NCBI GenBank assembly: GCA_014695175.1
Contig: JACJNV010000363.1
Span: 1 to 62,546, forward strand
Direction of reading: 5' to 3'
Length of the DNA stretch: 62,546 bases
Source of the DNA: Microcoleus sp. FACHB-DQ6
GTDB lineage: Bacteria; Cyanobacteriota; Cyanobacteriia; Cyanobacteriales; Microcoleaceae
Shown: positions 1-62,546 of the stretch, in pieces
Layout: each line of letters starts with the position of its first letter
How positions within the stretch are numbered: the stretch's first letter is position 1
Program-made: the position numbers and the translations under genes
Notes under the pieces: generated by a model
Databases searched by the model: none
What the model saw: the letters and a program-made list of their open reading frames with translations, nothing else
What the model was told of the DNA's origin: nothing

Positions 1-489
1 TTTGGCTCTTATACTCGTTAGGGTGCAGTCGTGGTCGCTTCGAGATACGGGGCAACCTCGATGGTTGAACATGACGCGCCGGATTGGGCCGTTTGTTTTT
101 TGCTCGTTGCTTTCATTTACTTGGAGCACGGTTGTTTCATCTGGATCTATTTTAATTTGCGGTTCTAGGTTTTTCCATTGACTGGCTGGTACTTGGGCTG
201 GGGAAATGTCGGCTGGGTGAACGGCTATTTGTACGTTTTCTCCTACTTCTTTGAAGCTGGCTTGCCATGAAATTTTGTCACGTTTGGCGTTGCTGTGTGC
301 AAGTTCCATTGCCGAATAAGCTCGATCGAGCGATGCTTTTAAACGCTGGTTGTTGATGAACATCAGCCAGGAGGGGGTGACGATCGCACTAAATATTCCT
401 ATGATTAAAATAATTATCAATAGCTCTATCATTGTAAAACCTGCGGCAGGTGTAGTGGCTCTGCCTTTGAGCGTTTTATATATTGACAC
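1..489 (-). CDS. GspH/FimT-type pseudopilin (3' end outside window)
   Basis: This is a partial gene that runs off the left edge, with about 163 codons visible. I choose a GTG start at 489 because an AGGGAG Shine-Dalgarno lies about nine bases upstream and it puts a prepilin leader at the N-terminus. The leader ends in Gly17, followed by FTMIE with the Glu at +5, then a hydrophobic helix (ELLIIIILIIGIFSAIV). It continues with the FINNQRLKASLDRAYSAMEL region typical of GspH/FimT minor pilins. It would be cleaved and methylated by prepilin peptidase and join a type IV pilus or type II secretion pseudopilus. It probably belongs to the hps cluster that follows, although a Uma2 gene separates it from the next pseudopilin. 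Its exact partner role is not known. Confidence 0.8.
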   Translation of the reverse strand, partial: MSIYKTLKGRATTPAAGFTMIELLIIILIIGIFSAIVTPSWLMFINNQRLKASLDRAYSAMELAHSNAKRDKISWQASFKEVGENVQIAVHPADISPAQVPASQWKNLEPQIKIDPDETTVLQVNESNEQKTNGPIRRVMFNHRGCPVSRSDHDCTLTSIRAK

Positions 490-613
490 GTAGATGCACT
501 CCCTGATATTTAGCTGGCAAAAAAAACAGCTAGGAGGAGCTATTTTTTATTGGCTATATTTTAACTTTTGGGTTTGGGGAGTGTGTAGATCGGTTTTTAC
601 TGAAAATTTCTGC

Positions 614-690
614 AAATTTAAGAAAGCGGGTAAGGAAACGGTAGTCAGGAAACGGTAGTGCGGTTTCCCTACTGCAATTTTGTCATCGCC
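614..690. repeat. Direct repeat, copy 1 (about 77 bp)
   Basis: A near-identical copy lies at 847-925 in the same orientation. Both contain a 6-bp hairpin, GGAAAC/GTTTCC here against CGAAAC/GTTTCG in copy 2, so the outermost base pair has changed on both sides. Just downstream (about 695-735) a 13-base motif containing ATAAATCGCCCGC is repeated three times. No gene is visible in 490-925; this region is repeat DNA. Confidence 0.75.
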
Positions 691-736
691 CGATCGCATA
701 AATCGCCCGCATAAATCGCCCGCATAAATCGCCCGA

Positions 737-803
737 AGGTATGTTGTTGCGCTTTAGCGCTCTCCCCTAAGCTTAAGAGCGAATCGAGCGCAACTACATA
801 CCT
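737..803. repeat. Long imperfect hairpin
   Basis: The left arm begins AGGTATGTTGTTGCGCT and the right arm ends AGCGCAACTACATACCT, so about 27 bases on each side are complementary around a short CTAAGCTTAAG centre. It lies between the two direct repeats. No T-run follows, so I read it as a palindromic intergenic repeat rather than a terminator. Confidence 0.7.
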
Positions 804-846
804 AAAAATTAACCGCTATTTGTGATAGTTGGTCTGAGTCGTCACC

Positions 847-925
847 AATTTAAAAAAGCGGGTAAGGAAACGGCTGTCACGAAACGCTAGTGCGGTTTCG
901 CTACTGCAATTTTGTCATCGCCCCG
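847..925. repeat. Direct repeat, copy 2
   Basis: This is the second copy of the 614-690 repeat and ends directly at the stop codon of the Uma2 gene. The hairpin bases differ from copy 1 but still pair. Confidence 0.75.
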
Positions 926-1564
926 CTAAATTTGCGCTTTTACCCAAGATCGAAAGGCTTTCATGGCGACGTTTCTGCCGGCTGTTTTGCTTTGTTCTAA
1001 ATATTGGGGGATGAGCTCGGTGATGGGGAAGTTGGGAAACTGGAGACTGCGATCGCACTGTATGTATTTTCCATTTTGCAATACGCCCATTTGCAGGTTG
1101 CGGCCGTTGTAGCGCCACAATTCGGGAACTCCTAATGCTTCGTAGTTGTTGAACTGAGTGCGGGAGGTGAGGTCGATTTCTATCGCTAAATCGGGAGGTG
1201 GGTCTGTTTCTAAGTCGATGCGGCTTTTGCCTCTGACTGCGGCTTCGTTTTGGATGTAGAAACAGGCGTCTGGTTCTACTCCTTGAGCCATTTTTTGATT
1301 TTTGAATGTGGTGGAACCTAGAGACCAAAATTCTCGGTCTAATTCTTCAAGGAGAATTTTTACTAAGTCGCCAATATTTTCTTTGCCAACTTCGTGTTCG
1401 GGTAGGGGAACCATTATTTCTAATGTTCCTTTGCTGTAGGAAAGTCGGGATGCGCGACTTTCTCCCAATTCTGTTAGTAGGGTTTCAAACATCGGCCAGG
1501 TTATGTCTTTGAGTAATAGTTGATTTCCTGGCTGGATGATTATTTGTTTTAGTTCTAGCTGCAT
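926..1564 (-). CDS. Uma2 family (DUF820) endonuclease-like protein
   Basis: This is a 212-aa protein of the Uma2/DUF820 family, which has the PD-(D/E)xK nuclease fold and is greatly expanded in filamentous cyanobacteria. Visible family signatures are VEPDACFYIQ near residue 97 (Glu97, Asp99), DLAIEID near 125-131 carrying the acidic catalytic pair, and GVPELWRYNGR near 145. The ATG start at 1564 gives the full family N-terminus. Biological substrates of the family are mostly unknown. It sits between two pseudopilin genes of the hps cluster on the same strand. This is probably an insertion of an unrelated cargo gene, because Uma2 genes are scattered widely and are not known parts of the Hps system. 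Confidence 0.88.
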   Translation of the reverse strand: MQLELKQIIIQPGNQLLLKDITWPMFETLLTELGESRASRLSYSKGTLEIMVPLPEHEVGKENIGDLVKILLEELDREFWSLGSTTFKNQKMAQGVEPDACFYIQNEAAVRGKSRIDLETDPPPDLAIEIDLTSRTQFNNYEALGVPELWRYNGRNLQMGVLQNGKYIQCDRSLQFPNFPITELIPQYLEQSKTAGRNVAMKAFRSWVKAQI

Positions 1565-1667
1565 TTTTTGAGTGTTTTAATAGGATTTGAAATATAAAAT
1601 AATTTAAGTTAATAGATTTTAGCAATTCATAACTTATGCCGAATTGCTGTTAGAGATTAAAAAATAT

Positions 1668-2285
1668 CTAGGGAATGACTGGACAACCCTCTTTTGTTAA
1701 AGAATTGTATTCCCCTTCAGCAGTTCGCATTCCTCCTAGGAGAGTTTCCACAATTACGCACTGCTTTGTACCGCCACCAGCAGGAGCAACTGTTACCACA
1801 AATGGAGTTGTACCTGTGGTGAGATTGCCTTGATAATCAAAAACTAGCGATGCTTTTTTAGGATCTGTAGAATCAGGTTTATTAAAGGTAAGCGCAATGG
1901 TGTTCGGTTTTATTTCACCTCCAGCATCTAACTTTTGCTCACTACCACCCGTAGCTAGTGCCGGGACAAACGTAATTTTTGGCGGATCACCAGTTTTATC
2001 AAATGTAATTGTGACACTGGTCTTAGTTCGCTTTGCTTCGCTTTGTGCCAGTCGTAATGATTGGAAAACTCGATCGTTCACTGTGCGAACTCTTTGTCTG
2101 TTGATGAATGCCTCCCAGCTTGGAGCGGCGATCGAGCTTAATATACCTACGATCAACGCTATCACCAGCACTTCTAGAAGCGTGAATCCTCCATCACCTT
2201 TTCTGGATGCAGTTTTGTGGAAATTAGGGCTGGGCTTGGCAGCCGAGTTATGCAAAAGTTTTAATAATATTGGTGGGTTTTTCAT
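1668..2285 (-). CDS. GspH/FimT-type pseudopilin of the hps cluster
   Basis: This 205-aa protein has an unusually long basic leader of about 33 residues ending in Gly33. FTLLE follows (Glu at +5), then a hydrophobic helix to about residue 55 and the GspH-like FINRQRVRTVNDRVFQSLRL segment. The C-terminal half is a soluble beta-rich domain with two cysteines (KQCVIVETL and GCPVIP) that could form a disulfide. It lies 58 bp downstream of hpsC in the same direction, in the position where the third pseudopilin gene (hpsD) would be expected. The family assignment is sound; calling it HpsD rests on position only. It is predicted to sit in the inner membrane and periplasm and take part in polysaccharide secretion and gliding. 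Confidence 0.85.
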   Translation of the reverse strand: MKNPPILLKLLHNSAAKPSPNFHKTASRKGDGGFTLLEVLVIALIVGILSSIAAPSWEAFINRQRVRTVNDRVFQSLRLAQSEAKRTKTSVTITFDKTGDPPKITFVPALATGGSEQKLDAGGEIKPNTIALTFNKPDSTDPKKASLVFDYQGNLTTGTTPFVVTVAPAGGGTKQCVIVETLLGGMRTAEGEYNSLTKEGCPVIP

Positions 2286-2343
2286 AGTATTCTCCTATTG
2301 TTTATCGGCGGGCGGCGATTCGGAAATCTGTTTCATGCCTAAG

Positions 2344-3360
2344 TTACTTTCCTCGCGCACCTAGACCTTGTACTTGCACGGTTGCTGTTGGGAAATATGC
2401 CGAATTGTTGGCATTATAATTCGCATCGGCTTGAAGGCGGCGGAGGCTATTTCCTCTGATAGTAACTCTGGCTATGTTTTTAGATGTATCTACACAAGCG
2501 TAAAAGCTATTGGTTGAGCCGTCTGCTGTTAATAAATCTCCTTGCGTTAATGCTGGTGCTGGTGCTGGTGGGTCTGTGACGCCAAGAGTAGTTTTGCACT
2601 GTGATGGAACTGGAACGTTGGCTGTACTGTGGTCGATGTAATTAACCAGAACTTCCGGATTTTTTGCTGTCTGTCCCACAACAGTCACATTTTCTGTTGG
2701 CTTGCTGAGGTCGAACAGTGAGTTAAAAGCTGGATCTTTCTTTTGAGCATCTGTTGTCTCAGTGTCAGGGTAATAAGCCAAAGTTGACGGGTCTTTTACT
2801 CCATCCCTAATTTCATAGCGGGCAATACGGGTAGGACAAGTACCTCCTGAAGGCTGACACCAAGTAGAATCATTATCTTTAAACTGGTAGTAAGCAACTA
2901 ATGCAAGTACGTAGGTGTCGTTGCATTTAGTAGCGTCGCAGGTGTTTGGCTTTGCAGCATTCTGGTAAATCGGAACAGAATTTTTGATCTGTTGTCGCTT
3001 CCAAAATACGAGTATCGGAGTTCCGTTAGCAGGAGCAGGTAATTTTCCACTCGTAGGAAGAGTGCTATTATTAATAGCATTGATTCCTTTCTGATCGTAA
3101 ATATAAATAGCTTGACTCAAATCTTGGGCGATGAAATCAACGGCTGCCTGAAGGTCTTGCTCGGTATTTGACTTAACTTGTTCTCTCCTGTCGGTATTGA
3201 GCATATCGACTACAAAACCGAGCATCGGCGTAATGATTAAAAACGCCATAATGGCTCCGACTAATAGCTCGACGAGAGTCATGCCCTTTTCTGTTTGATC
3301 TGGCCCAGATCGGTTTCGCTGGTGTTGACTTTTGAGAAGCAACCTGAGTAAAGTTTTCAT
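2344..3360 (-). CDS. hpsC: Hormogonium polysaccharide secretion pseudopilin HpsC
   Basis: This 338-aa PilW-like prepilin has a basic leader of 26 residues ending in Gly26, then MTLVE with the Glu at +5. Its helix (LLVGAIMAFLIITPMLGFVVDM) is followed by a large soluble domain with paired cysteines (NTCDATKC and WCQPSGGTC). It is the third gene of hpsA-hpsB-hpsC. In Nostoc punctiforme the hps genes are needed to secrete the polysaccharide that supports hormogonium gliding, and HpsB-D are pseudopilins. The symbol is assigned from gene order, size and the pilin signature. The gap to hpsB is 88 bp, consistent with one transcript. Confidence 0.82.
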   Translation of the reverse strand: MKTLLRLLLKSQHQRNRSGPDQTEKGMTLVELLVGAIMAFLIITPMLGFVVDMLNTDRREQVKSNTEQDLQAAVDFIAQDLSQAIYIYDQKGINAINNSTLPTSGKLPAPANGTPILVFWKRQQIKNSVPIYQNAAKPNTCDATKCNDTYVLALVAYYQFKDNDSTWCQPSGGTCPTRIARYEIRDGVKDPSTLAYYPDTETTDAQKKDPAFNSLFDLSKPTENVTVVGQTAKNPEVLVNYIDHSTANVPVPSQCKTTLGVTDPPAPAPALTQGDLLTADGSTNSFYACVDTSKNIARVTIRGNSLRRLQADANYNANNSAYFPTATVQVQGLGARGK

Positions 3361-3448
3361 TTTGACTTCTTCCTTTGCCGAGTGGTTGGGAGGGATTTTA
3401 ATCTAATAACACTGACTGTAATTATGGGAATACAGTAGTTTAGGGTGT

Positions 3449-4087
3449 TTATTTGAGGCGCTCCAAGATTGACTTATACGAAGGATTTCCGCTCGCGGGA
3501 ATCTCTGTAGACATTTCTACTACTGGCCTTGTCCGATCGCCCAAACCAGAACCCACAACAGATTGCTTCGTAGTCTTTGGGGTCGGATTCAAAGTTACAC
3601 CCGGAGCAAAGGAATCAGCCCTGTAAACTCGGACTAAGAGCTGATAGCCTTTTAATGTGGGATCGCCATTAGTAATAGATGTATCTTTATTTAGCCAAGC
3701 GCCCTGAACGTAAAAGTCTTTGGTGCTACTCGTCTCACAAAGTCCTGTTCCATCCATGTCAACGCAGTATAAATCGGTGTTATTTCCCGGAACTGGTGCG
3801 TTAGCCAAATCTGCCTGACTTGTCGCTGCGTATCGAGCGGGAAACCCTTTTATTGTGCCACCAAACTTAATTGACTGCGATCGCAAACCGTTAATGTAAG
3901 CTTTCGCCGCCTGCGTTGCCAGTTCTGTCCGCCGCGCTTGGACGCGAGTTGCTACTGAGAAGGCCATCACGGGGGCGATCGCAATCATCAGCACCGAAAC
4001 TACAATCATCGCTACCAATGACTCAATAATCGTGTAGCCACCATCTCGCGGCTGGGATAAATTTTGGTGTTGTTTTTGCTTAGTCAT
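3449..4087 (-). CDS. hpsB: Hormogonium polysaccharide secretion pseudopilin HpsB
   Basis: This is a 212-aa pseudopilin. The leader is 17 residues long and ends GG, followed by YTIIE (Glu at +5) and a hydrophobic helix SLVAMIVVSVLMIAIAPVMA. The following SVATRVQARRTELATQAAKAYINGLR stretch is characteristic of HpsB. The soluble part carries a short Cys pair (YCVDMDGTGLC). It lies 41 bp downstream of hpsA on the same strand, so co-transcription is likely. It should be processed by PilD-type prepilin peptidase and act at the cell envelope in polysaccharide export. Confidence 0.86.
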   Translation of the reverse strand: MTKQKQHQNLSQPRDGGYTIIESLVAMIVVSVLMIAIAPVMAFSVATRVQARRTELATQAAKAYINGLRSQSIKFGGTIKGFPARYAATSQADLANAPVPGNNTDLYCVDMDGTGLCETSSTKDFYVQGAWLNKDTSITNGDPTLKGYQLLVRVYRADSFAPGVTLNPTPKTTKQSVVGSGLGDRTRPVVEMSTEIPASGNPSYKSILERLK

Positions 4088-4128
4088 AGAATAGGACTCC
4101 AGTAATTGCGCGGCGGAAAGTTAGAGGT

Positions 4129-7100
4129 TTAAGTGGAGCATTTAGCTCGCTCGGAAGTTGTGAGGGTTTCGGTGGCCTTCGTGGTGGTATTTTCTACAAC
4201 TCCACACATCAAAGTTTGTACCCAGTCGTCATCCCGAGTTACTTCCCTGAAATACTCAGCCGGGGTGGGTATTGAGGGAGGAGTCGTAAACTTTCGGGTA
4301 AACAAGTCGGGCGGCTGAGATAGCAGACCCACGTCAAAACCCCAATCCCGCAGGGGCGGGGTGAAGAAGGGAAGGCGACCTACAGTAGTGCCACTAATGG
4401 TGACGCTGGCGTTACTGGTTCTGTAATAAGGCAATGGAGCGCCGCCAGTGTAAGTGATAGTAGTTGAGGGTGGGTTGGGCGATGAATCGAAAAGACTCCG
4501 CAATTTAGTAAGTGGAGCAGTCTGCTGCGGAGCTGCCGGATTCAGAATCGGGATATAGGGCGCGGTGCTGTAGGCACTCCGGTTGAACTGGATAAAGGAA
4601 CCCTGGATTACTGAACCCATCCCACTCCAGCTTTCCAAGAATCGCGTCAAATTTTGCACACCGCCGTTAGAGTCACCAACGCCATTACCGATCGCTCGCG
4701 AAGGAGTATCATTCGACCCTACGACCATATTAGATGTTGTCTTTACAGCCTTCGGTATCCACCCGGTGGCGGCCACGACACCTGTACCTGCTGGCAAGCT
4801 GGTCGGTGGAGTAGTCGGCGCCGCCGTCACAGTTTGGATCTGCAAAACCGGCATTAATAGCGGCTGCGAGCTTTCAGTTAGGTTTGCTGGTGGTGTTGAT
4901 ACTAATTTTGGTAAATCTGCACCGCTCCCGTCCTTCTGAGCCTGGTTAAACACAAAGGGATAATTCCCTGAACCATAAGTCACCGTATTAGCGCCAGCCG
5001 TCGCTGTCGTCCCAAACCACAGAGAATTAGGTGTTCTTTGATATGTGCTGTCAGACACCGTAGCTGTTGTTCCTGTGCCACTAATCCCTAATGGTACAGG
5101 AGCAGTGATCGAAGTCAGCCTCACGTCAGGAGTTGTAGTGTTATTAGGATCAACTCTCTTAAAAGCAACACGGCGGGGGAAGCGTTGCAATTCTGGTGCT
5201 GGCGGGGTAGCTGTTGTTCCGGCTCCGGCTCTAAAGTCTGCACCGGTAATGGTAGTATCGGCCCTCTTAGGAGATGTCGCCAGCGGATTTACATACCAGT
5301 CCTTATCCTCACAGGCAGAAACTGGGATTTTGGTACAAACTTCCATTAAATACTCTGTGAAAGTCCCGCGCCGCTGCACTGGAGTGACGAAGTTGTTGAA
5401 GTAAGAACTGTTAACAGGAACAGGATTGTTGCTGGTGTTTGCGTAGTTTGCGTCTGTAACTGCTGTACCTCCTGTGTTAACTAAATTGCCACTTGTAGCT
5501 TTGAATGCTTCACTGGAAAGTCCGTTTGTCACAAAGTTGTTGCTGTAAAATCCTTGCTGTTTGCGAGGCTTTACAGCAGCAGCACCAGCATTATTTCTGA
5601 GGTCAAAATCTCCCTCGTTGCGGAAGCCAAAACGGTAATTTTGTGAAAGCAGAGTAACTGCATCTGATAATACGTTTGCGGGACGCCAAGTATCGCCTGT
5701 TATACAATTACCAGGTAATCGGGGGTCCTTTGGGCGACAGGCAAAGTTCTTATCAAGGTTTGTACGATCGTAAAAGCTAGCCAAATTACCGGCCGGATCA
5801 AACTCTTGGTGGGAGTGAAGGTTAAAATCACCTTGGATATAAACCGGCAAATTAGATGCCAAAGTCAGCCCCTTTTCTATGACTACATCCGGCACAGTAG
5901 GAGTAGCGGGGCTGGGAAGTCTGCCTAGCTCCTGACCATTAACAAGTAAAATTCCGTTGGGCTTGCGAGTAGGATCTAGTAGGGAATCTGTGGGGCTGAC
6001 TGTTTCGCTCCTACTTTCATCTATGCCGCCGGCAGCAAGAGCTGGGCGAAAACTGCGATCTGGCAGCGCATCGTCGCGACTGGCATAAATAATCCCGCTG
6101 TTTGGCAGTAAAGGCTCGTTGATTCCAGATGGTTTATTTTGCCGCAGTACATTGAGGTCTATGCGAGTGGCACGAATTTCTAGGGGTTCCCGTTCTTCTA
6201 AAGGCAGATTGTAGTTCCCTGTTAATTTTGCTGCTTGGGCAACTGTGGTGGGGCTGCTCAGCGTAAAGGCTTCGTTAACGTTGGTTGTCCAGTCATCGCG
6301 ATCTATCGCCTTGATTTCTCTAGCATTCAAAAATGCTACTTCTCTGATTGCCCCGTGAGGAATGTTAGTAGTCTCGGGTGTGGGATTAGTGAGAATGTAG
6401 AGTGCACAATTCGTTGAGTCAATAGCAGCTTTTTCTGCCAAAGTGCGATTAGTGTCAGCCACTTGGAGAGCCTCTCTCAAAAGCGGGTTGACAAACCGAC
6501 CGTCGGGGAAGACTAAGTTAGCTTGCTGTGCTAAAGCAGTACCTCCGGGGAACAAGCCGTTTACGGGATTCAAAGGACCGATCGCTCTCCCCGCTACTAT
6601 TGAGCTGGCACTATAGACTACCCCGTTGTTAGAGCCAACTTGAGTTCCGCGAACCCCTAATGTTGTGTCGCCGCTGACATCTGTTCCTGCTGCAAGTGTA
6701 CTTAAATTTCTTGCCGTCGAAGCCGTGCTGGGGTCGTAATAGCTGCTGACGCAGGCCAGAGGCGTGTCATTGAACTCTCCCAGCGCCGGCAGCGGAGCTT
6801 TTGCATAGTGATAAACTACTGTCGCCCGCATCCGCAAATCGCCCTTGGCATACTGGGGAGTGTTGGGGTCGATCGAGCCTGTGACGGTCAATGGCAGCAG
6901 CCCCTGTGGCGGTAGCCCTCCAGGAGGTTGAGCAGGAGTTGTTGGCAGCACGGTGCCGGGCCAATTTATCCAATTTGCCGCATTAAAAGGACCGCCAGCA
7001 CTATTGTTGTAAACTTTAGATCCTTGTCCCAGCGGCGACATCGGCATAGAGTCTGGCCAAACGACGGGGAACGTTTCTATAGCGGGAGTTGCCGGGTCGT

Positions 7101-9162
7101 CGTAAGTTGCCGTGTCTCCAGTTACGGTAGCCCCAGCAGAATTTACCCAACTGGGGGGTGGCAGAAAAGAATATTTGCGCTCGTAAACTCCTGCACCAGT
7201 AATGACGCGCAAGCCGCCATTGCCGTCTAATGGATTTTCTGGGTTTCTGGCCGCTTCTCCTTCCCAGAAACCGTCGCGATCGATCGCTCCCACATCAGCG
7301 AGCTTCGTCACCTGTGGCGATCGTTCGCGCGTAGTGCCGCCGTCGCCCGGATTCCACTTCGCTGCTACTGTTTCCGGCGTGTTGATAAATTTGGCGCCGT
7401 CCCATCTGAGGGCTGGCAAGTTGTTGCCCGCCACAACGCGATCGCCCAGAAATTCTTCTTCTGTAGGAGGTTCTGGTATGGGGTTGGTTGCGTATAGCTT
7501 ATCCAGCTTTAGGTTGATTTTGGTGTCGGCAGGGTTTGGAAGGCTCCATTTGTCTACAGGTCTTAGGGTGTCTTGGGTGCCTAAAATGGGTGGGGTTCCG
7601 GGCGGTGTTGCCCATGCAAGACCGTACCCTGCGGTTGCATCTCCTCCAACAAGAGGCACTTCCGCAAAAGGAACCTTCCGGGTGAGCTGTTTAAAATATT
7701 CTGTCAGCGCTTGCTTGCGATCTTGGGTGTCCGGCCGCTGCTGCACTAACAACGGATCGTTAGTCTCGGGGTTGGTGCCGTTTTGTCCCATCTGCGCTTC
7801 TACTAGCAAATCTAGGCGCTTTGTATAGGCTTCGTTGTTGTAAAGAACGTCTAAGGTAGGATTGCTAGCTGATTCCTCACTGGTCTTAATTTCTAATTTT
7901 TTCGTCGCCGCCATGAATGTGGTTCTTGTACCGGCCGCAGGGAGGCTACCTTTTTTGAAAAGGTGTACGTCCACTATTTTTTTAGTGTCGTTGTCAGTTG
8001 ACACACCATTAATTACATTCCCTGCCACAACAATTTTGCTGTTTTCTTGCTCGTAGAAACAAGACTCTGGGCTGCTGACCTGATACAGTTTGATGCTGTA
8101 ATCGTCACTTGCCCCTGATACCACCAAATTACTGTTTGTAAATACCCGCCCGTTTAGATTCAGCGGAGGTCCTGGCGATATTTCTAAATCGTCTTCATAA
8201 ACCACCGCGTTGTTGGCGATAGGAATACGGATTTGGTCTTGCTGATATTCCAAGGCTGAAATGCTGGAAGTGCCTGTGAATTTTTGATAATTACTACCCA
8301 ACGCGGTCGCTTCGCTATCTGTTATAGGTACGTTAACTGTATAAACAAAAAAACTTTTTTTAAGTTTGCCGTCTAGCCTGTACCAGCCTGAGTCGCCCGC
8401 TAAACTAGCAGCAGTACCTCCACCCTGCAAGCACTTAGGATTAAGTCCTGCCACCGACATCGGCGGCGTTCTTGCTTCCAGCGGTTTTCTTGGTCTTAAA
8501 AACTCACCCAGAGTAGGGCTAGCCTTAGCGTCGTCCCTTGGGGGGGTGCGGAAGAATATGCCGTAGAGCGTAAAAGTGTCAAATTTGCCGTCGTTGTTCG
8601 TATCTACGGGATATCTCCAAGCAGTGTTTATAGATTCATTGGTTTCGAGATTAAAATTAGGAGCGTTAACGCTAAGATCGGGACTTATGCCACCGGTACC
8701 GTCAAGGTTATACTGAAGTTTAAGGCGTTTTTCGTCCCCAAAGGTATAATTATCGGTTACACTTCCACCTGTAATGGGTTTTCCTATCATCAGGTACAAA
8801 TCTTCATCGGAAGGAGTACCCCTACCCTGGGTTTGATCCAGCATAAACTGAATTTTCGCTTTTGCCCGATCGAGCGCGGGAGTCGCGGCCGCCAGCACCT
8901 GCTGGTTCACGCGCACGTTACGCGCCGTATTAGCCCGATCAAACGATCGCAGCGTAATCGCCACTGTCAACAATATTACTACCAGCAACACCATCGTCAC
9001 CGTCGGCAGCACAAACCCCGCCATCGGCAGTCTTGCCCTGCGGCCCATAGCCATCAGGGTTTGCAGCATTGCTCTCATCAGCCGCTTGGCCCCGGATCTG
9101 GTAACACCAGCAATCCGCCGCAGCAGGGATACGATAACTTTGGATAATTTGCTCTTAAACAT
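4129..9162 (-). CDS. hpsA: Hormogonium polysaccharide biosynthesis protein HpsA
   Basis: This 1677-aa protein matches the family in length and N-terminus. It has a basic amphipathic leader (residues 1-48), a pilin-like GFVLPTVTMVLLV transmembrane segment (about 49-72), then LRSFDRANTARNVRVNQQVL and AATPALDRAKAKIQ. The rest is a long predicted extracytoplasmic region rich in Pro, Thr, Gly and Asn with few cysteines. In Nostoc punctiforme HpsA is required for hormogonium polysaccharide and motility; its biochemical activity is not established. It is the first gene of the minus-strand cluster hpsA-hpsB-hpsC-pseudopilin. Upstream is about 1 kb of repeat-rich non-coding DNA, and I could not pick out a promoter there. 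Confidence 0.9.
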   Translation of the reverse strand: MFKSKLSKVIVSLLRRIAGVTRSGAKRLMRAMLQTLMAMGRRARLPMAGFVLPTVTMVLLVVILLTVAITLRSFDRANTARNVRVNQQVLAAATPALDRAKAKIQFMLDQTQGRGTPSDEDLYLMIGKPITGGSVTDNYTFGDEKRLKLQYNLDGTGGISPDLSVNAPNFNLETNESINTAWRYPVDTNNDGKFDTFTLYGIFFRTPPRDDAKASPTLGEFLRPRKPLEARTPPMSVAGLNPKCLQGGGTAASLAGDSGWYRLDGKLKKSFFVYTVNVPITDSEATALGSNYQKFTGTSSISALEYQQDQIRIPIANNAVVYEDDLEISPGPPLNLNGRVFTNSNLVVSGASDDYSIKLYQVSSPESCFYEQENSKIVVAGNVINGVSTDNDTKKIVDVHLFKKGSLPAAGTRTTFMAATKKLEIKTSEESASNPTLDVLYNNEAYTKRLDLLVEAQMGQNGTNPETNDPLLVQQRPDTQDRKQALTEYFKQLTRKVPFAEVPLVGGDATAGYGLAWATPPGTPPILGTQDTLRPVDKWSLPNPADTKINLKLDKLYATNPIPEPPTEEEFLGDRVVAGNNLPALRWDGAKFINTPETVAAKWNPGDGGTTRERSPQVTKLADVGAIDRDGFWEGEAARNPENPLDGNGGLRVITGAGVYERKYSFLPPPSWVNSAGATVTGDTATYDDPATPAIETFPVVWPDSMPMSPLGQGSKVYNNSAGGPFNAANWINWPGTVLPTTPAQPPGGLPPQGLLPLTVTGSIDPNTPQYAKGDLRMRATVVYHYAKAPLPALGEFNDTPLACVSSYYDPSTASTARNLSTLAAGTDVSGDTTLGVRGTQVGSNNGVVYSASSIVAGRAIGPLNPVNGLFPGGTALAQQANLVFPDGRFVNPLLREALQVADTNRTLAEKAAIDSTNCALYILTNPTPETTNIPHGAIREVAFLNAREIKAIDRDDWTTNVNEAFTLSSPTTVAQAAKLTGNYNLPLEEREPLEIRATRIDLNVLRQNKPSGINEPLLPNSGIIYASRDDALPDRSFRPALAAGGIDESRSETVSPTDSLLDPTRKPNGILLVNGQELGRLPSPATPTVPDVVIEKGLTLASNLPVYIQGDFNLHSHQEFDPAGNLASFYDRTNLDKNFACRPKDPRLPGNCITGDTWRPANVLSDAVTLLSQNYRFGFRNEGDFDLRNNAGAAAVKPRKQQGFYSNNFVTNGLSSEAFKATSGNLVNTGGTAVTDANYANTSNNPVPVNSSYFNNFVTPVQRRGTFTEYLMEVCTKIPVSACEDKDWYVNPLATSPKRADTTITGADFRAGAGTTATPPAPELQRFPRRVAFKRVDPNNTTTPDVRLTSITAPVPLGISGTGTTATVSDSTYQRTPNSLWFGTTATAGANTVTYGSGNYPFVFNQAQKDGSGADLPKLVSTPPANLTESSQPLLMPVLQIQTVTAAPTTPPTSLPAGTGVVAATGWIPKAVKTTSNMVVGSNDTPSRAIGNGVGDSNGGVQNLTRFLESWSGMGSVIQGSFIQFNRSAYSTAPYIPILNPAAPQQTAPLTKLRSLFDSSPNPPSTTITYTGGAPLPYYRTSNASVTISGTTVGRLPFFTPPLRDWGFDVGLLSQPPDLFTRKFTTPPSIPTPAEYFREVTRDDDWVQTLMCGVVENTTTKATETLTTSERAKCST

Positions 9163-9641
9163 TGACGCCTTCCTGAATAATTTCAGAGATGGTATTGCTG
9201 GTAGTTACTGCTCGACAGTACAATCCCATCTTTATTGTTCCCATTTTTTGCAACTTGCATATCAGCCTCTTGCACAAATTTAAATCTGTACCTTGGCTGA
9301 AAAATAAAACCCACAAACCCGCAACTAAAATCGCCGCCGATAATATATTTCTCAGCGAAAGATTTGCCCCGCACGAATTAGATCTTCCTAACTCCACTCT
9401 AATCTAGTTAAATTGAAATGTCAGTCGCCTGAGCGAGAGTGAATTCGATCACCCAAAAACAGTGATCGTGATCGTATTCGATGTATTTCCCAGCCCGCCC
9501 AGGCAGGCTTTGTTTGTCTAGGCTCGGTTTCAACCACCGGAATCTAGAATGTAAAGAGGGCGATCGAATTGTGGTTAAGCCTGTCAGTGCGATCGCATCT
9601 AAATTGGGCGATCGAATTTCTGTAATCCGTCAAAGTGCGAT

Positions 9642-9766
9642 CTCAAATCTTGCACCATTGCCAATAAGCCTTTTAGGGGCGGGTTCTGGGGCTCACCCCA
9701 CAAGAAAATTGAACTATGAGTGAAACAGGCATCTTGCCTGTTCTCCAAAATAGTGCAAGATGTCAG
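9642..9766. repeat. MITE-like palindromic element, copy 1
   Basis: The ends are inverted copies: CTCAAATCTTGCACCATT on the left and, read on the minus strand, CTGACATCTTGCACTATT on the right. The interior carries the palindrome AACAGGCATCTTGCCTGTT. The same terminal motif bounds elements at 18765-19098 and 51665-51899. Confidence 0.6.
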
Positions 9767-9792
9767 TGCGATCGAATTTTCGTTTTGCGCCC

Positions 9793-10107
9793 CAGCCCGC
9801 CGAGGGTTAAAAACCCCCGTCTCATAGCTAAAGTCCTACAGCAATACGGTTCAGTTAACACTGTTAATTCCCCGGAGATCCCCCTCGCATCCCCCTTAAT
9901 ACGGGGGACGCAAGAGCAACTTCTTGTCCCCCCCTTCGTAGGGGCGGTGCCCCCGTGCCCGCCCTTGGCTAGGGGGGATCGGTCTTATCTGAACCGTATT
10001 GCTCTAAAGAGGACTAATCAAATATTAAGATATTAGATAAATAAATACATCTTCAGTTTTTTTCAAAGGAATTGCGCTATGAGACGGGCGTTTTAACCCC
10101 CGGCGGA
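9793..10107. repeat. Nested inverted-repeat element
   Basis: The outer arms are inverted copies, with CCCCCGTCTCATAGC near 9813 answering GCTATGAGACGGGCG near 10077. A second nested pair sits inside, AGCAATACGGTTCAG near 9840 and CTGAACCGTATTGCT near 9990. The interior is GC-rich with CCCCC runs. It looks like a non-coding foldback element. Confidence 0.6.
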
Positions 10108-10178
10108 CTATCGGTACAAATGCCAAATCCGAAACACTGTCAGTACAAGTGCAAAATATAAACCTACCATCCCCACCC

Positions 10179-10943
10179 ATGAAACAACCCCCCAAACCCC
10201 CCGACTTCATCATCATCGGCGCCCAAAAAGGCGGCACAACATCTCTGTACAATTACTTAATCCAACATCCCCAAATCGCCCCCGCCACCCAAAAAGAAAT
10301 CCATTACTTCGACTTCAACTTCGACAAAACCCCAGACTGGTACTGTTCCCAATTTCCCCAGCCCCAAACAGGCGAAAATCTACTAACCGGAGAAGCCAGC
10401 CCCTACTACATCTGTCACCCCCAAGTTCCGCAACGAATTTATGATTTATGTCCCAAAGTTAAAATAATCGCCCTGCTGAGAAACCCAGTAGAACGCGCAA
10501 TCTCCCACTATTATTACTATATCAAAATAGGCTACGAATCCCTATCATTAGAAGAAGCGATCGCCGCCGAGCCCGAAAGACTCAAAGGCGAAATAGAAAA
10601 ACTCCAAGCCAACCCAAACTACTACAGTTACGAACACCAACACCACAGTTATCTAACCCGCGGCATTTACGCCGATCAACTCCCAGCCTGGATGAAACTT
10701 TTTCCCAAATCACAACTTTTAATCCTCAAAAGCGAAGACTTATATACCAATCCCTTCAGCACATACAACAGCGTCTTAGAATTTCTAGAATTGCCGCCCC
10801 ACCAACTACAAACCTACGAAAAATACAACGCCACCCAATATCCTCCCATCAGCGAGACAGTATACGAGCGATTGAGAGCATATTTTCGATCGCACAACCA
10901 AAGACTAGCCGAATTGTGCGATCGAGACTTCGGCTGGGAGTAA
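10179..10943 (+). CDS. Sulfotransferase domain protein (PAPS-dependent)
   Basis: This is a 254-aa cytoplasmic-type sulfotransferase of the heparan N-sulfotransferase-like group. The 5'-phosphosulfate-binding loop GAQKGGTTS is at residues 14-22, and the 3'-phosphate-binding segment LLRNPVERAISHY at about 99-111 carries the expected Arg101 and Ser109. YLTRGIYADQLPAWMKLFP and SEDLYTNP follow, as in the family. It should transfer sulfate from PAPS to a glycan or lipid acceptor. The acceptor is unknown, but sulfated exopolysaccharide is plausible given the hps cluster nearby. I choose the ATG at 10179; an in-frame GTG at 10149 would add ten residues not typical of the family. No strong Shine-Dalgarno precedes either. 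Confidence 0.87.
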   Translation: MKQPPKPPDFIIIGAQKGGTTSLYNYLIQHPQIAPATQKEIHYFDFNFDKTPDWYCSQFPQPQTGENLLTGEASPYYICHPQVPQRIYDLCPKVKIIALLRNPVERAISHYYYYIKIGYESLSLEEAIAAEPERLKGEIEKLQANPNYYSYEHQHHSYLTRGIYADQLPAWMKLFPKSQLLILKSEDLYTNPFSTYNSVLEFLELPPHQLQTYEKYNATQYPPISETVYERLRAYFRSHNQRLAELCDRDFGWE

Positions 10944-10949
10944 CATCAT

Positions 10950-11393
10950 AGTAGGGAAACCGCAAGGCCCATTGGTTTCAACTTAAGGTAAAACCCATAG
11001 TCCGGCAGTCCGTCAGGGAATGAATTCCCTGCCTCAAAGTTAAAGTCCTCTTAAGAGGACTAAGTTGTTACGGTATTTAAATTGTCTGTTAAAAAACAAT
11101 CAAACAATGAGTGGCGTGGGCGTCCCGCCCGCCTCGAATATGCAATTTAAATGCGCGACAGCTTAATCAGTTTAAAAATCTTCTTCTGAGTCCTCTTCAG
11201 AGGACTTTCGCTATTAGACAGGGAATTCATTCCCTGGCGGACTCGCGGACTGGCAGATAGTCGGCTTCTGAGTCCTCTTCAGAGGACTTTCGCTATTAGA
11301 CAGGGAATTCATTCCCTGGCGGACTCGCGGACTCGCAGACTGGCAGATTGTCGGCTTAAGTTGATGACACCAATGGGCATTGCCGTTTCCATA
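10950..11393. repeat. Composite foldback element with imperfect terminal inverted repeats
   Basis: The left end (GGAAACCGCAAGGCCCATTG from about 10953) reappears inverted at the right end (CAATGGGCATTGCCGTTTCC, 11371-11390). Inside, the left arm carries two hairpins, CAGGGAATGAATTCCCTG (11014-11031) and AGTCCTCTTAAGAGGACT (11044-11061). The right half carries the same pair in reverse order twice, as an 82-bp tandem duplication (11189-11236 and 11271-11318). A 51-bp segment at 11108-11161 recurs inverted at about 51788-51838. No coding capacity is visible. Confidence 0.65.
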
Positions 11394-11411
11394 CATTTTG
11401 CAAAAAAATGC

Positions 11412-11440
11412 TTGACATCCCCCTCTCCCTGTGCTAGCTT
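11412..11440 (+). promoter_or_regulatory. Putative promoter of the aro leader transcript
   Basis: There is a perfect -35 hexamer TTGACA at 11412-11417, a 17-base spacer and a weak -10 TAGCTT at 11435-11440. It lies 46 bases upstream of the first leader-peptide ATG and just downstream of the foldback element. The -10 is poor, so this is a plausible rather than firm call. Confidence 0.5.
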
Positions 11441-11485
11441 GTGCAATAGTATTGTGTTTAATCCACAAAGCGCAGCACTTCACCT

Positions 11486-11542
11486 ATGTTCACAGCCAAC
11501 AGCTATTTTTATTTTTGGTACAGCCAAGTTCGCCCGGAGTGA
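11486..11542 (+). CDS. Aromatic leader peptide 1 of the DAHP synthase attenuator
   Basis: This 18-codon frame encodes MFTANSYFYFWYSQVRPE. Six consecutive residues (7-12) are Tyr, Phe or Trp, far beyond chance. The last codons (GTT CGC CCG GAG) form the 5' arm of a strong hairpin (11528-11574), and a rho-independent terminator follows at 11573-11604. This is the geometry of ribosome-mediated attenuation. Stalling at uncharged Tyr, Phe or Trp tRNA would leave the 5' arm free, whereas a ribosome at the stop codon would cover it. No strong Shine-Dalgarno is seen upstream of the ATG, which is the main weakness. Its core matches leader peptide 2 (S-x-F-Y-F-W-x-x-Q). Confidence 0.75.
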   Translation: MFTANSYFYFWYSQVRPE

Positions 11543-11574
11543 ATTTACAATTCACTGTGAACATCCGGGCGAAC
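11528..11574 (+). promoter_or_regulatory. Candidate antiterminator hairpin of attenuator 1
   Basis: GTTCGCCCGG (11528-11537) is the exact reverse complement of CCGGGCGAAC (11565-11574). The loop holds a further stem, AGTGAATT/AATTCACT (11538-11556). The 3' arm shares bases 11573-11574 with the terminator stem, or 11571-11574 if the terminator stem is extended with A-U and G-U pairs, so the two structures compete. Confidence 0.55.
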
Positions 11575-11604
11575 CGCAGATTAACACCTGCGGTTTTGTT
11601 TTTT
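11573..11604 (+). terminator. Rho-independent terminator 1 in the aro leader
   Basis: The stem is ACCGCAG/CTGCGGT with an eight-base loop, followed at once by TTTTGTTTTTT. It lies 30 bases after the leader peptide 1 stop codon and well before any gene, so it would end transcription inside the leader. Confidence 0.75.
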
Positions 11605-11649
11605 CTAGTTCTTTTCCCAACAACCAATCCAGTACAAGCGAAAACAGCA

Positions 11650-11712
11650 ATGACATTATTCAGTAACTGGTACTACAGCTTTTATTTTTGGCCCAACCAA
11701 AGTTCTGGGTAA
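11650..11712 (+). CDS. Aromatic leader peptide 2 of the DAHP synthase attenuator
   Basis: This 20-codon frame encodes MTLFSNWYYSFYFWPNQSSG, with eight aromatic residues between positions 4 and 14, including two Trp codons. The final codons (AGT TCT GGG TAA) contain AGTTCTGGGT (11701-11710). That segment pairs with ACCCGGAACT (11738-11747), which is also the 5' arm of terminator 2. A ribosome finishing the peptide would mask it and allow termination. A ribosome stalled on aromatic codons would leave it free to form the antiterminator. This is the classical trp/his/phe attenuation layout. As with peptide 1, no clear Shine-Dalgarno is visible. aroF starts 97 bases downstream. Confidence 0.82.
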   Translation: MTLFSNWYYSFYFWPNQSSG

Positions 11713-11747
11713 ATTGTCGCGCTGTCTTTTCGCACCAACCCGGAACT
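11701..11747 (+). promoter_or_regulatory. Candidate antiterminator of attenuator 2
   Basis: Ten bases at 11701-11710 pair with 11738-11747, nine Watson-Crick pairs and one G-U wobble. The 3' strand is the same ten bases that build the terminator 2 stem, so the two hairpins are mutually exclusive. Confidence 0.7.
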
Positions 11748-11768
11748 CCTAAAAGTTCCGGGTTTTTT
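11737..11768 (+). terminator. Rho-independent terminator 2 in the aro leader
   Basis: This is a perfect 11-bp stem AACCCGGAACT/AGTTCCGGGTT with a six-base loop, followed by six T. It ends 40 bases before the aroF ATG, so readthrough is required for expression of DAHP synthase. Confidence 0.85.
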
Positions 11769-11808
11769 GTTGTCAACCACCCACTTAAATTTCCCGGAGA
11801 ATTCCCTC

Positions 11809-12669
11809 ATGCTAGAAGCCAAACTCGTAACCAAATCTCATCCCGAACACCAAACAATTGTCAAACTCTCAGAAACAGTCTCAGTCGGCGGCACAGAATT
11901 ACTAATCATCGGCGGCCCCTGTACCGTCGAAAGTTCCGCCCAAATGGAAACAGTCGCCCGCCAACTATCCGCCGCCTCCGTGCAAGCTTTGCGAGGCGGA
12001 GTCTACAAACCCCGCACTTCTCCCTATTCTTTCCAAGGGATGGGAATTGAGGGACTCGAAATTTTAGCCGATGTCAGCCGGCGTTACGGTTTGCCCGTGG
12101 TGACAGAGGTAATGTCGATCGCCCAAATCGAGCCAGTTGTCACCTATGCTGATATGCTGCAACTAGGCAGTCGGAATATGCAAAACTTCGAGTTACTAAA
12201 GGCGATCGGTCAAGCCGGAAAACCAGTCCTGCTAAAACGTGGCTTGTCAGCCACAATCGAAGAATTTGTGATGGCCGCCGAATACATTCTCAGTCACGGA
12301 AATCCTGATGTAGTTCTGTGCGAAAGAGGCATCCGCAGCTTCGACAATTACACGCGGAATGTATTAGATTTAGGTGCAGTCGTAGCGCTGAAACAGTTAA
12401 CTCATTTGCCAGTAATAGTAGACCCTTCTCACGCCGTCGGCAAGCGAGAATTAGTCGCACCACTAGCCAAAGCAGCGGTTGCTTGCGGTGCAGACGGATT
12501 AATTATTGAGTGTCACCCGCAACCGGAAAAATCGGTTTCTGACGCGCGGCAAGCTCTTTCTTTACCCGATATGGTAGATTTAGTTGCCAGTTTGCGACCT
12601 GTAGCCACCGCCGTTGGCCGGTGCATACCCGATATTAATGTGCCTTCAGAGGTATTAAGTTTGAAGTGA
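11809..12669 (+). CDS. aroF: 3-deoxy-7-phosphoheptulonate synthase (DAHP synthase, type I-beta)
   Basis: This 286-aa enzyme catalyses the first step of the shikimate pathway, condensing phosphoenolpyruvate and erythrose 4-phosphate. Visible signatures are GGPCTVES (metal-binding Cys38), RGGVYKPRTSPYSFQGMG, GSRNMQNFELL, LLKRGLSAT, CERGIRSFDNYTRN, VDPSHAVGKR and IIECHPQPEKS. The ATG at 11809 has GGAGA eight bases upstream. An earlier in-frame TTG lies inside the terminator T-run and is rejected. Only about 30 residues precede the barrel, so the N-terminal ferredoxin-like/ACT-type regulatory domain found in many type I-beta enzymes is absent. The tandem leader-peptide attenuators upstream would supply control by aromatic amino acids at the RNA level (inference). 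Confidence 0.95.
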   Translation: MLEAKLVTKSHPEHQTIVKLSETVSVGGTELLIIGGPCTVESSAQMETVARQLSAASVQALRGGVYKPRTSPYSFQGMGIEGLEILADVSRRYGLPVVTEVMSIAQIEPVVTYADMLQLGSRNMQNFELLKAIGQAGKPVLLKRGLSATIEEFVMAAEYILSHGNPDVVLCERGIRSFDNYTRNVLDLGAVVALKQLTHLPVIVDPSHAVGKRELVAPLAKAAVACGADGLIIECHPQPEKSVSDARQALSLPDMVDLVASLRPVATAVGRCIPDINVPSEVLSLK

Positions 12670-12710
12670 TATTGGTAGGAGATAATGTGTAACTTTTAAC
12701 GTCAAACTCT

Positions 12711-12763
12711 ACAGTCGGTTAAAACCGACTTTAGCTTTGAGGCAGGGGTTTAAACCCCTGCCG
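12711..12763. repeat. Two-hairpin repeat (single arm of the foldback family)
   Basis: AGTCGGTTAAAACCGACT (12713-12730) is followed by TTAGCTTTGA and GCAGGGGTTTAAACCCCTGC (12742-12761). The order and linker match one arm of the elements at 10950-11393 and 21371-21501, but the first stem has a different sequence that still pairs. It could also serve as the aroF terminator, although no T-run follows. Confidence 0.6.
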
Positions 12764-12842
12764 GAATCGGGAAAAGCGCGTGTTTCACGAATTTAGATTA
12801 AAATAAAAAATAATACTGTCATCTACGAAAATTTGCTTAATT

Positions 12843-13040
12843 ATGGCAATACTACTTAACGTCCCCTCGATCGTCTGCTCTGGCTGCGGCGATACAATTA
12901 CCAAAGCCATCAAAACTGTTGACTCCGAGGCTACTGTCAATGTGGATGTCGCAGCTAAGACTGTTACGGTTGAGGCTGAAGCTTCTGAAGAATCAATTAA
13001 ACAGGCGGTTGTGGTGACAGGCCACACCGTCCAAGATTAA
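12843..13040 (+). CDS. Heavy-metal-associated (HMA) domain protein, copper-chaperone-like
   Basis: This 65-aa protein is essentially one HMA domain. The metal-binding loop is IVCSGCGD with Cys12 and Cys15, and the beta-alpha-beta pattern continues through VNVDVAAKTVTVEAEA to the C-terminal strand. Related single-domain proteins (Atx1/CopZ) hand Cu(I) or zinc to P-type ATPases. The usual Met before the CxxC is replaced by Val and Ser, so metal preference cannot be read off. No partner ATPase is in the window. It lies beside the smtB/smtA zinc genes, which suggests a role in metal homeostasis. Confidence 0.82.
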   Translation: MAILLNVPSIVCSGCGDTITKAIKTVDSEATVNVDVAAKTVTVEAEASEESIKQAVVVTGHTVQD

Positions 13041-13054
13041 TATCTAGTTGGGTG

Positions 13055-13111
13055 GGGGCGGGTTTACGAGATTATTGGTCTTAGGCCGAGATTATTTGTA
13101 AAACCCGCCCC
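13055..13111. repeat. Inverted repeat with GGGGCGGGTTTAC arms
   Basis: GGGGCGGGTTTAC at 13055-13067 answers GTAAAACCCGCCCC at 13098-13111. Related arms with unrelated loops occur at 20181-20241 and 38117-38169. Confidence 0.6.
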
Positions 13112-13133
13112 TAGAGAATTTTAAATCCATTAC

Positions 13134-13156
13134 CAATGCCCAATGCCCAATGCCCA
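13134..13156. repeat. Heptanucleotide STRR (CCCAATG)n
   Basis: About three copies of CCCAATG lie directly before the smtB stop codon. Short tandem heptamers of this kind are common in filamentous cyanobacteria. Confidence 0.75.
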
Positions 13157-13161
13157 AAAGC

Positions 13162-13602
13162 TTATTCTTCGTCTAAGTGTTCGGCCACAGCTTGGTAAAG
13201 TTCCAAAACGTGGCGATCGAGTAAACTATAAAAAACTTGTCTCCCAACCTTGCGGTAACTTACCAACCGCATCGCCCGCAACGCCCGCAACTGATGCGAT
13301 ACTGCTGACTCGCTCATACTCAAAGCCGCAGCCAAGTCACACACGCACAGTTCTTGTTTTGCCAAAACCGACAGCAGCCGCAGGCGGTTCGCATCTCCCA
13401 AAAGACTGAAAAACTCTGCCATCCGCTGCGCTTTTGCCGTGTTGAGAACTTGTGTTTGGATGTCTCCGGCCCGCCAACAGTCAACTAGGTGCGGTCGATC
13501 GCACGTTGGTGTATCGTTTTGTTCGCGAGGCTGACTTATCGCTCCATTAACAGCAGAGTTGGGTGACATCTTTTCCCGCCTGGTTTTAATTCTCATTTTC
13601 AT
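13162..13602 (-). CDS. smtB: SmtB/ZiaR-type ArsR-family zinc-sensing repressor
   Basis: This 146-aa winged-helix repressor carries ELCVCDLA at 84-91 (alpha3 site, Cys86 and Cys88), the recognition helix SESAVSHQLRALRAMRL, and an alpha5 zinc site Asp129, His131, His142, Glu145. The alpha5 residues have exactly the spacing of D104/H106/H117/E120 in SmtB. Zinc binding should release DNA and derepress smtA. It is transcribed divergently from smtA, with a 12-2-12 operator between them. The ATG at 13602 gives a basic N-terminus; ATGs at 13596 and 13569 are alternatives, and the last (MSPNSAV) has a GCGGGAAAAG stretch before it. Bases 13384-13401 are identical to the smtA terminator. Confidence 0.9.
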   Translation of the reverse strand: MKMRIKTRREKMSPNSAVNGAISQPREQNDTPTCDRPHLVDCWRAGDIQTQVLNTAKAQRMAEFFSLLGDANRLRLLSVLAKQELCVCDLAAALSMSESAVSHQLRALRAMRLVSYRKVGRQVFYSLLDRHVLELYQAVAEHLDEE

Positions 13603-13654
13603 TTTAGTGCGATCGGCAAACCTTTTGTAACAAAACTTTTACATTTCCTTTACT

Positions 13655-13680
13655 TATATCTGAATATGTGTTCATATATA
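13655..13680. promoter_or_regulatory. SmtB-type 12-2-12 operator
   Basis: TATATCTGAATA, two spacer bases, then TGTTCATATATA: ten of twelve positions are inverted-symmetric. This is the arrangement of SmtB/ZiaR operators (TGAACA/TGTTCA cores). It lies 35 bases upstream of the smtA ATG and 52 bases upstream of smtB, so it could control both. Confidence 0.8.
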
Positions 13681-13715
13681 AGTATGCACAAACAAACCCA
13701 CGAGGAAAAACTAAA

Positions 13716-13883
13716 ATGACTACCGTCACCCAAATGAAATGCGCCTGTCCTTCTTGCCTCTGCGTTGTCAACCTCAGTGACGCCATTGAAAAACAGGGCA
13801 AAACATACTGTTCCAGTGCTTGCGCTGACGGGCACCCCAACGGCAGCGGCTGCGGCCACACAGGCTGCGAGTGCAGCAAGTAA
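13716..13883 (+). CDS. smtA: Bacterial metallothionein SmtA
   Basis: This 55-aa metallothionein has nine Cys (9, 11, 14, 16, 32, 36, 46, 51, 53) and two His (40, 48), the ligand set of the Zn4Cys9His2 cluster in Synechococcus SmtA. KCACPSCLC, YCSSACADGH and CGHTGCEC match the family almost throughout. The ATG at 13716 is chosen because GAGGA lies ten bases upstream; the longer frame from 13668 would cross the operator. It stores and buffers zinc (also binding Cd and Cu) in the cytosol. It is divergent from smtB and followed by a strong terminator at 13933. Confidence 0.95.
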   Translation: MTTVTQMKCACPSCLCVVNLSDAIEKQGKTYCSSACADGHPNGSGCGHTGCECSK

Positions 13884-13932
13884 ATATTCTGCTTCAGAAA
13901 AGGTTAATCACCAACTGCCAAATATATCTAAA

Positions 13933-13966
13933 GGGAGATGCGCGGTTCGCATCTCCCAATTTTTGG
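13933..13966 (+). terminator. smtA terminator
   Basis: A perfect 10-bp stem GGGAGATGCG/CGCATCTCCC with a five-base loop, followed by AATTTTT. Its loop and 3' arm (13942-13959) are identical over 18 bases to 13384-13401 inside smtB. Confidence 0.82.
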
Positions 13967-14171
13967 CGTTTAGGTTAAAGAAAAGTTAAAATAAAGCTAA
14001 CTTAAGGTTAAGACTGCCTTAATAGACTAAATACAGAGCGAAAAAGCATAATTGCTACTTAGGCAATACAATAGAAGCAAGTTAGCGCCGCGATACAGAG
14101 TAAAAATAGTGCTATTAACAGCAGAGACCGAACCAAAAGTTGAATACCAAAAGTTTAATTAGGAGGGGGCA

Positions 14172-14432
14172 ATGAAAGAGCGGGAAGATTTTTTACATCC
14201 TCGCAATCGCTACTACGGTGATTTCACGCCAGAAAACTTGGCGTTTAATGCCAACTTGCAGGAGTTTGCTCAAAAAATAACTTATATTTGCTCGCTGGAA
14301 ACTGGGGGGAAAATTAGCGCTGAGAAAGCCTATAAAGATATTAAGATGCTTTGGAAAGACTTAAAATCCTCTAAGAAGCAATTGGGAATTGGCCAAAAAC
14401 CCCCCAGTACCGAGGAGCAAAATTCACCTTAA
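14172..14432 (+). CDS. DUF7219-like small cyanobacterial protein
   Basis: This is an 86-aa soluble protein with an AGGAGGGGG ribosome-binding site directly upstream. The pattern DFLHPRNRYYGDFTPENLAF, then NANLQEFAQ and LETGGKIS, then KAYKDIKMLWKDLKSSKKQLGIG recalls a small family annotated only in cyanobacteria (DUF7219). Its function is unknown. It is rich in charged residues and probably mostly helical, with no cysteines that would suggest metal binding except one. It sits between smtA and znuA, but that does not prove a role in zinc biology. About 290 bp before it hold no other gene. Confidence 0.75.
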   Translation: MKEREDFLHPRNRYYGDFTPENLAFNANLQEFAQKITYICSLETGGKISAEKAYKDIKMLWKDLKSSKKQLGIGQKPPSTEEQNSP

Positions 14433-14445
14433 AGTCATCGCAGCC

Positions 14446-14493
14446 AACGCAGCGTTTGCAATCGAAAACCCCTGCGATTGGGAGCGCTGCGTT
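14446..14493. terminator. Possible bidirectional terminator hairpin
   Basis: AACGCAGCG (14446-14454) pairs with CGCTGCGTT (14485-14493), with an inner CAATCG/CGATTG stem. It lies between the convergent DUF7219 and znuA genes. Only a short TTTT follows, so termination is plausible but not certain. Confidence 0.5.
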
Positions 14494-14541
14494 TTGCGGT
14501 GTACCCAGCAAATGTAAGGTGTTTGCTGCACTTTAGAAAGT

Positions 14542-15618
14542 TTATGGTTTGGGATTTGGGGCAGTTTCTCTCGCAAAGGAAGTACAATTACCGCCGAGGC
14601 CAGAAATAATCGCGCAAGTATTAGTTTTCAGCATTCCCTGATATGTATCAGCACCGGTGCCGGGGCCACCCAACTCGTCGCTGTAAAGTTCTTTGTCCCA
14701 AATTTTGACATTTGCCTCCCTCGCTACAGTCTCCATCAACTTCGGATTAGTTGTGGTTTCGGCAAAAATTGTCGGCACTCCTGTGCTCTTAATTTCTGAT
14801 GACAATTCGGCAATTCTTGCGGCGGTGGGCTGTTCCTCTGTTGTCACACCCTGCAAAGCTCCTGCAATCTCCAAACCGTAAGCATCGGCATAGTAACTCA
14901 GAGCATCGTGAGTTGTTACTAACTTGCGTTTTTCTGCTGGAATCGTCGCAATTTGAGCTTTTATCCAAGTATCTATTTTTTGCAACTCATCTGTTAAGCT
15001 TGCTGCATTTTTTGTATAAAGTTGAGCATTGCTGGGGGAAACTTTGATCAATTCATCGCGGATTGTTGTTACTATACCGATGCCATTTTGTGGGTTATGC
15101 CAAACGTGAGGATCAGGGACTTTTTCGCCTTCTTCGTGGGGTTGGTTTTCCGCTTTCTCTTCACCGTGTTCGTGTTCGTGTTTGCCCATCAGCGGTTTGG
15201 GAACGGCGAGTTCGTGTACGGCGATTTTGGGCGCAGAATTACTGCTGGATTGAATTAACTTAATGATGCTGGGTTCGTGGTTGTAGCCGCCGTATAAAAT
15301 CAGATTTGCTGTTTCAATCGCTTTGCGGTCTTCCGGCTTAGTTTGATAGGCGTGGGGGTCGTCTCCCGGCTTAATTAGACAGGTGGTGTCGATCGAACTT
15401 TGAGCTATTTCTTTAGTTATGTCGCAGATAACGCCAGTCGTGGTCACCACTTTGGGCAAGTTAGCGGCGGGACTGGCTTGAGTTTGAGTTGTGGCGGGAC
15501 TCTCTGGCGCCCGATTGCTTGCGTTCTGTCCTCCACTGCACCCAACCACTCCGCAGCCAATTGCCAAAACAGCCGCACCGCATAATCTGCCGGTTTTTCC
15601 AGGGAAGTTCGTTAACAT
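14542..15618 (-). CDS. znuA: Zinc ABC transporter substrate-binding lipoprotein ZnuA
   Basis: This is a 358-aa metal-binding lipoprotein of the ZnuA/cluster A-I family. The signal sequence ends in a lipobox-like VVGC (Cys27), followed by a Pro/Ser/Thr linker. A His/Glu-rich loop (about 147-172, GKHEHEHGEE and QPHEEGEK) is the zinc-specific signature that distinguishes ZnuA from manganese binders, and PDPHVWHNP gives a conserved His ligand. It captures periplasmic Zn(II) for ZnuBC. It is transcribed divergently from znuC across a Zur-like palindrome. I place the start at ATG 15618; a GTG two codons earlier (15624) is possible. Confidence 0.93.
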   Translation of the reverse strand: MLTNFPGKTGRLCGAAVLAIGCGVVGCSGGQNASNRAPESPATTQTQASPAANLPKVVTTTGVICDITKEIAQSSIDTTCLIKPGDDPHAYQTKPEDRKAIETANLILYGGYNHEPSIIKLIQSSSNSAPKIAVHELAVPKPLMGKHEHEHGEEKAENQPHEEGEKVPDPHVWHNPQNGIGIVTTIRDELIKVSPSNAQLYTKNAASLTDELQKIDTWIKAQIATIPAEKRKLVTTHDALSYYADAYGLEIAGALQGVTTEEQPTAARIAELSSEIKSTGVPTIFAETTTNPKLMETVAREANVKIWDKELYSDELGGPGTGADTYQGMLKTNTCAIISGLGGNCTSFARETAPNPKP

Positions 15619-15630
15619 TTTCACTTTTGG

Positions 15631-15643
15631 AACGATAATCGTT
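15631..15643. promoter_or_regulatory. Zur-like box in the znuA/znuC intergenic region
   Basis: AACGATAATCGTT is a perfect 6-1-6 palindrome 13 bases from znuA and 66 from znuC. It contains the GATAAT core of cyanobacterial Zur boxes. A weaker partial palindrome, GAACAAGAATCGTTC (15679-15693), lies nearer znuC and may serve that side. Confidence 0.65.
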
Positions 15644-15708
15644 ATTGCTTTTTCGAGTTATCCTATTGTAGTAGCTACGAACAAGAATCGTTCTCAAAAT
15701 CTCTAATT

Positions 15709-16428
15709 ATGCTAGAAGTGCAAGACTTGGCTGTCAATTATCGCGGAATTTCGGCCCTCAACAGCGTGAATTTCCAGTTAGATCCCGGACAATTAACCGG
15801 TGTGTTCGGCCCCAACGGCGCGGGGAAAAGCACGATGGTGAAAGCGATGCTGGGATTGATCCCGGCCTGTCGGGGTTTGGTGAAATATCAGGGACGGCTG
15901 CTGAAGGAACAGTTGTCGCGGGTGGCTTATGTGCCGCAGCGATCGCAAATTGACTGGGATTATCCGATGACGGTGTGGAATGCGGTGATGATGGCGCGAA
16001 CTGTCCAGACTGGTTGGTTTCGCAGCCCCTCGAAGCAGTCGCAAGAATTGGTGAAAGCGGCTTTGCTGCGGGTGGGAATGTGGGATTTGCGCGATCGGCA
16101 AATTGGCGAACTGTCTGGCGGACAGCAGCAGCGAATTTTCTTAGCAAGGTCGATCGCCCAACAAGCCGATTTATTCTTTTTCGACGAACCTTTTAACGCG
16201 ATCGACAAAGCAACAGAAGAGATTATTTTTGATATTTTTGCCGAACTCAAAGCAGAAAATAAAACATTGTTAGTAATCAGCCACGATTTAGGCGAAACTT
16301 TAAAACTGTACGACAATTTATTATTGTTAAATAAGCAGTTAATTGCAACTGGTTCCTGCGGGGAAGTGCTCACCGCTGCTAATATTCAAAAAGCCTATGG
16401 ATACGATTTAAGTTTTGTGACTGCATAA
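15709..16428 (+). CDS. znuC: Zinc ABC transporter ATP-binding protein ZnuC
   Basis: This 239-aa ABC ATPase has Walker A GPNGAGKST (34-42), Q-loop VPQRSQIDWDYP (about 75-86), signature LSGGQQQR (135-142), Walker B LFFFDEP (155-161) and switch His in LLVISHDLG. The QRSQIDWDYP motif is typical of Mn/Zn-importer ATPases. It powers uptake with ZnuB. The ATG at 15709 gives the standard N-terminus MLEVQDLAV. It is divergent from znuA and 99 bp upstream of znuB on the same strand; the gap contains a short interspersed repeat with CCGATGAACGCAAATTAACG. Confidence 0.94.
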   Translation: MLEVQDLAVNYRGISALNSVNFQLDPGQLTGVFGPNGAGKSTMVKAMLGLIPACRGLVKYQGRLLKEQLSRVAYVPQRSQIDWDYPMTVWNAVMMARTVQTGWFRSPSKQSQELVKAALLRVGMWDLRDRQIGELSGGQQQRIFLARSIAQQADLFFFDEPFNAIDKATEEIIFDIFAELKAENKTLLVISHDLGETLKLYDNLLLLNKQLIATGSCGEVLTAANIQKAYGYDLSFVTA

Positions 16429-16527
16429 GGGCAAGAAATCTTTTCAACCGCCGATGAACGCAAATTAACGCAGATAATAATTTTATATCGGCGTTTCAAA
16501 AATAAGATTATTGATGTAAGTAATTCA

Positions 16528-17364
16528 ATGCTAAACCTACTAATGGAACCCCTAAAATTTGAGTTCATGCGAAATGCGATCGCCGTTGGCATTTTGCTAG
16601 GAATTCTCTGCGCCGTTGTTGGCTCCTATTTAATTGTACAGCAAATGGGAATGATGATTGACATGATTGCCCATTCAGTATTAGCAGGATTGCCGGTGGC
16701 TTTTTCTTTAGGTTTCAATATTTCGATCGGCGCGTTTATATCGGGAATTATCAGCGCGGTAATTATGGCGTGGATTCAATCACAATCTCGTCTAAAGATA
16801 GATGCTGTGATGGCATTAATTTTATCTACATTCTTAGCAATTAGCGTCACGCTGATTAGCCTATTGCGGACAACCAAATTAGACCTAGACGGGTTTTTGT
16901 TCGGGAATATCTTGTCAGTTGCACCTGGTGACGTGCAGCAGACTTTTGTCATAACTTTGATTATTTTGGTAGCTGTTAAACTCCTTTACAAAGAATTGCT
17001 ATTTTATACTTTTGACCCCCTGGGGGCGCAAGCGTCCGGTTTACCTGTCAACTGGATTTATTTGGGGATGATTTCGGCGATTACGCTGACGATTGTTGCG
17101 AGTTTGCAAACTGTGGGGGCGCTGTTAGTAATTTCTCTGTTAATCGGGCCGGGAATGACGGCGTATTTGTTGGTAAAAGAGCTACATTTAATGATGGGAT
17201 TAGGAGCAATTATTGGGATTACAGCTAGCGTGACTGGTATGTATCTCAGCTATTATTGGAATATGCCCTCTGGTGCGGCAATTGTATTAGTTGTTTTTGG
17301 GTTATTTTTAGTAGCTTTGCTGTTCAGTCCCAGTCAAGGGATTTTGACAAGAAAGAGAGGATAA
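16528..17364 (+). CDS. znuB: Zinc ABC transporter permease ZnuB
   Basis: This 278-aa polytopic inner-membrane protein of the ABC-3 (ZnuB/MntB) family begins MEPLKFEFMRNAIAVGILLG. About eight hydrophobic segments follow, including LCAVVGSYLIVQQMGMM, ISAVIMAWIQ, LILSTFLAISVTLISLL and VGALLVISLLIGPGMTAYLL. The last of these contains the family-typical GALLV..LL..P..TA pattern. It forms the translocation path with ZnuC and receives zinc from ZnuA. ATG 16528 is used; an internal ATG at 16543 would also fit. Confidence 0.93.
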   Translation: MLNLLMEPLKFEFMRNAIAVGILLGILCAVVGSYLIVQQMGMMIDMIAHSVLAGLPVAFSLGFNISIGAFISGIISAVIMAWIQSQSRLKIDAVMALILSTFLAISVTLISLLRTTKLDLDGFLFGNILSVAPGDVQQTFVITLIILVAVKLLYKELLFYTFDPLGAQASGLPVNWIYLGMISAITLTIVASLQTVGALLVISLLIGPGMTAYLLVKELHLMMGLGAIIGITASVTGMYLSYYWNMPSGAAIVLVVFGLFLVALLFSPSQGILTRKRG

Positions 17365-17528
17365 CACTCCTGGACGCACAGGCTCTATCTGTTGTGCCTT
17401 TTTTACGCTTACTTACGCAAAAAGTAATTTAACGCCCTACTTATAACAGCTTGCTGGGATCGATCCCCGTAGGGACGCGGTAATGCCTAAGTCCCTACAA
17501 GGGCTACATATAGACGCACTTCGACGCT

Positions 17529-17596
17529 CAGAAACCGGGTTTTTTACTGGATATGCGGTCTGCAACGAAGTAGACGCTCGAAAAACCCGGTTTCTG
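17529..17596. terminator. Inverted-repeat hairpin between convergent znuB and WD40 genes
   Basis: CAGAAACCGGGTTTTT (from 17529) is the reverse complement of AAAAACCCGGTTTCTG (17581-17596). With T-runs on each strand it may end transcription in both directions. The same AGAAACCCGGTTTCT module recurs at 45968 and 61543, so it also belongs to a dispersed repeat family. The rest of 17365-17664 holds no gene. Confidence 0.55.
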
Positions 17597-17664
17597 GGCA
17601 CCCGTGGGTAAGTCCTAAACTTTTCAATTGTTTATGTTTTGGTCAAACGGGTGCGTATGCGAAC

Positions 17665-18753
17665 TTAGCGCCGCCCGAAGCCTTTGCCGCGCATAGACTT
17701 TGACCAAACCAGCAATTCGCCACCACCACCGCCGGCCGCGAGAAATTGACCATCGGGATGCCATGCGAGACAGGAAAAACCGCCCTCTGCACCTTTTAGA
17801 ATTTGCAGCAATTGTTCTGCTTCGTACCACAAACAAACTTGACCGTCTGCGGATGCGGAAGCTAATAAAAATGTGGTAGGTTCAAAGGCGATCGCATTTA
17901 CCACATTTTCATGCACTTCTAACGCCCAACCTTCCCAACCGACTCTTTCATCAGCGTCTCTTTCCCAGACAGAAATGCCTTGAGAACTCGAAGCCGCTAA
18001 CAAAGGCGCACCCAAGGAATTAGTTTTATCAGACCAAGCTAACTCCCGAACTTTCCCGGGAAAACCCTGCATTACCCACGGTTGAGAACTGCCCCATTCA
18101 TTAACAATTAGGGTGTTGTCCATATTGCCGCAAGCTAAATATTGCCCTGACGTATCCCAAGAAATTGCACCTGTTGCAGACGGTACTGACAAGACGTGCG
18201 GGTCTTCGTCCCAGTCTTCGCCGTTCCAAACTTTGACGCCTTGATAGCCGCTAACTGCCAGATATTTAACAACAGGATGCCATGCTAAATCGAGGATAGA
18301 TGATGAGTCGAAATTCAGCGTTACTTCAACAACATCCTCCTCAGCATTCCAGACTTGAACGCAGCGGCCCATACTGAAAGCTAACTGATTGCAGTTGGGA
18401 CTCCAAGCTAACTTGTCAACCCAGATGCGCTGGTTATCCAAATCAGCAATTAATTCGCCCGAATCGGCGCGCCAAATTCGCACTTTTCCGTCTTGTCCGC
18501 CAGCAGCTAGGAATTGACTGTCGGAGGAAAAAGACAAGCAATCGGCTGATTTATCCGTGGCAGTTTGTAGCGGTTGCAAGGACAATTCATTAACTGCCCC
18601 TACTTTCGCCAGCATCACTTCGCCCGCAGCGGAACAGACTGCTAAAGTTTTGCCGTCCGGCGACCAAGTAACAGCAGTTACGTAGTCAGACAGCATTTTT
18701 TTAGCGTGAAATTGCAGGGTTAGTTCACTTTTATTTGTCTTTTTGTTACCCAT
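17665..18753 (-). CDS. WD40 repeat protein
   Basis: This 362-aa protein is built almost entirely of WD40 repeats. About seven units are recognisable by motifs such as VTAVTWSPDGKTLAVCSAAGEV, CLSFSSDSQFLAAGGQDGKVRIWRA, KLAWSPNCNQLAF, DLAWHPVVKYLAVSGYQGVKVW, AISWDTSGQYLACG, AIAFEPTTFLLASASADGQVCLWY and CLAWHPDGQFLAAGGGGGELLVW, consistent with one seven-bladed propeller. There is no signal peptide, so it is probably cytosolic. It lies downstream of a Zur-box COG0523 GTPase on the same strand, separated by 345 bp of tandem hairpins. Co-regulation by zinc is possible but unproven. A scaffold role is likely; the partner is unknown. Confidence 0.88.
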   Translation of the reverse strand: MGNKKTNKSELTLQFHAKKMLSDYVTAVTWSPDGKTLAVCSAAGEVMLAKVGAVNELSLQPLQTATDKSADCLSFSSDSQFLAAGGQDGKVRIWRADSGELIADLDNQRIWVDKLAWSPNCNQLAFSMGRCVQVWNAEEDVVEVTLNFDSSSILDLAWHPVVKYLAVSGYQGVKVWNGEDWDEDPHVLSVPSATGAISWDTSGQYLACGNMDNTLIVNEWGSSQPWVMQGFPGKVRELAWSDKTNSLGAPLLAASSSQGISVWERDADERVGWEGWALEVHENVVNAIAFEPTTFLLASASADGQVCLWYEAEQLLQILKGAEGGFSCLAWHPDGQFLAAGGGGGELLVWSKSMRGKGFGRR

Positions 18754-18764
18754 ATTTATTGAAT

Positions 18765-19098
18765 CTGAGATGTTGCACTCTTCTTAAGAACGGGCAAGAT
18801 GCCCGTGCCACAAGAAATGAATTTTCTTCTTGTGGAACAGGCATCTTGCCTGTTCCCTTCCACAAAAGATGAATTTTCTTCTTGTGGAACAGGCATCTTG
18901 CCTGTTCCCTTCCACAAGAGATGAATTTTCTTCTTGTGGAACAGGCATCTTGCCTGTTCCCTTCCACAAGAGATGAATTTTCTTCTTGTGGAACAGGCAT
19001 CTTGCCTGTTCCCTTCCACAAGAAATGAATTTTCTTCTTGTGGAACAGGCATCTTGCCTGTTCCTAAAAGGCTTATTAAAAATGTTTCAAGATGTCAG
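18765..19098. repeat. MITE-like element with 52-bp tandem hairpin units, copy 2
   Basis: It is bounded by CTGAGATGTTGCAC on the left and, inverted, CTGACATCTTG on the right. The right end abuts the stop codon of the COG0523 gene. Inside, a 52-bp unit is repeated about five times, the unit starts lying at 18819, 18871, 18923, 18975 and 19027. Each unit folds on itself: CTTGTGG...CCACAAG flanks GGAACAGGCATCTTGCCTG. The first, degenerate unit uses CGGGCAAGATGCCCG instead. Short open frames across it are artefacts of the repeat. Confidence 0.85.
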
Positions 19099-20070
19099 TT
19101 AAACCAGGCATTTACGGAAATCCTCTCGCAATTGATTTTCGTTTAAGTCGCGACCGATGAATACAAGCTCGTTTTTCGGAGTTTCTGTAGCCTTCCAAGG
19201 TCGATCCGGTCTGCCATCGAACAGCATATGCACTCCTTGAAAAACAAATCTGTTGTTTTCTCCGGCCATATTCAAAATGCCTTTGCTCCGAAAGATATTC
19301 GTGCCTTGAGTCCGCAACAATTCCTCAATCCAATCGCTAAATTTGTTGCCGTCAATAGCACCGGATTCTACTATTGCTACGGAAGTTACTGTTTCGTCGT
19401 GTTCGTGAGTGTGTTCGCCCAAAAAGTCTGGTTCGATTTCTAATGCCCGGTTCAAATCAAATGCTTTGACGCCCAACAAAGCATCCATTTGTAATTCAGC
19501 GTTGTGAGTACGGTAAATTTTTGCCATTGCATTCATGGCGCGAATTCGCTTTTCTAATTCTGCTAATTCTTCGTCAGTCACTAAATCAGTTTTGTTGAGC
19601 AAAACTACATCAGCAAATGCAATTTGTTCTTGAGCTTCGTCAGCGTCCCAGTGCTGCCAGATGTGCTTGGCATCAACTACCGTGACAACTGCATCTAGCA
19701 GTAATGTGTCCCGCATATCTTCGTCTACAAAAAATGTTTGAATTACGGGTGCGGGGTCGGCTAAACCTGTGGTTTCGATGACTATGTGATCGAATTTGTC
19801 TCGGCGCTTCATTAAGTTACCGATAATCCGAATTAAATCGCCTCGGACTGTACAGCAAATGCAGCCGTTGTTCATCTCGAAAATTTCTTCGTCGGCATCA
19901 ATTATCAGTTGGTTGTCGATGCCTACTTCGCCGAACTCGTTGACGATGACTGCAACTTTTTTGCCGTGTTCCTCTGTTAAAATGCGGTTCAGTAGCGTAG
20001 TTTTGCCTGCACCTAAATAGCCTGTGAGAACGGTAACAGGAACTGATTCGATCGCCCCAGCACTCACCAT
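19099..20070 (-). CDS. COG0523 (CobW/ZNG1-like) GTPase, Zur-type
   Basis: This 323-aa G3E GTPase has the P-loop GYLGAGKTT (17-25), the CxCC metal motif NGCICCTV (Cys70, 72, 73), NKTDLV (guanine specificity) and the C-terminal CobW_C domain with RSKGILNMAGE. A His/acid stretch GEHTHEHDE lies between the domains. COG0523 proteins with CxCC motifs act as metallochaperones. A Zur-like box 24 bases upstream argues for a zinc-deficiency role rather than cobalamin. It is followed by the repeat array and the WD40 gene. Confidence 0.9.
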   Translation of the reverse strand: MVSAGAIESVPVTVLTGYLGAGKTTLLNRILTEEHGKKVAVIVNEFGEVGIDNQLIIDADEEIFEMNNGCICCTVRGDLIRIIGNLMKRRDKFDHIVIETTGLADPAPVIQTFFVDEDMRDTLLLDAVVTVVDAKHIWQHWDADEAQEQIAFADVVLLNKTDLVTDEELAELEKRIRAMNAMAKIYRTHNAELQMDALLGVKAFDLNRALEIEPDFLGEHTHEHDETVTSVAIVESGAIDGNKFSDWIEELLRTQGTNIFRSKGILNMAGENNRFVFQGVHMLFDGRPDRPWKATETPKNELVFIGRDLNENQLREDFRKCLV

Positions 20071-20094
20071 ACTTGACCTCGATTATTATACAAT

Positions 20095-20107
20095 GATAAC
20101 CATTATC
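20095..20107. promoter_or_regulatory. Zur-like box upstream of the COG0523 GTPase
   Basis: GATAACCATTATC fits the TGATAATnATTATCA type of cyanobacterial Zur box at nearly every position, lies 24 bases before the ATG, and is flanked by T on the left and GTTAT on the right. Confidence 0.72.
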
Positions 20108-20180
20108 GTTATTCTACACCAGACTTGGTGGCAGTGACCCCAATATTAAATAATGTTAATAAATTGTTCGTGAGAGCTTG

Positions 20181-20241
20181 GAGGGGCGAGTTTTACCAAT
20201 AAAATTTGCTGCAATTCAAAATATCGATAAACCCGCCCCTC
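20181..20241. repeat. Inverted repeat with GAGGGGCGAGTTT arms
   Basis: GAGGGGCGAGTTTTA answers TAAACCCGCCCCTC at 20228-20241. It is the same arm family as 13055-13111 but has an unrelated loop. It lies between the two COG0523 genes. Confidence 0.55.
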
Positions 20242-20252
20242 TCAGATGACAA

Positions 20253-21287
20253 TTAATTGTTAATCATAGCTGCAATTCGATCGCGCTCTAACTCTCGACC
20301 GATCAGCACTAATTTGGTTTGGCGGAGTTCCGAAGGTTGCCAAGGGCGATCGTAAAAATATTCTATGCGCGAGCCCACACCTTGCAACACCATCCTCATC
20401 GGTTTCTTGGGAACCGCCACAAACCCTTTAATCCGATAGATTTCCTCCTGCTGCATCAAGGATTGCAGTTTTTTCACCAAAGCTTCAGGTTCAAATTCGC
20501 GATCGGCAATAAAGAAAGTCGAGTTAATATCATCATCGTGTTCGTGTTCCTCCTCAGCATCGTGGTGACTCGGACGAGACTCCAAATCATCCTCAACCGC
20601 CGCATTAAATCCCATTAGCACATCGGGGTTAATTTCGCCACCTTTGCAGGGCACAATTTTCACACTCGGACGCAACTCTTGTTGCAACCAGCTTTGGACT
20701 TTCTGGTGAGTTTCAGCATCTACGCGATCGACCTTCGTTAAAAGTACCATATCGGCACAGGCTAACTGGTCTTCAAACAATTCCTCGATCGGAGTTTCGT
20801 GATCTAAACTAGAATCAGCCTGCCGCTGTGCCATCAAAGCATCGATATCACCGACAAAAGTACCGCTAGCAACAGCTTCGCAATCGACAACAGCAACAAC
20901 ACCGTCTACTGTAGCACCCGTGCGAATTTCCGGCCAGCGGAAAGCTTGAATCAAAGGTTTAGGAAGTGCGAGGCCCGAAGTCTCAATTAAAATACAATCA
21001 ATTTGTTCTCGGCGCTTCAACAATTCCTGCATAGTCGGCAAGAATTCCTCTTGAACAGTGCAGCAAAGACAACCATTTGTTAGTTCAACAATATTGCTGC
21101 TGACATTTTCTTCTTCGTCGCAAACTTGGCAATCGCGCAGCAGTTCTCCGTCAATCCCGATTTCGCCAAATTCGTTCACCAGAACAGCGATGCGGCGACC
21201 TTGATTATTTTGCAATAAGTGGCGAATTAAGGTAGTTTTGCCGCTACCGAGAAAACCAGTGATGACAGTAACAGGAATTTTGTGCAT
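20253..21287 (-). CDS. cobW: CobW-type COG0523 GTPase (cobalamin-linked)
   Basis: This 344-aa G3E GTPase has P-loop GFLGSGKTT (11-19), NGCLCCTV with Cys73, 75 and 76, TKVDRVD (specificity motif) and a C-terminal CobW_C domain with RIKGFVAVPKKPMR. An extra Cys pair (DCQVCDEEE) and a His/Asp-rich linker (SHHDAEEEHEHDDD) offer further metal ligands. The next gene upstream on the same strand is a DUF1636 protein preceded by a cobalamin riboswitch. I therefore assign it to the cobalt/B12 branch, unlike the Zur-box paralogue 180 bp downstream. A 263-bp gap with a foldback element separates it from the DUF1636 gene, so shared transcription is inferred only. Confidence 0.88.
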   Translation of the reverse strand: MHKIPVTVITGFLGSGKTTLIRHLLQNNQGRRIAVLVNEFGEIGIDGELLRDCQVCDEEENVSSNIVELTNGCLCCTVQEEFLPTMQELLKRREQIDCILIETSGLALPKPLIQAFRWPEIRTGATVDGVVAVVDCEAVASGTFVGDIDALMAQRQADSSLDHETPIEELFEDQLACADMVLLTKVDRVDAETHQKVQSWLQQELRPSVKIVPCKGGEINPDVLMGFNAAVEDDLESRPSHHDAEEEHEHDDDINSTFFIADREFEPEALVKKLQSLMQQEEIYRIKGFVAVPKKPMRMVLQGVGSRIEYFYDRPWQPSELRQTKLVLIGRELERDRIAAMINN

Positions 21288-21370
21288 TGATAATTTAGTT
21301 GTTGTAGTGTGATTGAATATCTTTCAATTTTGGGTCAGTCAATTGCTGACAGGAAACTCGTTAAACCCAC

Positions 21371-21501
21371 AGTCCGGCAGGGGTTTAAACCCCTGCCTCA
21401 AAGCGAAAGTCCTCTCAAGAGGACTAATGAGTTTAAAATTTTTATTCTCAGTCCTCTTTAGAGGACTTTCGCTATTAGCCAGGGACTTAAGTCCCTGGCG
21501 G
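21371..21501. repeat. Foldback element with two hairpins per arm
   Basis: The left arm has CAGGGGTTTAAACCCCTG (21378-21395) and AGTCCTCTCAAGAGGACT (21408-21425). The right arm carries them inverted as AGTCCTCTTTAGAGGACT (21450-21467) and CCAGGGACTTAAGTCCCTGG (21479-21498). The arms also pair with each other. It lies between the DUF1636 and cobW genes. Confidence 0.7.
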
Positions 21502-21550
21502 ATTAGTGGCCTTAGTTATCGCCGATGGGCAAAGCCTGGAAGGAAAGAGC

Positions 21551-21961
21551 TTAATTTCCCAGCGGAGGAATCTTTGCTAAAACACCTTTTTTCAGAGCTT
21601 GAGGACGCTCAGACCAAGGCAACAAACCGTCCGGTTTAGCATAGTATTGACCCGCGCATTCGAGTACAGCCTCAATACTTTCTGACTCATTTGCTGGTAA
21701 ATCACCAAACAGATAAGTGTACTTTCCAACAGCAGCAAAAGACACCGCACAAGAGTGACTGCAAGCACTCATGCACTCAACCTCTTGAATCTCAAATTTA
21801 TCAGAAAACTCCCAATCTTTAGCGAGTTGCGACAAATTTTCCATGAATTGTTGACCGCCGCTTTTGCCTTCGCGCTTGCCGTTTTTCCAAACACTAGCGC
21901 AAGCAGTGCAAACAAATAGACTGTGCTTTGTGCGTACAGCCGTGTTAATTCCATCCATCAT
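21551..21961 (-). CDS. DUF1636 family metal-binding protein
   Basis: This 136-aa protein matches DUF1636. An N-terminal FVCTACASVWKNG (Cys18, Cys21) and a central EVECMSACSHSCAVSF cluster give about five cysteines with the layout of a 2Fe-2S ferredoxin-like or metal-binding site. YTYLFGDLP and the C-terminal SERPQALKKGVLAKIPP are also family-typical. DUF1636 genes commonly accompany cobalt/cobalamin genes. Here a cobalamin riboswitch lies immediately upstream, which supports B12-dependent repression. Two consecutive ATGs (21961, 21958) follow a GAGG motif; either may be used. The biochemical role is unknown. Confidence 0.86.
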   Translation of the reverse strand: MMDGINTAVRTKHSLFVCTACASVWKNGKREGKSGGQQFMENLSQLAKDWEFSDKFEIQEVECMSACSHSCAVSFAAVGKYTYLFGDLPANESESIEAVLECAGQYYAKPDGLLPWSERPQALKKGVLAKIPPLGN

Positions 21962-21997
21962 CCGTACCTCGCAGATGCGTTCAAAAGTGAGTTAGAT

Positions 21998-22122
<125 letters not shown>

Positions 22123-22187
22123 TCACATCATACCGCACTTGCCGCCTTTTTGGAAAAAAGTTATGTTGGTAACGTCAATCCATCAAA

Positions 22188-22376
22188 AAAAAAATAACTC
22201 TTTGTGGAACAGGCATCTTGCCTGTTGCTGACAGGATATAACCCCACAAAAAAAAATAACTCTTTGTGGAACAGGCATCTTGCCTGTTGCTGACAGGATA
22301 GAAACCCATCCCCAAAAAATTCCCTGTTTGTGTAACAGGCATCTTGCCTGTTAATGACGGGCTAGAAGCCCATCCC
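22188..22376. repeat. Three tandem copies of a palindromic unit
   Basis: AACAGGCATCTTGCCTGTT occurs at 22208-22226, 22270-22288 and 22334-22352, spaced by 62 and 64 bases. Each is followed by a GACAGGATA or GACGGGCTA motif and an A-rich stretch. It shares the palindrome, but not the flanks, with the array at 18765-19098. It occupies the DNA between the riboswitch and the kinase gene. Confidence 0.8.
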
Positions 22377-22399
22377 ACAAGAACATTACTACAAACTAT

Positions 22400-24379
22400 A
22401 TGAACGCCTTCCCCGATTTGTCCACTCACGGCTATCAGATTGAAAAAGAACTCGGACACAACAGTCTCGGCGGCCGAGTTACATACTTAGCGAAAAATAC
22501 GAATACTCAAAAATTAGTTGTAATTAAGCAATTTCAATTTGCCCAATTAGGTGCTAGCTGGACAGAATACGAAGCTTACGAACAAGAAATTAAAGTTTTG
22601 CAAAAACTGGATTTTCCGGGCATTCCCCGTTATCTCGATTCTTTTCAAACTGACAGCGGTTTCTGCATGGTGCAGGAATACAAAAATGCCGAATCTGCTG
22701 TCGCGCGGACTTTTTCGCCGCCGGATATCAAGCAAATTGCAATCGCCACTTTAGAGATTTTAGTTGACCTGCAAGCTCAGAAACCGCCGATAATTCACCG
22801 CGACATTAAGCCAGAAAACTTGTTAATAGATGACGAACTCAAGGTTTATTTAGTAGATTTCGGTTTTGCTCGGCTAGGAGGTGGAAATATCGCGGCTAGC
22901 AGCGTCGTCAAAGGCACGATGGGATTCATGCCACCGGAACAAATGTTCAACCGAGAATTAACCAAAGCCTCGGATCTTTACGGCTTGGGGATAACGCTGA
23001 TTTGCTTGTTAACTGGTACGAAATCTGCGGATGTCGGCAACTTGATCGATGCTAATTATAGCATTCATTATCGGCATTTAGTACCGCCGTTGCAGCAGGG
23101 TTGGATGAACTGGCTGGAAAGGATGGTAGCACCGAGACTGCAAGACCGATACAAGTCAGCGGCTGATGCTTTAGCCGTTCTGCAATCTCTCGATGTTACC
23201 CGCTTGCCGAAAGTCAGAAGTAATCGCGATCGCCTGGAATTAACCGCTACAGAATTGGGAGAAACAATAAAAGAAATAATCGAAATTAGCAACCCAATTC
23301 CAGATACAATGCTTGCGGGCCGATGGGAAGTTGCCGCCCATCCGAACGACCCGCCACACACACCTTACGACCACCATTGGATCTCGTTTGAGCCGCAGAA
23401 ATTTGATAGCAATAATGTTGCTTGCCAAATCCTAGTTGATACCAAACAATTGCTGGCAAGTCAAGCTTATGAGCGCTATATAATCTTGCATACTAATTCT
23501 GACCCCGACACTTATAAACTCAAAATCAAAGTCACAACAGCTCCCCTCCCTATACCAGAACTAACTACTTTATTGTCTAAAGGCAACCTGATTTTTATCT
23601 GCTGCTTGGTGTTATTCGGCTTTCTCTTTAACAGGGGCGACGCCTATGACATTGCTTTCGGTATTATTATGAGCTTAGTCTATGGATTTGCAGTTGCTGA
23701 AATCACGCTCTTAGCCGAATCAAATGGAAATAAAAAAACTTGGGTAGGAGGATTATTTGGAGCGCTAATAGGATTAATTTTATTATATTTTTTGGGTCGG
23801 TCTGTTTTTATTGAACTTGTTGGTAATTTCCCCAAATCGAACAATACAATTCTATCAATTGCTGCCTCGCTCTGGATGGTAATTGCGCCGATATTCTTTA
23901 GTTTATGTGGAGCTGCACTTGGAAGTATGATGAATAGGGCTTTGGCTATGACTCTGGCTATTATCCTGCAATTTTTATTATTTGCATTGGTTATTCTCGG
24001 GGCAATGATCGAGGGTGAGGGTTCCTGGTCCGCATTTTTTATTTTGCTAACCAATTGGTGTTGCATGATAGTTTATACGATTTTTCATAATCCGATTGAC
24101 GAGCAGACTACCCTGAGAAGAATTATTAACATAGATCTCAACAAAAGAAAATTTCTATTTTCTGGATTTTGTACTAGCTTGCTAGTAGCATTTCGACTGT
24201 TTTTAAACGTTGTCACTCAACGAGAATGGGTTGAACCAATGGAAATAGTAGCTGTAGGAGGAGCGACAATCGCCTCTTTAGCTGTCACGGCTATTCCATT
24301 ACTTGAGATGATTGTTTTTAAGCCGAAGAGAATTATTGCTAATTATCGCAAATTACAAGCAAGTTTAATTAAACCTTAA
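22400..24379 (+). CDS. Membrane-anchored Ser/Thr protein kinase
   Basis: This 659-aa protein has an N-terminal Hanks-type kinase domain (about 12-275). Visible residues are the Gly-rich loop LGHNSLGGRV, beta3 Lys43 (VVIKQF), HRDIKPEN (133-140) with catalytic Asp135, DFG (153-155) and GTMGFMPPEQ in the activation segment. All are intact, so it should be active. After a linker domain of about 110 residues the C-terminal half has six or more hydrophobic segments (for example LIFICCLVLFGFLF and ITLLAESNGN..VGGLFGALIGLILLYFLG), an integral membrane region of unknown function. It is followed by a paralogue at 24467. No clear Shine-Dalgarno. Confidence 0.9.
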   Translation: MNAFPDLSTHGYQIEKELGHNSLGGRVTYLAKNTNTQKLVVIKQFQFAQLGASWTEYEAYEQEIKVLQKLDFPGIPRYLDSFQTDSGFCMVQEYKNAESAVARTFSPPDIKQIAIATLEILVDLQAQKPPIIHRDIKPENLLIDDELKVYLVDFGFARLGGGNIAASSVVKGTMGFMPPEQMFNRELTKASDLYGLGITLICLLTGTKSADVGNLIDANYSIHYRHLVPPLQQGWMNWLERMVAPRLQDRYKSAADALAVLQSLDVTRLPKVRSNRDRLELTATELGETIKEIIEISNPIPDTMLAGRWEVAAHPNDPPHTPYDHHWISFEPQKFDSNNVACQILVDTKQLLASQAYERYIILHTNSDPDTYKLKIKVTTAPLPIPELTTLLSKGNLIFICCLVLFGFLFNRGDAYDIAFGIIMSLVYGFAVAEITLLAESNGNKKTWVGGLFGALIGLILLYFLGRSVFIELVGNFPKSNNTILSIAASLWMVIAPIFFSLCGAALGSMMNRALAMTLAIILQFLLFALVILGAMIEGEGSWSAFFILLTNWCCMIVYTIFHNPIDEQTTLRRIINIDLNKRKFLFSGFCTSLLVAFRLFLNVVTQREWVEPMEIVAVGGATIASLAVTAIPLLEMIVFKPKRIIANYRKLQASLIKP

Positions 24380-24466
24380 ATAATTGCTCGCTTGTTTTAC
24401 TGATTTTTTGAGGACTGAAGTCCTTACTACAAACCTTTTTGGAACTGAAGTTGTGATTGCCAAGCT

Positions 24467-25741
24467 ATGAATGATTTTCCTGATTTTTCCAATTACGGCT
24501 ATCAAGTAACTCGCGAACTCGGCCACAACCGCGCGGGCGGGAGAGTTACCTATCTCGCTACCGAAATTAATACCAAACGTTCCGTTGTTGTCAAACAATT
24601 TCAATTTGCCCAGACAGGTGCTAATTGGGCGGAATATCAAGCTTATGAAAAAGAAATTCAGATTTTGCGGGCACTCGATAACCCCAACATTCCCCGTTAT
24701 TTAGATTCTTTCCAAACTGCATCGGGTTTCTGCATGGTACAGGAATACAAAAATGCTAATTCCCTCGCAACTTCGCCGCAGCAAACACCGCAAAAAACCA
24801 AGCAAATTGCTATCTCTGTGTTAGAAATACTCAAATACCTGCAAAACCGGGTGCCGCCAGTTATCCACCGAGATTTAAAGCCGGAAAATATCTTGGTGGA
24901 CGATCGCCTCAATGTCAGCCTTGTCGATTTCGGATTTGCTAGAATCGGGGGGGGAGAAGTCGCTGCCAGCAGCGTTGTCAAAGGCACGTTGGGCTTTATG
25001 CCGCCAGAACAAATGTTCAACCGCCAGCTAACAGTCGCATCCGATTTATACAGCCTCGGCGCCACGCTAATTTGCTTGCTAACCGGCATCAATTCTACCG
25101 AAATTGGCAGCTTTATGGACGACACGGGGCGGATTAATTTTAAACATAGCTTACCGCAGCTAACTCCAGAATTTCTTGACTGGCTGCAAAAAATGGTGGA
25201 ACCGAATTTTAAACACCGCTATGCTTCTGCAGATGCAGCCCTCAATGATTTAATTTCCCTGGAGGTAGTTCGCCAGCCTAAAAAATCAAAACTTGCACTG
25301 ATATCAATCGGAGTGTTGACAGCAAGTGCTGCTATTTTTCTCCAGTTTATCCTGAAATATCCTGAACTTCAACAAGTAGTTAAATCCCAACCAGAAACCA
25401 GCCAACAGAATTTAAAACCTGTGACTCAAGTGATGTTAACTAGCGAACTAAAATCCCAACAAATTATAGATTTTGTGTCTTTAAAAAAACAGCAGAAAGT
25501 CTATTTTGCTGTCAGTGTCACTAACTTGTCAAAGGGAGAATATGAAGGTATTTGTAGGGTATTTGACTCTCAAGGAAAATTGGCAGCCCAGGGTATATCT
25601 CGTTTAAGAACAACGGCAGATCGACTAAATACTTGGTGCGGGTACAATTTTACAAAGGATGCCAAGCCTGGGAATTGGAAGTTTAAATTTTATTTAGACA
25701 ATCAAAGAATGGCGCAAAATAGTTTAAAGGTATTACCTTAA
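24467..25741 (+). CDS. Ser/Thr protein kinase with single TM and extracytoplasmic domain
   Basis: This 424-aa protein is a paralogue of the preceding kinase. The first 270 residues align almost without gaps (shared GYQVTRELGHN..GGRVTYLA, FQFAQTGANWAEYQAYEKEIQILR and KGTLGFMPPEQMFNRQLT). Catalytic HRDLKPEN and DFGFARIGGGEVAASSVVKG are intact. Here a single transmembrane helix (about 276-296) leads to a roughly 130-residue extracytoplasmic domain with a beta-rich pattern ending in a CRVFDSQGKLAAQG..W..GNWKFKFYLD segment, possibly a sensor. The stop overlaps the 3' end of the convergent pilin-like gene by nine bases. An 87-bp gap to the first kinase suggests co-transcription. Confidence 0.9.
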   Translation: MNDFPDFSNYGYQVTRELGHNRAGGRVTYLATEINTKRSVVVKQFQFAQTGANWAEYQAYEKEIQILRALDNPNIPRYLDSFQTASGFCMVQEYKNANSLATSPQQTPQKTKQIAISVLEILKYLQNRVPPVIHRDLKPENILVDDRLNVSLVDFGFARIGGGEVAASSVVKGTLGFMPPEQMFNRQLTVASDLYSLGATLICLLTGINSTEIGSFMDDTGRINFKHSLPQLTPEFLDWLQKMVEPNFKHRYASADAALNDLISLEVVRQPKKSKLALISIGVLTASAAIFLQFILKYPELQQVVKSQPETSQQNLKPVTQVMLTSELKSQQIIDFVSLKKQQKVYFAVSVTNLSKGEYEGICRVFDSQGKLAAQGISRLRTTADRLNTWCGYNFTKDAKPGNWKFKFYLDNQRMAQNSLKVLP

Positions 25742-26341
25742 AATATGTGTACCGGGCGGGCAGTGAATTTCTGTGCCGTCAAAAGTGGGCTGCGTCGGAT
25801 TGCTTCGATAGCCCTCCTTTTCCGGCTCGCTTTGGCAGATGGCTGAAATAGTTGTTAGTTGATTGCTAACATCTTTTTTGAAAGCAAATACTGCTCCTAT
25901 GTATACTGCACCGTAGTCTTTTTCCCCTTCCATAGAGTAATCCATAGGTATAGCAATCGCGATCGCGGTTTCAAATTGTGCTGGTTCGCGCTTATTCTCC
26001 AACGTTTGAACTGGCTTCATTAATGATGACTGAATTTGACGCCTATAGTTATCTCTGCCGCCACCTTGTAGACCCAACCCTTCCAGGGAATCACTAAATT
26101 TGTTATTTTTTGCATAGTAATCTTCCTGCGCTTTATTTATCGAAGCCATATCTGATTCTGCTGCCCAAGATTTGCCACTACTTAAGATTTTAATAGTGTT
26201 AAGTTTGAAATTGTAAAAAGATGCTAGTAGGCCAGCCATAAAACCGCTGTAAATTACAGTCCGTACCAGCACACTGGATACTAAAAATCTGATTTTTTTA
26301 CTTGTTTTATTTATATCTGTTGACATTTTTTTAACTGTCAT
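25733..26341 (-). CDS. Type IV pilin-like G/H family protein
   Basis: This is a roughly 202-aa protein. A hydrophobic N-terminal segment (VLVRTVIYSGFMAGLLASFY) is followed by INKAQEDYYAKNNKFSDSLEGLGL, the pattern of cyanobacterial pilin-like G/H proteins (a degenerate form of the minor pilin domain in which residues follow the A..YY....F). There is no canonical G-FTxxE prepilin site. Two Cys near the C-terminus (ICQSEPE and HCPPGTH) may form a disulfide. I take the ATG at 26341 because the longer frame would run through a palindromic repeat; ATG 26326 is also possible. Its function is unknown. It is convergent with the kinase gene. Confidence 0.72.
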   Translation of the reverse strand: MTVKKMSTDINKTSKKIRFLVSSVLVRTVIYSGFMAGLLASFYNFKLNTIKILSSGKSWAAESDMASINKAQEDYYAKNNKFSDSLEGLGLQGGGRDNYRRQIQSSLMKPVQTLENKREPAQFETAIAIAIPMDYSMEGEKDYGAVYIGAVFAFKKDVSNQLTTISAICQSEPEKEGYRSNPTQPTFDGTEIHCPPGTHILR

Positions 26342-26359
26342 AAAGTAAATTTGCCAAGC

Positions 26360-26388
26360 TTGTAGGGTGCGCCACAAGCACCCTACAA
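26360..26388. repeat. Hairpin repeat TTGTAGGGTGC/GCACCCTACAA
   Basis: A perfect 11-bp stem with a seven-base loop, just after the clpX stop on the minus strand. No T-run follows. The GTAGGGTGC module recurs at about 36540. Confidence 0.65.
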
Positions 26389-26396
26389 ATTACAAA

Positions 26397-27779
26397 TTAT
26401 GCAGTTTCGTGCTGTTTGTGCCATGCGGGATGCCACAGCAATTCAGCAGTCGATCGCTTCTCGACCATTTCAGGAGTAATCGTACAGTTAGCCACATCCT
26501 TGCGAGAAGGCAACTCGTACATGACATCGAGCATTAACTCCTCTAAAATGCTGCGGAGAGCTCTCGCGCCGGTTTTGCGACGATAGGCCTCCTGGGCGAT
26601 CGCCCGTAGCGCTTCCGGCTGGAATTCCAATTCCACGCTGTCCATCTTCAACAGCTTTTGATACTGCTTTACCAGCGCATTCCGGGGCTCGGTCAATATC
26701 TGCATCAAAGCTGCTTCATCCAGCGGCGAAATCACCGTCACCACCGGTATCCGCCCCACAAACTCAGGAATCAAACCAAACTTGACTAAATCGTCCGGCT
26801 GTACCTGCTGCAAAATATCAGCGGCCCGCTTGTCTTTCGCCGGCAAAGTCGAGTTGCTGTCGCTTTCTGTTGGCTGAATAAAGCCCAAGGATTTTTTACC
26901 CAAACGCTGTTCAACTATTTTTTCCAAACCGACAAAAGCACCGCCACAAATAAATAGAATTTTGCTAGTGTCAACTTGAATAAAATCTTGGTAAGGATGT
27001 TTGCGGCCGCCTTGCGGGGGCACGTTAACCACTGTTCCTTCCAACATTTTTAGCAGCGCTTGCTGCACTCCTTCTCCCGATACATCCCTAGTGATCGAAG
27101 TGTTTTCGCTTTTGCGAGCAATCTTGTCAATTTCATCAATATAAATAATGCCCCGCTGCGCCGCTTCGACATCAAAATCCGACATTTGCAACAGCCGCAG
27201 CAAGATATTTTCTACATCGTCGCCGACATATCCAGCTTCTGTCAGTGTCGTCGCATCCGCTACCGCAAACGGAACTTCCAGCATTTGCGCCAAACTTTGC
27301 GCTAACAAAGTTTTGCCACAACCTGTCGGCCCGACTAGCAGGATGTTGGATTTTTGCAGTTCTACATCGCTGTCAGGGGAAGACTTGTCGCTATCTTTAG
27401 CTTGGTCAACGCTCAAGCGCTTGTAGTGGTTATAAACTGCTACAGAAAGGACTTTTTTTGCTGAATGCTGGCCGATGACGTGGTTGTCTAAATGCTGCTT
27501 AATCTCTGTTGGTTTCGGAATTTGAGCTAAAACGATTTTCGATTTATTCGATCGACCCGGGCGCCGCGTTCCTTGTCCCTGAGACTCTCGCACCTCTGAT
27601 TGGGGAATCTGTTGACCAATTGTTTTACTGGAGTCAAAGAACTCCTCCTCTAAAATTTCATTGCACAGTTCCACGCATTCATCGCAAATGTAGACGCCGG
27701 GCCCAGCGATTAACTTGCGGACGTACTCTTGCGACTTGCCGCAAAACGAGCATCTGAGATGGGAGTCATATTTTGACAT
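26397..27779 (-). CDS. clpX: ATP-dependent Clp protease ATP-binding subunit ClpX
   Basis: This is a 460-aa AAA+ unfoldase. The N-terminal C4 zinc finger uses Cys10, Cys13, Cys32 and Cys35 (LRCSFCGK and YICDEC). The AAA domain has Walker [12 protein letters not shown], Walker [11 protein letters not shown], pore loop YVGDD (aromatic-hydrophobic-Gly type), sensor FVGRIPV and sensor 2 GARALRSI. The LGF/LGK loop for ClpP docking is present (RLGKKSLGF). It unfolds substrates for ClpP in the cytosol. A 45-residue Gln/Arg-rich linker follows the zinc finger. clpP and tig are not next to it in this window; upstream is only 227 bp before cynS. Confidence 0.97.
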
Positions 27780-28006
27780 ATTTGCCTCTTACTTTACGGT
27801 TGCGGTTGCTTGTTTCGACTGGGGAAGTTGCCGCGGGAGCGACCTTAGCTTTGCCCTAGAAGGGTTTCCCGATCGGATACCCAAGCCAGTCAAGCTTCGC
27901 GATCTCTATTTCTAAGTTAACACTTTTGAGGCTTCAGTCATTAGTCATGAGTCATTCGAGCAAATTTGAATTTTTATTTTTCACTTGAAAGTAAAGCGGC
28001 CCGGGC

Positions 28007-28450
28007 TTACCATTTTTTGTATTCCAAAAATTTTCCCGACATAATTATTTTCACTCGATCGCCTTTTGGGTCTGCTTCTTTCTCGACATCCATAGTAAAG
28101 TCGATCGCGCTCATAATCCCGTCACCAAATTTTTCTTGAATCACTGCTTTGAGTGGCATCCCGTAAACCTGCATTATTTCATAGAATCGATAAATCAGAG
28201 GGTCAACTGGAACCGAGGCATCCAAAGAACCTTTTAAGGCAGGTTCACAGAGAACTGCAGCCGTCTCGCTATCTAGTCCCAAAGCCGAGACAATTTTCTC
28301 GGCTTCATCTGCTGATGCGGTAGCTTGACGGTAAATAACCGCGGCAATCCAAACTTCGTCGCGCCCCAAAACTTTTTCCAAATCTGCAAAACTAATTCCC
28401 TTAGCTTTTTTAGCCGCCAAAAGCTTTTCTGTAATTCCTGAAATTGCCAT
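28007..28450 (-). CDS. cynS: Cyanate hydratase (cyanase)
   Basis: This 147-aa enzyme decomposes cyanate with bicarbonate to ammonia and CO2. Catalytic Arg88, Glu91 and Ser114 (in LIYRFYEIM and GIMSAIDF) correspond to Arg96, Glu99 and Ser122 of the E. coli enzyme. The N-terminal helix-turn-helix-like domain and the C-terminal [19 protein letters not shown] are intact. The usual cynABD transporter genes are not adjacent, so substrate would come from internal cyanate or another locus. A 20-base palindrome lies 31 bases upstream. In cyanobacteria cyanase is commonly under nitrogen control. Confidence 0.96.
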
Positions 28451-28480
28451 TAAATATTCTCCCCTTCACTTCTGTGTCAG

Positions 28481-28500
28481 ATGTGAAATATGTCTCACAT
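28481..28500. promoter_or_regulatory. Palindrome upstream of cynS (CRP/NtcA-family-like)
   Basis: ATGTGAAATATGTCTCACAT: six-base inverted ends ATGTGA/TCACAT around an eight-base spacer. The half-sites resemble CRP (TGTGA/TCACA), while the eight-base spacing resembles NtcA (GTA-N8-TAC). The position fits an activator or operator. Which factor binds cannot be decided from sequence. Confidence 0.5.
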
Positions 28501-28904
28501 TTTGGTAAGTTTGTCAAGACTAATTTGAGAAAAAAAATCGATTTGATAGCTCGGAACTTCAGCAAAAGTTGGTCTCGTCAACCCCCACAACTCATACAAT
28601 TTGAGATTTGAGATTTGAAATGTTAGATTGGCAATTACTGATGACTATCAGGGTTGAGAGCTAGTCAACAGTTGCATTCTTTTTGCCAACTGGTATCACA
28701 ACTGATACAACTGATACATCCTAAAATAACTCATAACAGCCCTGCGACAATGGTACAGTTGGCAGTATATGTAATAAAAGTTACACACGCAAAGGCCTTC
28801 GGCGTTCGGCAAACGGCTGAATTTTGATCGTGCTAGCCTGAAGCTCAATCCTCGCTCACGCAAGCAAAGCCCCTTTACACTCAAAACCGGCAACTGACAA
28901 AAGT
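28501..28904. other. Intergenic region without a recognised gene
   Basis: It holds short GATTTGA heptamer repeats around 28597-28622 and a run of ACTGATACA repeats around 28697-28720, and presumably the promoter of the STAS gene. The open frames here have no protein-like features. Confidence 0.5.
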
Positions 28905-29249
28905 ATGGAGATTCAGACCAAAGATTACACGATCCAGTACGATCGCGCTACGCAAACAGTCACCTGTAGCGGCTCGTTCCGACTCAGCCAGGTGGAAGAA
29001 TACGCACCGATCGTCGATCTGCTCAACGAAGTCGCTGACTCCTGCCCAAACACGGTGACTCTAGACTTGCGAAAGCTAGAATTTTTAAATAGTTCTGGAA
29101 TGAATATTGTCTCAAAATTTGTGATCAAAGTGCGCCAGCAAAAAAATATTCAAATCGCCATCAAAGGTTCTACACAGATCCCCTGGCAGATCAAATCCCT
29201 GAAGAACTTGCAGCGGCTGATGCCTTCCTTGCACTTAGAATTGGAATAG
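28905..29249 (+). CDS. STAS-domain regulator, slr1659-like
   Basis: This 114-aa protein has the STAS pattern of anti-anti-sigma-like regulators: beta strands at the start (YTIQYDRATQTVTCSGSF), then VTLDLRKLEFLNSSGMNIVSKFVI, where the Ser-Ser-Gly motif matches the phosphorylatable loop of SpoIIAA-type proteins. LxxLxRLMPSL follows. This is the small cyanobacterial slr1659 superfamily, whose partners are generally response regulators or phosphatases. No such partner is adjacent. Its stop is only a few bases from the 3' end of the tnpB remnant, so the insertion sequence landed directly behind this gene. Confidence 0.8.
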   Translation: MEIQTKDYTIQYDRATQTVTCSGSFRLSQVEEYAPIVDLLNEVADSCPNTVTLDLRKLEFLNSSGMNIVSKFVIKVRQQKNIQIAIKGSTQIPWQIKSLKNLQRLMPSLHLELE

Positions 29250-30540
29250 TGAACTACCCAACACCCATCTGAGTACAGATAGGGTGTGGGCTTCCCAATT
29301 CAACGGGGATTGCCTCAGCCTTCATGGATTTTTTACGTCCTGATGACTTTGGTCTGACATCCCCTCCAAGGGCAGAAGCGCTAGTTCCTAACGCCAAAAC
29401 TCGCAAGCCTTCGTTTCTAATATTTATTGCAGCGTTGATGTCTCTATCATGCCGCCTTTGACAGTGCGGACAATCTACAAGTCTTACACCCAATGAATCA
29501 TATCCTTTTTGCAGTATTGGGATTGGTAGTAGAGTCTCGTTACAAAGTTGAGACGATGGGAAAAACCGCCCTATTTCTTGGTAGGTGTGACCAAATCTTT
29601 CGGCTTTGTACTTGAGCATAGTTAAAAAAATTCCCCATCCTTGGTCTGATATTGCTTTTGCCAAGTTGGGATTTTTAACCACATTCTTAACTGCCAAATC
29701 TTCTACACAAATAACTTGGTTTTCGTATGCTATCTTGCGAGATAGCACGCGCGAGAAAGTCTTCTCTTACTCTAGCTAGTTTGCTAGATACTTTGGCAAC
29801 CAAAAGTTTAGCCTTGCGACGCTTGTTAGATGTTTTATCCGTCTTTCTAGCTAATTTCTTTTGTTTGCGTTTTCTATTCTTTTCTAGCTTAGCCAATTGC
29901 TTCTTAGGTAGGTTGTATTGTGAACCCTCTGAAGTTATAGCAAAGTTTTTCAACCCCAAATCAACACCGATAGCTTGTCTAATTGCGACTACGGGCGTAT
30001 CTTCTTGGTTAAAAAGAATAGAAGCATAATACCTACCATCTGCGTTTCTCGATATTGTTACAGTCGTGAATTTAGCATCAGGCAGGTCTTTGTGAACTAC
30101 GGCTTTTATTAACCCCAAATTCCCCGGAAACTTGATTACAGAATACTGTGCCATTAGTTTCACATTTTGGGGATATTGAATCGATTGCTTACCATGTTTA
30201 GATTTGAATCTAGGAAATTTAGCCCGTCCTTCAAAAAAATTGACAAACGCACTTGAAAAATTGAATGTTACTCGTTGTAAGACCTGACTATAAGCCAGTC
30301 CTAACCATTCATATTCCTTTTTCAAACCTGGAAGCAACTTGTCCATCGCAGCTTTAGAAAGACCTTTCCTAGTTTCTTTATACGCAGTAGTAGTGGCATT
30401 GAGCATATAATTCCACAACCATCGAGTATTGCCAAAACATTGAGCCAAGTAGGATTCCTGCTCGTCGGTAGGATAAATTCTGATTTTCACTGCTCTGTAC
30501 ATGGCATCGACCTTACCGTGCTTACCTATTCACGGTAACA
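29250..30540 (-). mobile_element. IS200/IS605-type element (tnpB only)
   Basis: It carries only a tnpB-like gene and no tnpA, so it would need a helper transposase. A subterminal hairpin TTACCGTG/CACGGTAA (30513-30538, ten-base loop) sits at the 5' side. A long imperfect hairpin with arms CCCAACACCCATCTG and CAGATAGGGTGTGGG (29257-29291) overlaps the tnpB 3' end. Both fit the ssDNA hairpin ends of this IS family. Exact boundaries are approximate. Confidence 0.75.
29254..30502 (-). pseudogene. tnpB: tnpB (IS605 OrfB), frameshifted
   Basis: Two overlapping frames make up one TnpB of about 415 aa. The first (30502 to 29687) holds the N-terminal part with RIYPTDEQESYLAQCFGNTRWLWN and the RuvC motif AIGVDLGLKNFA. 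The second (29748 to 29254) continues with LSRKIAYENQVICVEDLAVKNV (catalytic Glu), the CPHCQRRH zinc-finger half and HDRDINAAINI (catalytic Asp). A +1 shift near 29748 is needed to join them. The shift point coincides with a perfect hairpin (29728-29747). The first zinc-finger Cys pair is degenerate (SSQLCNETL). TnpB is an RNA-guided nuclease; without a frameshift this copy is inactive. Confidence 0.85.
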
Positions 30541-30822
30541 TAAATAATGAATGAAAAATATGTCAACTCACAACAAATATTTTGCTTGTTTCCTACCTGT
30601 CCTCGAACCTCGCTGTCGCATAGGTCAGAGGACTGTCGTCAACTGACCTGGGTACAGCTACAGTGTGAGCCTTCTTGCTGTTATAGGTAAAGATGAATCC
30701 TCGGCTAAGTCCGGGAACCAGGATGAGGGTGGCTGAAGTTAATCGGAATAAGTCATAGTTAAACTAGCACAAAACCGTAAAAAACTTCAGAACCGACTAA
30801 AAATTACCAATTTTCAATTGCT
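30541..30822. other. Intergenic region upstream of the sensor kinase
   Basis: It contains an imperfect inverted repeat (AGGTCAGAGGACTGTCG near 30630 and the following GTCAACTGACCTG). No gene is recognised. The promoter of the kinase at 30823 should lie here. Confidence 0.45.
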
Positions 30823-32961
30823 ATGCAGGAAGAACCATCGACAGAACAGCTACTTTTCGACGTTCAGCGGCTGAGTGCGGAACTTGAAAACTTGAAGCGC
30901 GAAAAGGTTGACCTAGAACTTTTGCTGGAGACTACCACCGAACATTCAGATACGATGGAAGCTCACTTGCTGAGCAAAGCTGAGTTGGCGCTGCGTTCAA
31001 GCGAAGAGCAGTTTCGGGCGATCGCCTCGGCAACTCCCGTGCCGATATTAGTTTCTCGCCTCTGTGACGGCTTAATTATGTATGCGAACGCTCAATTGGC
31101 TTCTCTCCTGAACATACCCCTAGAAAAATTGATCGGCTGCAGCACTCCAGACTTTTACTTGAACCCTGCCGATCGCCCAAAGGTACTTGAGGCACTTGCT
31201 CAAAACGGATACCTCCAAAACTACGAACTCCACTGCAAAAAGTCAGACGGCACCCCTTTCTGGGCGATGATCTCGGTTGAGTCGCTGATGTTTAACGGTC
31301 AGCAGACGGCATTATGCGCCTTGTACGACCTCACCCAGCGCAAGGAAGCAGAACAAACCCTCCAAGAGAGCGAAAAGCGGCTCCGCCGCCAGAGTTTGGC
31401 TTTGTTGCAGCTAGGTAGGCAGAGGACTCTCAACAGCGGTGCGCTGAATGTGGGAATTCGCGAAATTACCGAGGCGGCCGCCCGCACTTTGGATGTGGAA
31501 AAAGTCAGCGTCTGGCTTTACAACCCGGGAAGATTTGGAACTCGCTACCCGATCGATCCTCAGCTAAATTTTACCGAGAGAGCGATCGCCCACAGCCAAA
31601 CAGAGCCACTCGATACAGAGGCCACTGCCTCAGAGCAACACGAGGGGGTGAATCATTCTAAGTTTAAAATGCCCAACCTCAAATTAGTTTGTCTCGACTT
31701 GTACGATCGCACCCAGGAGAATCATTTGAGCCGGGAGTCCATATCGGCAAGCGATTTAAATTTATCAAGTTTAGATGTTGAAGGCGACGCACCGGGGGAA
31801 AATTTGCGATCGGACAATGCTTTAGAACCTACGGCAAAGACTCAAAAATCTCTACAAACAGATTTGTCCCACTCATCTTCGGTAGCCGAACATTCCGCTG
31901 TGCTGCCAAATTCCAGCCAGCCCAATTCATCCATATTAAATGTAGCAATTAGGCTCGGCGGGCAGATCGTGGGCATCCTCTCTCTCGAACATATCGGCGC
32001 GCCCCGCCAGTGGGCTCTGGAGGAGCGCACCTTTGCTGATTCTTTGGCAAATTTGGTAGCGCTGGCGATCGAAGGATTTGAGCGCCAGCGGGCTCAGGAA
32101 GCACTCTCCAAAGCCAAAGCGCAGCTAGAAATGACCGTCGATCAGCGCACCGCTCAACTCACCACCGCCAATAAACTGCTCCGCATCGAAATTGCCGAGC
32201 GCAAAAGAGCCGAAATAGCCTTGCAAGAAGCCTTACACAAAGCAGAAGCAGCTTCGAGAGCTAAAAGCACTTTTTTAGCCAATATGAGCCACGAGCTGCG
32301 GACACCGCTAAACGCAATTATCGGTTACAGCGAAATGCTACAAGAAGAAGCACGGGAATCGGGACTCGAAGACATCATTCCCGATACCCAAAAAATTTAT
32401 AACGCCGGCAAACACTTGCTGACTTTAATTAACGATATTCTAGACCTTTCTAAGATAGAAGCCGGTCGGATGGAGCTTTATTTAGAAAAATTTGACCTCA
32501 GTAATTTAATAGAAGAAGTCGTTGCAACTTTGCACCCTTTGGTCGAAAAAAATCACAACCAATTGCAAGTTTCTTGCTCTGAAAACTTGGGATTAATGTA
32601 TGCAGATTTGACTAAAGTCCGGCAAATTCTGTTTAATTTGCTATCCAATGCCCTGAAGTTTACCGAAGGTGGAACGGTGCTGTTGAGCGCGACTCGCGAA
32701 CCGGCAGGCGGAAGGGATTGGGTTTATTTGCAGGTATCTGATACGGGGATTGGAATGTCGGCCGAACAGCAGCAGGGTGTGTTTGAACCTTTTATTCAAG
32801 GGGACGCTTCGACTACTCGCAAGTACGGCGGCACCGGTTTGGGATTGGCCATTAGCCGCTTGTTTTGCCAGATGATGGGCGGCGATATCACGGTTGAGAG
32901 TCAGTTGGATGTTGGCTCTACTTTTACTGTTAACTTAAAGGCAGAAGTTGATATTAGTTAA
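30823..32961 (+). CDS. PAS-GAF sensor histidine kinase
   Basis: This 712-aa soluble kinase has no transmembrane segment. It runs as an N-terminal coiled coil (1-60), a PAS domain (about 62-180, with [11 protein letters not shown] and the PAC motif [13 protein letters not shown]), then a GAF domain (about 195-425) split by roughly 100 residues of low-complexity Ser/Asn/Glu-rich sequence. A coiled coil leads to HisKA with phospho-acceptor His490 in [15 protein letters not shown], and HATPase with N-box [12 protein letters not shown]1 DTGIGM and G2 GTGLGLAI. It has no receiver domain, so its partner regulator is elsewhere. The 534 bp after it hold STRRs only. Confidence 0.92.
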
Positions 32962-33495
32962 AAGCAAGTTGGGCCACTATAAATGTAGGGGATTTAAGGG
33001 ATTTAACGGGTGGGGTTGGACCAGGAATTTTGTACCGGATTTAACGGATGGCAAAAGAGGGAATAATTTCCCAATTACCCATTCCCCCCTTACCAATTAG
33101 CCATTACCAATTACCCATTCGCTTTTTAATTGTGACACCGATCGCGATCGACCTCTGTTGTCGATCACACAGTAGCATTTTTTTTCAGCCTAGAATACGT
33201 ATATTATCCCAAAATTGTCCTGCAGGCACGATCGGGCGCCTCGCTGCATTTACAAATCCCACCTCAACCTAATTAAGGGGGTGGGGGGTTGCTTCCAGAA
33301 GGGCAATTTGGTAAAAGTAATGCTATGGTCGCGAAGCAGTAGAAGGCAAAAGTTAACAGGAAATCAGGAAGTTTCAAAAGTCTCTGGACGCAGAAACACA
33401 CTTCTGCTTTTTACCTTCATACTGCTTGTACAGGCGAGATAGCACTGCTGCTGAAAGCAATGCACAATTTCTCAGAATCAAAGGAGTGCATCTAC
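32962..33495. repeat. Intergenic region with heptamer repeats
   Basis: Degenerate CCCAATTA/CCCATTC heptamers lie at about 33070-33120, and GGGATTTAAC-type repeats near 32990-33040. I see no gene. AAGGAG at 33480-33485 is the ribosome-binding site of the next small gene. Confidence 0.55.
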
Positions 33496-33771
33496 ATGAT
33501 TAAACCTTGCAGTCAACCGCTACAAATAAATCCTTTTACTTGTTATCGCGATCCGGCTACAGGCAGGTGGACTACTGTAGTTACAAGTGTTCCAAACACT
33601 TGCGAAACAGACTCTAGTTTAAAAGCAGAAGCCGAAGGCGAAAACGAAGGTAAAGCAGAAACGATCCTTTCTGCTCCGCCTGCTGTCTCGGTGTCGAAAA
33701 AAGTCCTTTCTTTCTCCGTGCCTCAGTTTAAACACCGTGCCAAAAAATCTGCTGTTAGTGTCAGCAGGTAG
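33496..33771 (+). CDS. Small hypothetical protein
   Basis: This 91-aa frame is preceded by AAGGAG with ten bases to its ATG, which is why I choose 33496 over the upstream ATG at 33460. The N-terminal part (INPFTCYRDPATGRWTTV) looks structured, with Cys and aromatic residues. The rest is Ala/Glu/Ser/Lys-rich and probably disordered, ending in a basic FKHRAKKSAVSVSR tail. I do not recognise the family. It sits alone between two sensor kinases, with 131 bp to the next one. Confidence 0.55.
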   Translation: MIKPCSQPLQINPFTCYRDPATGRWTTVVTSVPNTCETDSSLKAEAEGENEGKAETILSAPPAVSVSKKVLSFSVPQFKHRAKKSAVSVSR

Positions 33772-33902
33772 CTATCGCAGGGGTCTAATCTAGTTTCCAC
33801 GGTTAGTCCCCGGCGCTCGTCAAACAAAACAAAACAAACTTATCCATAGCCTAAACAGCCAAAAAGCGATATACTGGCAGCAAACTTTCTCCTTCAATAT
33901 CC

Positions 33903-36488
33903 GTGAAGTATTTGCTCGATCGCTGCCTCCACTTTGTATGGACAGACCGACCAATTCGCCAGCGGGGAACAGTCATCATTGCTATTCCCATGATTCTTCT
34001 GTTTGCTTCGCTGCTAGCAATTGCACGCCTCCGGGAGATTACCCTACAGATAAGAGAGCGAGCAGATACTAATAGGGAAATACTTCAGGAAACTAACCGC
34101 TTGTTAACCCTCGTGGTGGATGCGGAAACCGGCATTCGAGGTTACGGGTTGACGAAGCGCCCCCAATTTCTCTCACCTTACTTAGAAGCCAAGAAGAGTT
34201 TGCCTCCGCTACTGGCTGAACTCAAGGTTATGCTTCAAGAAAATCAACTGCAAGCTCAGCGATTTGAAGGTATAAAAAAAAGTACCGAAGAGCATATAAA
34301 TTTCTTGCAAAACACTTTGAATAAGCTCGACAGTTCGGCAACAAGCGTGCAGTCGCCGGAAATAATTGAGGTGTTCACTCAAGGCAAATTGAGGAGGGAT
34401 AACCTGCGCGCAAAAATTAATACCTTTTATGATGCCGGCGAAGCCTACCAGAAAGCTCTAGATGAGCAAAGACGAGGTTTGATAGATTTCACTAATTTTG
34501 TGCAAGTTGCGGGTTTGCTTTCCGGCTGTTTGGGTGCAGGGGCTTCCTGGTATTTATTTGATAGTTTAGAGAAGGAATTGAGGAAGCGCGAAGCTGGCTT
34601 GGAAGAAAGTAAAACTCGCATTCAAGCTGTGGTAGACAATGCGGCTGACGGTATTATTACTTTGGACGCACAGGGAAATATTGAGTCTTTTAATAGGGCA
34701 GCAGAAAAGATTTTTGGCGAGAAAGCCGATCGAATAATTGGCTCGAACCTGCGGCGGCTGATAGCTCAACCGCAGCCGAACAGCAGCGTGGGGGATTATT
34801 CAATCGAATATTTTGTGTTACATCCCGATACTACGCTGAAGACTTACCAGCAAGAAACAGTTGGACTTCACCACGACGGAACTAAGTTTCCGATGGAGTT
34901 AGCTATCAGCGAAATGCGTCTGGCAAATCAACACTTGTTTATTGCTATTTGCCGCGATGCCAGAGGACGGAAACAAGCCGAGGAAACTCTGCGAAAGCAA
35001 GCGCAAATGCTGGATTTGGCAAACGATACCATCGCGGTACTAGACTTGAACGGGGCGATTGCTTATTGGAATTCGGGGGCAAAGTGGCTCTACGGCTGGC
35101 GGAAGTCACAAGCCATAGGAAAAAATATTCACCAGCTTTTACAAACAGAATGGACTCAACCTTTTGAGGTAATTCAAAAAGTCTTTTTCGAGCGGGGTTC
35201 TTGGCAAGGGGAACTGGTGCGTACCAAGGAAGACGGCACAAAAATAACGGTGGCAAGCCGATGGACTTTGCAGCACGACGATCAAAATCAACCGGTGGCT
35301 ATTTTGGAAATCAGCAACGATATTAGCGATCGCAAACGCTCAGAAATTGCTTTGGCCCAAAGCGCGCAGCGGTTTCGCGCCACTTTTGAGCAGGCGGCAG
35401 TCGGCATGGTTCAAACCAGTGTGGAAGGCAAATTTCTGTTAGTCAATCAAAAACTTTGCGAAATTTTGGGATACAGCCGCCAAGAATTGGGGGAGAAAAG
35501 ATTTCACGACATTACTTGGCCCGGAGATTTGGCAAGCGAACTGGAACTTTTGCGCCAATTATTAGCAGGAGAAATTGAAAATTTCTCTCTGGAAAAGCGC
35601 TACATCTGCAAAGATGGAGAGTTGGTGTGGGCAAACTTAACGGTTTCGCTGCTGCGAGAACAAGATGGCAGTCAGTTTCTGATGGGTGTGGTAGAAGATA
35701 TTAGGGAGCGCAAAAAAGTGGAGGAATCGCTGCGGTTGCGCGCTCAAGAATTGAGGTTGACAGCCCAAAATCTGGCTCAAACGACGAATGTTTTAAGGAA
35801 GCGGAATCAAGAATTAGACCAGTTTGCTTATGTAGTTTCTCACGATTTGAAAGCGCCGCTCAGGGCGATCGCAAATCTCAGCAGTTGGATAGAAGAAGAC
35901 CTCAGCGAGTCGATGACAGAGGATACTCTGCACCAAATGAACCTGCTGCGCGGCAGAGTTCACCGCATGGAAGGTTTGATTGAGGGACTGCTGCAATATT
36001 CCCGCGTCGGACGGATTCAAGTGCCTTCAGAAATGGTAAAAGTTGAGAATTTATTAGAAGAAATTATTGATTCGTTGGCGCCGCCGCCTGAATTTGAGGT
36101 GAAAGTTGAACCGGGAATGCCAACTTTTGTCACCGAAAAATTGCCGCTACAGCAGGTTTTTTCTAATTTAATTAGCAACGCAATTAAGCATAACCGAGCT
36201 GAATCGGGTTATGTAAAAATATCGGTTAAAGAGTTAGATAATTTTTACGAGTTTTCTGTAGAGGATGACGGGCCGGGGATTGCTCCTCAATATCACGATA
36301 AAGTTTTTGTGATTTTTCAGACCTTGGAAGCTCGCGATAAAGTAGAAAATACTGGGATTGGTTTGTCGCTGGTGAAAAAAATTGTCGAAGGTCAAGGGGG
36401 CAGTATTTCCCTCGAATCTGCCGAAGGTGAGGGAGCCACTTTTCGGTTTACTTGGCCCAAGCAACCTATTAGCCAAGATGGAAAATAA
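33903..36488 (+). CDS. CHASE3-PAS-PAS-PAS sensor histidine kinase
   Basis: This 861-aa membrane kinase has TM1 at about 24-42 and a CHASE3 periplasmic domain (about 45-195, with LVVDAETGIRGYGLTKRPQFL typical of the family). TM2 is at about 200-220, followed by three PAS/PAC domains (about 235-355, 360-475, 485-605). A phytochrome-type HisKA has His647 (YVVSHDLKAPLRAI), and the HATPase has NLISNAIKHN, DDGPGIAPQYHDKVFVIFQTL and TGIGLSLVKKI. This HisKA subtype is the one found in cyanobacteriochrome and phytochrome kinases. The GTG at 33903 is the only start that keeps TM1. No Shine-Dalgarno is seen. The cognate regulator is not adjacent. Confidence 0.92.
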   Translation: MKYLLDRCLHFVWTDRPIRQRGTVIIAIPMILLFASLLAIARLREITLQIRERADTNREILQETNRLLTLVVDAETGIRGYGLTKRPQFLSPYLEAKKSLPPLLAELKVMLQENQLQAQRFEGIKKSTEEHINFLQNTLNKLDSSATSVQSPEIIEVFTQGKLRRDNLRAKINTFYDAGEAYQKALDEQRRGLIDFTNFVQVAGLLSGCLGAGASWYLFDSLEKELRKREAGLEESKTRIQAVVDNAADGIITLDAQGNIESFNRAAEKIFGEKADRIIGSNLRRLIAQPQPNSSVGDYSIEYFVLHPDTTLKTYQQETVGLHHDGTKFPMELAISEMRLANQHLFIAICRDARGRKQAEETLRKQAQMLDLANDTIAVLDLNGAIAYWNSGAKWLYGWRKSQAIGKNIHQLLQTEWTQPFEVIQKVFFERGSWQGELVRTKEDGTKITVASRWTLQHDDQNQPVAILEISNDISDRKRSEIALAQSAQRFRATFEQAAVGMVQTSVEGKFLLVNQKLCEILGYSRQELGEKRFHDITWPGDLASELELLRQLLAGEIENFSLEKRYICKDGELVWANLTVSLLREQDGSQFLMGVVEDIRERKKVEESLRLRAQELRLTAQNLAQTTNVLRKRNQELDQFAYVVSHDLKAPLRAIANLSSWIEEDLSESMTEDTLHQMNLLRGRVHRMEGLIEGLLQYSRVGRIQVPSEMVKVENLLEEIIDSLAPPPEFEVKVEPGMPTFVTEKLPLQQVFSNLISNAIKHNRAESGYVKISVKELDNFYEFSVEDDGPGIAPQYHDKVFVIFQTLEARDKVENTGIGLSLVKKIVEGQGGSISLESAEGEGATFRFTWPKQPISQDGK

Positions 36489-36581
36489 AACAACTTTAAA
36501 GGTAGGATGTTTGCGGAGCGCCGCGATCCAAAGAGTAAATGTAGGGTGCACCCTGACTGCCAAGAACCAGATAGCGACTGT

Positions 36582-37043
36582 TTAAACTGCATCACAACGG
36601 ATTTCGATGATAAATCCATCAGGATCGTAAAAGTAAATGCCGCGTCCTGTAGCGCGAGTGACGGGGCCGCTGTCGATCGCAATTTGATTTGACTTTAGCA
36701 CTTCCAGAGCGCGATCGAACAAATCCGGCTCTATATCGAAGGCTAAGTGGTTGGCGCGGGTAAAAGCTTTCTCCGGGTCTGGGTTTGGCGGTTCTAAGTC
36801 GGGCTGCCAAAATAAGTCAATAACAGTGCCGTCAGGGGTAACGAAATTCGCGACTTTACCAGCGGCTACCATTTCTGTTAAAGTTGCGGGAATTTCTGCA
36901 CCTGTTAGTTCGTGCAGGCCGAGAATTGTACCGTAGAAGTGGCGGGAAGCTTTCATGTCGCGCACGTTTAAAGCGATATGGTGAACGCGGCGCAAATTCC
37001 CTGGCGCGAGGGCAATTTTGACGTTGTTTTGGGTAGTTTGCAT
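36582..37043 (-). CDS. VOC family (glyoxalase/dioxygenase superfamily) protein
   Basis: This 153-aa protein has two beta-alpha-beta-beta-beta units of the vicinal oxygen chelate fold. Conserved metal ligands appear as RVHHIALNVRD (His), ANHLAFDIE (His) and YFYDPDGFIIEI (Glu). SRHFYGTILGLHEL and the FYDPDGFIIEIR ending are typical of glyoxalase I/bleomycin-resistance-like members. The substrate is not predictable. ATG 37043 is preferred over a TTG three codons earlier. It is a single gene with no operon partners. Confidence 0.88.
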   Translation of the reverse strand: MQTTQNNVKIALAPGNLRRVHHIALNVRDMKASRHFYGTILGLHELTGAEIPATLTEMVAAGKVANFVTPDGTVIDLFWQPDLEPPNPDPEKAFTRANHLAFDIEPDLFDRALEVLKSNQIAIDSGPVTRATGRGIYFYDPDGFIIEIRCDAV

Positions 37044-37222
37044 GATTGTCAATTGCGAATGTTCAAATTAAATCTAGTTTGATTTATTCAGATCCTCTGC
37101 TGTAAAATAAGCATTTTAAGTGGGTAGTGAGGACTGGAACCCTCCGATTTCTAGGAGGACTTCAGCCCTCGCTACAAAGACTTTTATTCAGACCGTGCGA
37201 TCGCACATCATCTCGATTAGTA

Positions 37223-37336
37223 TTATTTTTCTTTAGGAAACGAGCCCACGCCTACAAATAGCATTGCCAGACCACCTGCCAGAATTGCGAAGGCAAGTAA
37301 ACCTACCACTAAATCTAATCCCGATGTATTTTCCAT
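37223..37336 (-). CDS. Putative 37-aa single-pass membrane protein
   Basis: The frame starts MENTSGLDLVVG, has one hydrophobic helix (LLAFAILAGGLAMLFVGVG) and ends SFPKEK. GGAGAAAG lies 14 bases upstream of the ATG. Composition, topology and the short charged tail resemble small photosynthetic or respiratory complex subunits, but I cannot match it to PsbX, Psb30, PetM, PsaI or others I know. It lies alone between the VOC and glutathione peroxidase genes. It could be an unannotated small membrane subunit or a chance frame. Confidence 0.5.
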   Translation of the reverse strand: MENTSGLDLVVGLLAFAILAGGLAMLFVGVGSFPKEK

Positions 37337-37535
37337 TAAATTAAAACTTTCTCCAATTAAATACAATTATCGGTATTTGTTCATGGTTGAGTGCTTGCAC
37401 ACAATGGGGAAGAGCGCAAGAAAAAAATTAGCTCTTAACTTCTTAGAAAAAAAGCCTATTAATTTCTTCCGTCTTCCCTAAACATCCATCCCTTAAATCC
37501 GTTAAATTCTGTACACTGCTTATTTGCCGAACTTC

Positions 37536-38021
37536 TTATTTTGCCAATTCTCGATCGATAGCAGCGATCAGTTCGGGCGAATCGGGACCAACACTGCTGC
37601 GGAATCTAGCAACCACTTCACCCTGTTTGCTAACTAAGAATTTCTCAAAATTCCAGGAAACCTCACCCTTGGGATCGACTGCATTCGTAAGCTTAGCGTA
37701 CAGCGGGTGCTGCTGAGTGCCTTTAGCGCGTACTTTGTCAAATAATTCAAAGGTGACGCCGTACTTTGTAGTACAAAAATTGACGATTTCTGGATTACTT
37801 CCGGGTTCTTGACCTCCGAAGTCGTTACAGGGAAATCCTAAAACACGGAGTCCAGCCGCGCTGTACTTCTGGCTCAATTCTTCGAGCCCTTTGTATTGAG
37901 GTGTATAACCACATTTGGAAGCTACATTAACTATCAAGAGTACCTTGCCAGCGTACTCTCCTAGCTGCTTGTCTTCGCCTGCGATCGTTTTTACTTTAAT
38001 GTCGGAGATTGTGCTGGGCAT
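37536..38021 (-). CDS. Glutathione peroxidase (Cys type)
   Basis: This 161-aa member of the glutathione peroxidase family has peroxidatic Cys in NVASKCGYTPQY, the GFPCNDFGGQEPG motif with Gln of the catalytic tetrad, and WNFEKFLV with the conserved Trp and Asn. Cys replaces selenocysteine, as usual in cyanobacteria, where such enzymes typically use NADPH or thioredoxin to reduce lipid and organic hydroperoxides. ATG 38021 is chosen over a TTG two codons earlier. It has no signal peptide and should be cytosolic. It is monocistronic. Confidence 0.94.
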   Translation of the reverse strand: MPSTISDIKVKTIAGEDKQLGEYAGKVLLIVNVASKCGYTPQYKGLEELSQKYSAAGLRVLGFPCNDFGGQEPGSNPEIVNFCTTKYGVTFELFDKVRAKGTQQHPLYAKLTNAVDPKGEVSWNFEKFLVSKQGEVVARFRSSVGPDSPELIAAIDRELAK

Positions 38022-38116
38022 TTTCAAATACTTTTAAATTTGACCACCACAATTTTACCGCAATTCGCTACAATTTTGTCTAGAAGTCGATCGCTAAAAA
38101 TTTCAAGCTCCCGGTC

Positions 38117-38169
38117 GGGGCGGGTTGACGGATCTCAGGCTTACATTATAGATATGGGTGAACCGCCCC
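38117..38169. repeat. Inverted repeat with GGGGCGGGTT arms
   Basis: GGGGCGGGTT (38117-38126) answers AACCGCCCC (38161-38169). This is the third member of the family seen at 13055 and 20181. Confidence 0.5.
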
Positions 38170-38310
38170 TACCAAAGTTACGGTTAATTTACCGAACACT
38201 ATCTTAGTAGAAGGCGGTGAACTTTCTCCCCAGCACGACTCGTCACAGTCCGCTCTTAGATTTAACTTTCTCGCTAATCGCTAAAATCTACACCGAAAAG
38301 GACGAATATT

Positions 38311-39204
38311 TTAACTCTCTGAGTGGTGTTCCGTCATCCATTTTTGGTAAGTATCCTCAAGTTGCTTGTATTCCAGAACGAGTTCTAGGCGGACTTTGAC
38401 GCAACCGTGACGGGGTTGAGAGGCGATCGAATTTAAGATCTTGCTAGCTTTCTGGACAGAGGTAAATTCAGCCTTAACTGTCGGTTCTTGCCGATCGCTC
38501 TTAATCTCCGTCAAATCTATACCGGTGATGTTTCCCTCACCTAAATCTATTTCGGCCAACACCTTCGGATCGTCGCCGACTTGTTCGACAATCAGCTTTT
38601 CCCACTGGATGGGTACTTGGACCATCCTAGTTTCAATTTCTTTACGCACTATGACTTCGCCGACTTTGCGCTTGCTGCGATTGATCACCAATCGTTCTTC
38701 TAGCAGGCGAATTACTTCTTGATCGACAATATCGAAGTTTTCCTCATCCTCATCTGTCTCCAAATTTGCATCTGTGCGATCGGCATCTGTTAGATTTGAC
38801 ATATCTGTTGAGGGATTGGTTAATTCACTGTTGTTAAATTCGCTAGGCGTTTCAGAGGCATTTTCTAAATACGGATTACCCCCATTTGCCGAAACTCTCG
38901 GCAGCAGATCGACTTGATCCGAATTAATAGTTACAAACAGCGACTTTTGGTGATAATCGACTTTTTTGAGCAGCTTAATACTTAATAAAAAAGTGCGGGA
39001 ATTTTCGCTACCTAGTCCGGCTACTACAAAGTTTAACTGACCTTTAGCATCAAAATAGACATCTTTAATTTTGCCTACCAATTGACCTTTGTTGTCTTTG
39101 ACGGTAAAACTTTTTAGCTTAGTTCTGACTTTTTCAGGCACCCGGTTGAGACGAGTTAGTGATTTTGCAGTTGCTATCTTTTCTGCTGATGCTTGACCGT
39201 TCAT
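38311..39204 (-). CDS. PRC-barrel/DUF2382 protein
   Basis: This 297-aa protein has an N-terminal PRC-barrel-like domain (about 25-105; VKDNKGQLVGKIKDVYFDAKGQLNFVVAGLG). An acidic linker follows (about 115-165; DADRTDANLETDEDEEN), then a DUF2382-like domain (about 165-235; RLLEERLVINRSKRKVGEVIVRKEIETRMVQVPI). DUF2382 proteins (YsnF/AvaK) are linked to general stress in bacteria. The final 60 residues (VKAEFTSVQKASKILN...GCVKVRLELVLEYKQLEDTYQKW) look like an added module. The neighbour at 39426 has the same two domains, so the pair probably arose by duplication. Confidence 0.82.
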   Translation of the reverse strand: MNGQASAEKIATAKSLTRLNRVPEKVRTKLKSFTVKDNKGQLVGKIKDVYFDAKGQLNFVVAGLGSENSRTFLLSIKLLKKVDYHQKSLFVTINSDQVDLLPRVSANGGNPYLENASETPSEFNNSELTNPSTDMSNLTDADRTDANLETDEDEENFDIVDQEVIRLLEERLVINRSKRKVGEVIVRKEIETRMVQVPIQWEKLIVEQVGDDPKVLAEIDLGEGNITGIDLTEIKSDRQEPTVKAEFTSVQKASKILNSIASQPRHGCVKVRLELVLEYKQLEDTYQKWMTEHHSES

Positions 39205-39425
39205 TTTTTAAACTTTCCTGCTTAGGGATTTTTATTATGAATTGGTAAGGGGAAATTGGTAAAGGCGGGGAAAGTGCATCAACTTTGCCCAAACTAGACA
39301 AGTGTTGTACCCCCGCCCCCGCTCACATAGGAATTGCGCGATCGCTACCCATCAAATCAAGCCTGCGCCCTGACAGAATTATGTCATTAAGGCGAAATTC
39401 CTATGCAATACCTGTTGCGGTTGGT

Positions 39426-40280
39426 TTAGATATTTTTATTATCTACAACCGCAGTTCCATCGGTCTTAACCTCTAATTCTTCACGACGCAAGGTTTCTTC
39501 GCCCTCAACAGTGGTGCGAACAACTTCTTTTCTGACGTTGACTTCTTCCCGGACGAAAGCTTCCTTGTGAATGTCGGCCGTTTCTTCGTAGACTTCCATG
39601 CGTGCAACTTCCCCTGCTTGGAAGTCAGCCTCACCGACTGAAACTACTCGACCCGCTTCTACCGGGGTTACTCGATCGATTACGACTCGTTCTTTTTCAA
39701 TGGGTACTGAAGCTCGCGCTGTTTCAGTTTCCACGCGCTTGCCAACTGCTACTTCGCCTGTTTTTGCGCGGTGTTTGTTGGCAATCAAGCGTTCTTCATA
39801 AAGCTTGAGATTTTGGTGCTGCTGTTCGTTGGTTTCGTACAGGGGGCGGTCCATATCGTAGCTATAGTTGCTGCGATCGTAGCTAGCCGCAGTTGCAGTG
39901 CTTGGAGCGGCAGTTTCTTGATTGCGGTAGACGCCTCTTACCTGTTCTTCGCGATCGTAATCTACTGATTCTAATTCATTGTAAGCCGGCAATTGTTCTG
40001 CTTGAGCTTTGTTGCGAAGGCCTGTGGCGTGGACGCGACGGGCTCCGTAGTCGAAGCGAGCCGAGCCGATGGGCAACAATACTTTTTTGCCAAAAATCCA
40101 AATACCGGTATCAATTACCAGATAGCGGAAACGACCAGTGTCATCAACCAAAGCATCATAAACAGTGCCTACTTTTTCATCAGAGTCGCCAGCATAAACA
40201 TCAAATCCCTTGATGTCATCTCCAGCAAAGATTTCTTCCTGATAGTTAGGATAAAAATCTGCTAATTTTTGAAGTGCCAT
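39426..40280 (-). CDS. PRC-barrel/DUF2382 stress-type protein
   Basis: This 284-aa protein carries a PRC-barrel domain (about 20-95; IKGFDVYAGDSDEKVGTVYDALVDDTGRFRYLVIDTG). DUF2382 follows (about 165-275), where RLIANKHRAKTGEVAVGKRVETE, VPIEKERVVIDRV and VREEVNVRKEVVRTTVEGEETLRREELEV show the repeated charged beta strands of the family. A GAGGAAAAAAGAC ribosome-binding site precedes the ATG. It is cytosolic, a likely stress or envelope-adaptation protein whose molecular role is unknown. It sits 221 bp upstream of the similar gene. An inverted pair CATAGGAATT/AATTCCTATG flanks the gap. Confidence 0.87.
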   Translation of the reverse strand: MALQKLADFYPNYQEEIFAGDDIKGFDVYAGDSDEKVGTVYDALVDDTGRFRYLVIDTGIWIFGKKVLLPIGSARFDYGARRVHATGLRNKAQAEQLPAYNELESVDYDREEQVRGVYRNQETAAPSTATAASYDRSNYSYDMDRPLYETNEQQHQNLKLYEERLIANKHRAKTGEVAVGKRVETETARASVPIEKERVVIDRVTPVEAGRVVSVGEADFQAGEVARMEVYEETADIHKEAFVREEVNVRKEVVRTTVEGEETLRREELEVKTDGTAVVDNKNI

Positions 40281-40669
40281 GTCTTTTTTCCTCTTTGCTC
40301 TACTTACATTAATAGTAGAAATTAATTCGTTCAGTTCCCTCTCCCTAAAGTCAGAAGTGTATAATTTAGGTTGTTTAATACTATAGGAATACTACGGCAT
40401 CTATTCTGGTGTGGTAGCGCACTCAGCTATTTTAAAGATTCTAAAACTCTACAATCGTCAATCTTATAACAAGTATTAAAACTCAAAGCCAACCGTAGGG
40501 ACACCGCATTGCTGTGTCCTACTCCCCCTCCAGGAGACTCCTTCGCGGTGTACCTACTGTTAATAATTGTTAACTAGATGGTGAAAAATCAACATTACAT
40601 AGTAATGCCCAAATATCAAGCCCCTCATCTTGCAGGAGAGGAGCTTGCGGAAAGCTAGAAATTTTAAGT
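40281..40669. other. Intergenic region without a gene
   Basis: It contains an imperfect inverted repeat around 40494-40560 (GTAGGGACACCGC and GCGGTGTACCTAC) of the dispersed palindromic type, and AT-rich DNA that should hold the promoter of the DUF2382 gene. Nothing else is recognised. Confidence 0.5.
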
Positions 40670-41185
40670 TCAGAGTTGATTGAATTCAGTTCTAATAGCT
40701 TCTATCCGACTGCGGTTAACTCCCATATCCGACTCTCCCAAACGCGAAGCCGATCGCACATGGATGACTTTTGCTTCATCATCTACCAAAAATTCAACGT
40801 CATCAACAAACCCCATCAAAGCACTGGTGAACTCCGCATAGAGGTAATTATCAGTTGCCGTGATAATTTTAGTTTTTCCATAGGACTCGATCGCCCCTTG
40901 GAGCTTTACCATCGCTTCACTCTGGGACGAAGTGTATCCCAAAGGCTCAATTTTGTGTTCGGCATCTTGACTGAAGCTGCTGACGCAGTTGGGGGAACTC
41001 GGGCACGCTGCGAGTTTTCCTGACTGAATGCCGATATTGGCAGGTCTTGTTCCAGCAAACATTGTTTTTTCTCCTGGAATAGCGATAAAACTAGCGCTCG
41101 ACAGTACCGCTATTGCTAGCAGTGATATTAAAATAACCAGAACTTTTTTCCATGCTGTCGGGGATTTTGTTTCAAATGTTTGCAA
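40670..41185 (-). CDS. DUF1499 family protein
   Basis: This 171-aa membrane-anchored protein has an N-terminal TM helix (about 14-36; VLVILISLLAIAVLSSASFIA). The DUF1499 domain follows, with LAACPSSPNCVSS near 57, ATDNYLYAEFTSALMGFVDDVEFLVD near 105 and VIHVRSASRLGESDMGVNRSRIEAIR near 140, all typical. I accept a TTG start because AGGAGG lies nine bases upstream and the next Met would remove the TM segment. Its function is unknown. It is unrelated in strand-coupled spacing to its neighbours. Confidence 0.88.
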   Translation of the reverse strand: MQTFETKSPTAWKKVLVILISLLAIAVLSSASFIAIPGEKTMFAGTRPANIGIQSGKLAACPSSPNCVSSFSQDAEHKIEPLGYTSSQSEAMVKLQGAIESYGKTKIITATDNYLYAEFTSALMGFVDDVEFLVDDEAKVIHVRSASRLGESDMGVNRSRIEAIRTEFNQL

Positions 41186-41253
41186 AGGATTAGCCCTCCT
41201 GAAAGTATAAATGCGGTCTAATTTTCATCTTAATTTAAATTAACATCAAAAAA

Positions 41254-42912
41254 TTAAAAAGATTTCTTTTGTTCTTCAATTAACCAGTAAGTCAGCATTC
41301 TTCCTTTACCTTTAATCGGGATATAACCCCGTTTTTCCAAAACAAACTGCTTTTTCAAACGCTCGTAAGTGGCCGCCGTAACTTGAATTTTACCAGGCAA
41401 TCCGTTAGATTCCATGCGTGAAGCAACATTAACAGTATCCCCCCACAAATCATAGCTAAATTTACTAATTCCAATAATTCCAGCCACCACCGAACCGCTG
41501 TCAATTCCGAGCCTCAATTGAAAATTTTCTCCCATTTTGGCATTAAACCTCCTCAAAGCTGCCTGCATCTCCAAAGCTAAAAGTGCGATCGCCTCAGAGT
41601 GATCCTCCCGCGGCGTCGGCAAACCCCCAACCACCATGTAAGCATCCCCAATCGTTTTAATCTTTTCCAACCCGTGCAATTCAGATAACCTATCGAACTC
41701 CGAGAAAATCCCGTTCAAAATTTCTACCAACTGCGTCGGACTTTTGTGAGCCGAAAACTCTGTAAAACCCACCAAATCAGCAAACAAGACGCTCACCTCA
41801 TCAAAATGCTCCGCTATCAACTTTTGCTCTTTTTGCAAGCGATCTGCAATAGGTTTCGGTAAAATATTCAGCAGCAATTTCTCGGTTTGTCCTTGCTGCA
41901 CTTTCAGCGCTGCTTCAGCTTGTTTCCGCTGAATCAACGAACCTAGCTGGGTAGCAACCGCGCTCACTAATTCCAACAAGCGCGGCTGACATTTCAGAAC
42001 TTTTTCGCGATAGAAAATCAAAATAGCTAACACTTGGTTGTCCGCCAAAATTGGCACTCCAAAAGCCGCTTTCAATCCCACACTCACCGCAATTTCCGAT
42101 CGTAAAAAAACTTGTTCCGGTGCAGTAGAAACATCATCGATCCATTCAGACTGCTGCGACTGCCAAATCCTGCCTGGGAGTCCCACACCGGGAGCAAAAA
42201 TCAACTGCCAACTTGTTTGTCGGAATTGGGCAAACCTCAAGTCGCTGACGTACCTCCCTGTAGCGCATTTTAAAAAGCCCTCACTGCAAGGAATCCAAGC
42301 TTCGCCCAGATTCCATTCAATAGTTTTGCAAATTAAACCTAAAATCACATCTATAGCCGACTCAAAATCCTCAGATTTGCTAATAGCTTGAGTGGCCTGC
42401 AGCAGCAATCTTGTTTCCATTTCCACCTGGTGGCGTTCAGCGATTTCTTGGTGCAACTGGAGATTTTGAGCGGTCAATTTTTGATTTTTTTGTTGCAATT
42501 GTATTTGCAATGAACGCACAGTAAGCTGATTGCTCACTCGCGCCAATACTTCTTTCACTTGAAAAGGTTTGGTGATATAATCTGCTCCGCCCACTTCAAA
42601 AGCTTTTGCTTTATTTATTCCTTCTTCTAGCGCGCTGAGAAAAATGATGGGAATTTCCCTAAATTGCGGTTGTGATTTTAATTTTTTACATAGTTCGTAG
42701 CCGTCAATATCCGGCATCATAATATCGAGTAAAATCAAATCGGGTGCGCTAGATTGAATTGCATCTAACGCCGAAAAACCATTAGTAACTGGTCGAACTT
42801 TATAGCCATTTTTTTGCAAAAGTCTAATCAACAAACGCAGATTATCTGGCGTATCGTCAACTACTAAAATATCTGCTTGATAGTTTTCAGTTTGTTCCGC
42901 CTTCATCTGCAT
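41254..42912 (-). CDS. Response-regulator-coupled adenylate cyclase (REC-GAF-CHD)
   Basis: This is an about 552-aa protein. A REC domain at the N-terminus (ILVVDDTPDNLR, phospho-acceptor Asp in LILLDIMMPDIDGYE, Lys in ITKPFQ) leads through a coiled coil to a GAF domain (about 170-330). A class III cyclase domain follows (about 375-545). Catalytic motifs are VLFADLVGFTEF (metal Asp), EKIKTIGDAYMVVGG (Lys of adenine specificity), YDLWGDTVNVASRME (Asp, Asn, Arg). These favour ATP over GTP. GGAGGA eight bases before ATG 42912 decides the start; the gene then overlaps the 3' end of the upstream hybrid kinase by 26 bases. cAMP synthesis would depend on phosphorylation from the kinases of the same run. 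Confidence 0.92.
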   Translation of the reverse strand: MQMKAEQTENYQADILVVDDTPDNLRLLIRLLQKNGYKVRPVTNGFSALDAIQSSAPDLILLDIMMPDIDGYELCKKLKSQPQFREIPIIFLSALEEGINKAKAFEVGGADYITKPFQVKEVLARVSNQLTVRSLQIQLQQKNQKLTAQNLQLHQEIAERHQVEMETRLLLQATQAISKSEDFESAIDVILGLICKTIEWNLGEAWIPCSEGFLKCATGRYVSDLRFAQFRQTSWQLIFAPGVGLPGRIWQSQQSEWIDDVSTAPEQVFLRSEIAVSVGLKAAFGVPILADNQVLAILIFYREKVLKCQPRLLELVSAVATQLGSLIQRKQAEAALKVQQGQTEKLLLNILPKPIADRLQKEQKLIAEHFDEVSVLFADLVGFTEFSAHKSPTQLVEILNGIFSEFDRLSELHGLEKIKTIGDAYMVVGGLPTPREDHSEAIALLALEMQAALRRFNAKMGENFQLRLGIDSGSVVAGIIGISKFSYDLWGDTVNVASRMESNGLPGKIQVTAATYERLKKQFVLEKRGYIPIKGKGRMLTYWLIEEQKKSF

Positions 42913-45457
42913 GATCTGATTCCTCCGCCTCGGCAATTAAATTGAGAATTTTCTGGTAATCAAAATTATCGAGATGACCCTGGAGGATTTCCGCCAATTC
43001 AGGATGAGGCTCCCTTATTTCGTCGATTGTCCTGACAATTAACTCAAAATCAGCACTGCGGATTACCTGCTTCATGTTGTCTATCCATTCTGCGGGAAGT
43101 GTAGGTAAATAAGCAAGCGCAGCATTAGGGAGGGAGTCAGATAAATTATTTCGATCGCCTGTTGAGATAAAGTCCGTTGAGTTAGAGTAGACATACTTCA
43201 CCCCCAAGTGTTTGCTGAGGGTATCAAATATATCTGTTTTGCGGAAAGGTTTGCTAATAAAATCGTCGCAGCCGACTAATAAAGCAAACGATCGCTTTCC
43301 TTCAATTGTACTAGCTGTCAAAGCAATAATCTTCGGGATCGGGGAGTCGGGATGGGAAATATCCATTTCCCCATTTCCTTGCTGCTCTTGCTCTCTCTGC
43401 TTGATTCTAGCCTTAATTTGTGTAGTAGCTTCGTAGCCGTCCATCACTGGCATTCGCACATCCATCAAAATTAAATGCGGATGCCAATTTTCCCACATTT
43501 CTATTGCTTCCTGGCCGTTGGTGGCTTGTTCCACCACGAAACCCAAAGGAGAAAGCATTTTGACTAAAAGTTGGCGGTTGTCTTCGCGATCGTCCACAAT
43601 TAAAATGCGGTAGCACGGTTGATTGGGTTCCAACCCACTAACTTGGCGGTTAAGTTGCGGATCTGGAAGCTCAGCAGCATAAACTGCACCGACTGGAATT
43701 TCAAATTTAAAAGTGGTGCCGAGTTCTCGTTGACTTTCTACGACAATTTCTCCTCCCATCAGGCGGACAAATTGACGGCTGATCTTCAATCCTAAACCCG
43801 TACCTTTCTGATTTTTTTTACCGGAATCTGTTTGCACAAAAGCCTTAAAAATATTGCCCAATTCTTCCGGACTAATGCCAACTCCTGTATCTTCAATTTC
43901 AAACAGAAGGAAAAAAGCCGACCCAGTTGAATCCTCAGCCTCATCCCTCCATGGAACCGTTGCCAAATCACTGCTAGTTGTCGAAAAATCCCGAATACTT
44001 CTTGTGGTATCAAAGCAAGCTGTGGGACTATCCAATAAATCCAGAGATGCCGATTTTTCTAACTTTATAACTCTTAAGATGATTTCCCCTGTTTCCGTAA
44101 ACTTAATCGCATTACTCAGAAGATTAATCAGCACTTGCCGCAGTTTAATATCATCGGTTCGCACGTACTGAGGAACCTCAGCATCGCGGTGGAAACGCAA
44201 CTGCAACTCTTGATTGTCTACCCGCAGTTGAAACATATCTTGCAAATCGTCAAGCAAGCGGTAGAGGTCGAAGTTTTTCGGGTAGAGCGTCATCTGCCCC
44301 GCTTCGATTTTTGACAAGTCTAAGACTTCATTGATCAAGGTCAGCAAGTGTTCGCCACTACGCCGAATAATTCTCATATTTTCTCGGTTTTCGACACTAA
44401 GATCCGGGCTGGGTTCCATGATTTGTGCAAAGCCGAGTATAGAATTGAGAGGGGTGCGTAACTCGTGGCTCATATTGGCCAGAAAGGTGCTTTTAGCTTT
44501 GTTTGCTGCTTCAGCAGCTAATGCGGCTTGTTGCAGTTGTTCTGTGCGTTCGTCAATTTGGGCTTCTAAGGTGTGGTGATATTCTGCTAGTATTTTTTCG
44601 GCTTGTTTGCGATCGCTAATATCTTGAAAAGCTGCGATCGCATAAACAATATTTCCGCTAGCGTCAAAAATCGGCGTGGTATTGATCTCGATCGCAATTC
44701 TTTTGCCATCTTGACGGATTTCTACATCGTCAACCTTGACAGATTCTCCTTTCAGCGCGCGCAAAATTGGCAGATTATCCGGCGGGTACAGCTCATCAGT
44801 ATTGGCAACATAAAGTTGATAAGTGGCAGCTAATTGTTCCGCAGTGCTTTCCGGGATAGTGTCTGCCCCCAGCAAATCCCGCGCTGCCTGGTTGAAATAG
44901 GCGATCGAGCCATCGGGATGATAAACAGATACCCCCACCGGCAAAGCTTCTAAAAATTGACTCAGGCGGCTTTCACTCGCAGACAGCGCCTCATTTACTA
45001 GCTTTAACTCCTCGTTTGCTTCTTGGCGCTTATGAATTTCATCTGTTAACTTTTGATCTTGCAAATAACTGTGAACTGCTTCTACTACCGTTAATTTTAA
45101 GTCTTCATTTTGCCAAGGTTTAGGAATATAACGGTACAACTTAGCATACTTGATAGCATTACCCAGGGCTTCCAAATCTGCTTGCCCCGTTAGCATTATG
45201 GTCAGAGTCTCGGGCGAGCTTTCGTGAATTCTTCTGAGCAGTTCATCCCCTTTAATATCCGGCATGATATAATCGGAAAGCACCAAAGCAATCTCGCATT
45301 CATCTGCCTGCAAATCAGCCAGCAACTCTAAAGCATCAGCCCCCCCTTCAGCGGTTTCAATTATACACCGATCGCCGATCGCCTTTTTCAGCTCAATCTT
45401 TAAACTATTCAAAACGTCAGGTTCATCATCAATACAAACAATCACAGGTTTTTTCAT
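42887..45457 (-). CDS. Hybrid sensor kinase (REC-PAS-HisKA-HATPase-REC)
   Basis: This 856-aa soluble protein has an N-terminal receiver (Asp62 in LVLSDYIMPDIKGDE), a coiled coil and PAS domain (about 165-285; PVGVSVYHPDGSIAYFNQAARDLLG). HisKA has His331 ([18 protein letters not shown]), and the HATPase has NLLSNAIKFTETGE, EDTGVGISPEELG and GTGLGLKI. A C-terminal receiver has LILMDVRMPVMDGYEA and SKPFRKTD. The HATPase has an insertion of about 40 Ser/Asp-rich residues. It is translationally coupled to the response regulator upstream (ATGA overlap) and overlaps the cyclase downstream. Confidence 0.93.
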   Translation of the reverse strand: MKKPVIVCIDDEPDVLNSLKIELKKAIGDRCIIETAEGGADALELLADLQADECEIALVLSDYIMPDIKGDELLRRIHESSPETLTIMLTGQADLEALGNAIKYAKLYRYIPKPWQNEDLKLTVVEAVHSYLQDQKLTDEIHKRQEANEELKLVNEALSASESRLSQFLEALPVGVSVYHPDGSIAYFNQAARDLLGADTIPESTAEQLAATYQLYVANTDELYPPDNLPILRALKGESVKVDDVEIRQDGKRIAIEINTTPIFDASGNIVYAIAAFQDISDRKQAEKILAEYHHTLEAQIDERTEQLQQAALAAEAANKAKSTFLANMSHELRTPLNSILGFAQIMEPSPDLSVENRENMRIIRRSGEHLLTLINEVLDLSKIEAGQMTLYPKNFDLYRLLDDLQDMFQLRVDNQELQLRFHRDAEVPQYVRTDDIKLRQVLINLLSNAIKFTETGEIILRVIKLEKSASLDLLDSPTACFDTTRSIRDFSTTSSDLATVPWRDEAEDSTGSAFFLLFEIEDTGVGISPEELGNIFKAFVQTDSGKKNQKGTGLGLKISRQFVRLMGGEIVVESQRELGTTFKFEIPVGAVYAAELPDPQLNRQVSGLEPNQPCYRILIVDDREDNRQLLVKMLSPLGFVVEQATNGQEAIEMWENWHPHLILMDVRMPVMDGYEATTQIKARIKQREQEQQGNGEMDISHPDSPIPKIIALTASTIEGKRSFALLVGCDDFISKPFRKTDIFDTLSKHLGVKYVYSNSTDFISTGDRNNLSDSLPNAALAYLPTLPAEWIDNMKQVIRSADFELIVRTIDEIREPHPELAEILQGHLDNFDYQKILNLIAEAEESDHADEGGTN

Positions 45458-45846
45458 AACTTAGCCAGCCCAGATTTTATAATCTCTATTAAGTCTTTGC
45501 TTTGCCAGGGTTTGTACAAACAGCAGTATAAATGTGCTTCTTCTACTGCCCGCTGAACAGCCGCTGCATCCGCTTGTCCAGTCAACATAACTTTAATAAT
45601 TTTAGGATACTTTTGGTGAACTTTAATTAAAAGTTCGTCACCTTTAATTCCCGGCATCAGCCAATCAGAAACAACCACAATCACCTGAGCTTTTTCTTGA
45701 AACTCCTCCAGTAAATCTAAAGCTTCCTCACCACTTTCAGCTAATTCATAAAAGTAATCATTTTTAAATTCATTTTTGAGCTGCATCTTGAGAGTATTCA
45801 AGATATCCGGTTCATCATCAACACAAAGAATTATAGGCTTATTCAT
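45454..45846 (-). CDS. Single-domain response regulator (CheY-like)
   Basis: This 130-aa protein is a bare receiver. The acidic pair is in CVDDEPD, phospho-acceptor Asp61 in VVSDWLMPGIKGDE, Thr in MLTGQAD and Lys in CLYKPWQSKDL. It closely resembles the N-terminal receiver of the next protein, including the LTGQAD and YKPWQ motifs. The pair may thus have arisen by duplication. The stop TGA overlaps the next ATG. It could relay phosphate between the 1316-aa hybrid kinase and the hybrid kinase/cyclase pair downstream. Confidence 0.93.
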   Translation of the reverse strand: MNKPIILCVDDEPDILNTLKMQLKNEFKNDYFYELAESGEEALDLLEEFQEKAQVIVVVSDWLMPGIKGDELLIKVHQKYPKIIKVMLTGQADAAAVQRAVEEAHLYCCLYKPWQSKDLIEIIKSGLAKL

Positions 45847-46056
45847 CTTTTCTTATCTGCTTAAATTTTAGTAAATTTACTAACATGACTTGCTTTTACA
45901 TTATTGATTTCGGGCAAGGATGCAGGATATTTGTCCCCTATCTTATTTTAATAGGACTTCCGAAGATAAACCCGGTTTCTTGTCATAAATCTTGTATTTG
46001 TCCGCGAGACAGCGACCAGTGTCACCGGGAATCAGCTCCCTGCAGGTAAGTTTTGT

Positions 46057-47481
46057 TTAATAAATAGGCAGCGAGACAGTAAAAGTTGTCTGCCCCGGTA
46101 CAGAATCTACAGCAATTGTGCCTTCGTGTTTTTCCACAATTTTTCTCACAATATCCAATCCCAAACCGCTACCTTCGCCCGCAGCTTTAGTCGTAAAAAA
46201 AGGCTGAAAAATTTTGGGAATAACTTCTGAGGGAATACCTTTGCCGTTATCAGTAAACTTGAGGAAAATAGTTGCCTCTTGTTGCCGAGTTTCAATCGTC
46301 AAAATACCTTTATAATCCATTGCTTGCAGGGCATTATGAACGAGATTAGTCCAAACTTGATTTAAGTCATCGGGATAGCACATAATTTGGGGTAAATCTC
46401 CATAGTTTTTAACTACTTCTATACCGTGTTTCAGTTGATTTTGATAAAGGGTTAACACCGTTTCAATGCCCTCGTGCAAGTCCGCCTGGACTTTTTCTAG
46501 TTTGCTATCAAAATGAGCGTAGGTTTTTAAGGCAAATACTACTTTCCCAGACTTCGCTGTTGCTCTTTGGATCAGACTAATACTTTTTTTAAAGCTCGCA
46601 AACTGGTAAGCACTATTTAAAACTACTTCCCAATCCGGGGATTTAAAAAGCGGCAAGAACTCTTCTATTTTTTCGTAGATTTCCATGTCAACTAAAGTAT
46701 CCGCAATTTCCTCGGAGTTTTCAACAGATTCGGCCATCAAATCCGCCGCCAACTGCTGCTTAAATTTCCGTTTCTCTCTGCTTGTGAATAAAACTTCTTG
46801 ATGGGTGGCTCTGTACAGTAAAGCTAAAAAATAAGCTTTGCTTTCGTCAGAAAGTTGTTGATAAATTTCAGGAAATTTTTCTAAAAACTCGTCGGAAAAA
46901 TTAGCTATATTATTAACAGAGGAACCTATAATGCCCAGGGGTGTATTGATTTCGTGAGCAATGCCAGCAATAAGTTGTCCCAAGGCTGCCATTTTTTCCG
47001 ATTGAATCAAATGCTCTTGGGTGGCTTGCAGTTGGTGCAGCGCCGTTGCTAAATCTTGATTTTTCTCTTGCAAAGTTTGTTGCAGCGAACAAATTTTTAA
47101 ATGAGTTTCTATCCGGGCTAAAACTTCTTCAACCTGAAACGGTTTAGTAATAAAGTCAACTCCGCCAACTGCAAAAGCTTTAACTTTATCCAGCACGTCA
47201 TTGATCGCACTAATAAAAATAACAGGAATGTCTTTTGTAATTTCAGAAGCTTTGAGTTGCTGACAAACTTGATAGCCGTCCATTTCCGGCATCATAATAT
47301 CCAGCAGCACTATATCTGGGGGTATTTTTTGAGCAGCAGACAATGCTAGCTTGCCATTGGGGACGGGGCGAACTTGATAGCCTTTTTCGCTCAAAATTCC
47401 GGCCAGCAGCCGCAGGTTTTCTGGCGTATCGTCCACTACTAAAATATTAGCTCGATTGGTTATAGGTAAAGTTGAAGTCAT
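46057..47481 (-). CDS. Response regulator-histidine kinase fusion
   Basis: This is a 474-aa protein. An N-terminal receiver (ILVVDDTPENLR; Asp61 in IVLLDIMMPEMDGY; ITKPFQ) and coiled coil lead to a kinase core of the HWE/HisKA-4-like cyanobacterial type. It has QLIAGIAHEINTPLGIIGSSV with the phospho-acceptor His, a long helical insertion, and an HATPase with WTNLVHNALQAMDYKG, DNGKGIPSEV and GSGLGLDIVRKI. The AHEINTPL motif marks a group usually paired with CheY-like inputs. The ATG at 47481 is preferred to a TTG at 47511, which would overlap the upstream gene. Confidence 0.92.
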   Translation of the reverse strand: MTSTLPITNRANILVVDDTPENLRLLAGILSEKGYQVRPVPNGKLALSAAQKIPPDIVLLDIMMPEMDGYQVCQQLKASEITKDIPVIFISAINDVLDKVKAFAVGGVDFITKPFQVEEVLARIETHLKICSLQQTLQEKNQDLATALHQLQATQEHLIQSEKMAALGQLIAGIAHEINTPLGIIGSSVNNIANFSDEFLEKFPEIYQQLSDESKAYFLALLYRATHQEVLFTSREKRKFKQQLAADLMAESVENSEEIADTLVDMEIYEKIEEFLPLFKSPDWEVVLNSAYQFASFKKSISLIQRATAKSGKVVFALKTYAHFDSKLEKVQADLHEGIETVLTLYQNQLKHGIEVVKNYGDLPQIMCYPDDLNQVWTNLVHNALQAMDYKGILTIETRQQEATIFLKFTDNGKGIPSEVIPKIFQPFFTTKAAGEGSGLGLDIVRKIVEKHEGTIAVDSVPGQTTFTVSLPIY

Positions 47482-47488
47482 CGGGTAT

Positions 47489-50400
47489 TTACTGTTTTTC
47501 GCTGATATCAATTATGTTCAAGATTCTGTCATATTCAAAATTATTAATGCAATCTTGAAGCTTAACCGCAAGAGAGGGATTGACAGTGCCGATTTGTGCG
47601 ATCGAACTAGCGATCGCCTCCATGTCCACACTCAAAATACTTTGCTTGAATTGGGCCATCCAGTCTGGAGAAAGAGAGGCAAAAGCCTCCGGTGTCAGCA
47701 CCTCCTGACTTGACTCCTCTACACCTGCGGCACTTACTGCGGTTGGATCTTCATAAATATAGCGTACTCCTAAATGTTTTCTCATTGCCACAAAGATATC
47801 CTCCTCTCGGAACGGTTTCCGCATAAAATCATCGCAACCCGCCGAAAGAATCACCGCCCGTTCTTCCTCCAAAACGCTAGCAGTTAGGGCCACAATCGCC
47901 GTTGCTTGCCCGCCAGTTGTAGTTTTAATCTGTTTCGTTGCCTCATAGCCGTCCATGACAGGCATTCTCATGTCCATCCAAATCAGATGCGGTTCCCACT
48001 CCATAAAAATATCAACCGCTTCTTTACCGTTATTTGCTTCTCTCAACTCAAATCCGAGTGGACTGAGAAGTTTTACTAACAGTTGGCGATTCAAAGGTTT
48101 GTCGTCCACAATTAGCAAGCGATAACTCGGCTGATTCGGTTCGAGGGCAACCACTCGACGTTGAGTTTTTTTGCTTTCAATATCACTAGCTTCAACCAGA
48201 TGAACTTGGATGTCAAACTGAAACAATGCACCTTTTCCGATCTCGCTGATAACAGTAATTTCACCTCCCATTAATTGCACGAACTGGCGGCTAATAGCTA
48301 AACCTAAACCGGTTCCTTCCTGAGAATCTTTACCTGTTTTTGTCTGCACGAATGCTTCAAACAACTGATGGATTTCCTCAGCAGCAATGCCTGCACCCGT
48401 ATCTTGAACTTCAAAATGCAGCCAGTAGCGATCGGGCAATTGGTCAGTGCTCTTTTTATGTGTATTCCGCCTTCCTCCTTTGACTTGCACCGACACTCCC
48501 CCTTCTGAGGTAAATTTAATTGCATTATTGAGCAAATTAATTAAGACTTGCCGCAATTTAACTTCATCAGTACAAATGTAATGGGGAACTTCTGCGTCTG
48601 TGTCGAAGATTAGTTGCAAACCTTTTTGCTCAGCTTTGAGAGCAAACATATCTTCTAAATCGTCGATTAGTTGGTACAAATCGAAGCTTTTTGCATTAAG
48701 CGTTGTGCGTCCGGCTTCGATTTTTGACAAGTCTAAAACTTGGTTAATTAAAGCCAGTAAATGTTCGCCACTCCGCAGGATAATTCCGACATTTTCTTGA
48801 TTTTCCTGAGACAAAGTTTGACTGCGGATCAGGACTTGAGCAAAGCCGATGATCGCGTTCAGGGGCGATCGCAATTCGTGGCTCATATTGGCGAGAAAGG
48901 TACTCTTAGCTTTGTTTGCTGCTTCGGCCGCTTCTTTCGCCTGCTGCATTTTGATTTCCGCTTGTTTGTTATCAGTAATGTCTTTAATAAAACCTTCGTA
49001 GTAAAGTAGATTTCCTGCTTCATCGCAGACAGCGCGACAATTTTCCGAAATCCAGATTATGCTGCCATCTTTGCGGTAAATTTCCGATTCAAAGTTTGAT
49101 AGTATCCCGCACTCGTTCATCAGCGCTGCAAATTCGTCGCGGCGGTTGGGTTTCACGTAAAGCTGGTTATTGAAATTCGGCTGTGCTGCTATTAATTCTG
49201 CGGGCGATTCGTAACCGTAAAGCTTAGCTAAAGCGGGATTAGCGCTGATGTATTTCCCGTCAACGGCAGTTTGAAAAATTCCATTCAAAGCATTTTCATA
49301 AATGTTGCGGTACTTTTCTTCGGCTTCCCGGAGGGCAGTTTCTGCTTTTTGGCGCTCGGTAATATCGCTAGACATCGACAAAAAACAAGCTTCTCCGTCA
49401 ATATCGATGGTTTCTATAGACAGCAGTGCCGTTCTTTCTGTACCATTTTTATTGCGAAACCTCAGCTCATAATTGTGAATTGCTGTCTTGTCTTTTAACA
49501 TTTGAATCATGCGGTCACGCTCTTTTAAACTCGCCCAAAAATTGAGTTCAACCGCTGTTTTACCGATAATTTCTTCCTGGGTGTAGCCCATCATCCGGCA
49601 AAAACTATCATTAACTTCTAGGTGGCAACCGTCACGAATTCTTGTAATTGTAATCGCATTCGGACTCGAACGAAAAGCTTTAGAAAACTTTTCTTTTGCC
49701 TTAGCAAGATCTGCGGTGCGTTCTGCAACTTGCACTGCTAAATTTTGGTTGTATGCCCTTAATAATTTTTCTGCTAGTTTCCGTTTCGTAATATCTTGAA
49801 AAGCGCACATTCCGTAAATAATATTTCCTTGGGCGTCGTAAATAGGAGTCCCCCAAACTTGCAGGGGAACAGTTTTGTTATTGGAGGAGATTTCAATGTC
49901 ATCAACAGTTACAGCTTTGCCCTGCAAAGCATTTAAAATTGGGTCGCGTTCCGCCGGGTAAATTTCCTGAGTTCCAGCTAAATAAACTCGGTATAATTGG
50001 CGCAATTTTTCGGCATCTGCTGCCACAATTCCTTGAGATAAAAGTTTCTTTCCTGTAGGGTTAATGTAGTGAGGTTGACCGTTTGGCTCTGCAATAAAAA
50101 TGCCTAGCGGTACTGCATTGAGAAATTGTTTTACTCGGCTTTCGCTTTCTGAGAGGGAAGTAAATGAATGCTGCAATTGCTCTGCCATGCTGTTAAAAGC
50201 AGTGGCAAGTTCTCCGAGTTCATCTTCGCGATTCAGAGTGAGCTTTGTATCCCATTCATTCCGCGCCAAAGCTTTCGCCGCCGCATTCAATCTTAAAATC
50301 GGCTGAACTACCCATTTAGCAGTAAGAATCCCCAGGATTGTCGCCGCCATCAAAGCTGCAAGCGACAGTAAAAAAGTCGTGCGCGTGTTGAGGTTAATTT

Positions 50401-51439
50401 GCTCCATAAAGTCAGACTCGGGTACAACTACTACAATCAGCCAATCCAACCCTCGATCGTCTTTAAAAGGAGCTACCTGAATAAAATTTCGCTTGCGGTC
50501 AACATCAAATGTAAGCTGTTGAGAATTATTGATTTTAGCTAAGCTGTCGTAGTGTTTATCTAAATGCTGTGCGGTTTGTCGAATTACCGGATTGTCGCTT
50601 TCTGAAGCTTTGATGCGTCTTGTTTCTTTACCTTCCACCACGAATTCTGCACTCGCCGTTGAAGTGGCAATTAACATCCCCGATCGCTCCATGACAAAAG
50701 TTTGTCCTGATTTGCCAATTTTGAGGCTAACGAGAAATTCTTTGATTCGAGAAAAGAGCAAATCGCTGCCAGCTACGCCTAAGAATTTGCCAGCGTCGTC
50801 GTAGATAGGCAAAGCAGCAGTAATTGCCAGTTCCCTAGTCAAAAAATCTGTATAAATTGGAGTCCAAATAGGTTTTTTTGCCGCAGCCGCAGCTATGTAC
50901 CAAGGGCGAGTTCGCGGATCGTAAATATCTGGTGAAATTTGCACTAATTGAACGCGGTTTCCCTGAGAGTCAGCCGTATACCGAGCTAATTTATTGCCAG
51001 TAGAGCTGTCGGCAGCAGATATCAACGTCCGCTCTTTAGCGCGGATTGCTCCCGAATGTTCTCCATTTTCTTTACCTGTGTAAATGATGCTGATCGAATC
51101 AAAATATTGAATTTGTTCTAGGAAATGATGTTCTAGTTTTTGGTGGTCTTCTAGGTTCAACTGCCCCAATTTTATGCCTTGAACGTTCAGGTGATTGACA
51201 ATGTGGGGAATTGACATATAATTTTCCATGCGGTCTTTGATGCGATCGCTAATTTCTCCCCGCAACTGAGCGGCAACCTCGTTAACTGCCCGCTGACCGT
51301 TTTGAAAAGATAGCCAACCTACAACTCCTACCGTGCCGACAATTTGCACTAAAAAAGGAACCACGAGCACCGTTTGTAATGGAGCTTTGCCGATAAATTT
51401 TGTAGCCAAACGATTGAGGGGTTTAGGAAACATATTCAT
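47489..51439 (-). CDS. Cache-HAMP-PAS hybrid sensor histidine kinase
   Basis: This 1316-aa membrane protein has TM1 at about 24-44 and a dCache-type periplasmic sensor (about 50-330; DPRTRPWYIAAAAAKKPIWTPIY and GVAGSDLLFSRIKEFLVSLKIGKSG). TM2 is at about 352-372, then HAMP, three PAS domains (about 435-560, 595-715, 725-850) and HisKA ([22 protein letters not shown]). The HATPase has LLNNAIKFTSEGG, DTGAGIAAEEI and GTGLGLAI, and the C-terminal receiver has LIWMDMRMPVMDGYEA. A short C-terminal helical tail may be an HPt remnant. It heads the minus-strand signalling run. Its sensor half is paralogous to that of the cyclase at 58354. Confidence 0.93.
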   Translation of the reverse strand: MNMFPKPLNRLATKFIGKAPLQTVLVVPFLVQIVGTVGVVGWLSFQNGQRAVNEVAAQLRGEISDRIKDRMENYMSIPHIVNHLNVQGIKLGQLNLEDHQKLEHHFLEQIQYFDSISIIYTGKENGEHSGAIRAKERTLISAADSSTGNKLARYTADSQGNRVQLVQISPDIYDPRTRPWYIAAAAAKKPIWTPIYTDFLTRELAITAALPIYDDAGKFLGVAGSDLLFSRIKEFLVSLKIGKSGQTFVMERSGMLIATSTASAEFVVEGKETRRIKASESDNPVIRQTAQHLDKHYDSLAKINNSQQLTFDVDRKRNFIQVAPFKDDRGLDWLIVVVVPESDFMEQINLNTRTTFLLSLAALMAATILGILTAKWVVQPILRLNAAAKALARNEWDTKLTLNREDELGELATAFNSMAEQLQHSFTSLSESESRVKQFLNAVPLGIFIAEPNGQPHYINPTGKKLLSQGIVAADAEKLRQLYRVYLAGTQEIYPAERDPILNALQGKAVTVDDIEISSNNKTVPLQVWGTPIYDAQGNIIYGMCAFQDITKRKLAEKLLRAYNQNLAVQVAERTADLAKAKEKFSKAFRSSPNAITITRIRDGCHLEVNDSFCRMMGYTQEEIIGKTAVELNFWASLKERDRMIQMLKDKTAIHNYELRFRNKNGTERTALLSIETIDIDGEACFLSMSSDITERQKAETALREAEEKYRNIYENALNGIFQTAVDGKYISANPALAKLYGYESPAELIAAQPNFNNQLYVKPNRRDEFAALMNECGILSNFESEIYRKDGSIIWISENCRAVCDEAGNLLYYEGFIKDITDNKQAEIKMQQAKEAAEAANKAKSTFLANMSHELRSPLNAIIGFAQVLIRSQTLSQENQENVGIILRSGEHLLALINQVLDLSKIEAGRTTLNAKSFDLYQLIDDLEDMFALKAEQKGLQLIFDTDAEVPHYICTDEVKLRQVLINLLNNAIKFTSEGGVSVQVKGGRRNTHKKSTDQLPDRYWLHFEVQDTGAGIAAEEIHQLFEAFVQTKTGKDSQEGTGLGLAISRQFVQLMGGEITVISEIGKGALFQFDIQVHLVEASDIESKKTQRRVVALEPNQPSYRLLIVDDKPLNRQLLVKLLSPLGFELREANNGKEAVDIFMEWEPHLIWMDMRMPVMDGYEATKQIKTTTGGQATAIVALTASVLEEERAVILSAGCDDFMRKPFREEDIFVAMRKHLGVRYIYEDPTAVSAAGVEESSQEVLTPEAFASLSPDWMAQFKQSILSVDMEAIASSIAQIGTVNPSLAVKLQDCINNFEYDRILNIIDISEKQ

Positions 51440-51946
51440 CCTAAGAGGAATTGGGAATTGGGCATTGGGAATTGGGCATTGGTAATTGTTGGGAGTTTTG
51501 AGTGTAAATTATGTTCCCTTTGCCCTTCCTTTTCTCCTTATGCTGTAGTTTACTGACGACAGTACCGTCGATCAATTTAACTCAATATAGCGTATTTATA
51601 CTCAGAGCTTTTTCGTAACTACTGATACAGATAAGTGGGCGCGATCGACCTAAGTCGAAATCATCTGATCTATTGCACCATTCTCAATAAGTCTTGAACG
51701 GGCGGACTCTCCTGCCCAACCCCTACTCCCCACAAGAAAATGCACTTTTTGTGAAACAGGCCGTCGGGCCTGTTAAGCGAGAATAACCTGTCGCGCATTT
51801 AATTTGTATATTCTGGGCGGGCGGGACGCCCACCCCACAAGACTTGGATTTTTTTTGACAGACAATTTAAAGGCAGAACAGCTTAGTGCAACATCTCAGT
51901 TTGAACCAAGAGTAGCTACACAAGAACTCCGCCCAAAAACCTGCAT
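51440..51946. other. Intergenic region with repeats
   Basis: ATTGGGAATTGGGC-type heptamer repeats lie at about 51453-51490, directly upstream of the 1316-aa kinase. A MITE-like element occupies 51665-51899. No gene is recognised. Confidence 0.6.
51665..51899. repeat. MITE-like palindromic element, copy 3
   Basis: The left end CTGATCTATTGCACCATT corresponds to the inverted right end GTGCAACATCTCAG. The interior has TGAAACAGGCCGTCGGGCCTG in place of the AACAGGCATCTTGCCTGTT seen in copies 1 and 2; the central bases differ but still pair. It also contains a GGGCGGGCGGGACGCCCACC stretch found inverted at about 11110. Confidence 0.6.
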
Positions 51947-54715
51947 TTACCTGCGATTCAACTCCATTCTTTCGCCGTAACGTAACAGCATATCCAAACT
52001 CTCCAAACGATTTTGCCAAGTTTGCACCTGATAGCTATTTTCAGCAGAATGCAAGCGCATCGAAGATTGAAATTGAGATTGAAAACCCCTTAACAATCTT
52101 TTAGTAGTTGCTAAACTTTCCGTAGAAGGATTTGCCGCCAATTTGCTCAAAGCTTGCGCCAATTCGTCCGATCGACTTTGCAAAACTTTCAGTTCAGATT
52201 CCGACATCCGCAACTGATTGTTAGCCAACAAAAAACTCCATTCCTGCTTGAGAGCAGTATACCGCGAAGCCGCCGCCGCAAACGGCTGTCGGTAAGGAAT
52301 CGGCTCCGCAGCAGAAGTGGAACGCACTGGCCGGCCTTGAGTGCGGTTAAAAAACCCCTGCATCGCGCTGCTGATACTTTCCACCGCAAAAATAGCATAG
52401 CCCCCAGTCGGCAAATCGCGCAAAGCTTGAATTTGGTCGATCGCCACAACTTGTGGGAGAGTCAACAACTTAACCGACGGAGAAATCAAAGCCGAACCGA
52501 GCATTTGTTCCTTTACCAACGGTTCCGTAATGCGCTCAAGTCGGTTAGTATCCAAAGCATAAGTCATCGGCACAATCAAATCTACAATGCCCTGACGAGC
52601 CCAAACTTCCCAATTTTGCTGAATTTTGTAAATCCGCTGACTTTCCGGGTGCGGAAACACCGCCACCGACAGAATTGTGCGCGGATAATTCTGCCGCAAA
52701 AGCTGAGAAACTTCAGCTACAAAAGTATTAATTTGATTAGTTTTAAACTCAACCCACTGCCGCCACAAACTGCCGTCCCTGGGGGAAATATTCACCGGAT
52801 CTGCACCCGTCAACTGCCTAAATTGCTGCCTCGCCGCAATACCGTAACCGTAAGTAAAATTCGCATTGTCATCTTGAAAAGGATAGCGAATATAGTCTAA
52901 TTGCACCCCATCTACTTTGTAGTTGTTGGCAATTTCGCTGACAATCCGCAGCAAATAATTACGCGCTTCCGGGTTCGCCGGATCGAGATAAAATTTACCA
53001 TCGTTAGGATTTTGCGTGCGTCCTTTATTGTCAATATTTGCCCACTGTGGATAAGCGGAAAGCACCGGACCGGGATAAGAACTAGGCTGGCCAATTAAAG
53101 TATTATGGCGCTTATTTCCTGTGGCAAAAACCCAGACCCAAGCGTGCAGTTCCATGCCTCGCTCGTGGGCTAATTTAACCGCAGATGCTAGCGGGTCCCA
53201 GCCAACAGTCAGCGGATTTTGTTGCGGTGCAACTTGACTGGGATAAATCGTATATCCGGCATTTAAAGTTTCAAAGAAAACAGTATTGATACCGGCGGCG
53301 GCGAGCCGATCGAACACTGCCGCCAAACCCTGTTCAGATCGCGCTGCGACGATCGTACCGCGATCGAGCCAAACCGCCCGAATTTCCGCCCCAACGCGCT
53401 GCCCTTCCTGGGGGTAATTTTGCCACAGCAACTGCCGCGCTTCCACCCACTGCTTTCTAGCCTCCGCGTAGTTTCGCTCTTGCAGGAGTTGGTCAAAAGT
53501 TTGCAAAACCTGCCGCGCTTGGGCGATCGCCCCCGTCGTTGCCGCTTGCAGAACAGGCGAGCGGCTGGCTGCTGGGCCGCCGGCACTGTTGCTTGCCGCC
53601 ACCAGTTGAGGGGGGGTAGCAGCATTGAGATTGACGGCGGTATTGGCTGAATTAGCTGCTGTCAGGGCGCTTTCAAACCTGCCGAGGAGGTTTGTGAGTT
53701 CTTGGCGCATCAAGTACGCTTCAATGCTGACGATCGGCTTATTGGAATTTGGCTGCACGTCCAAACCCACCGGCGCCGACTGATCGGAAGGGTCTGTAAA
53801 AGTTGCAGGTACTGGATCGGGAAGCGTACCCGAGGGAGAAAGTCGGCTCAGCGGGGTACTACGCGGCGAACTAGGGCTGTTTCTAGTGACTCTGGAGCTC
53901 GGGCTTGGCAGTGGGGTCGCGGCAGCAGTGGGCGGCGCTACAGGCTGCGAAGCGATTGTGCCTCCCCAGCGGGCGATCGAGGCTTGCAGCCAAGCCTTAT
54001 CTACATTTGCCGAACCGCCGCTACCCCAGCGCCAGCCGAGATATGTAGCGCGATCGGTGGCGATGGCTGCGGAGGAACCGGAACTATCTTTCCAAGTAGC
54101 AATAGTTTGACTGTTCGCATCAGCCGGAATCAAGACACCACCTTGGACAGAAGCATTTTGTTGTGCAGTCGGCACCCAATTGCTAGAAGTAGTGCAAGCA
54201 AGATCCCGACAGCGGCTGCGCGGTTGCGGAGTCGCCGGCTGGGTTAACGGAAAAGCCCAATAGGCCCCGAGGAGCGATCGCAAAGATTGACGCACCAAGG
54301 CCGGGGAACTGCGGCCGACTGGGCCCGAAGCAATCAAGCGGCCACCCTGGGAGGCCCAAGCTTCTAAAACTTTAATTTGTGCCGGAGTCAAAGTTTCAAT
54401 GTTGGGCAAAAATAGCACGTTAACACCTGCTAAATCCGCCGTACTTTTGATTTCTTCGAGATTGATTGGTTTGTAAGCAATGCCACCTTCCCAGAGGCGC
54501 GTGGTAATCTTTACCCAGTCGGGAGAATTCTCAGAACTGCGAACAACGCCCAGAACTACTTCTGCGAAACTCGGAGAGGGAAATATGATGAAGAGATTGA
54601 TTAATGTACTCGCTAGAGTTCCCATTAAGACTCTTTGCAAGAAAGTGAAAAAGCGAATTCTTTGAGCCTGGGAGCAGGCATCAGGCATTTGATAAGACTT
54701 TTTGATTTGTTGCAT
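51947..54715 (-). CDS. GHL10/family 10-like glycosyl hydrolase (DUF187)
   Basis: This 922-aa secreted or membrane-anchored protein has a hydrophobic N-terminal segment (about 30-50; MGTLASTLINLFIIFPSPSFAE) with a likely signal cleavage after SFA. A Rossmann-like region follows (VNVLFLPNIETL..LEAWASQGGRLIASG), then a Pro/Ser/Thr-rich linker. The GHL10 catalytic domain (about 440-780) has EIRAVWLDRGT, AAAGINTVFFETLNAGYTIYPS, GMELHAWVWVFATGN, KVDGVQLDYIRYPFQD and VDLIVPMTYALD. A helical C-terminus (about 800-922) ends the protein. It probably acts on peptidoglycan or polysaccharide at the envelope. Start: ATG 54715; 54688 is an alternative. Confidence 0.88.
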   Translation of the reverse strand: MQQIKKSYQMPDACSQAQRIRFFTFLQRVLMGTLASTLINLFIIFPSPSFAEVVLGVVRSSENSPDWVKITTRLWEGGIAYKPINLEEIKSTADLAGVNVLFLPNIETLTPAQIKVLEAWASQGGRLIASGPVGRSSPALVRQSLRSLLGAYWAFPLTQPATPQPRSRCRDLACTTSSNWVPTAQQNASVQGGVLIPADANSQTIATWKDSSGSSAAIATDRATYLGWRWGSGGSANVDKAWLQASIARWGGTIASQPVAPPTAAATPLPSPSSRVTRNSPSSPRSTPLSRLSPSGTLPDPVPATFTDPSDQSAPVGLDVQPNSNKPIVSIEAYLMRQELTNLLGRFESALTAANSANTAVNLNAATPPQLVAASNSAGGPAASRSPVLQAATTGAIAQARQVLQTFDQLLQERNYAEARKQWVEARQLLWQNYPQEGQRVGAEIRAVWLDRGTIVAARSEQGLAAVFDRLAAAGINTVFFETLNAGYTIYPSQVAPQQNPLTVGWDPLASAVKLAHERGMELHAWVWVFATGNKRHNTLIGQPSSYPGPVLSAYPQWANIDNKGRTQNPNDGKFYLDPANPEARNYLLRIVSEIANNYKVDGVQLDYIRYPFQDDNANFTYGYGIAARQQFRQLTGADPVNISPRDGSLWRQWVEFKTNQINTFVAEVSQLLRQNYPRTILSVAVFPHPESQRIYKIQQNWEVWARQGIVDLIVPMTYALDTNRLERITEPLVKEQMLGSALISPSVKLLTLPQVVAIDQIQALRDLPTGGYAIFAVESISSAMQGFFNRTQGRPVRSTSAAEPIPYRQPFAAAASRYTALKQEWSFLLANNQLRMSESELKVLQSRSDELAQALSKLAANPSTESLATTKRLLRGFQSQFQSSMRLHSAENSYQVQTWQNRLESLDMLLRYGERMELNRR

Positions 54716-54845
54716 AAATACGAGAAATACCCACCACGCCGCTAGGCAAAAATTCAATAACAATTAAGAGCGATCGATCCGCACCATACAATTTTCTATC
54801 CTGTTCTGCAACCTGAATCAGGAAAATGTGCGATCGATCGATTTT

Positions 54846-55100
54846 AGATTTTGGATTTTAGATTTTGGATTTTGGATTTTGGATTTTAGATGTAAATCTG
54901 GGTCTATTCCTCATGACAGTTGACAGTTGACTGTTTGGTCATTTGGGCATTTGAACAATACCAATGCAACCGGAAACGATTTTAGATTAAAATCTGCGTG
55001 CATTTGGGTTGAAAAACCAAAAATACAATTTAGATGCCAACCGTCAACAGTCAACAGCCAACCGTCAACAGTCAACAGCCCACTCTCAACAGTCAACTGT
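54846..55100. repeat. Heptanucleotide STRR arrays
   Basis: GATTTTGGATTTTA-type heptamers (54846-54890) are followed by GACAGTT units (54913-54930) and a GTCAACA/GCCAACC array (about 55037-55100). No gene is visible between the hydrolase start and the helicase stop. Confidence 0.75.
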
Positions 55101-55110
55101 CAACAATTTT

Positions 55111-57849
55111 CTAACTTGCAGCTTCATTCACGGGGAATCGATCGATTAACTGCATCGCCCGACAAGCATTCCTCCGCAAAGCATCCGAAAGATGAGGAAC
55201 ATGAGGAATCTGAGACAAGAAATCCAAAGTCCGGCGCAAAATCCGCACCACATCCCCTTCATCCAAACTCGTATGGCTAATCAGTTCCAGCCATTCAACA
55301 CCCAGAGCCCACTGCTCAACCAAAGTCACTAAATCCCGTTCCAGCCAAATCGGGATTGCAGCTTCGTGACGGTACTGAACTTGAAACAATCGGCGGCGCA
55401 AGCCTTTTTGCAGATTGTCCAAAGGTGCCAAAACTTCCGGCGACAGCGAGTAGTGAGTCCAACTGTCCGGCCTGGAAACTTCTGTAACTAAGGCCGCACA
55501 AGCAGCAGCGAGGTGGTGGGGGTCGAGTTCGTCAAACTCTGCAGACATCAGGGACAAACCCAGCCACAGTTCGTTATCGCCGCGAATGGCGGCGCAAGCT
55601 TGGCCCAAGATTGTGGGCACCAACCTGTCGGAGGAGTCATCTCGGTTTCCAGTTGCCGAAACTACTCTTTCCAAGCAGCCGAAATTCAGCAAGATGTCGA
55701 TTAAGTTGAGAAATTGCTCCCAGTAGCGAGCTCGCTGCTTTTCTAACTCTTGTTCGCTTTTGCGGATTTCTTTTTTCAATTCTTCCCGGCGGCGCTGGCG
55801 TTTGAGCAAAGTACCGGGATTGCCCCATACTAGAACCGGGTGAATTTCTAGCTTAGCTTCTAGGGCTGCGATTTTCTGCTGTTGCTCGATCGCCTCTGGG
55901 CTCGGTTCCGGTGTTGGCAATTCTGGAATCGATGCAGCAATTGAAGCAGTTTCTTCAGTTGCCAAGCGGCACTGGCCGAGTCTCAGGGGCATTTCCGACG
56001 GCGGGTTCAAGGTATCTGCAACGCTCAAGCGAGGTAATTCGGCGTGCAGGCTAGCGACATCGCTAATGGCGACGACATACCAGCGGTTATCTTTGCCCAA
56101 GCACACCAAATTTGGTGCTTGGCCAGAACCTGCGATTTTGGCAACCAATACGGCGGGTACAGGATTTGTGTGCGATCGTTTGGCTGTCGGAACGTGCTTG
56201 CCTTTGAGGCTCAGAACCGTGCCGAGCACTGCAAAAGCCACAGCTACGGACATCTCCTTAAATCTGGCTTCTTCAGCTTGCTGCAATAGAATTTTGAGCA
56301 AACGTTTGTCTTCTTTAAGTCTTGCCTGCAATTTTTCGTAATGGGCGAGCTCTTTTTCCAGGGTGGAGACATTTCCTCCGGCCGCCAGGGACTGTTCAAG
56401 CACCGCCAATTCTGTTTGCAATCGGTCTAATTCTTCTTGCTGCGGCTGCAAGTACAAGGTAGACAGGTATTGACCAAAACTCCGCTCTACCAACTCTTGA
56501 GCTTCGTCGAGAGTGTGAGTTTGCAGCAAATTCAGCACCATGCCGTAGCTGGGCGTAAACTGACTGGCGAGGGGGTCGGCTTTGGCTGTTGCCAAATAAG
56601 AGGCTTCTTTTGCGCCTTCAAAGCGCGTCTGAACTGCGACGACGTGCCCCAGCTTGTCCATGCCCCGCCGACCCGCCCGACCGGCCATTTGCAGGAATTC
56701 TGAAGCGTTTAGCAGTCGGTGTCCCTTGTCGGTGCGCTTGGACAGGGTGGAAATGACTGTGGTGCGGGCGGGCATATTAATCCCGGCTGCTAGGGTTTCG
56801 GTGGCAAATACGACTTTAATCAAACCTCTGCCAAAGAGTTCTTCTACTAAACCTTTCCAAGCGGGCAAAATGCCTGCGTGGTGGGCGGCGATGCCTTTTA
56901 AAAGTGCTTCTTTTTGACCGAAGCGTTCTGCTTCTGGGTTTCGCTGTAAAAAATCGTCAATGATGCGTTTGAGTTCGGCTGTTTCGGCTTCGTTAACTAG
57001 GGAGAAATTGCCGACTTCTGCGACTGCTTGGTCGCACCCGCGACGGCTGAAGATGAAGTAAATTGCTGGTAGCATATCTCGATCGTCCAACCGGGCCAAA
57101 ACATCGGTCAAACTCGGAGTGGGGATGCTGCCTCTTTCTACTTTTTGCTGCTTCTTTTTGGGGACTAACCGGACATTGGCTCTTTTGCCGGTGTCGTCTA
57201 GCAGGGGAAATATCCCTTTTTGATTGGCGAAGTGGAATTGCAGCGGTACTGGCCGAAAGTCTGAGTAGACGAGCTCTGTGGGCCCGTGGACTTTGTTAAT
57301 CCAGTCTGTGAGTTGGTCGCTATTGGCAACGGTTGCTGAGAGGGCGAGCAGTTGAATTTCGCTCGAACAGTAGATGATGGATTCTTCCCAGACGGTACCG
57401 CGCTGGCGATCGTTCATGTAGTGACACTCGTCGAGCACCACGGTTTCGACTCCGGTGAGGGAAGTACCGACTTCTCCGATCGGCGTACCGTAGAGCATAT
57501 TCCGAAATATTTCGGTAGTCATCACCAAAATCGGCGCATCTCGATTGACGGAGATGTCGCCCGTCAGCAAACCTACGTTGTCGTCTCCAAATTGACTGCG
57601 GAAGTCGCGCAGCTTTTGGTTAGAGAGTGCTTTGAGGGGAGTGGTATAGAAGACGCGCCGCCCCCTGGAGAGTGCTTGATGGATGGCGTATTCGCCGATT
57701 AACGTTTTCCCGGAGCCTGTGGGAGCGCAAACGACAACCGATTTACCTGCATCGAGGGCGGCGATCGCCTCTCTCTGAAAGTTATCTAGCTCGAATGGAA
57801 ATATGGTCTTCAGATCCAGCTCTGGGCGGTTCTGGGCAGTTTCTGGCAC
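55111..57849 (-). CDS. Ski2-like DEAD/DEAH-box RNA helicase (DSHCT domain)
   Basis: This 912-aa superfamily 2 helicase has Q-like FQREAI, Walker A CAPTGSGKT (41-49), Ia TTPLKALSNQK, DECH box VVLDECHYMND (140-143), SAT motif LLALSATVANS, motif IV HHAGILPAWK, motif V FATETLAAGINMPARTTV and motif VI QMAGRAGRRGMD. A long coiled coil (about 485-560 and 675-705) and a C-terminal DSHCT-like domain complete the Mtr4/Ski2 architecture. In cyanobacteria this protein is thought to act in RNA processing or decay; the substrate is unknown. It is monocistronic, opposite in direction to the cyclase gene. Confidence 0.93.
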   Translation of the reverse strand: MPETAQNRPELDLKTIFPFELDNFQREAIAALDAGKSVVVCAPTGSGKTLIGEYAIHQALSRGRRVFYTTPLKALSNQKLRDFRSQFGDDNVGLLTGDISVNRDAPILVMTTEIFRNMLYGTPIGEVGTSLTGVETVVLDECHYMNDRQRGTVWEESIIYCSSEIQLLALSATVANSDQLTDWINKVHGPTELVYSDFRPVPLQFHFANQKGIFPLLDDTGKRANVRLVPKKKQQKVERGSIPTPSLTDVLARLDDRDMLPAIYFIFSRRGCDQAVAEVGNFSLVNEAETAELKRIIDDFLQRNPEAERFGQKEALLKGIAAHHAGILPAWKGLVEELFGRGLIKVVFATETLAAGINMPARTTVISTLSKRTDKGHRLLNASEFLQMAGRAGRRGMDKLGHVVAVQTRFEGAKEASYLATAKADPLASQFTPSYGMVLNLLQTHTLDEAQELVERSFGQYLSTLYLQPQQEELDRLQTELAVLEQSLAAGGNVSTLEKELAHYEKLQARLKEDKRLLKILLQQAEEARFKEMSVAVAFAVLGTVLSLKGKHVPTAKRSHTNPVPAVLVAKIAGSGQAPNLVCLGKDNRWYVVAISDVASLHAELPRLSVADTLNPPSEMPLRLGQCRLATEETASIAASIPELPTPEPSPEAIEQQQKIAALEAKLEIHPVLVWGNPGTLLKRQRRREELKKEIRKSEQELEKQRARYWEQFLNLIDILLNFGCLERVVSATGNRDDSSDRLVPTILGQACAAIRGDNELWLGLSLMSAEFDELDPHHLAAACAALVTEVSRPDSWTHYSLSPEVLAPLDNLQKGLRRRLFQVQYRHEAAIPIWLERDLVTLVEQWALGVEWLELISHTSLDEGDVVRILRRTLDFLSQIPHVPHLSDALRRNACRAMQLIDRFPVNEAAS

Positions 57850-57954
57850 AAGGATTATTATAAGGTTGCAGGATAAGTATGCTTAAATCTTGCTGAAAGC
57901 AAGTCAGCAGAGGACTGTACTGATTTTAAACCTTCGCCACCAAATCGGCTATGA

Positions 57955-58080
57955 AGTCATTAGTCATTAGTCATTAGTCATTAGTAACAATTACCAATTA
58001 CCAGTTACCAATGCCCCATGCCCCATGCCCCATGCCCAATTCCCCATTCCCATTCCCATTCCCCATTCCCCATTCCCCAA
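57955..58080. repeat. Heptanucleotide STRR arrays
   Basis: AGTCATT units (57955-57985, about four copies) are followed by CCCCATG/CCCCATT/CCCATTC heptamers (58009-58080). They directly precede the M14 fragment, so they occupy its former promoter region. Confidence 0.8.
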
Positions 58081-58092
58081 GTTTCCTTCTCT

Positions 58093-58206
58093 ATGATTCC
58101 AGTTATTTCGACTATTCCTGTGGTGCAGCTTGCTTCGGGCGATCGGCTTTCACTGCAACTCTATCAGTTCCAAGGTGCCGTTCCTGAAACAAAGGGTTAT
58201 ATCTAG
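58093..58206 (+). pseudogene. 5' fragment of the M14/AstE-like peptidase gene
   Basis: This 37-codon frame (from ATG 58093) is nearly identical to the first 37 codons of the full gene at 60401, then stops with TAG. Shared peptides are MIPVIS, TIPVVQLASGDRLSLQ and FQGA. DNA identity over about 110 bp is high, with only scattered differences. It is a duplicated, truncated 5' end and not a functional enzyme. The intact copy lies 2.3 kb downstream with the cyclase gene between them. Confidence 0.85.
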
Positions 58207-58277
58207 CATGATATTAACAAAGAATATAAATCAGGAATTAAGCCCCAAGTATTTTGACACGCTATTTATGGCGTAAT

Positions 58278-58297
58278 GTGTGCAGTGCACACCCTTT
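58278..58297 (+). terminator. Hairpin with T-run downstream of the M14 fragment
   Basis: GTGTGC/GCACAC with a three-base loop, followed by CCTTTTT. It sits between the fragment and the cyclase ATG. Confidence 0.5.
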
Positions 58298-58353
58298 TTA
58301 TATGGTTTATGCGTAAGTCGTGTCAATCTCAGAAACATCACGGTTTTTTTTAG

Positions 58354-60312
58354 ATGAAAATAATCAAAAATCGCAGGTTCCGGCTCCGCATCGCCCTTGT
58401 TGTGCCCTTTGTATTGCAGATCGCTGGAACTGTGGGGTTAGTCAGTTATTTGTCTTTTCGCAGCGGTCAAAAAGCGGTTAACGATCTAGCAGCCCAATTA
58501 CGCAATGAACTCACTGCCCGGATTGATGGAGAATTAAGAAAATATCTAGGTAGCCCCCACGATTTTAATCAGTTGAATGGAGCAGCTTTTTCTGGGAATA
58601 GTTTTGACATGGTTAATGCCAGCAATGCCAAGCAATTTCTGACCCAGATACAAATTTCTACCTTTATTGATTCATCCTACTGCGGTGACTCCCAAGGGCA
58701 ATATCTGGGGGCATCTCGCCTGTTTTATCAAGGTTCTGCAACGGTCGCCATGTCTGTTAGCAATCAAGAGAGCGACTACAATTTTTACTATTATGCTATG
58801 GATAGTCGGGGCAATCGGCAGCAGTTGCTAGAAAAACGCCGCCCCTACGATCCGCGCAAACGTCCTTGGTACATTGCCGCCATAGAAGCAAAACGACAGA
58901 TTTGGAGTGAGGTTTACCTGGATTTTACCAGCGGATTGCCCACGATTACAGCTAGCGAGCCAGTGTACGATAGTACGGGAAACATCTTAGGGGTTTGTGC
59001 CATGGATGTGGTGCTTTTAGAAGATTTAAGGAAATTTTTAGCTAGTCTGGCAATTGGCAAAACAGGTCATGCTTTCATTATGGATCGCAAAGGTTCCATG
59101 CTTTCTAGCTCCACCAATGAACCTCTGACTGTGGGCAAAGGGAAAAATGCCAAGCTGGTGATGGCGATTCAAAGCGAAGAACCCGTAGTCAGAGAAACTG
59201 CCCAATATTTGCAGCAGCATTTTGGCAGCTTCGATCGCATTGAAAGATCGCAACAAGGCGATTACCTACTCAACGGTAAGCGACAGTTCGTGCAGGTATC
59301 CCCCCTCAAGGATGGCAAAGGTATTGATTGGCTGATTGCGGTGGTGATTCCAGAAGCAGATTTTATGGCACAAATCTATGAAAACACCCAAAATACGATC
59401 GTGCTAGTTTTAATAGCCTTACTCGTCGCGATCGCGATCGGTATTCTCACTGCCCGTTGGATTACTCACCCCTTATTAAAACTTGCTCAGGCATCTCAAG
59501 AAGTTGCCAGAGGTAATCTCGACCAAAAAGTTGACGCTGGCTGGATTAAGGAAATTGCTATTGTGGCTGATTCTTTCAACAGCATGACCGACAAACTCAA
59601 GGAATCCGTAAAAGCCCTACGCTTAGCTAATGAGGAGTTAGAAAATCGAGTGGAAATCCGCACGGCAGAACTACGCAAAGAAAAGGAGCGATCGGAACAG
59701 CTTTTACTCAATATTCTGCCTGCCAAAATTGCCGAGCGCTTGAAACGCGCAGAATCTCCCACAGAACATTTTGAAGAAGTGACGATTCTCTTTGCTGATA
59801 TTGTTGGTTTCACCAGTCTCTCAGCCCAAATGGAACCTATGCAATTAGTTGCCGGCTTGAACCAAATTTTTTCGGCTTTCGATGAGTTGACGGAAAAGTA
59901 TGGTCTAGAAAAAATTAAAACCATTGGTGATGCTTACATGGTGGTGGGTGGATTGCCAATCGCCAGTGAGGATCATGCCAGGGCGATCGCGGATATGGCT
60001 TTAGAAATGCAGGCTTACATGAAAACAATACCCAACAATTTAGGAAACTCACTACAAATACGGATTGGCATTAACACTGGTCCTGTCATTGCGGGAGTGA
60101 TTGGCATCAAGAAGTTTATTTATGACTTGTGGGGAGATGCCGTTAATGTGGCTTCTCGCATGGAGTCTCACGGTAAACCGGGCTATATTCAGGTAACAGA
60201 GACCACATATTCTCATTTGAAAGATCTGTATGTGCTGGAACCAAGAGGTACTATTTCTATTAAGGGTCGGGGAGAAATGATTACTTACTGGTTAATCGGT
60301 CCAAAAAGCTAG
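58354..60312 (+). CDS. Cache-HAMP adenylate cyclase
   Basis: This 652-aa membrane protein has TM1 at about 9-30 and a dCache periplasmic domain (about 35-335; DPRKRPWYIAAIEAKRQIWSEVY and SLAIGKTGHAFIMDRKG). TM2 (about 346-367) and HAMP (about 368-425) lead through a coiled coil to a class III cyclase domain (about 455-645). Catalytic features are VTILFADIVGFTSL (metal Asp), EKIKTIGDAYMVVGGLP (Lys) and YDLWGDAVNVASRMES (Asp, Asn, Arg), typical of ATP cyclases. It should make cAMP in response to an external ligand. The sensor half matches the 1316-aa kinase (RFR..ALVVPFVLQIAGTVG..SYLSFRSGQKAVN) and the cyclase half matches the gene at 41254. Confidence 0.94.
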   Translation: MKIIKNRRFRLRIALVVPFVLQIAGTVGLVSYLSFRSGQKAVNDLAAQLRNELTARIDGELRKYLGSPHDFNQLNGAAFSGNSFDMVNASNAKQFLTQIQISTFIDSSYCGDSQGQYLGASRLFYQGSATVAMSVSNQESDYNFYYYAMDSRGNRQQLLEKRRPYDPRKRPWYIAAIEAKRQIWSEVYLDFTSGLPTITASEPVYDSTGNILGVCAMDVVLLEDLRKFLASLAIGKTGHAFIMDRKGSMLSSSTNEPLTVGKGKNAKLVMAIQSEEPVVRETAQYLQQHFGSFDRIERSQQGDYLLNGKRQFVQVSPLKDGKGIDWLIAVVIPEADFMAQIYENTQNTIVLVLIALLVAIAIGILTARWITHPLLKLAQASQEVARGNLDQKVDAGWIKEIAIVADSFNSMTDKLKESVKALRLANEELENRVEIRTAELRKEKERSEQLLLNILPAKIAERLKRAESPTEHFEEVTILFADIVGFTSLSAQMEPMQLVAGLNQIFSAFDELTEKYGLEKIKTIGDAYMVVGGLPIASEDHARAIADMALEMQAYMKTIPNNLGNSLQIRIGINTGPVIAGVIGIKKFIYDLWGDAVNVASRMESHGKPGYIQVTETTYSHLKDLYVLEPRGTISIKGRGEMITYWLIGPKS

Positions 60313-60400
60313 AAGCCGATCAATGCTTCAATTGGGAAGATTGGTTTTGCCAAGTCTCACCTGCCTTTCTAAACGTGTTCTCTCTCTCCGAGTCTTGTCT

Positions 60401-61534
60401 ATGATTCCTGTTATTTCGAGTATTCCTGTGGTGCAGCTTGCTTCGGGCGATCGGCTTTCACTGCAAGTCTATAAGTTCCAAGGTGCGATTCCCGGCAAAA
60501 AAGCTTATCTCCAATCTAACCTCCACGGCGCTGAGATTAGCGGTAATGCTGTGATTTACCAATTAATTGAGTTTTTAAGGTCTTTGGACAGCAGTCAGTT
60601 AAGCGGGGAAATTTGGCTAGTTCCGGTTTGCAATCCTGTGGGTGTCAGCCAGCGATCGCACCATTTTTCCCCTGGTCGCTACAATCTTTATGATGGGGTA
60701 AATTGGAACCGGATTTTCTGGGATTTTGAAAAACAAGGGGAAGATATTCTTGGTTTTGCTAAGTCTCACATTCATCTCGATGCCGATACTGTCAAAGTTA
60801 ATTACAGAAAAGCGATTGCTTTGAGTTTTGCTAAAGAGTTGGCAAAAATTAATGCTCCTAGTTGCTGCCCCTACAGCGAACTTTACCGATATCAGCTACA
60901 ATCTTTGTGTTTGGATGCTGACTATGTGCTGGACTTGCACAGTTCTACGAATCAAAGTTTAGATTACCTTTACTGTTTTAATTCCCGCGAGGAGAGTGCG
61001 AAAGCTTTTTTGCTCGATCGCGCAATCTTGATGAACGAGTACGACGGCGATGCTTTTGACGAGGCGTTTCTCAAGCCTTGGCTGGCTTTGGAGAAGATTT
61101 TAGCAGAGTTGGGAAGTGCGATCGAATTTGACGTGGAAGCTTGGACTTTAGAATTAGGTTCGGGGATGGAAATGAATCCCGAGTCGGTGGCGAATGGCTT
61201 GCGGGGCATCAAAAATTACTTAGCCAGTAAGGGTTTATTGAAAATAGATGGATTTCCTCTCCCGGAAACTGCGGCGCATCAAGTTATTTTCACCCCCAAG
61301 AATTCGGTAATAAAATACTACGCGCCGGCGGGCGGGATGATTCAAAATCGAGTGCAATTGGGGAGCTATGTCAAAAAGGGCGATCGGCTTTATCAAATTC
61401 TCAGCTTTAATAAGAATGGGGAATTTCCGAGTTTGGTTGATGTTTGTGCTGAGTCGGATGTTTTCATTTTTGATGTTTCGACCAATCAGTCAGTAAACCA
61501 AGGAGAGTATGTGTTGTCTGTGATGGCAGATTGA
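60401..61534 (+). CDS. M14/AstE-AspA-like zinc carboxypeptidase family protein
   Basis: This 377-aa member of the succinylglutamate desuccinylase/aspartoacylase superfamily (peptidase M14 clan) has the zinc ligands of the HxxE motif in SNLHGAEISGN (His42, Glu45) and a downstream His in YVLDLHSSTNQ. Further motifs are VPVCNPVGVSQR and the Glu in DVEAWTLELGSGMEM, a possible catalytic Glu. A C-terminal beta domain has IKYYAPAGGMIQNRVQLGSYVKKGD, as in the family. It hydrolyses an N-acyl or amide bond; the substrate is unknown. The ATG 60401 matches the start of the truncated copy at 58093. An upstream ATG (60323) would add 26 non-conserved residues. Confidence 0.9.
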   Translation: MIPVISSIPVVQLASGDRLSLQVYKFQGAIPGKKAYLQSNLHGAEISGNAVIYQLIEFLRSLDSSQLSGEIWLVPVCNPVGVSQRSHHFSPGRYNLYDGVNWNRIFWDFEKQGEDILGFAKSHIHLDADTVKVNYRKAIALSFAKELAKINAPSCCPYSELYRYQLQSLCLDADYVLDLHSSTNQSLDYLYCFNSREESAKAFLLDRAILMNEYDGDAFDEAFLKPWLALEKILAELGSAIEFDVEAWTLELGSGMEMNPESVANGLRGIKNYLASKGLLKIDGFPLPETAAHQVIFTPKNSVIKYYAPAGGMIQNRVQLGSYVKKGDRLYQILSFNKNGEFPSLVDVCAESDVFIFDVSTNQSVNQGEYVLSVMAD

Positions 61535-61542
61535 GAATACCA

Positions 61543-61575
61543 AGAAACCCGGTTTCTTGAAGAAACCGGGTTTCT
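61543..61575. terminator. Hairpin between convergent M14 and kinase genes
   Basis: AGAAACCCGGTTTCTT (61543-61558) is the reverse complement of the following AAGAAACCGGGTTTCT (61560-61575), leaving almost no loop, and each arm is itself nearly palindromic. It may terminate both genes. The module is shared with 17529-17596. Confidence 0.6.
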
Positions 61576-61603
61576 GAAAACCTATTGGTAGTCGAACCAT
61601 AAT

Positions 61604-62416
61604 TTACGATATACTATTGAATAGGGCTTGTTTAAATTCCGCTGCACTTTTATAATAAATTTCAGGATTGTCAATTAAAGCGCGATCGATAACTGTGGCT
61701 AGGGGTTGAGGAATCGCATAAGTGCGATCGCCCACCGGCACCACATCATTTTGCAAAACCGCCAAAAACGGGTCTTGATCCTGCAAATTTCGCGGGGAAT
61801 ATCCCGTTATCATCACATACAAACAAGCCGCCGCCGCCCCAACCTCAACCTCTGGTTTCGCATACTTATAATTTACTACCTGCTGTCGCGACATAAAATA
61901 CGGCGTGCCCACAAGATTACCAGTCATCGTTTGCCCGCTTAAACCCGCTTGGTCAAAAGCCTTTGCTAACCCATAATCCCCAATTTTGGCAACTTGTTTC
62001 CCTCCCACATCCGCCAGAGAAATATTCTCAGGCTTCAAATCCCGGTGAATCAAACCCCGTCCTTTTGCAAAACTACCATCAGCCAATCTGACATTGGGAA
62101 TTTCTGCATTATGGGTGTAAGTCAAACCCTCTAAAACTTGCAAAATAATAGCCACAGCCTCACCACTCGGCAAAGTGCTGAAACCGCGTTTTTCCATCAA
62201 ATCCACAACACTGCCGCCGTCGCAGTATTCCATCGTGAAAAAGAAAGTTTCATCAGCATAACCAAACTCTTTTAATCCTACCACATTGGGATGTTTTAAA
62301 ACTTTTATATTTTCAACTTCCCGCAAAAACCAATTAACAGCCCGCTGATTTGCCGCTACTTTTGGCAGCATCACTTTCAGCGCAACTTGTTCGTTAGTTT
62401 GTTTGTGGCGCGCCAA
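61604..62416 (-). CDS. Ser/Thr protein kinase, 5' end not recognised (truncated?)
   Basis: The frame encodes most of a Hanks-type kinase: VALKVMLPK (beta3 Lys), GLIHRDLKPENISL, IGDYGLAKAF (DYG instead of DFG), GTPYFMSRQQV and a C-lobe ending LFNSIS. No ATG exists near the N-terminus; the first codon here is TTG. Upstream in frame lies CSRFSLVYLARHK, part of the Gly-rich loop strand, which is cut off by a stop at 62459-62461. The normal first beta strand is therefore missing. Either the start is a rare codon, giving an incomplete ATP loop, or the gene was broken by rearrangement. DYG is seen in some active bacterial kinases, so it does not settle activity. Confidence 0.7.
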   Translation of the reverse strand: MARHKQTNEQVALKVMLPKVAANQRAVNWFLREVENIKVLKHPNVVGLKEFGYADETFFFTMEYCDGGSVVDLMEKRGFSTLPSGEAVAIILQVLEGLTYTHNAEIPNVRLADGSFAKGRGLIHRDLKPENISLADVGGKQVAKIGDYGLAKAFDQAGLSGQTMTGNLVGTPYFMSRQQVVNYKYAKPEVEVGAAAACLYVMITGYSPRNLQDQDPFLAVLQNDVVPVGDRTYAIPQPLATVIDRALIDNPEIYYKSAAEFKQALFNSIS

Positions 62417-62467
62417 ATAAACTAAACTAAAACGGGAGCATCCCGGTTTTGTAAATGGTTAAAAGTA

Positions 62468-62535
62468 TGATAAGAGCCAAAAGTTTTCGCCCTGCGCTAT
62501 ATGATAGAACGCAAAAGTTTCGCCCGCGTGCTAAG
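62468..62535. repeat. Two tandem copies of an about 32-bp motif
   Basis: TGATAAGAGCCAAAAGTTTT (from about 62468) and TGATAGAACGCAAAAGTTTC (from about 62501) start two similar units that continue CGCCC. They sit just upstream of the broken 5' end of the kinase gene, where its normal N-terminus would be. Confidence 0.6.
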
Positions 62536-62546
62536 CGCACTGGCTT

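What the first reader, a model, noticed from the sequence alone, without database searches (positions are those of the whole stretch)
11412..11808. Two tandem aromatic leader-peptide attenuators ahead of DAHP synthase in a cyanobacterium
Seen directly: between a TTGACA promoter-like site and the aroF ATG lie two short frames, MFTANSYFYFWYSQVRPE (11486-11542) and MTLFSNWYYSFYFWPNQSSG (11650-11712). Each is followed by a stem with T-run (11573-11604 and 11737-11768). In the second, AGTTCTGGGT, which covers the last codons, pairs with the terminator 5' arm over ten bases, giving a textbook antiterminator. In the first, the last codons pair in a ten-base stem whose 3' arm overlaps the terminator stem. 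Established knowledge: this is how trp, phe and his leaders work in proteobacteria. Inference: the DAHP synthase gene is controlled by Tyr, Phe and Trp tRNA charging through two switches in series. I know of no such tandem attenuator described in cyanobacteria.
Basis: partly seen in the sequence, partly recalled or inferred. Interest (0 to 1): 0.93.

Follow-up and report, generated by a model that had tools for sequence, protein, structure and literature searches.

The report
Twin aromatic attenuators in cyanobacteria
Ahead of a cyanobacterial gene for the first enzyme of aromatic amino acid synthesis sit two short peptide genes in a row, each packed with phenylalanine, tyrosine and tryptophan codons and each followed by a predicted transcription-stop hairpin; they are conserved across many cyanobacteria and likely act as two switches in series that would let the gene be copied only when these amino acids run short, a type of control that a 2016 paper said lacked reliable data in this phylum.

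Summary
Observation confirmed and strengthened. Window 11486-11542 and 11650-11712 encode MFTANSYFYFWYSQVRPE and MTLFSNWYYSFYFWPNQSSG. Each is followed by an intrinsic-terminator-like stem whose 5' arm can instead pair with the end of the reading frame. In 80 relatives plus the window both leaders are present in 77 of 81; three misses are contig ends, one has other sequence upstream. In 292 genomes of the phylum AroF at 70% identity or more occurs in 29: 27 carry both units, one only the first, one only the second. In the other 263 the unit-1 model hit only a decayed aroF fragment and one weak match. Stems covary; aromatic codons change mostly synonymously or to another aromatic codon; a promoter motif precedes leader 1 in 77 of 77. 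Modelling puts the switch point at the last aromatic codons of both leaders. AroF lacks the regulatory domain that its paralogue has, so attenuation may supply the feedback (inferred). No Rfam family matches. Known relatives: trp/phe attenuators, aroR-aroF of Corynebacterium glutamicum, the tandem mgtCBR leader. New: the phylum, and two pan-aromatic leader-peptide attenuators in series. No transcript or ribosome data were available; function is inferred.

The parts
11412..11440 (+). predicted promoter: TTGACA 11412-11417, 17-base spacer, TAGCTT 11435-11440
   Evidence: TTGACA(>=5 of 6)-N16-18-TAnnnT within 130 nt of leader 1 in 77 of 77 loci, against 191 of 3850 mononucleotide-shuffled regions (motif chosen after seeing examples)
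11486..11542 (+). leader peptide 1, MFTANSYFYFWYSQVRPE, stop TGA
   Evidence: conserved core (S)YFYFW(F/Y); coding signature
11528..11538 (+). unit 1 antiterminator 5' arm (last codons of leader 1)
   Evidence: covariation
11564..11574 (+). unit 1 antiterminator 3' arm, overlaps the terminator by 4 bases (11571-11574)
11571..11604 (+). unit 1 predicted intrinsic terminator: 11571-11579 with 11588-11596, then T-rich tail
11650..11712 (+). leader peptide 2, MTLFSNWYYSFYFWPNQSSG, stop TAA
11701..11710 (+). unit 2 antiterminator 5' arm (last codons of leader 2)
11738..11747 (+). unit 2 antiterminator 3' arm, the same bases as most of the terminator 5' arm
11737..11768 (+). unit 2 predicted intrinsic terminator: 11737-11747 with 11754-11764, then T-run
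11809..12669 (+). aroF-type gene, DAHP synthase core (286 aa) without the N-terminal ferredoxin-like domain PF18152

Best explanation
Two predicted leader-peptide transcription attenuators lie in series between one predicted promoter and aroF, and they likely raise DAHP synthase transcription when charged tRNA for Phe, Tyr or Trp is scarce. Predicted working of each unit: with enough charged tRNA the leading ribosome runs to the stop codon, covers the 5' arm of the antiterminator, and the terminator hairpin forms. With a shortage of any one of the three, the ribosome would stall in the aromatic codon run, the last codons stay free and pair with the terminator's 5' arm, and RNA polymerase reads on. 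Because both units must be passed, the readthroughs would multiply, giving low leakage and a steeper response. Shown: the frames, the complementary arms and their overlap, covariation, coding signature, promoter motif and linkage to this AroF. Inferred: translation, ribosome stalling, termination in the cell, tRNA sensing and the series logic. Since this AroF lacks the regulatory domain found on its paralogue, attenuation may stand in for missing allosteric feedback (inferred).
For: Conservation: both leaders in 77 of 81 loci. Linkage: AroF at >=70% identity in 29 of 292 genomes; unit 1 in 28 and unit 2 in 28 of these, 27 with both. G030 carries unit 1 before a decayed aroF fragment (residues 39-104, 57% identical). 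Covariation: unit 1 antiterminator 95.6% of cells paired, 23 double-change cells, 0 of 500 shuffles; unit 2 antiterminator 91.1%, 14 cells, 0 of 500; unit 2 terminator 93.2%, 23 cells, 0 of 500. Where an arm is shared, A/G changes are matched by U/C in the terminator while the antiterminator keeps U-A or U-G. Coding: in the leader 2 aromatic core 50 of 57 single-base variants are synonymous and 6 aromatic-to-aromatic; leader 1, 26 and 15 of 53. Register: predicted antiterminator probability falls from 0.93 (A-site at codon -9) to 0.40 (-7) and 0.05 (-6) in unit 1, and from 0.87 (-7) to 0.10 (-5) in unit 2; the aromatic runs end at codon -7 in both. Promoter motif in 77 of 77. Single-unit G116 and G143 group with tandem G105, so each unit seems able to be lost alone.
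Against: No transcript, term-seq or ribosome-profiling data. Leader 1 has no Shine-Dalgarno-like motif in 77 of 77 loci; leader 2 has one in 44 of 77. Window unit 1: overlap of 4 bases leaves a short hairpin that coexists with the antiterminator in the minimum-energy fold; modelled P(terminator) there is 0.73-0.79 with the ribosome stalled at codons -14 to -8 and 0.85 at the stop, a weak contrast. Window unit 2: full-length equilibrium favours the terminator (P 0.94-0.97) at every ribosome position. In alignment A2 the unit 2 antiterminator's double-change cells were not above shuffles (2 cells, 141 of 500); they became so only with distant relatives, where sliding the partner by +3 still gave 12 double-change cells against 14, though with 16% paired, and the number of pair types was not above shuffles (392 of 500). 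For the unit 1 antiterminator the number of covarying pairs was not above shuffles (169 of 500). Terminator 1 hardly varies. Exceptions: L057 leader 1 lacks Trp; G185 leader 2 lacks Tyr; G174 leader 2 has no stop at the usual place and G143's stop lies a few codons further on; L001 lost leader 1 and the start of leader 2. Conserved non-aromatic residues (Pro-Arg, Gly in leader 2) are not explained by tRNA sensing alone.
Confidence: 0.9

Rival explanations
1. The leaders are arrest peptides: the nascent chain, not empty tRNA, stalls the ribosome in response to a free aromatic ligand, as TnaC does for Trp.
For: Leader 2 is conserved beyond the aromatic residues: Pro in 61 and Arg in 59 of 69 distinct ORFs, Arg through both AGA and CGN codons.
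Against: Distant relatives vary the order, number and identity of aromatics and some lose the Pro-Arg pair (AYWLFSFFFFTRICSG, NWFFGFFYTGTGSG), odd for an arrest motif; the aromatic run ends where the antiterminator becomes accessible.
Confidence: 0.06
2. Only one unit is regulatory; the other is a relic or a fixed terminator.
For: G116 keeps only unit 1 and G143 only unit 2; in the window each unit has a thermodynamic weakness.
Against: Unit 1 and unit 2 model matches both occur in 27 of 29 genomes over several families; the distant members read in detail mostly keep aromatic codons and stems in both; both units covary.
Confidence: 0.07
3. A ligand-binding RNA (riboswitch) or protein-bound leader controls termination and the ORFs are incidental.
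For: Stable folds and conserved nucleotides in the stems.
Against: Codon-pattern conservation, synonymous changes and stop-codon switching TAA/TAG; the stretch between the arms varies, though the unit 1 loop keeps a GTTTCC/GGAAAC-like inner stem in Nostoc types; no Rfam match with E below 0.9.
Confidence: 0.03

Closest known systems
aroR-aroF attenuator of Corynebacterium glutamicum (Neshat et al. 2014, not read, as told in PMC11802643; also PMC4046766; passages of both)
   Same: Leader peptide with aromatic codons (Phe-Tyr-Phe) ahead of an aroF DAHP synthase gene; transcription enhanced by ribosome stalling under Phe limitation
   Different: One leader, no Trp codons mentioned, Tyr said to have no effect, actinobacterium; here two leaders in series, nearly all with Phe, Tyr and Trp
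mgtCBR tandem attenuators of Salmonella (PMC3641672, passages)
   Same: Two short ORFs, each with its own attenuator, in one leader
   Different: The two ORFs sense different signals (ATP, proline-charged tRNA) and the genes are unrelated; here both are predicted to sense the same three amino acids
trp, pheA, his attenuators of proteobacteria (Rfam Trp_leader, Phe_leader and the like; recalled)
   Same: Control codons, antiterminator against terminator, ribosome position decides
   Different: Single attenuator, mostly one amino acid; no Rfam match here
uORFC-13-1 motif ahead of aroF in Acholeplasma (PMC8632094, section read)
   Same: Predicted uORF with Phe codon(s) and terminator ahead of aroF
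   Different: 24 sequences, one uORF, at least one Phe codon, Acholeplasma and unknown environmental organisms

Membership tests
ribosome-mediated (leader-peptide) transcription attenuators | short ORF with control codons for the end products of the regulated pathway | tested here: met
   aromatic runs in both leaders; F, Y and W all present in 76 of 77 (leader 1) and 77 of 77 (leader 2), one distant exception G185; DAHP synthase downstream. Translation itself not tested
ribosome-mediated (leader-peptide) transcription attenuators | intrinsic terminator between leader ORF and gene | tested here: met
   terminator-like stem plus T-run: unit 1 in 77 of 77; unit 2 in 67 of 77 by a script that allows no bulge and a short loop; 7 of the other 10 are in alignment A2 and show the CCGG-type stem with larger loops, bulges or mismatches, 3 not inspected
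ribosome-mediated (leader-peptide) transcription attenuators | antiterminator whose 5' arm lies in the end of the ORF and whose 3' arm overlaps the terminator | tested here: met
   overlap >=4 bases in 77 of 77 (unit 1) and 64 of 77 (unit 2; 10 without a scripted terminator, 3 where the scripted stems did not overlap); covariation
ribosome-mediated (leader-peptide) transcription attenuators | stall at control codons leaves the antiterminator free, ribosome at the stop covers it | tested here: met
   footprint and folding model, 36 of 36 and 34 of 37 sequences (3 dropped, no scripted terminator). With the 3' edge at A+9 or A+12 the switch lies at or just after the last aromatic codons; at A+15 it moves one codon upstream, so the last two aromatic codons of unit 1 would no longer free the antiterminator. 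A model, not a measurement
ribosome-mediated (leader-peptide) transcription attenuators | response to aminoacyl-tRNA shortage in the cell | not testable with these tools
   no expression data held
mgtCBR-like tandem attenuators | two ORFs with separate attenuators in one transcript | tested here: inconclusive
   two complete units behind one promoter motif; a single transcript is not shown
known Rfam families (leaders, riboswitches, T-box and others) | match to a covariance model | tested here: not met
   none at gathering scores in 11.4-11.8 kb; best of six sub-threshold matches E 0.96

The most novel reading that the evidence does not exclude
Cyanobacteria have genuine ribosome-coupled attenuation: a DAHP synthase without its allosteric domain gets its end-product feedback from RNA instead, through two pan-aromatic leader peptides in series that multiply two readthrough probabilities. 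This would show that RNA polymerase and the lead ribosome run closely coupled in a phylum without Rho, at least on this transcript.
Probability: 0.55. Interest if true: 0.88.

Novelty: new variant of a known kind. Interest (0 to 1): 0.82.

Why it matters
A 2016 paper by authors who work on attenuation says there is no reliable data for this mechanism in cyanobacteria (PMC4833913, passages). Here is a case with conservation, covariation, coding signature and strict gene linkage. Rho appears to be absent in cyanobacteria and termination is thought to be intrinsic (PMC7843447, passages), and some cyanobacterial mRNAs localise without translation (PMC7858274, passages), so how closely ribosome and polymerase are coupled there is an open matter; this leader offers a direct test. 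It also suggests a design principle: an enzyme lacking an allosteric domain controlled by doubled RNA feedback. If it works as predicted it would be a natural aromatic sensor for cyanobacterial engineering.

Tried and rejected
Other attenuators in the same genome: a scan of about 600 bases upstream of the longest frame for the second DAHP synthase (L082) and three trpE-family genes (L143-L145) found no aromatic-rich short ORF with a terminator; other amino acid operons were not examined. The codon pattern for Phe-Tyr-Phe-Trp occurs 42 times in the genome, too common to be useful, and the hits were not inspected. R1 and R2 gave one match per genome in the 29 AroF carriers. 24 further genomes gave weak R2 hits (E 2.3e-4 to 0.009; 22 of the 24 in one family, f31, outside the class) and G006 a weak R1 hit; none of these has AroF at 70% identity; taken as chance, only the loci L112 and L141 were looked at. 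These searches scored 12 candidates per genome with strict filters, so weak copies may be missed. Plasmids hold only AroF relatives under 60% identity. Reinitiation from leader 2 into aroF was set aside without a test: 96 bases and a terminator lie between. Sequestration of the aroF start was not tested. A first pass read minus-strand loci the wrong way round; corrected. Literature: ten searches; no paper on leader-peptide attenuation in cyanobacteria appeared in their listings, but several listings were capped (for example 30 of 53, 25 of 95, 20 of 122), most listed papers were not opened, and the library lacks most subscription journals. PMC1242208 (passages) lists a cyanobacterial rpoBC leader as corresponding to the E. 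coli attenuator there; that is not a leader-peptide system.

Full report
WHAT IS THERE. Between a predicted promoter (TTGACA 11412-11417, 17 bases, TAGCTT 11435-11440) and aroF (11809-12669) lie two consecutive units. Unit 1: ORF 11486-11542 (MFTANSYFYFWYSQVRPE), antiterminator 11528-11538 with 11564-11574, terminator 11571-11579 with 11588-11596 and a T-rich tail to 11604. Unit 2: ORF 11650-11712 (MTLFSNWYYSFYFWPNQSSG), antiterminator 11701-11710 with 11738-11747, terminator 11737-11747 with 11754-11764 and T-run to 11768. The two leaders share a 21-base stretch (11507-11527 and 11680-11700, 86%). It covers the shared aromatic codons, so it only hints at an old duplication.

CHANCE. Of 393 ATG-started frames of 12-30 aa on both strands of the window, only these two reach 6 of 10 aromatic residues; 0 of 2000 dinucleotide shuffles of the intergenic region gave two such ORFs and 5 gave one. 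Both regions fold far better than shuffles (z -4.9 and -5.0).

CONSERVATION. The best 80 of 452 AroF relatives found in the GTDB species genomes (the other 372 were not returned), plus the window, make 81 loci. Both leaders are found in 77. Of the four misses, L040, L041 and L058 have at most 102 bases upstream of the match, and L001 has another sequence in place of leader 1 and of the start of leader 2, while its unit 2 stems remain. Carriers include Microcoleus, Kamptonema, Nostoc, Calothrix, Scytonema, Brasilonema, Leptolyngbya, Coleofasciculus and Trichocoleus. A TTGACA(5 of 6 or better)-N16-18-TAnnnT motif lies within 130 bases upstream of leader 1 in 77 of 77, against 191 of 3850 mononucleotide-shuffled regions. 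The motif was defined after seeing examples, and related sequences are not independent.

LINKAGE TO AROF. Covariance models R1 and R2 and AroF itself were each searched in 292 genomes of the phylum (the RNA searches scored 12 candidates per genome with strict filters). AroF at 70-100% identity occurs in 29, one of them (G042) with an in-frame TGA; the next matches listed lie at 56% or below. Unit 1 is in 28 of the 29 (not G143), unit 2 in 28 (not G116), both in 27. In G116 and G143 a scan for aromatic-rich short ORFs also found only the one leader. In the other 263 genomes R1 gave two hits: G030, where leader 1 precedes a decayed aroF fragment (residues 39-104, 57% identical), and a weak hit in G006. 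R2 gave weak hits in 24 further genomes that I take as chance. Two same-genus genomes that lack this AroF (G195, G203) also lack both units. In the AroF tree G116, G143 and tandem-bearing G105 form one group (98/84; the bootstrap had not settled), so single-unit forms look like separate losses. Some G genomes are the same assemblies as named loci (for example L094 and L045), so 77 and 29 must not be added.

COVARIATION. In alignments A1 (36 rows) and A2 (37 rows; near-duplicate-filtered subsets of the 77) the unit 1 antiterminator has 93.1% paired cells and 16 double-change cells (0 of 500 shuffles), and the unit 2 terminator 95.2% and 12 (0 of 500). The unit 2 antiterminator's double changes were not above shuffles there (2 cells, 141 of 500) and terminator 1 is nearly invariant. 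With rows that I chose for diversity plus distant genomes (A4, 27 rows; A3, 28 rows) the unit 1 antiterminator has 23 double-change cells, the unit 2 antiterminator 14 and the unit 2 terminator 23, each 0 of 500. Not every measure exceeds its control: the number of covarying pairs in the unit 1 antiterminator (169 of 500) and the pair types in the unit 2 antiterminator (392 of 500) do not, and for the latter a +3 slide gives 12 double-change cells against 14, though with 16% instead of 91% of cells paired. Relatedness can inflate the shuffle test. Most telling are the shared arms: in L045, L072 and G060 the shared base of unit 1 changes A to G, its terminator partner changes U to C, and the antiterminator keeps a U-G pair; in unit 2 the A/G position behaves alike in most rows.

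CODING. In the aromatic core of leader 2 (69 distinct ORFs, 7 codons) 481 of 483 codons are aromatic; of 57 single-base variants 50 are synonymous, 6 aromatic-to-aromatic and 1 other, whereas of all 63 possible neighbours of the majority codons 45 are other and 8 stop. Leader 1 (66 ORFs, 6 codons): 372 of 396 aromatic; 26 synonymous, 15 aromatic, 12 other of 53 variants. These counts are per sequence, not per event. Leader 2 stops switch between TAA and TAG. Leader 1 has no Shine-Dalgarno-like motif in 77 of 77, leader 2 has one in 44 of 77, aroF in 77 of 81.

REGISTER. I blocked the RNA up to 12 bases past the first A-site base and folded the rest before the terminator's 3' arm is made. Mean antiterminator probability in unit 1 is 0.93 or more up to codon -9, 0.68 at -8, 0.40 at -7, 0.05 at -6. 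In unit 2 it is 0.87 at -7, 0.60 at -6, 0.10 at -5. The aromatic runs end at codon -7 in both (36 of 36 and 34 of 37 sequences; the other 3 had no scripted terminator). Moving the edge by 3 bases moves the switch by one codon; at A+15 the last two aromatic codons of unit 1 fall on the wrong side. At full-length equilibrium the mean terminator probability rises from 0.63-0.66 (stalled at -14 to -9) to 0.94 (at the stop) in unit 1, and from 0.34-0.57 to 0.92 in unit 2. For the window itself the contrast is weak: unit 1 0.73-0.77 against 0.85, unit 2 0.95-0.96 against 0.97, so in this organism the choice would have to be made during transcription.

THE GENE. The protein is a DAHP synthase (PF00793, TIGR01361). 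It lacks the ferredoxin-like domain PF18152 that the genome's second DAHP synthase carries; its best solved relative by sequence is 1vs1, a 276-residue enzyme. That core-only enzymes of this type escape feedback inhibition is recalled, not tested. Hence the inference that RNA feedback replaces allostery.

MECHANISM. Either leader would sense a shortage of any of Phe, Tyr or Trp; passing both terminators in series would multiply readthroughs. All steps from translation onward are inferred.

LITERATURE. A leader-peptide attenuator ahead of a DAHP synthase is known in C. glutamicum (aroR-aroF; passages of two papers), an aroF uORF is predicted in Acholeplasma (section read), and tandem attenuators with different signals exist in mgtCBR (passages). 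For cyanobacteria PMC4833913 states there is no reliable data on attenuation (passages). In the review PMC7007895 the passages shown concern riboswitches and trans-acting RNAs (12 of 27 places seen). No cyanobacterial leader-peptide attenuator appeared in the listings of ten searches. Rfam has no matching family. Verdict: a real, conserved, new variant of a known kind.

Noticed in passing
window 11183-11339: Two 75-nt direct repeats (99% alike, spacing 82) with AGTCCTCTTCAGAGGACT palindromes, and a 66-nt arm at 10999-11064 inverted to both (85%), just upstream of the promoter motif.
   Followed up: no
window 21984-22130, minus strand: Cobalamin riboswitch (RF00174, 50.1 bits); two CobW-family genes at 20253-21287 and 19099-20070 lie further on along the same strand.
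   Followed up: partly
window 13162-15624: Metal-homeostasis genes: ArsR-family regulator beside a divergently read prokaryotic metallothionein, then a ZnuA-like protein.
   Followed up: partly
L001:1-260: In this MAG leader 1 and the start of leader 2 are replaced by other sequence with a short inverted repeat that resembles a mobile-element end (resemblance recalled; could be misassembly); unit 2 stems remain.
   Followed up: no
L100 (G030), reverse strand, 1507-1840: Intact leader 1 followed by a decayed aroF fragment: attenuator and gene decaying together.
   Followed up: partly
window 11690-11710 and relatives (A2 columns 42-61): The conserved Pro codon of leader 2 is nearly always CCC (59 of 61 Pro codons) and can pair with GGGT of the antiterminator arm (4 pairs), a possible protector hairpin as in trp leaders; the Arg after it is conserved through different codons.
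   Followed up: no
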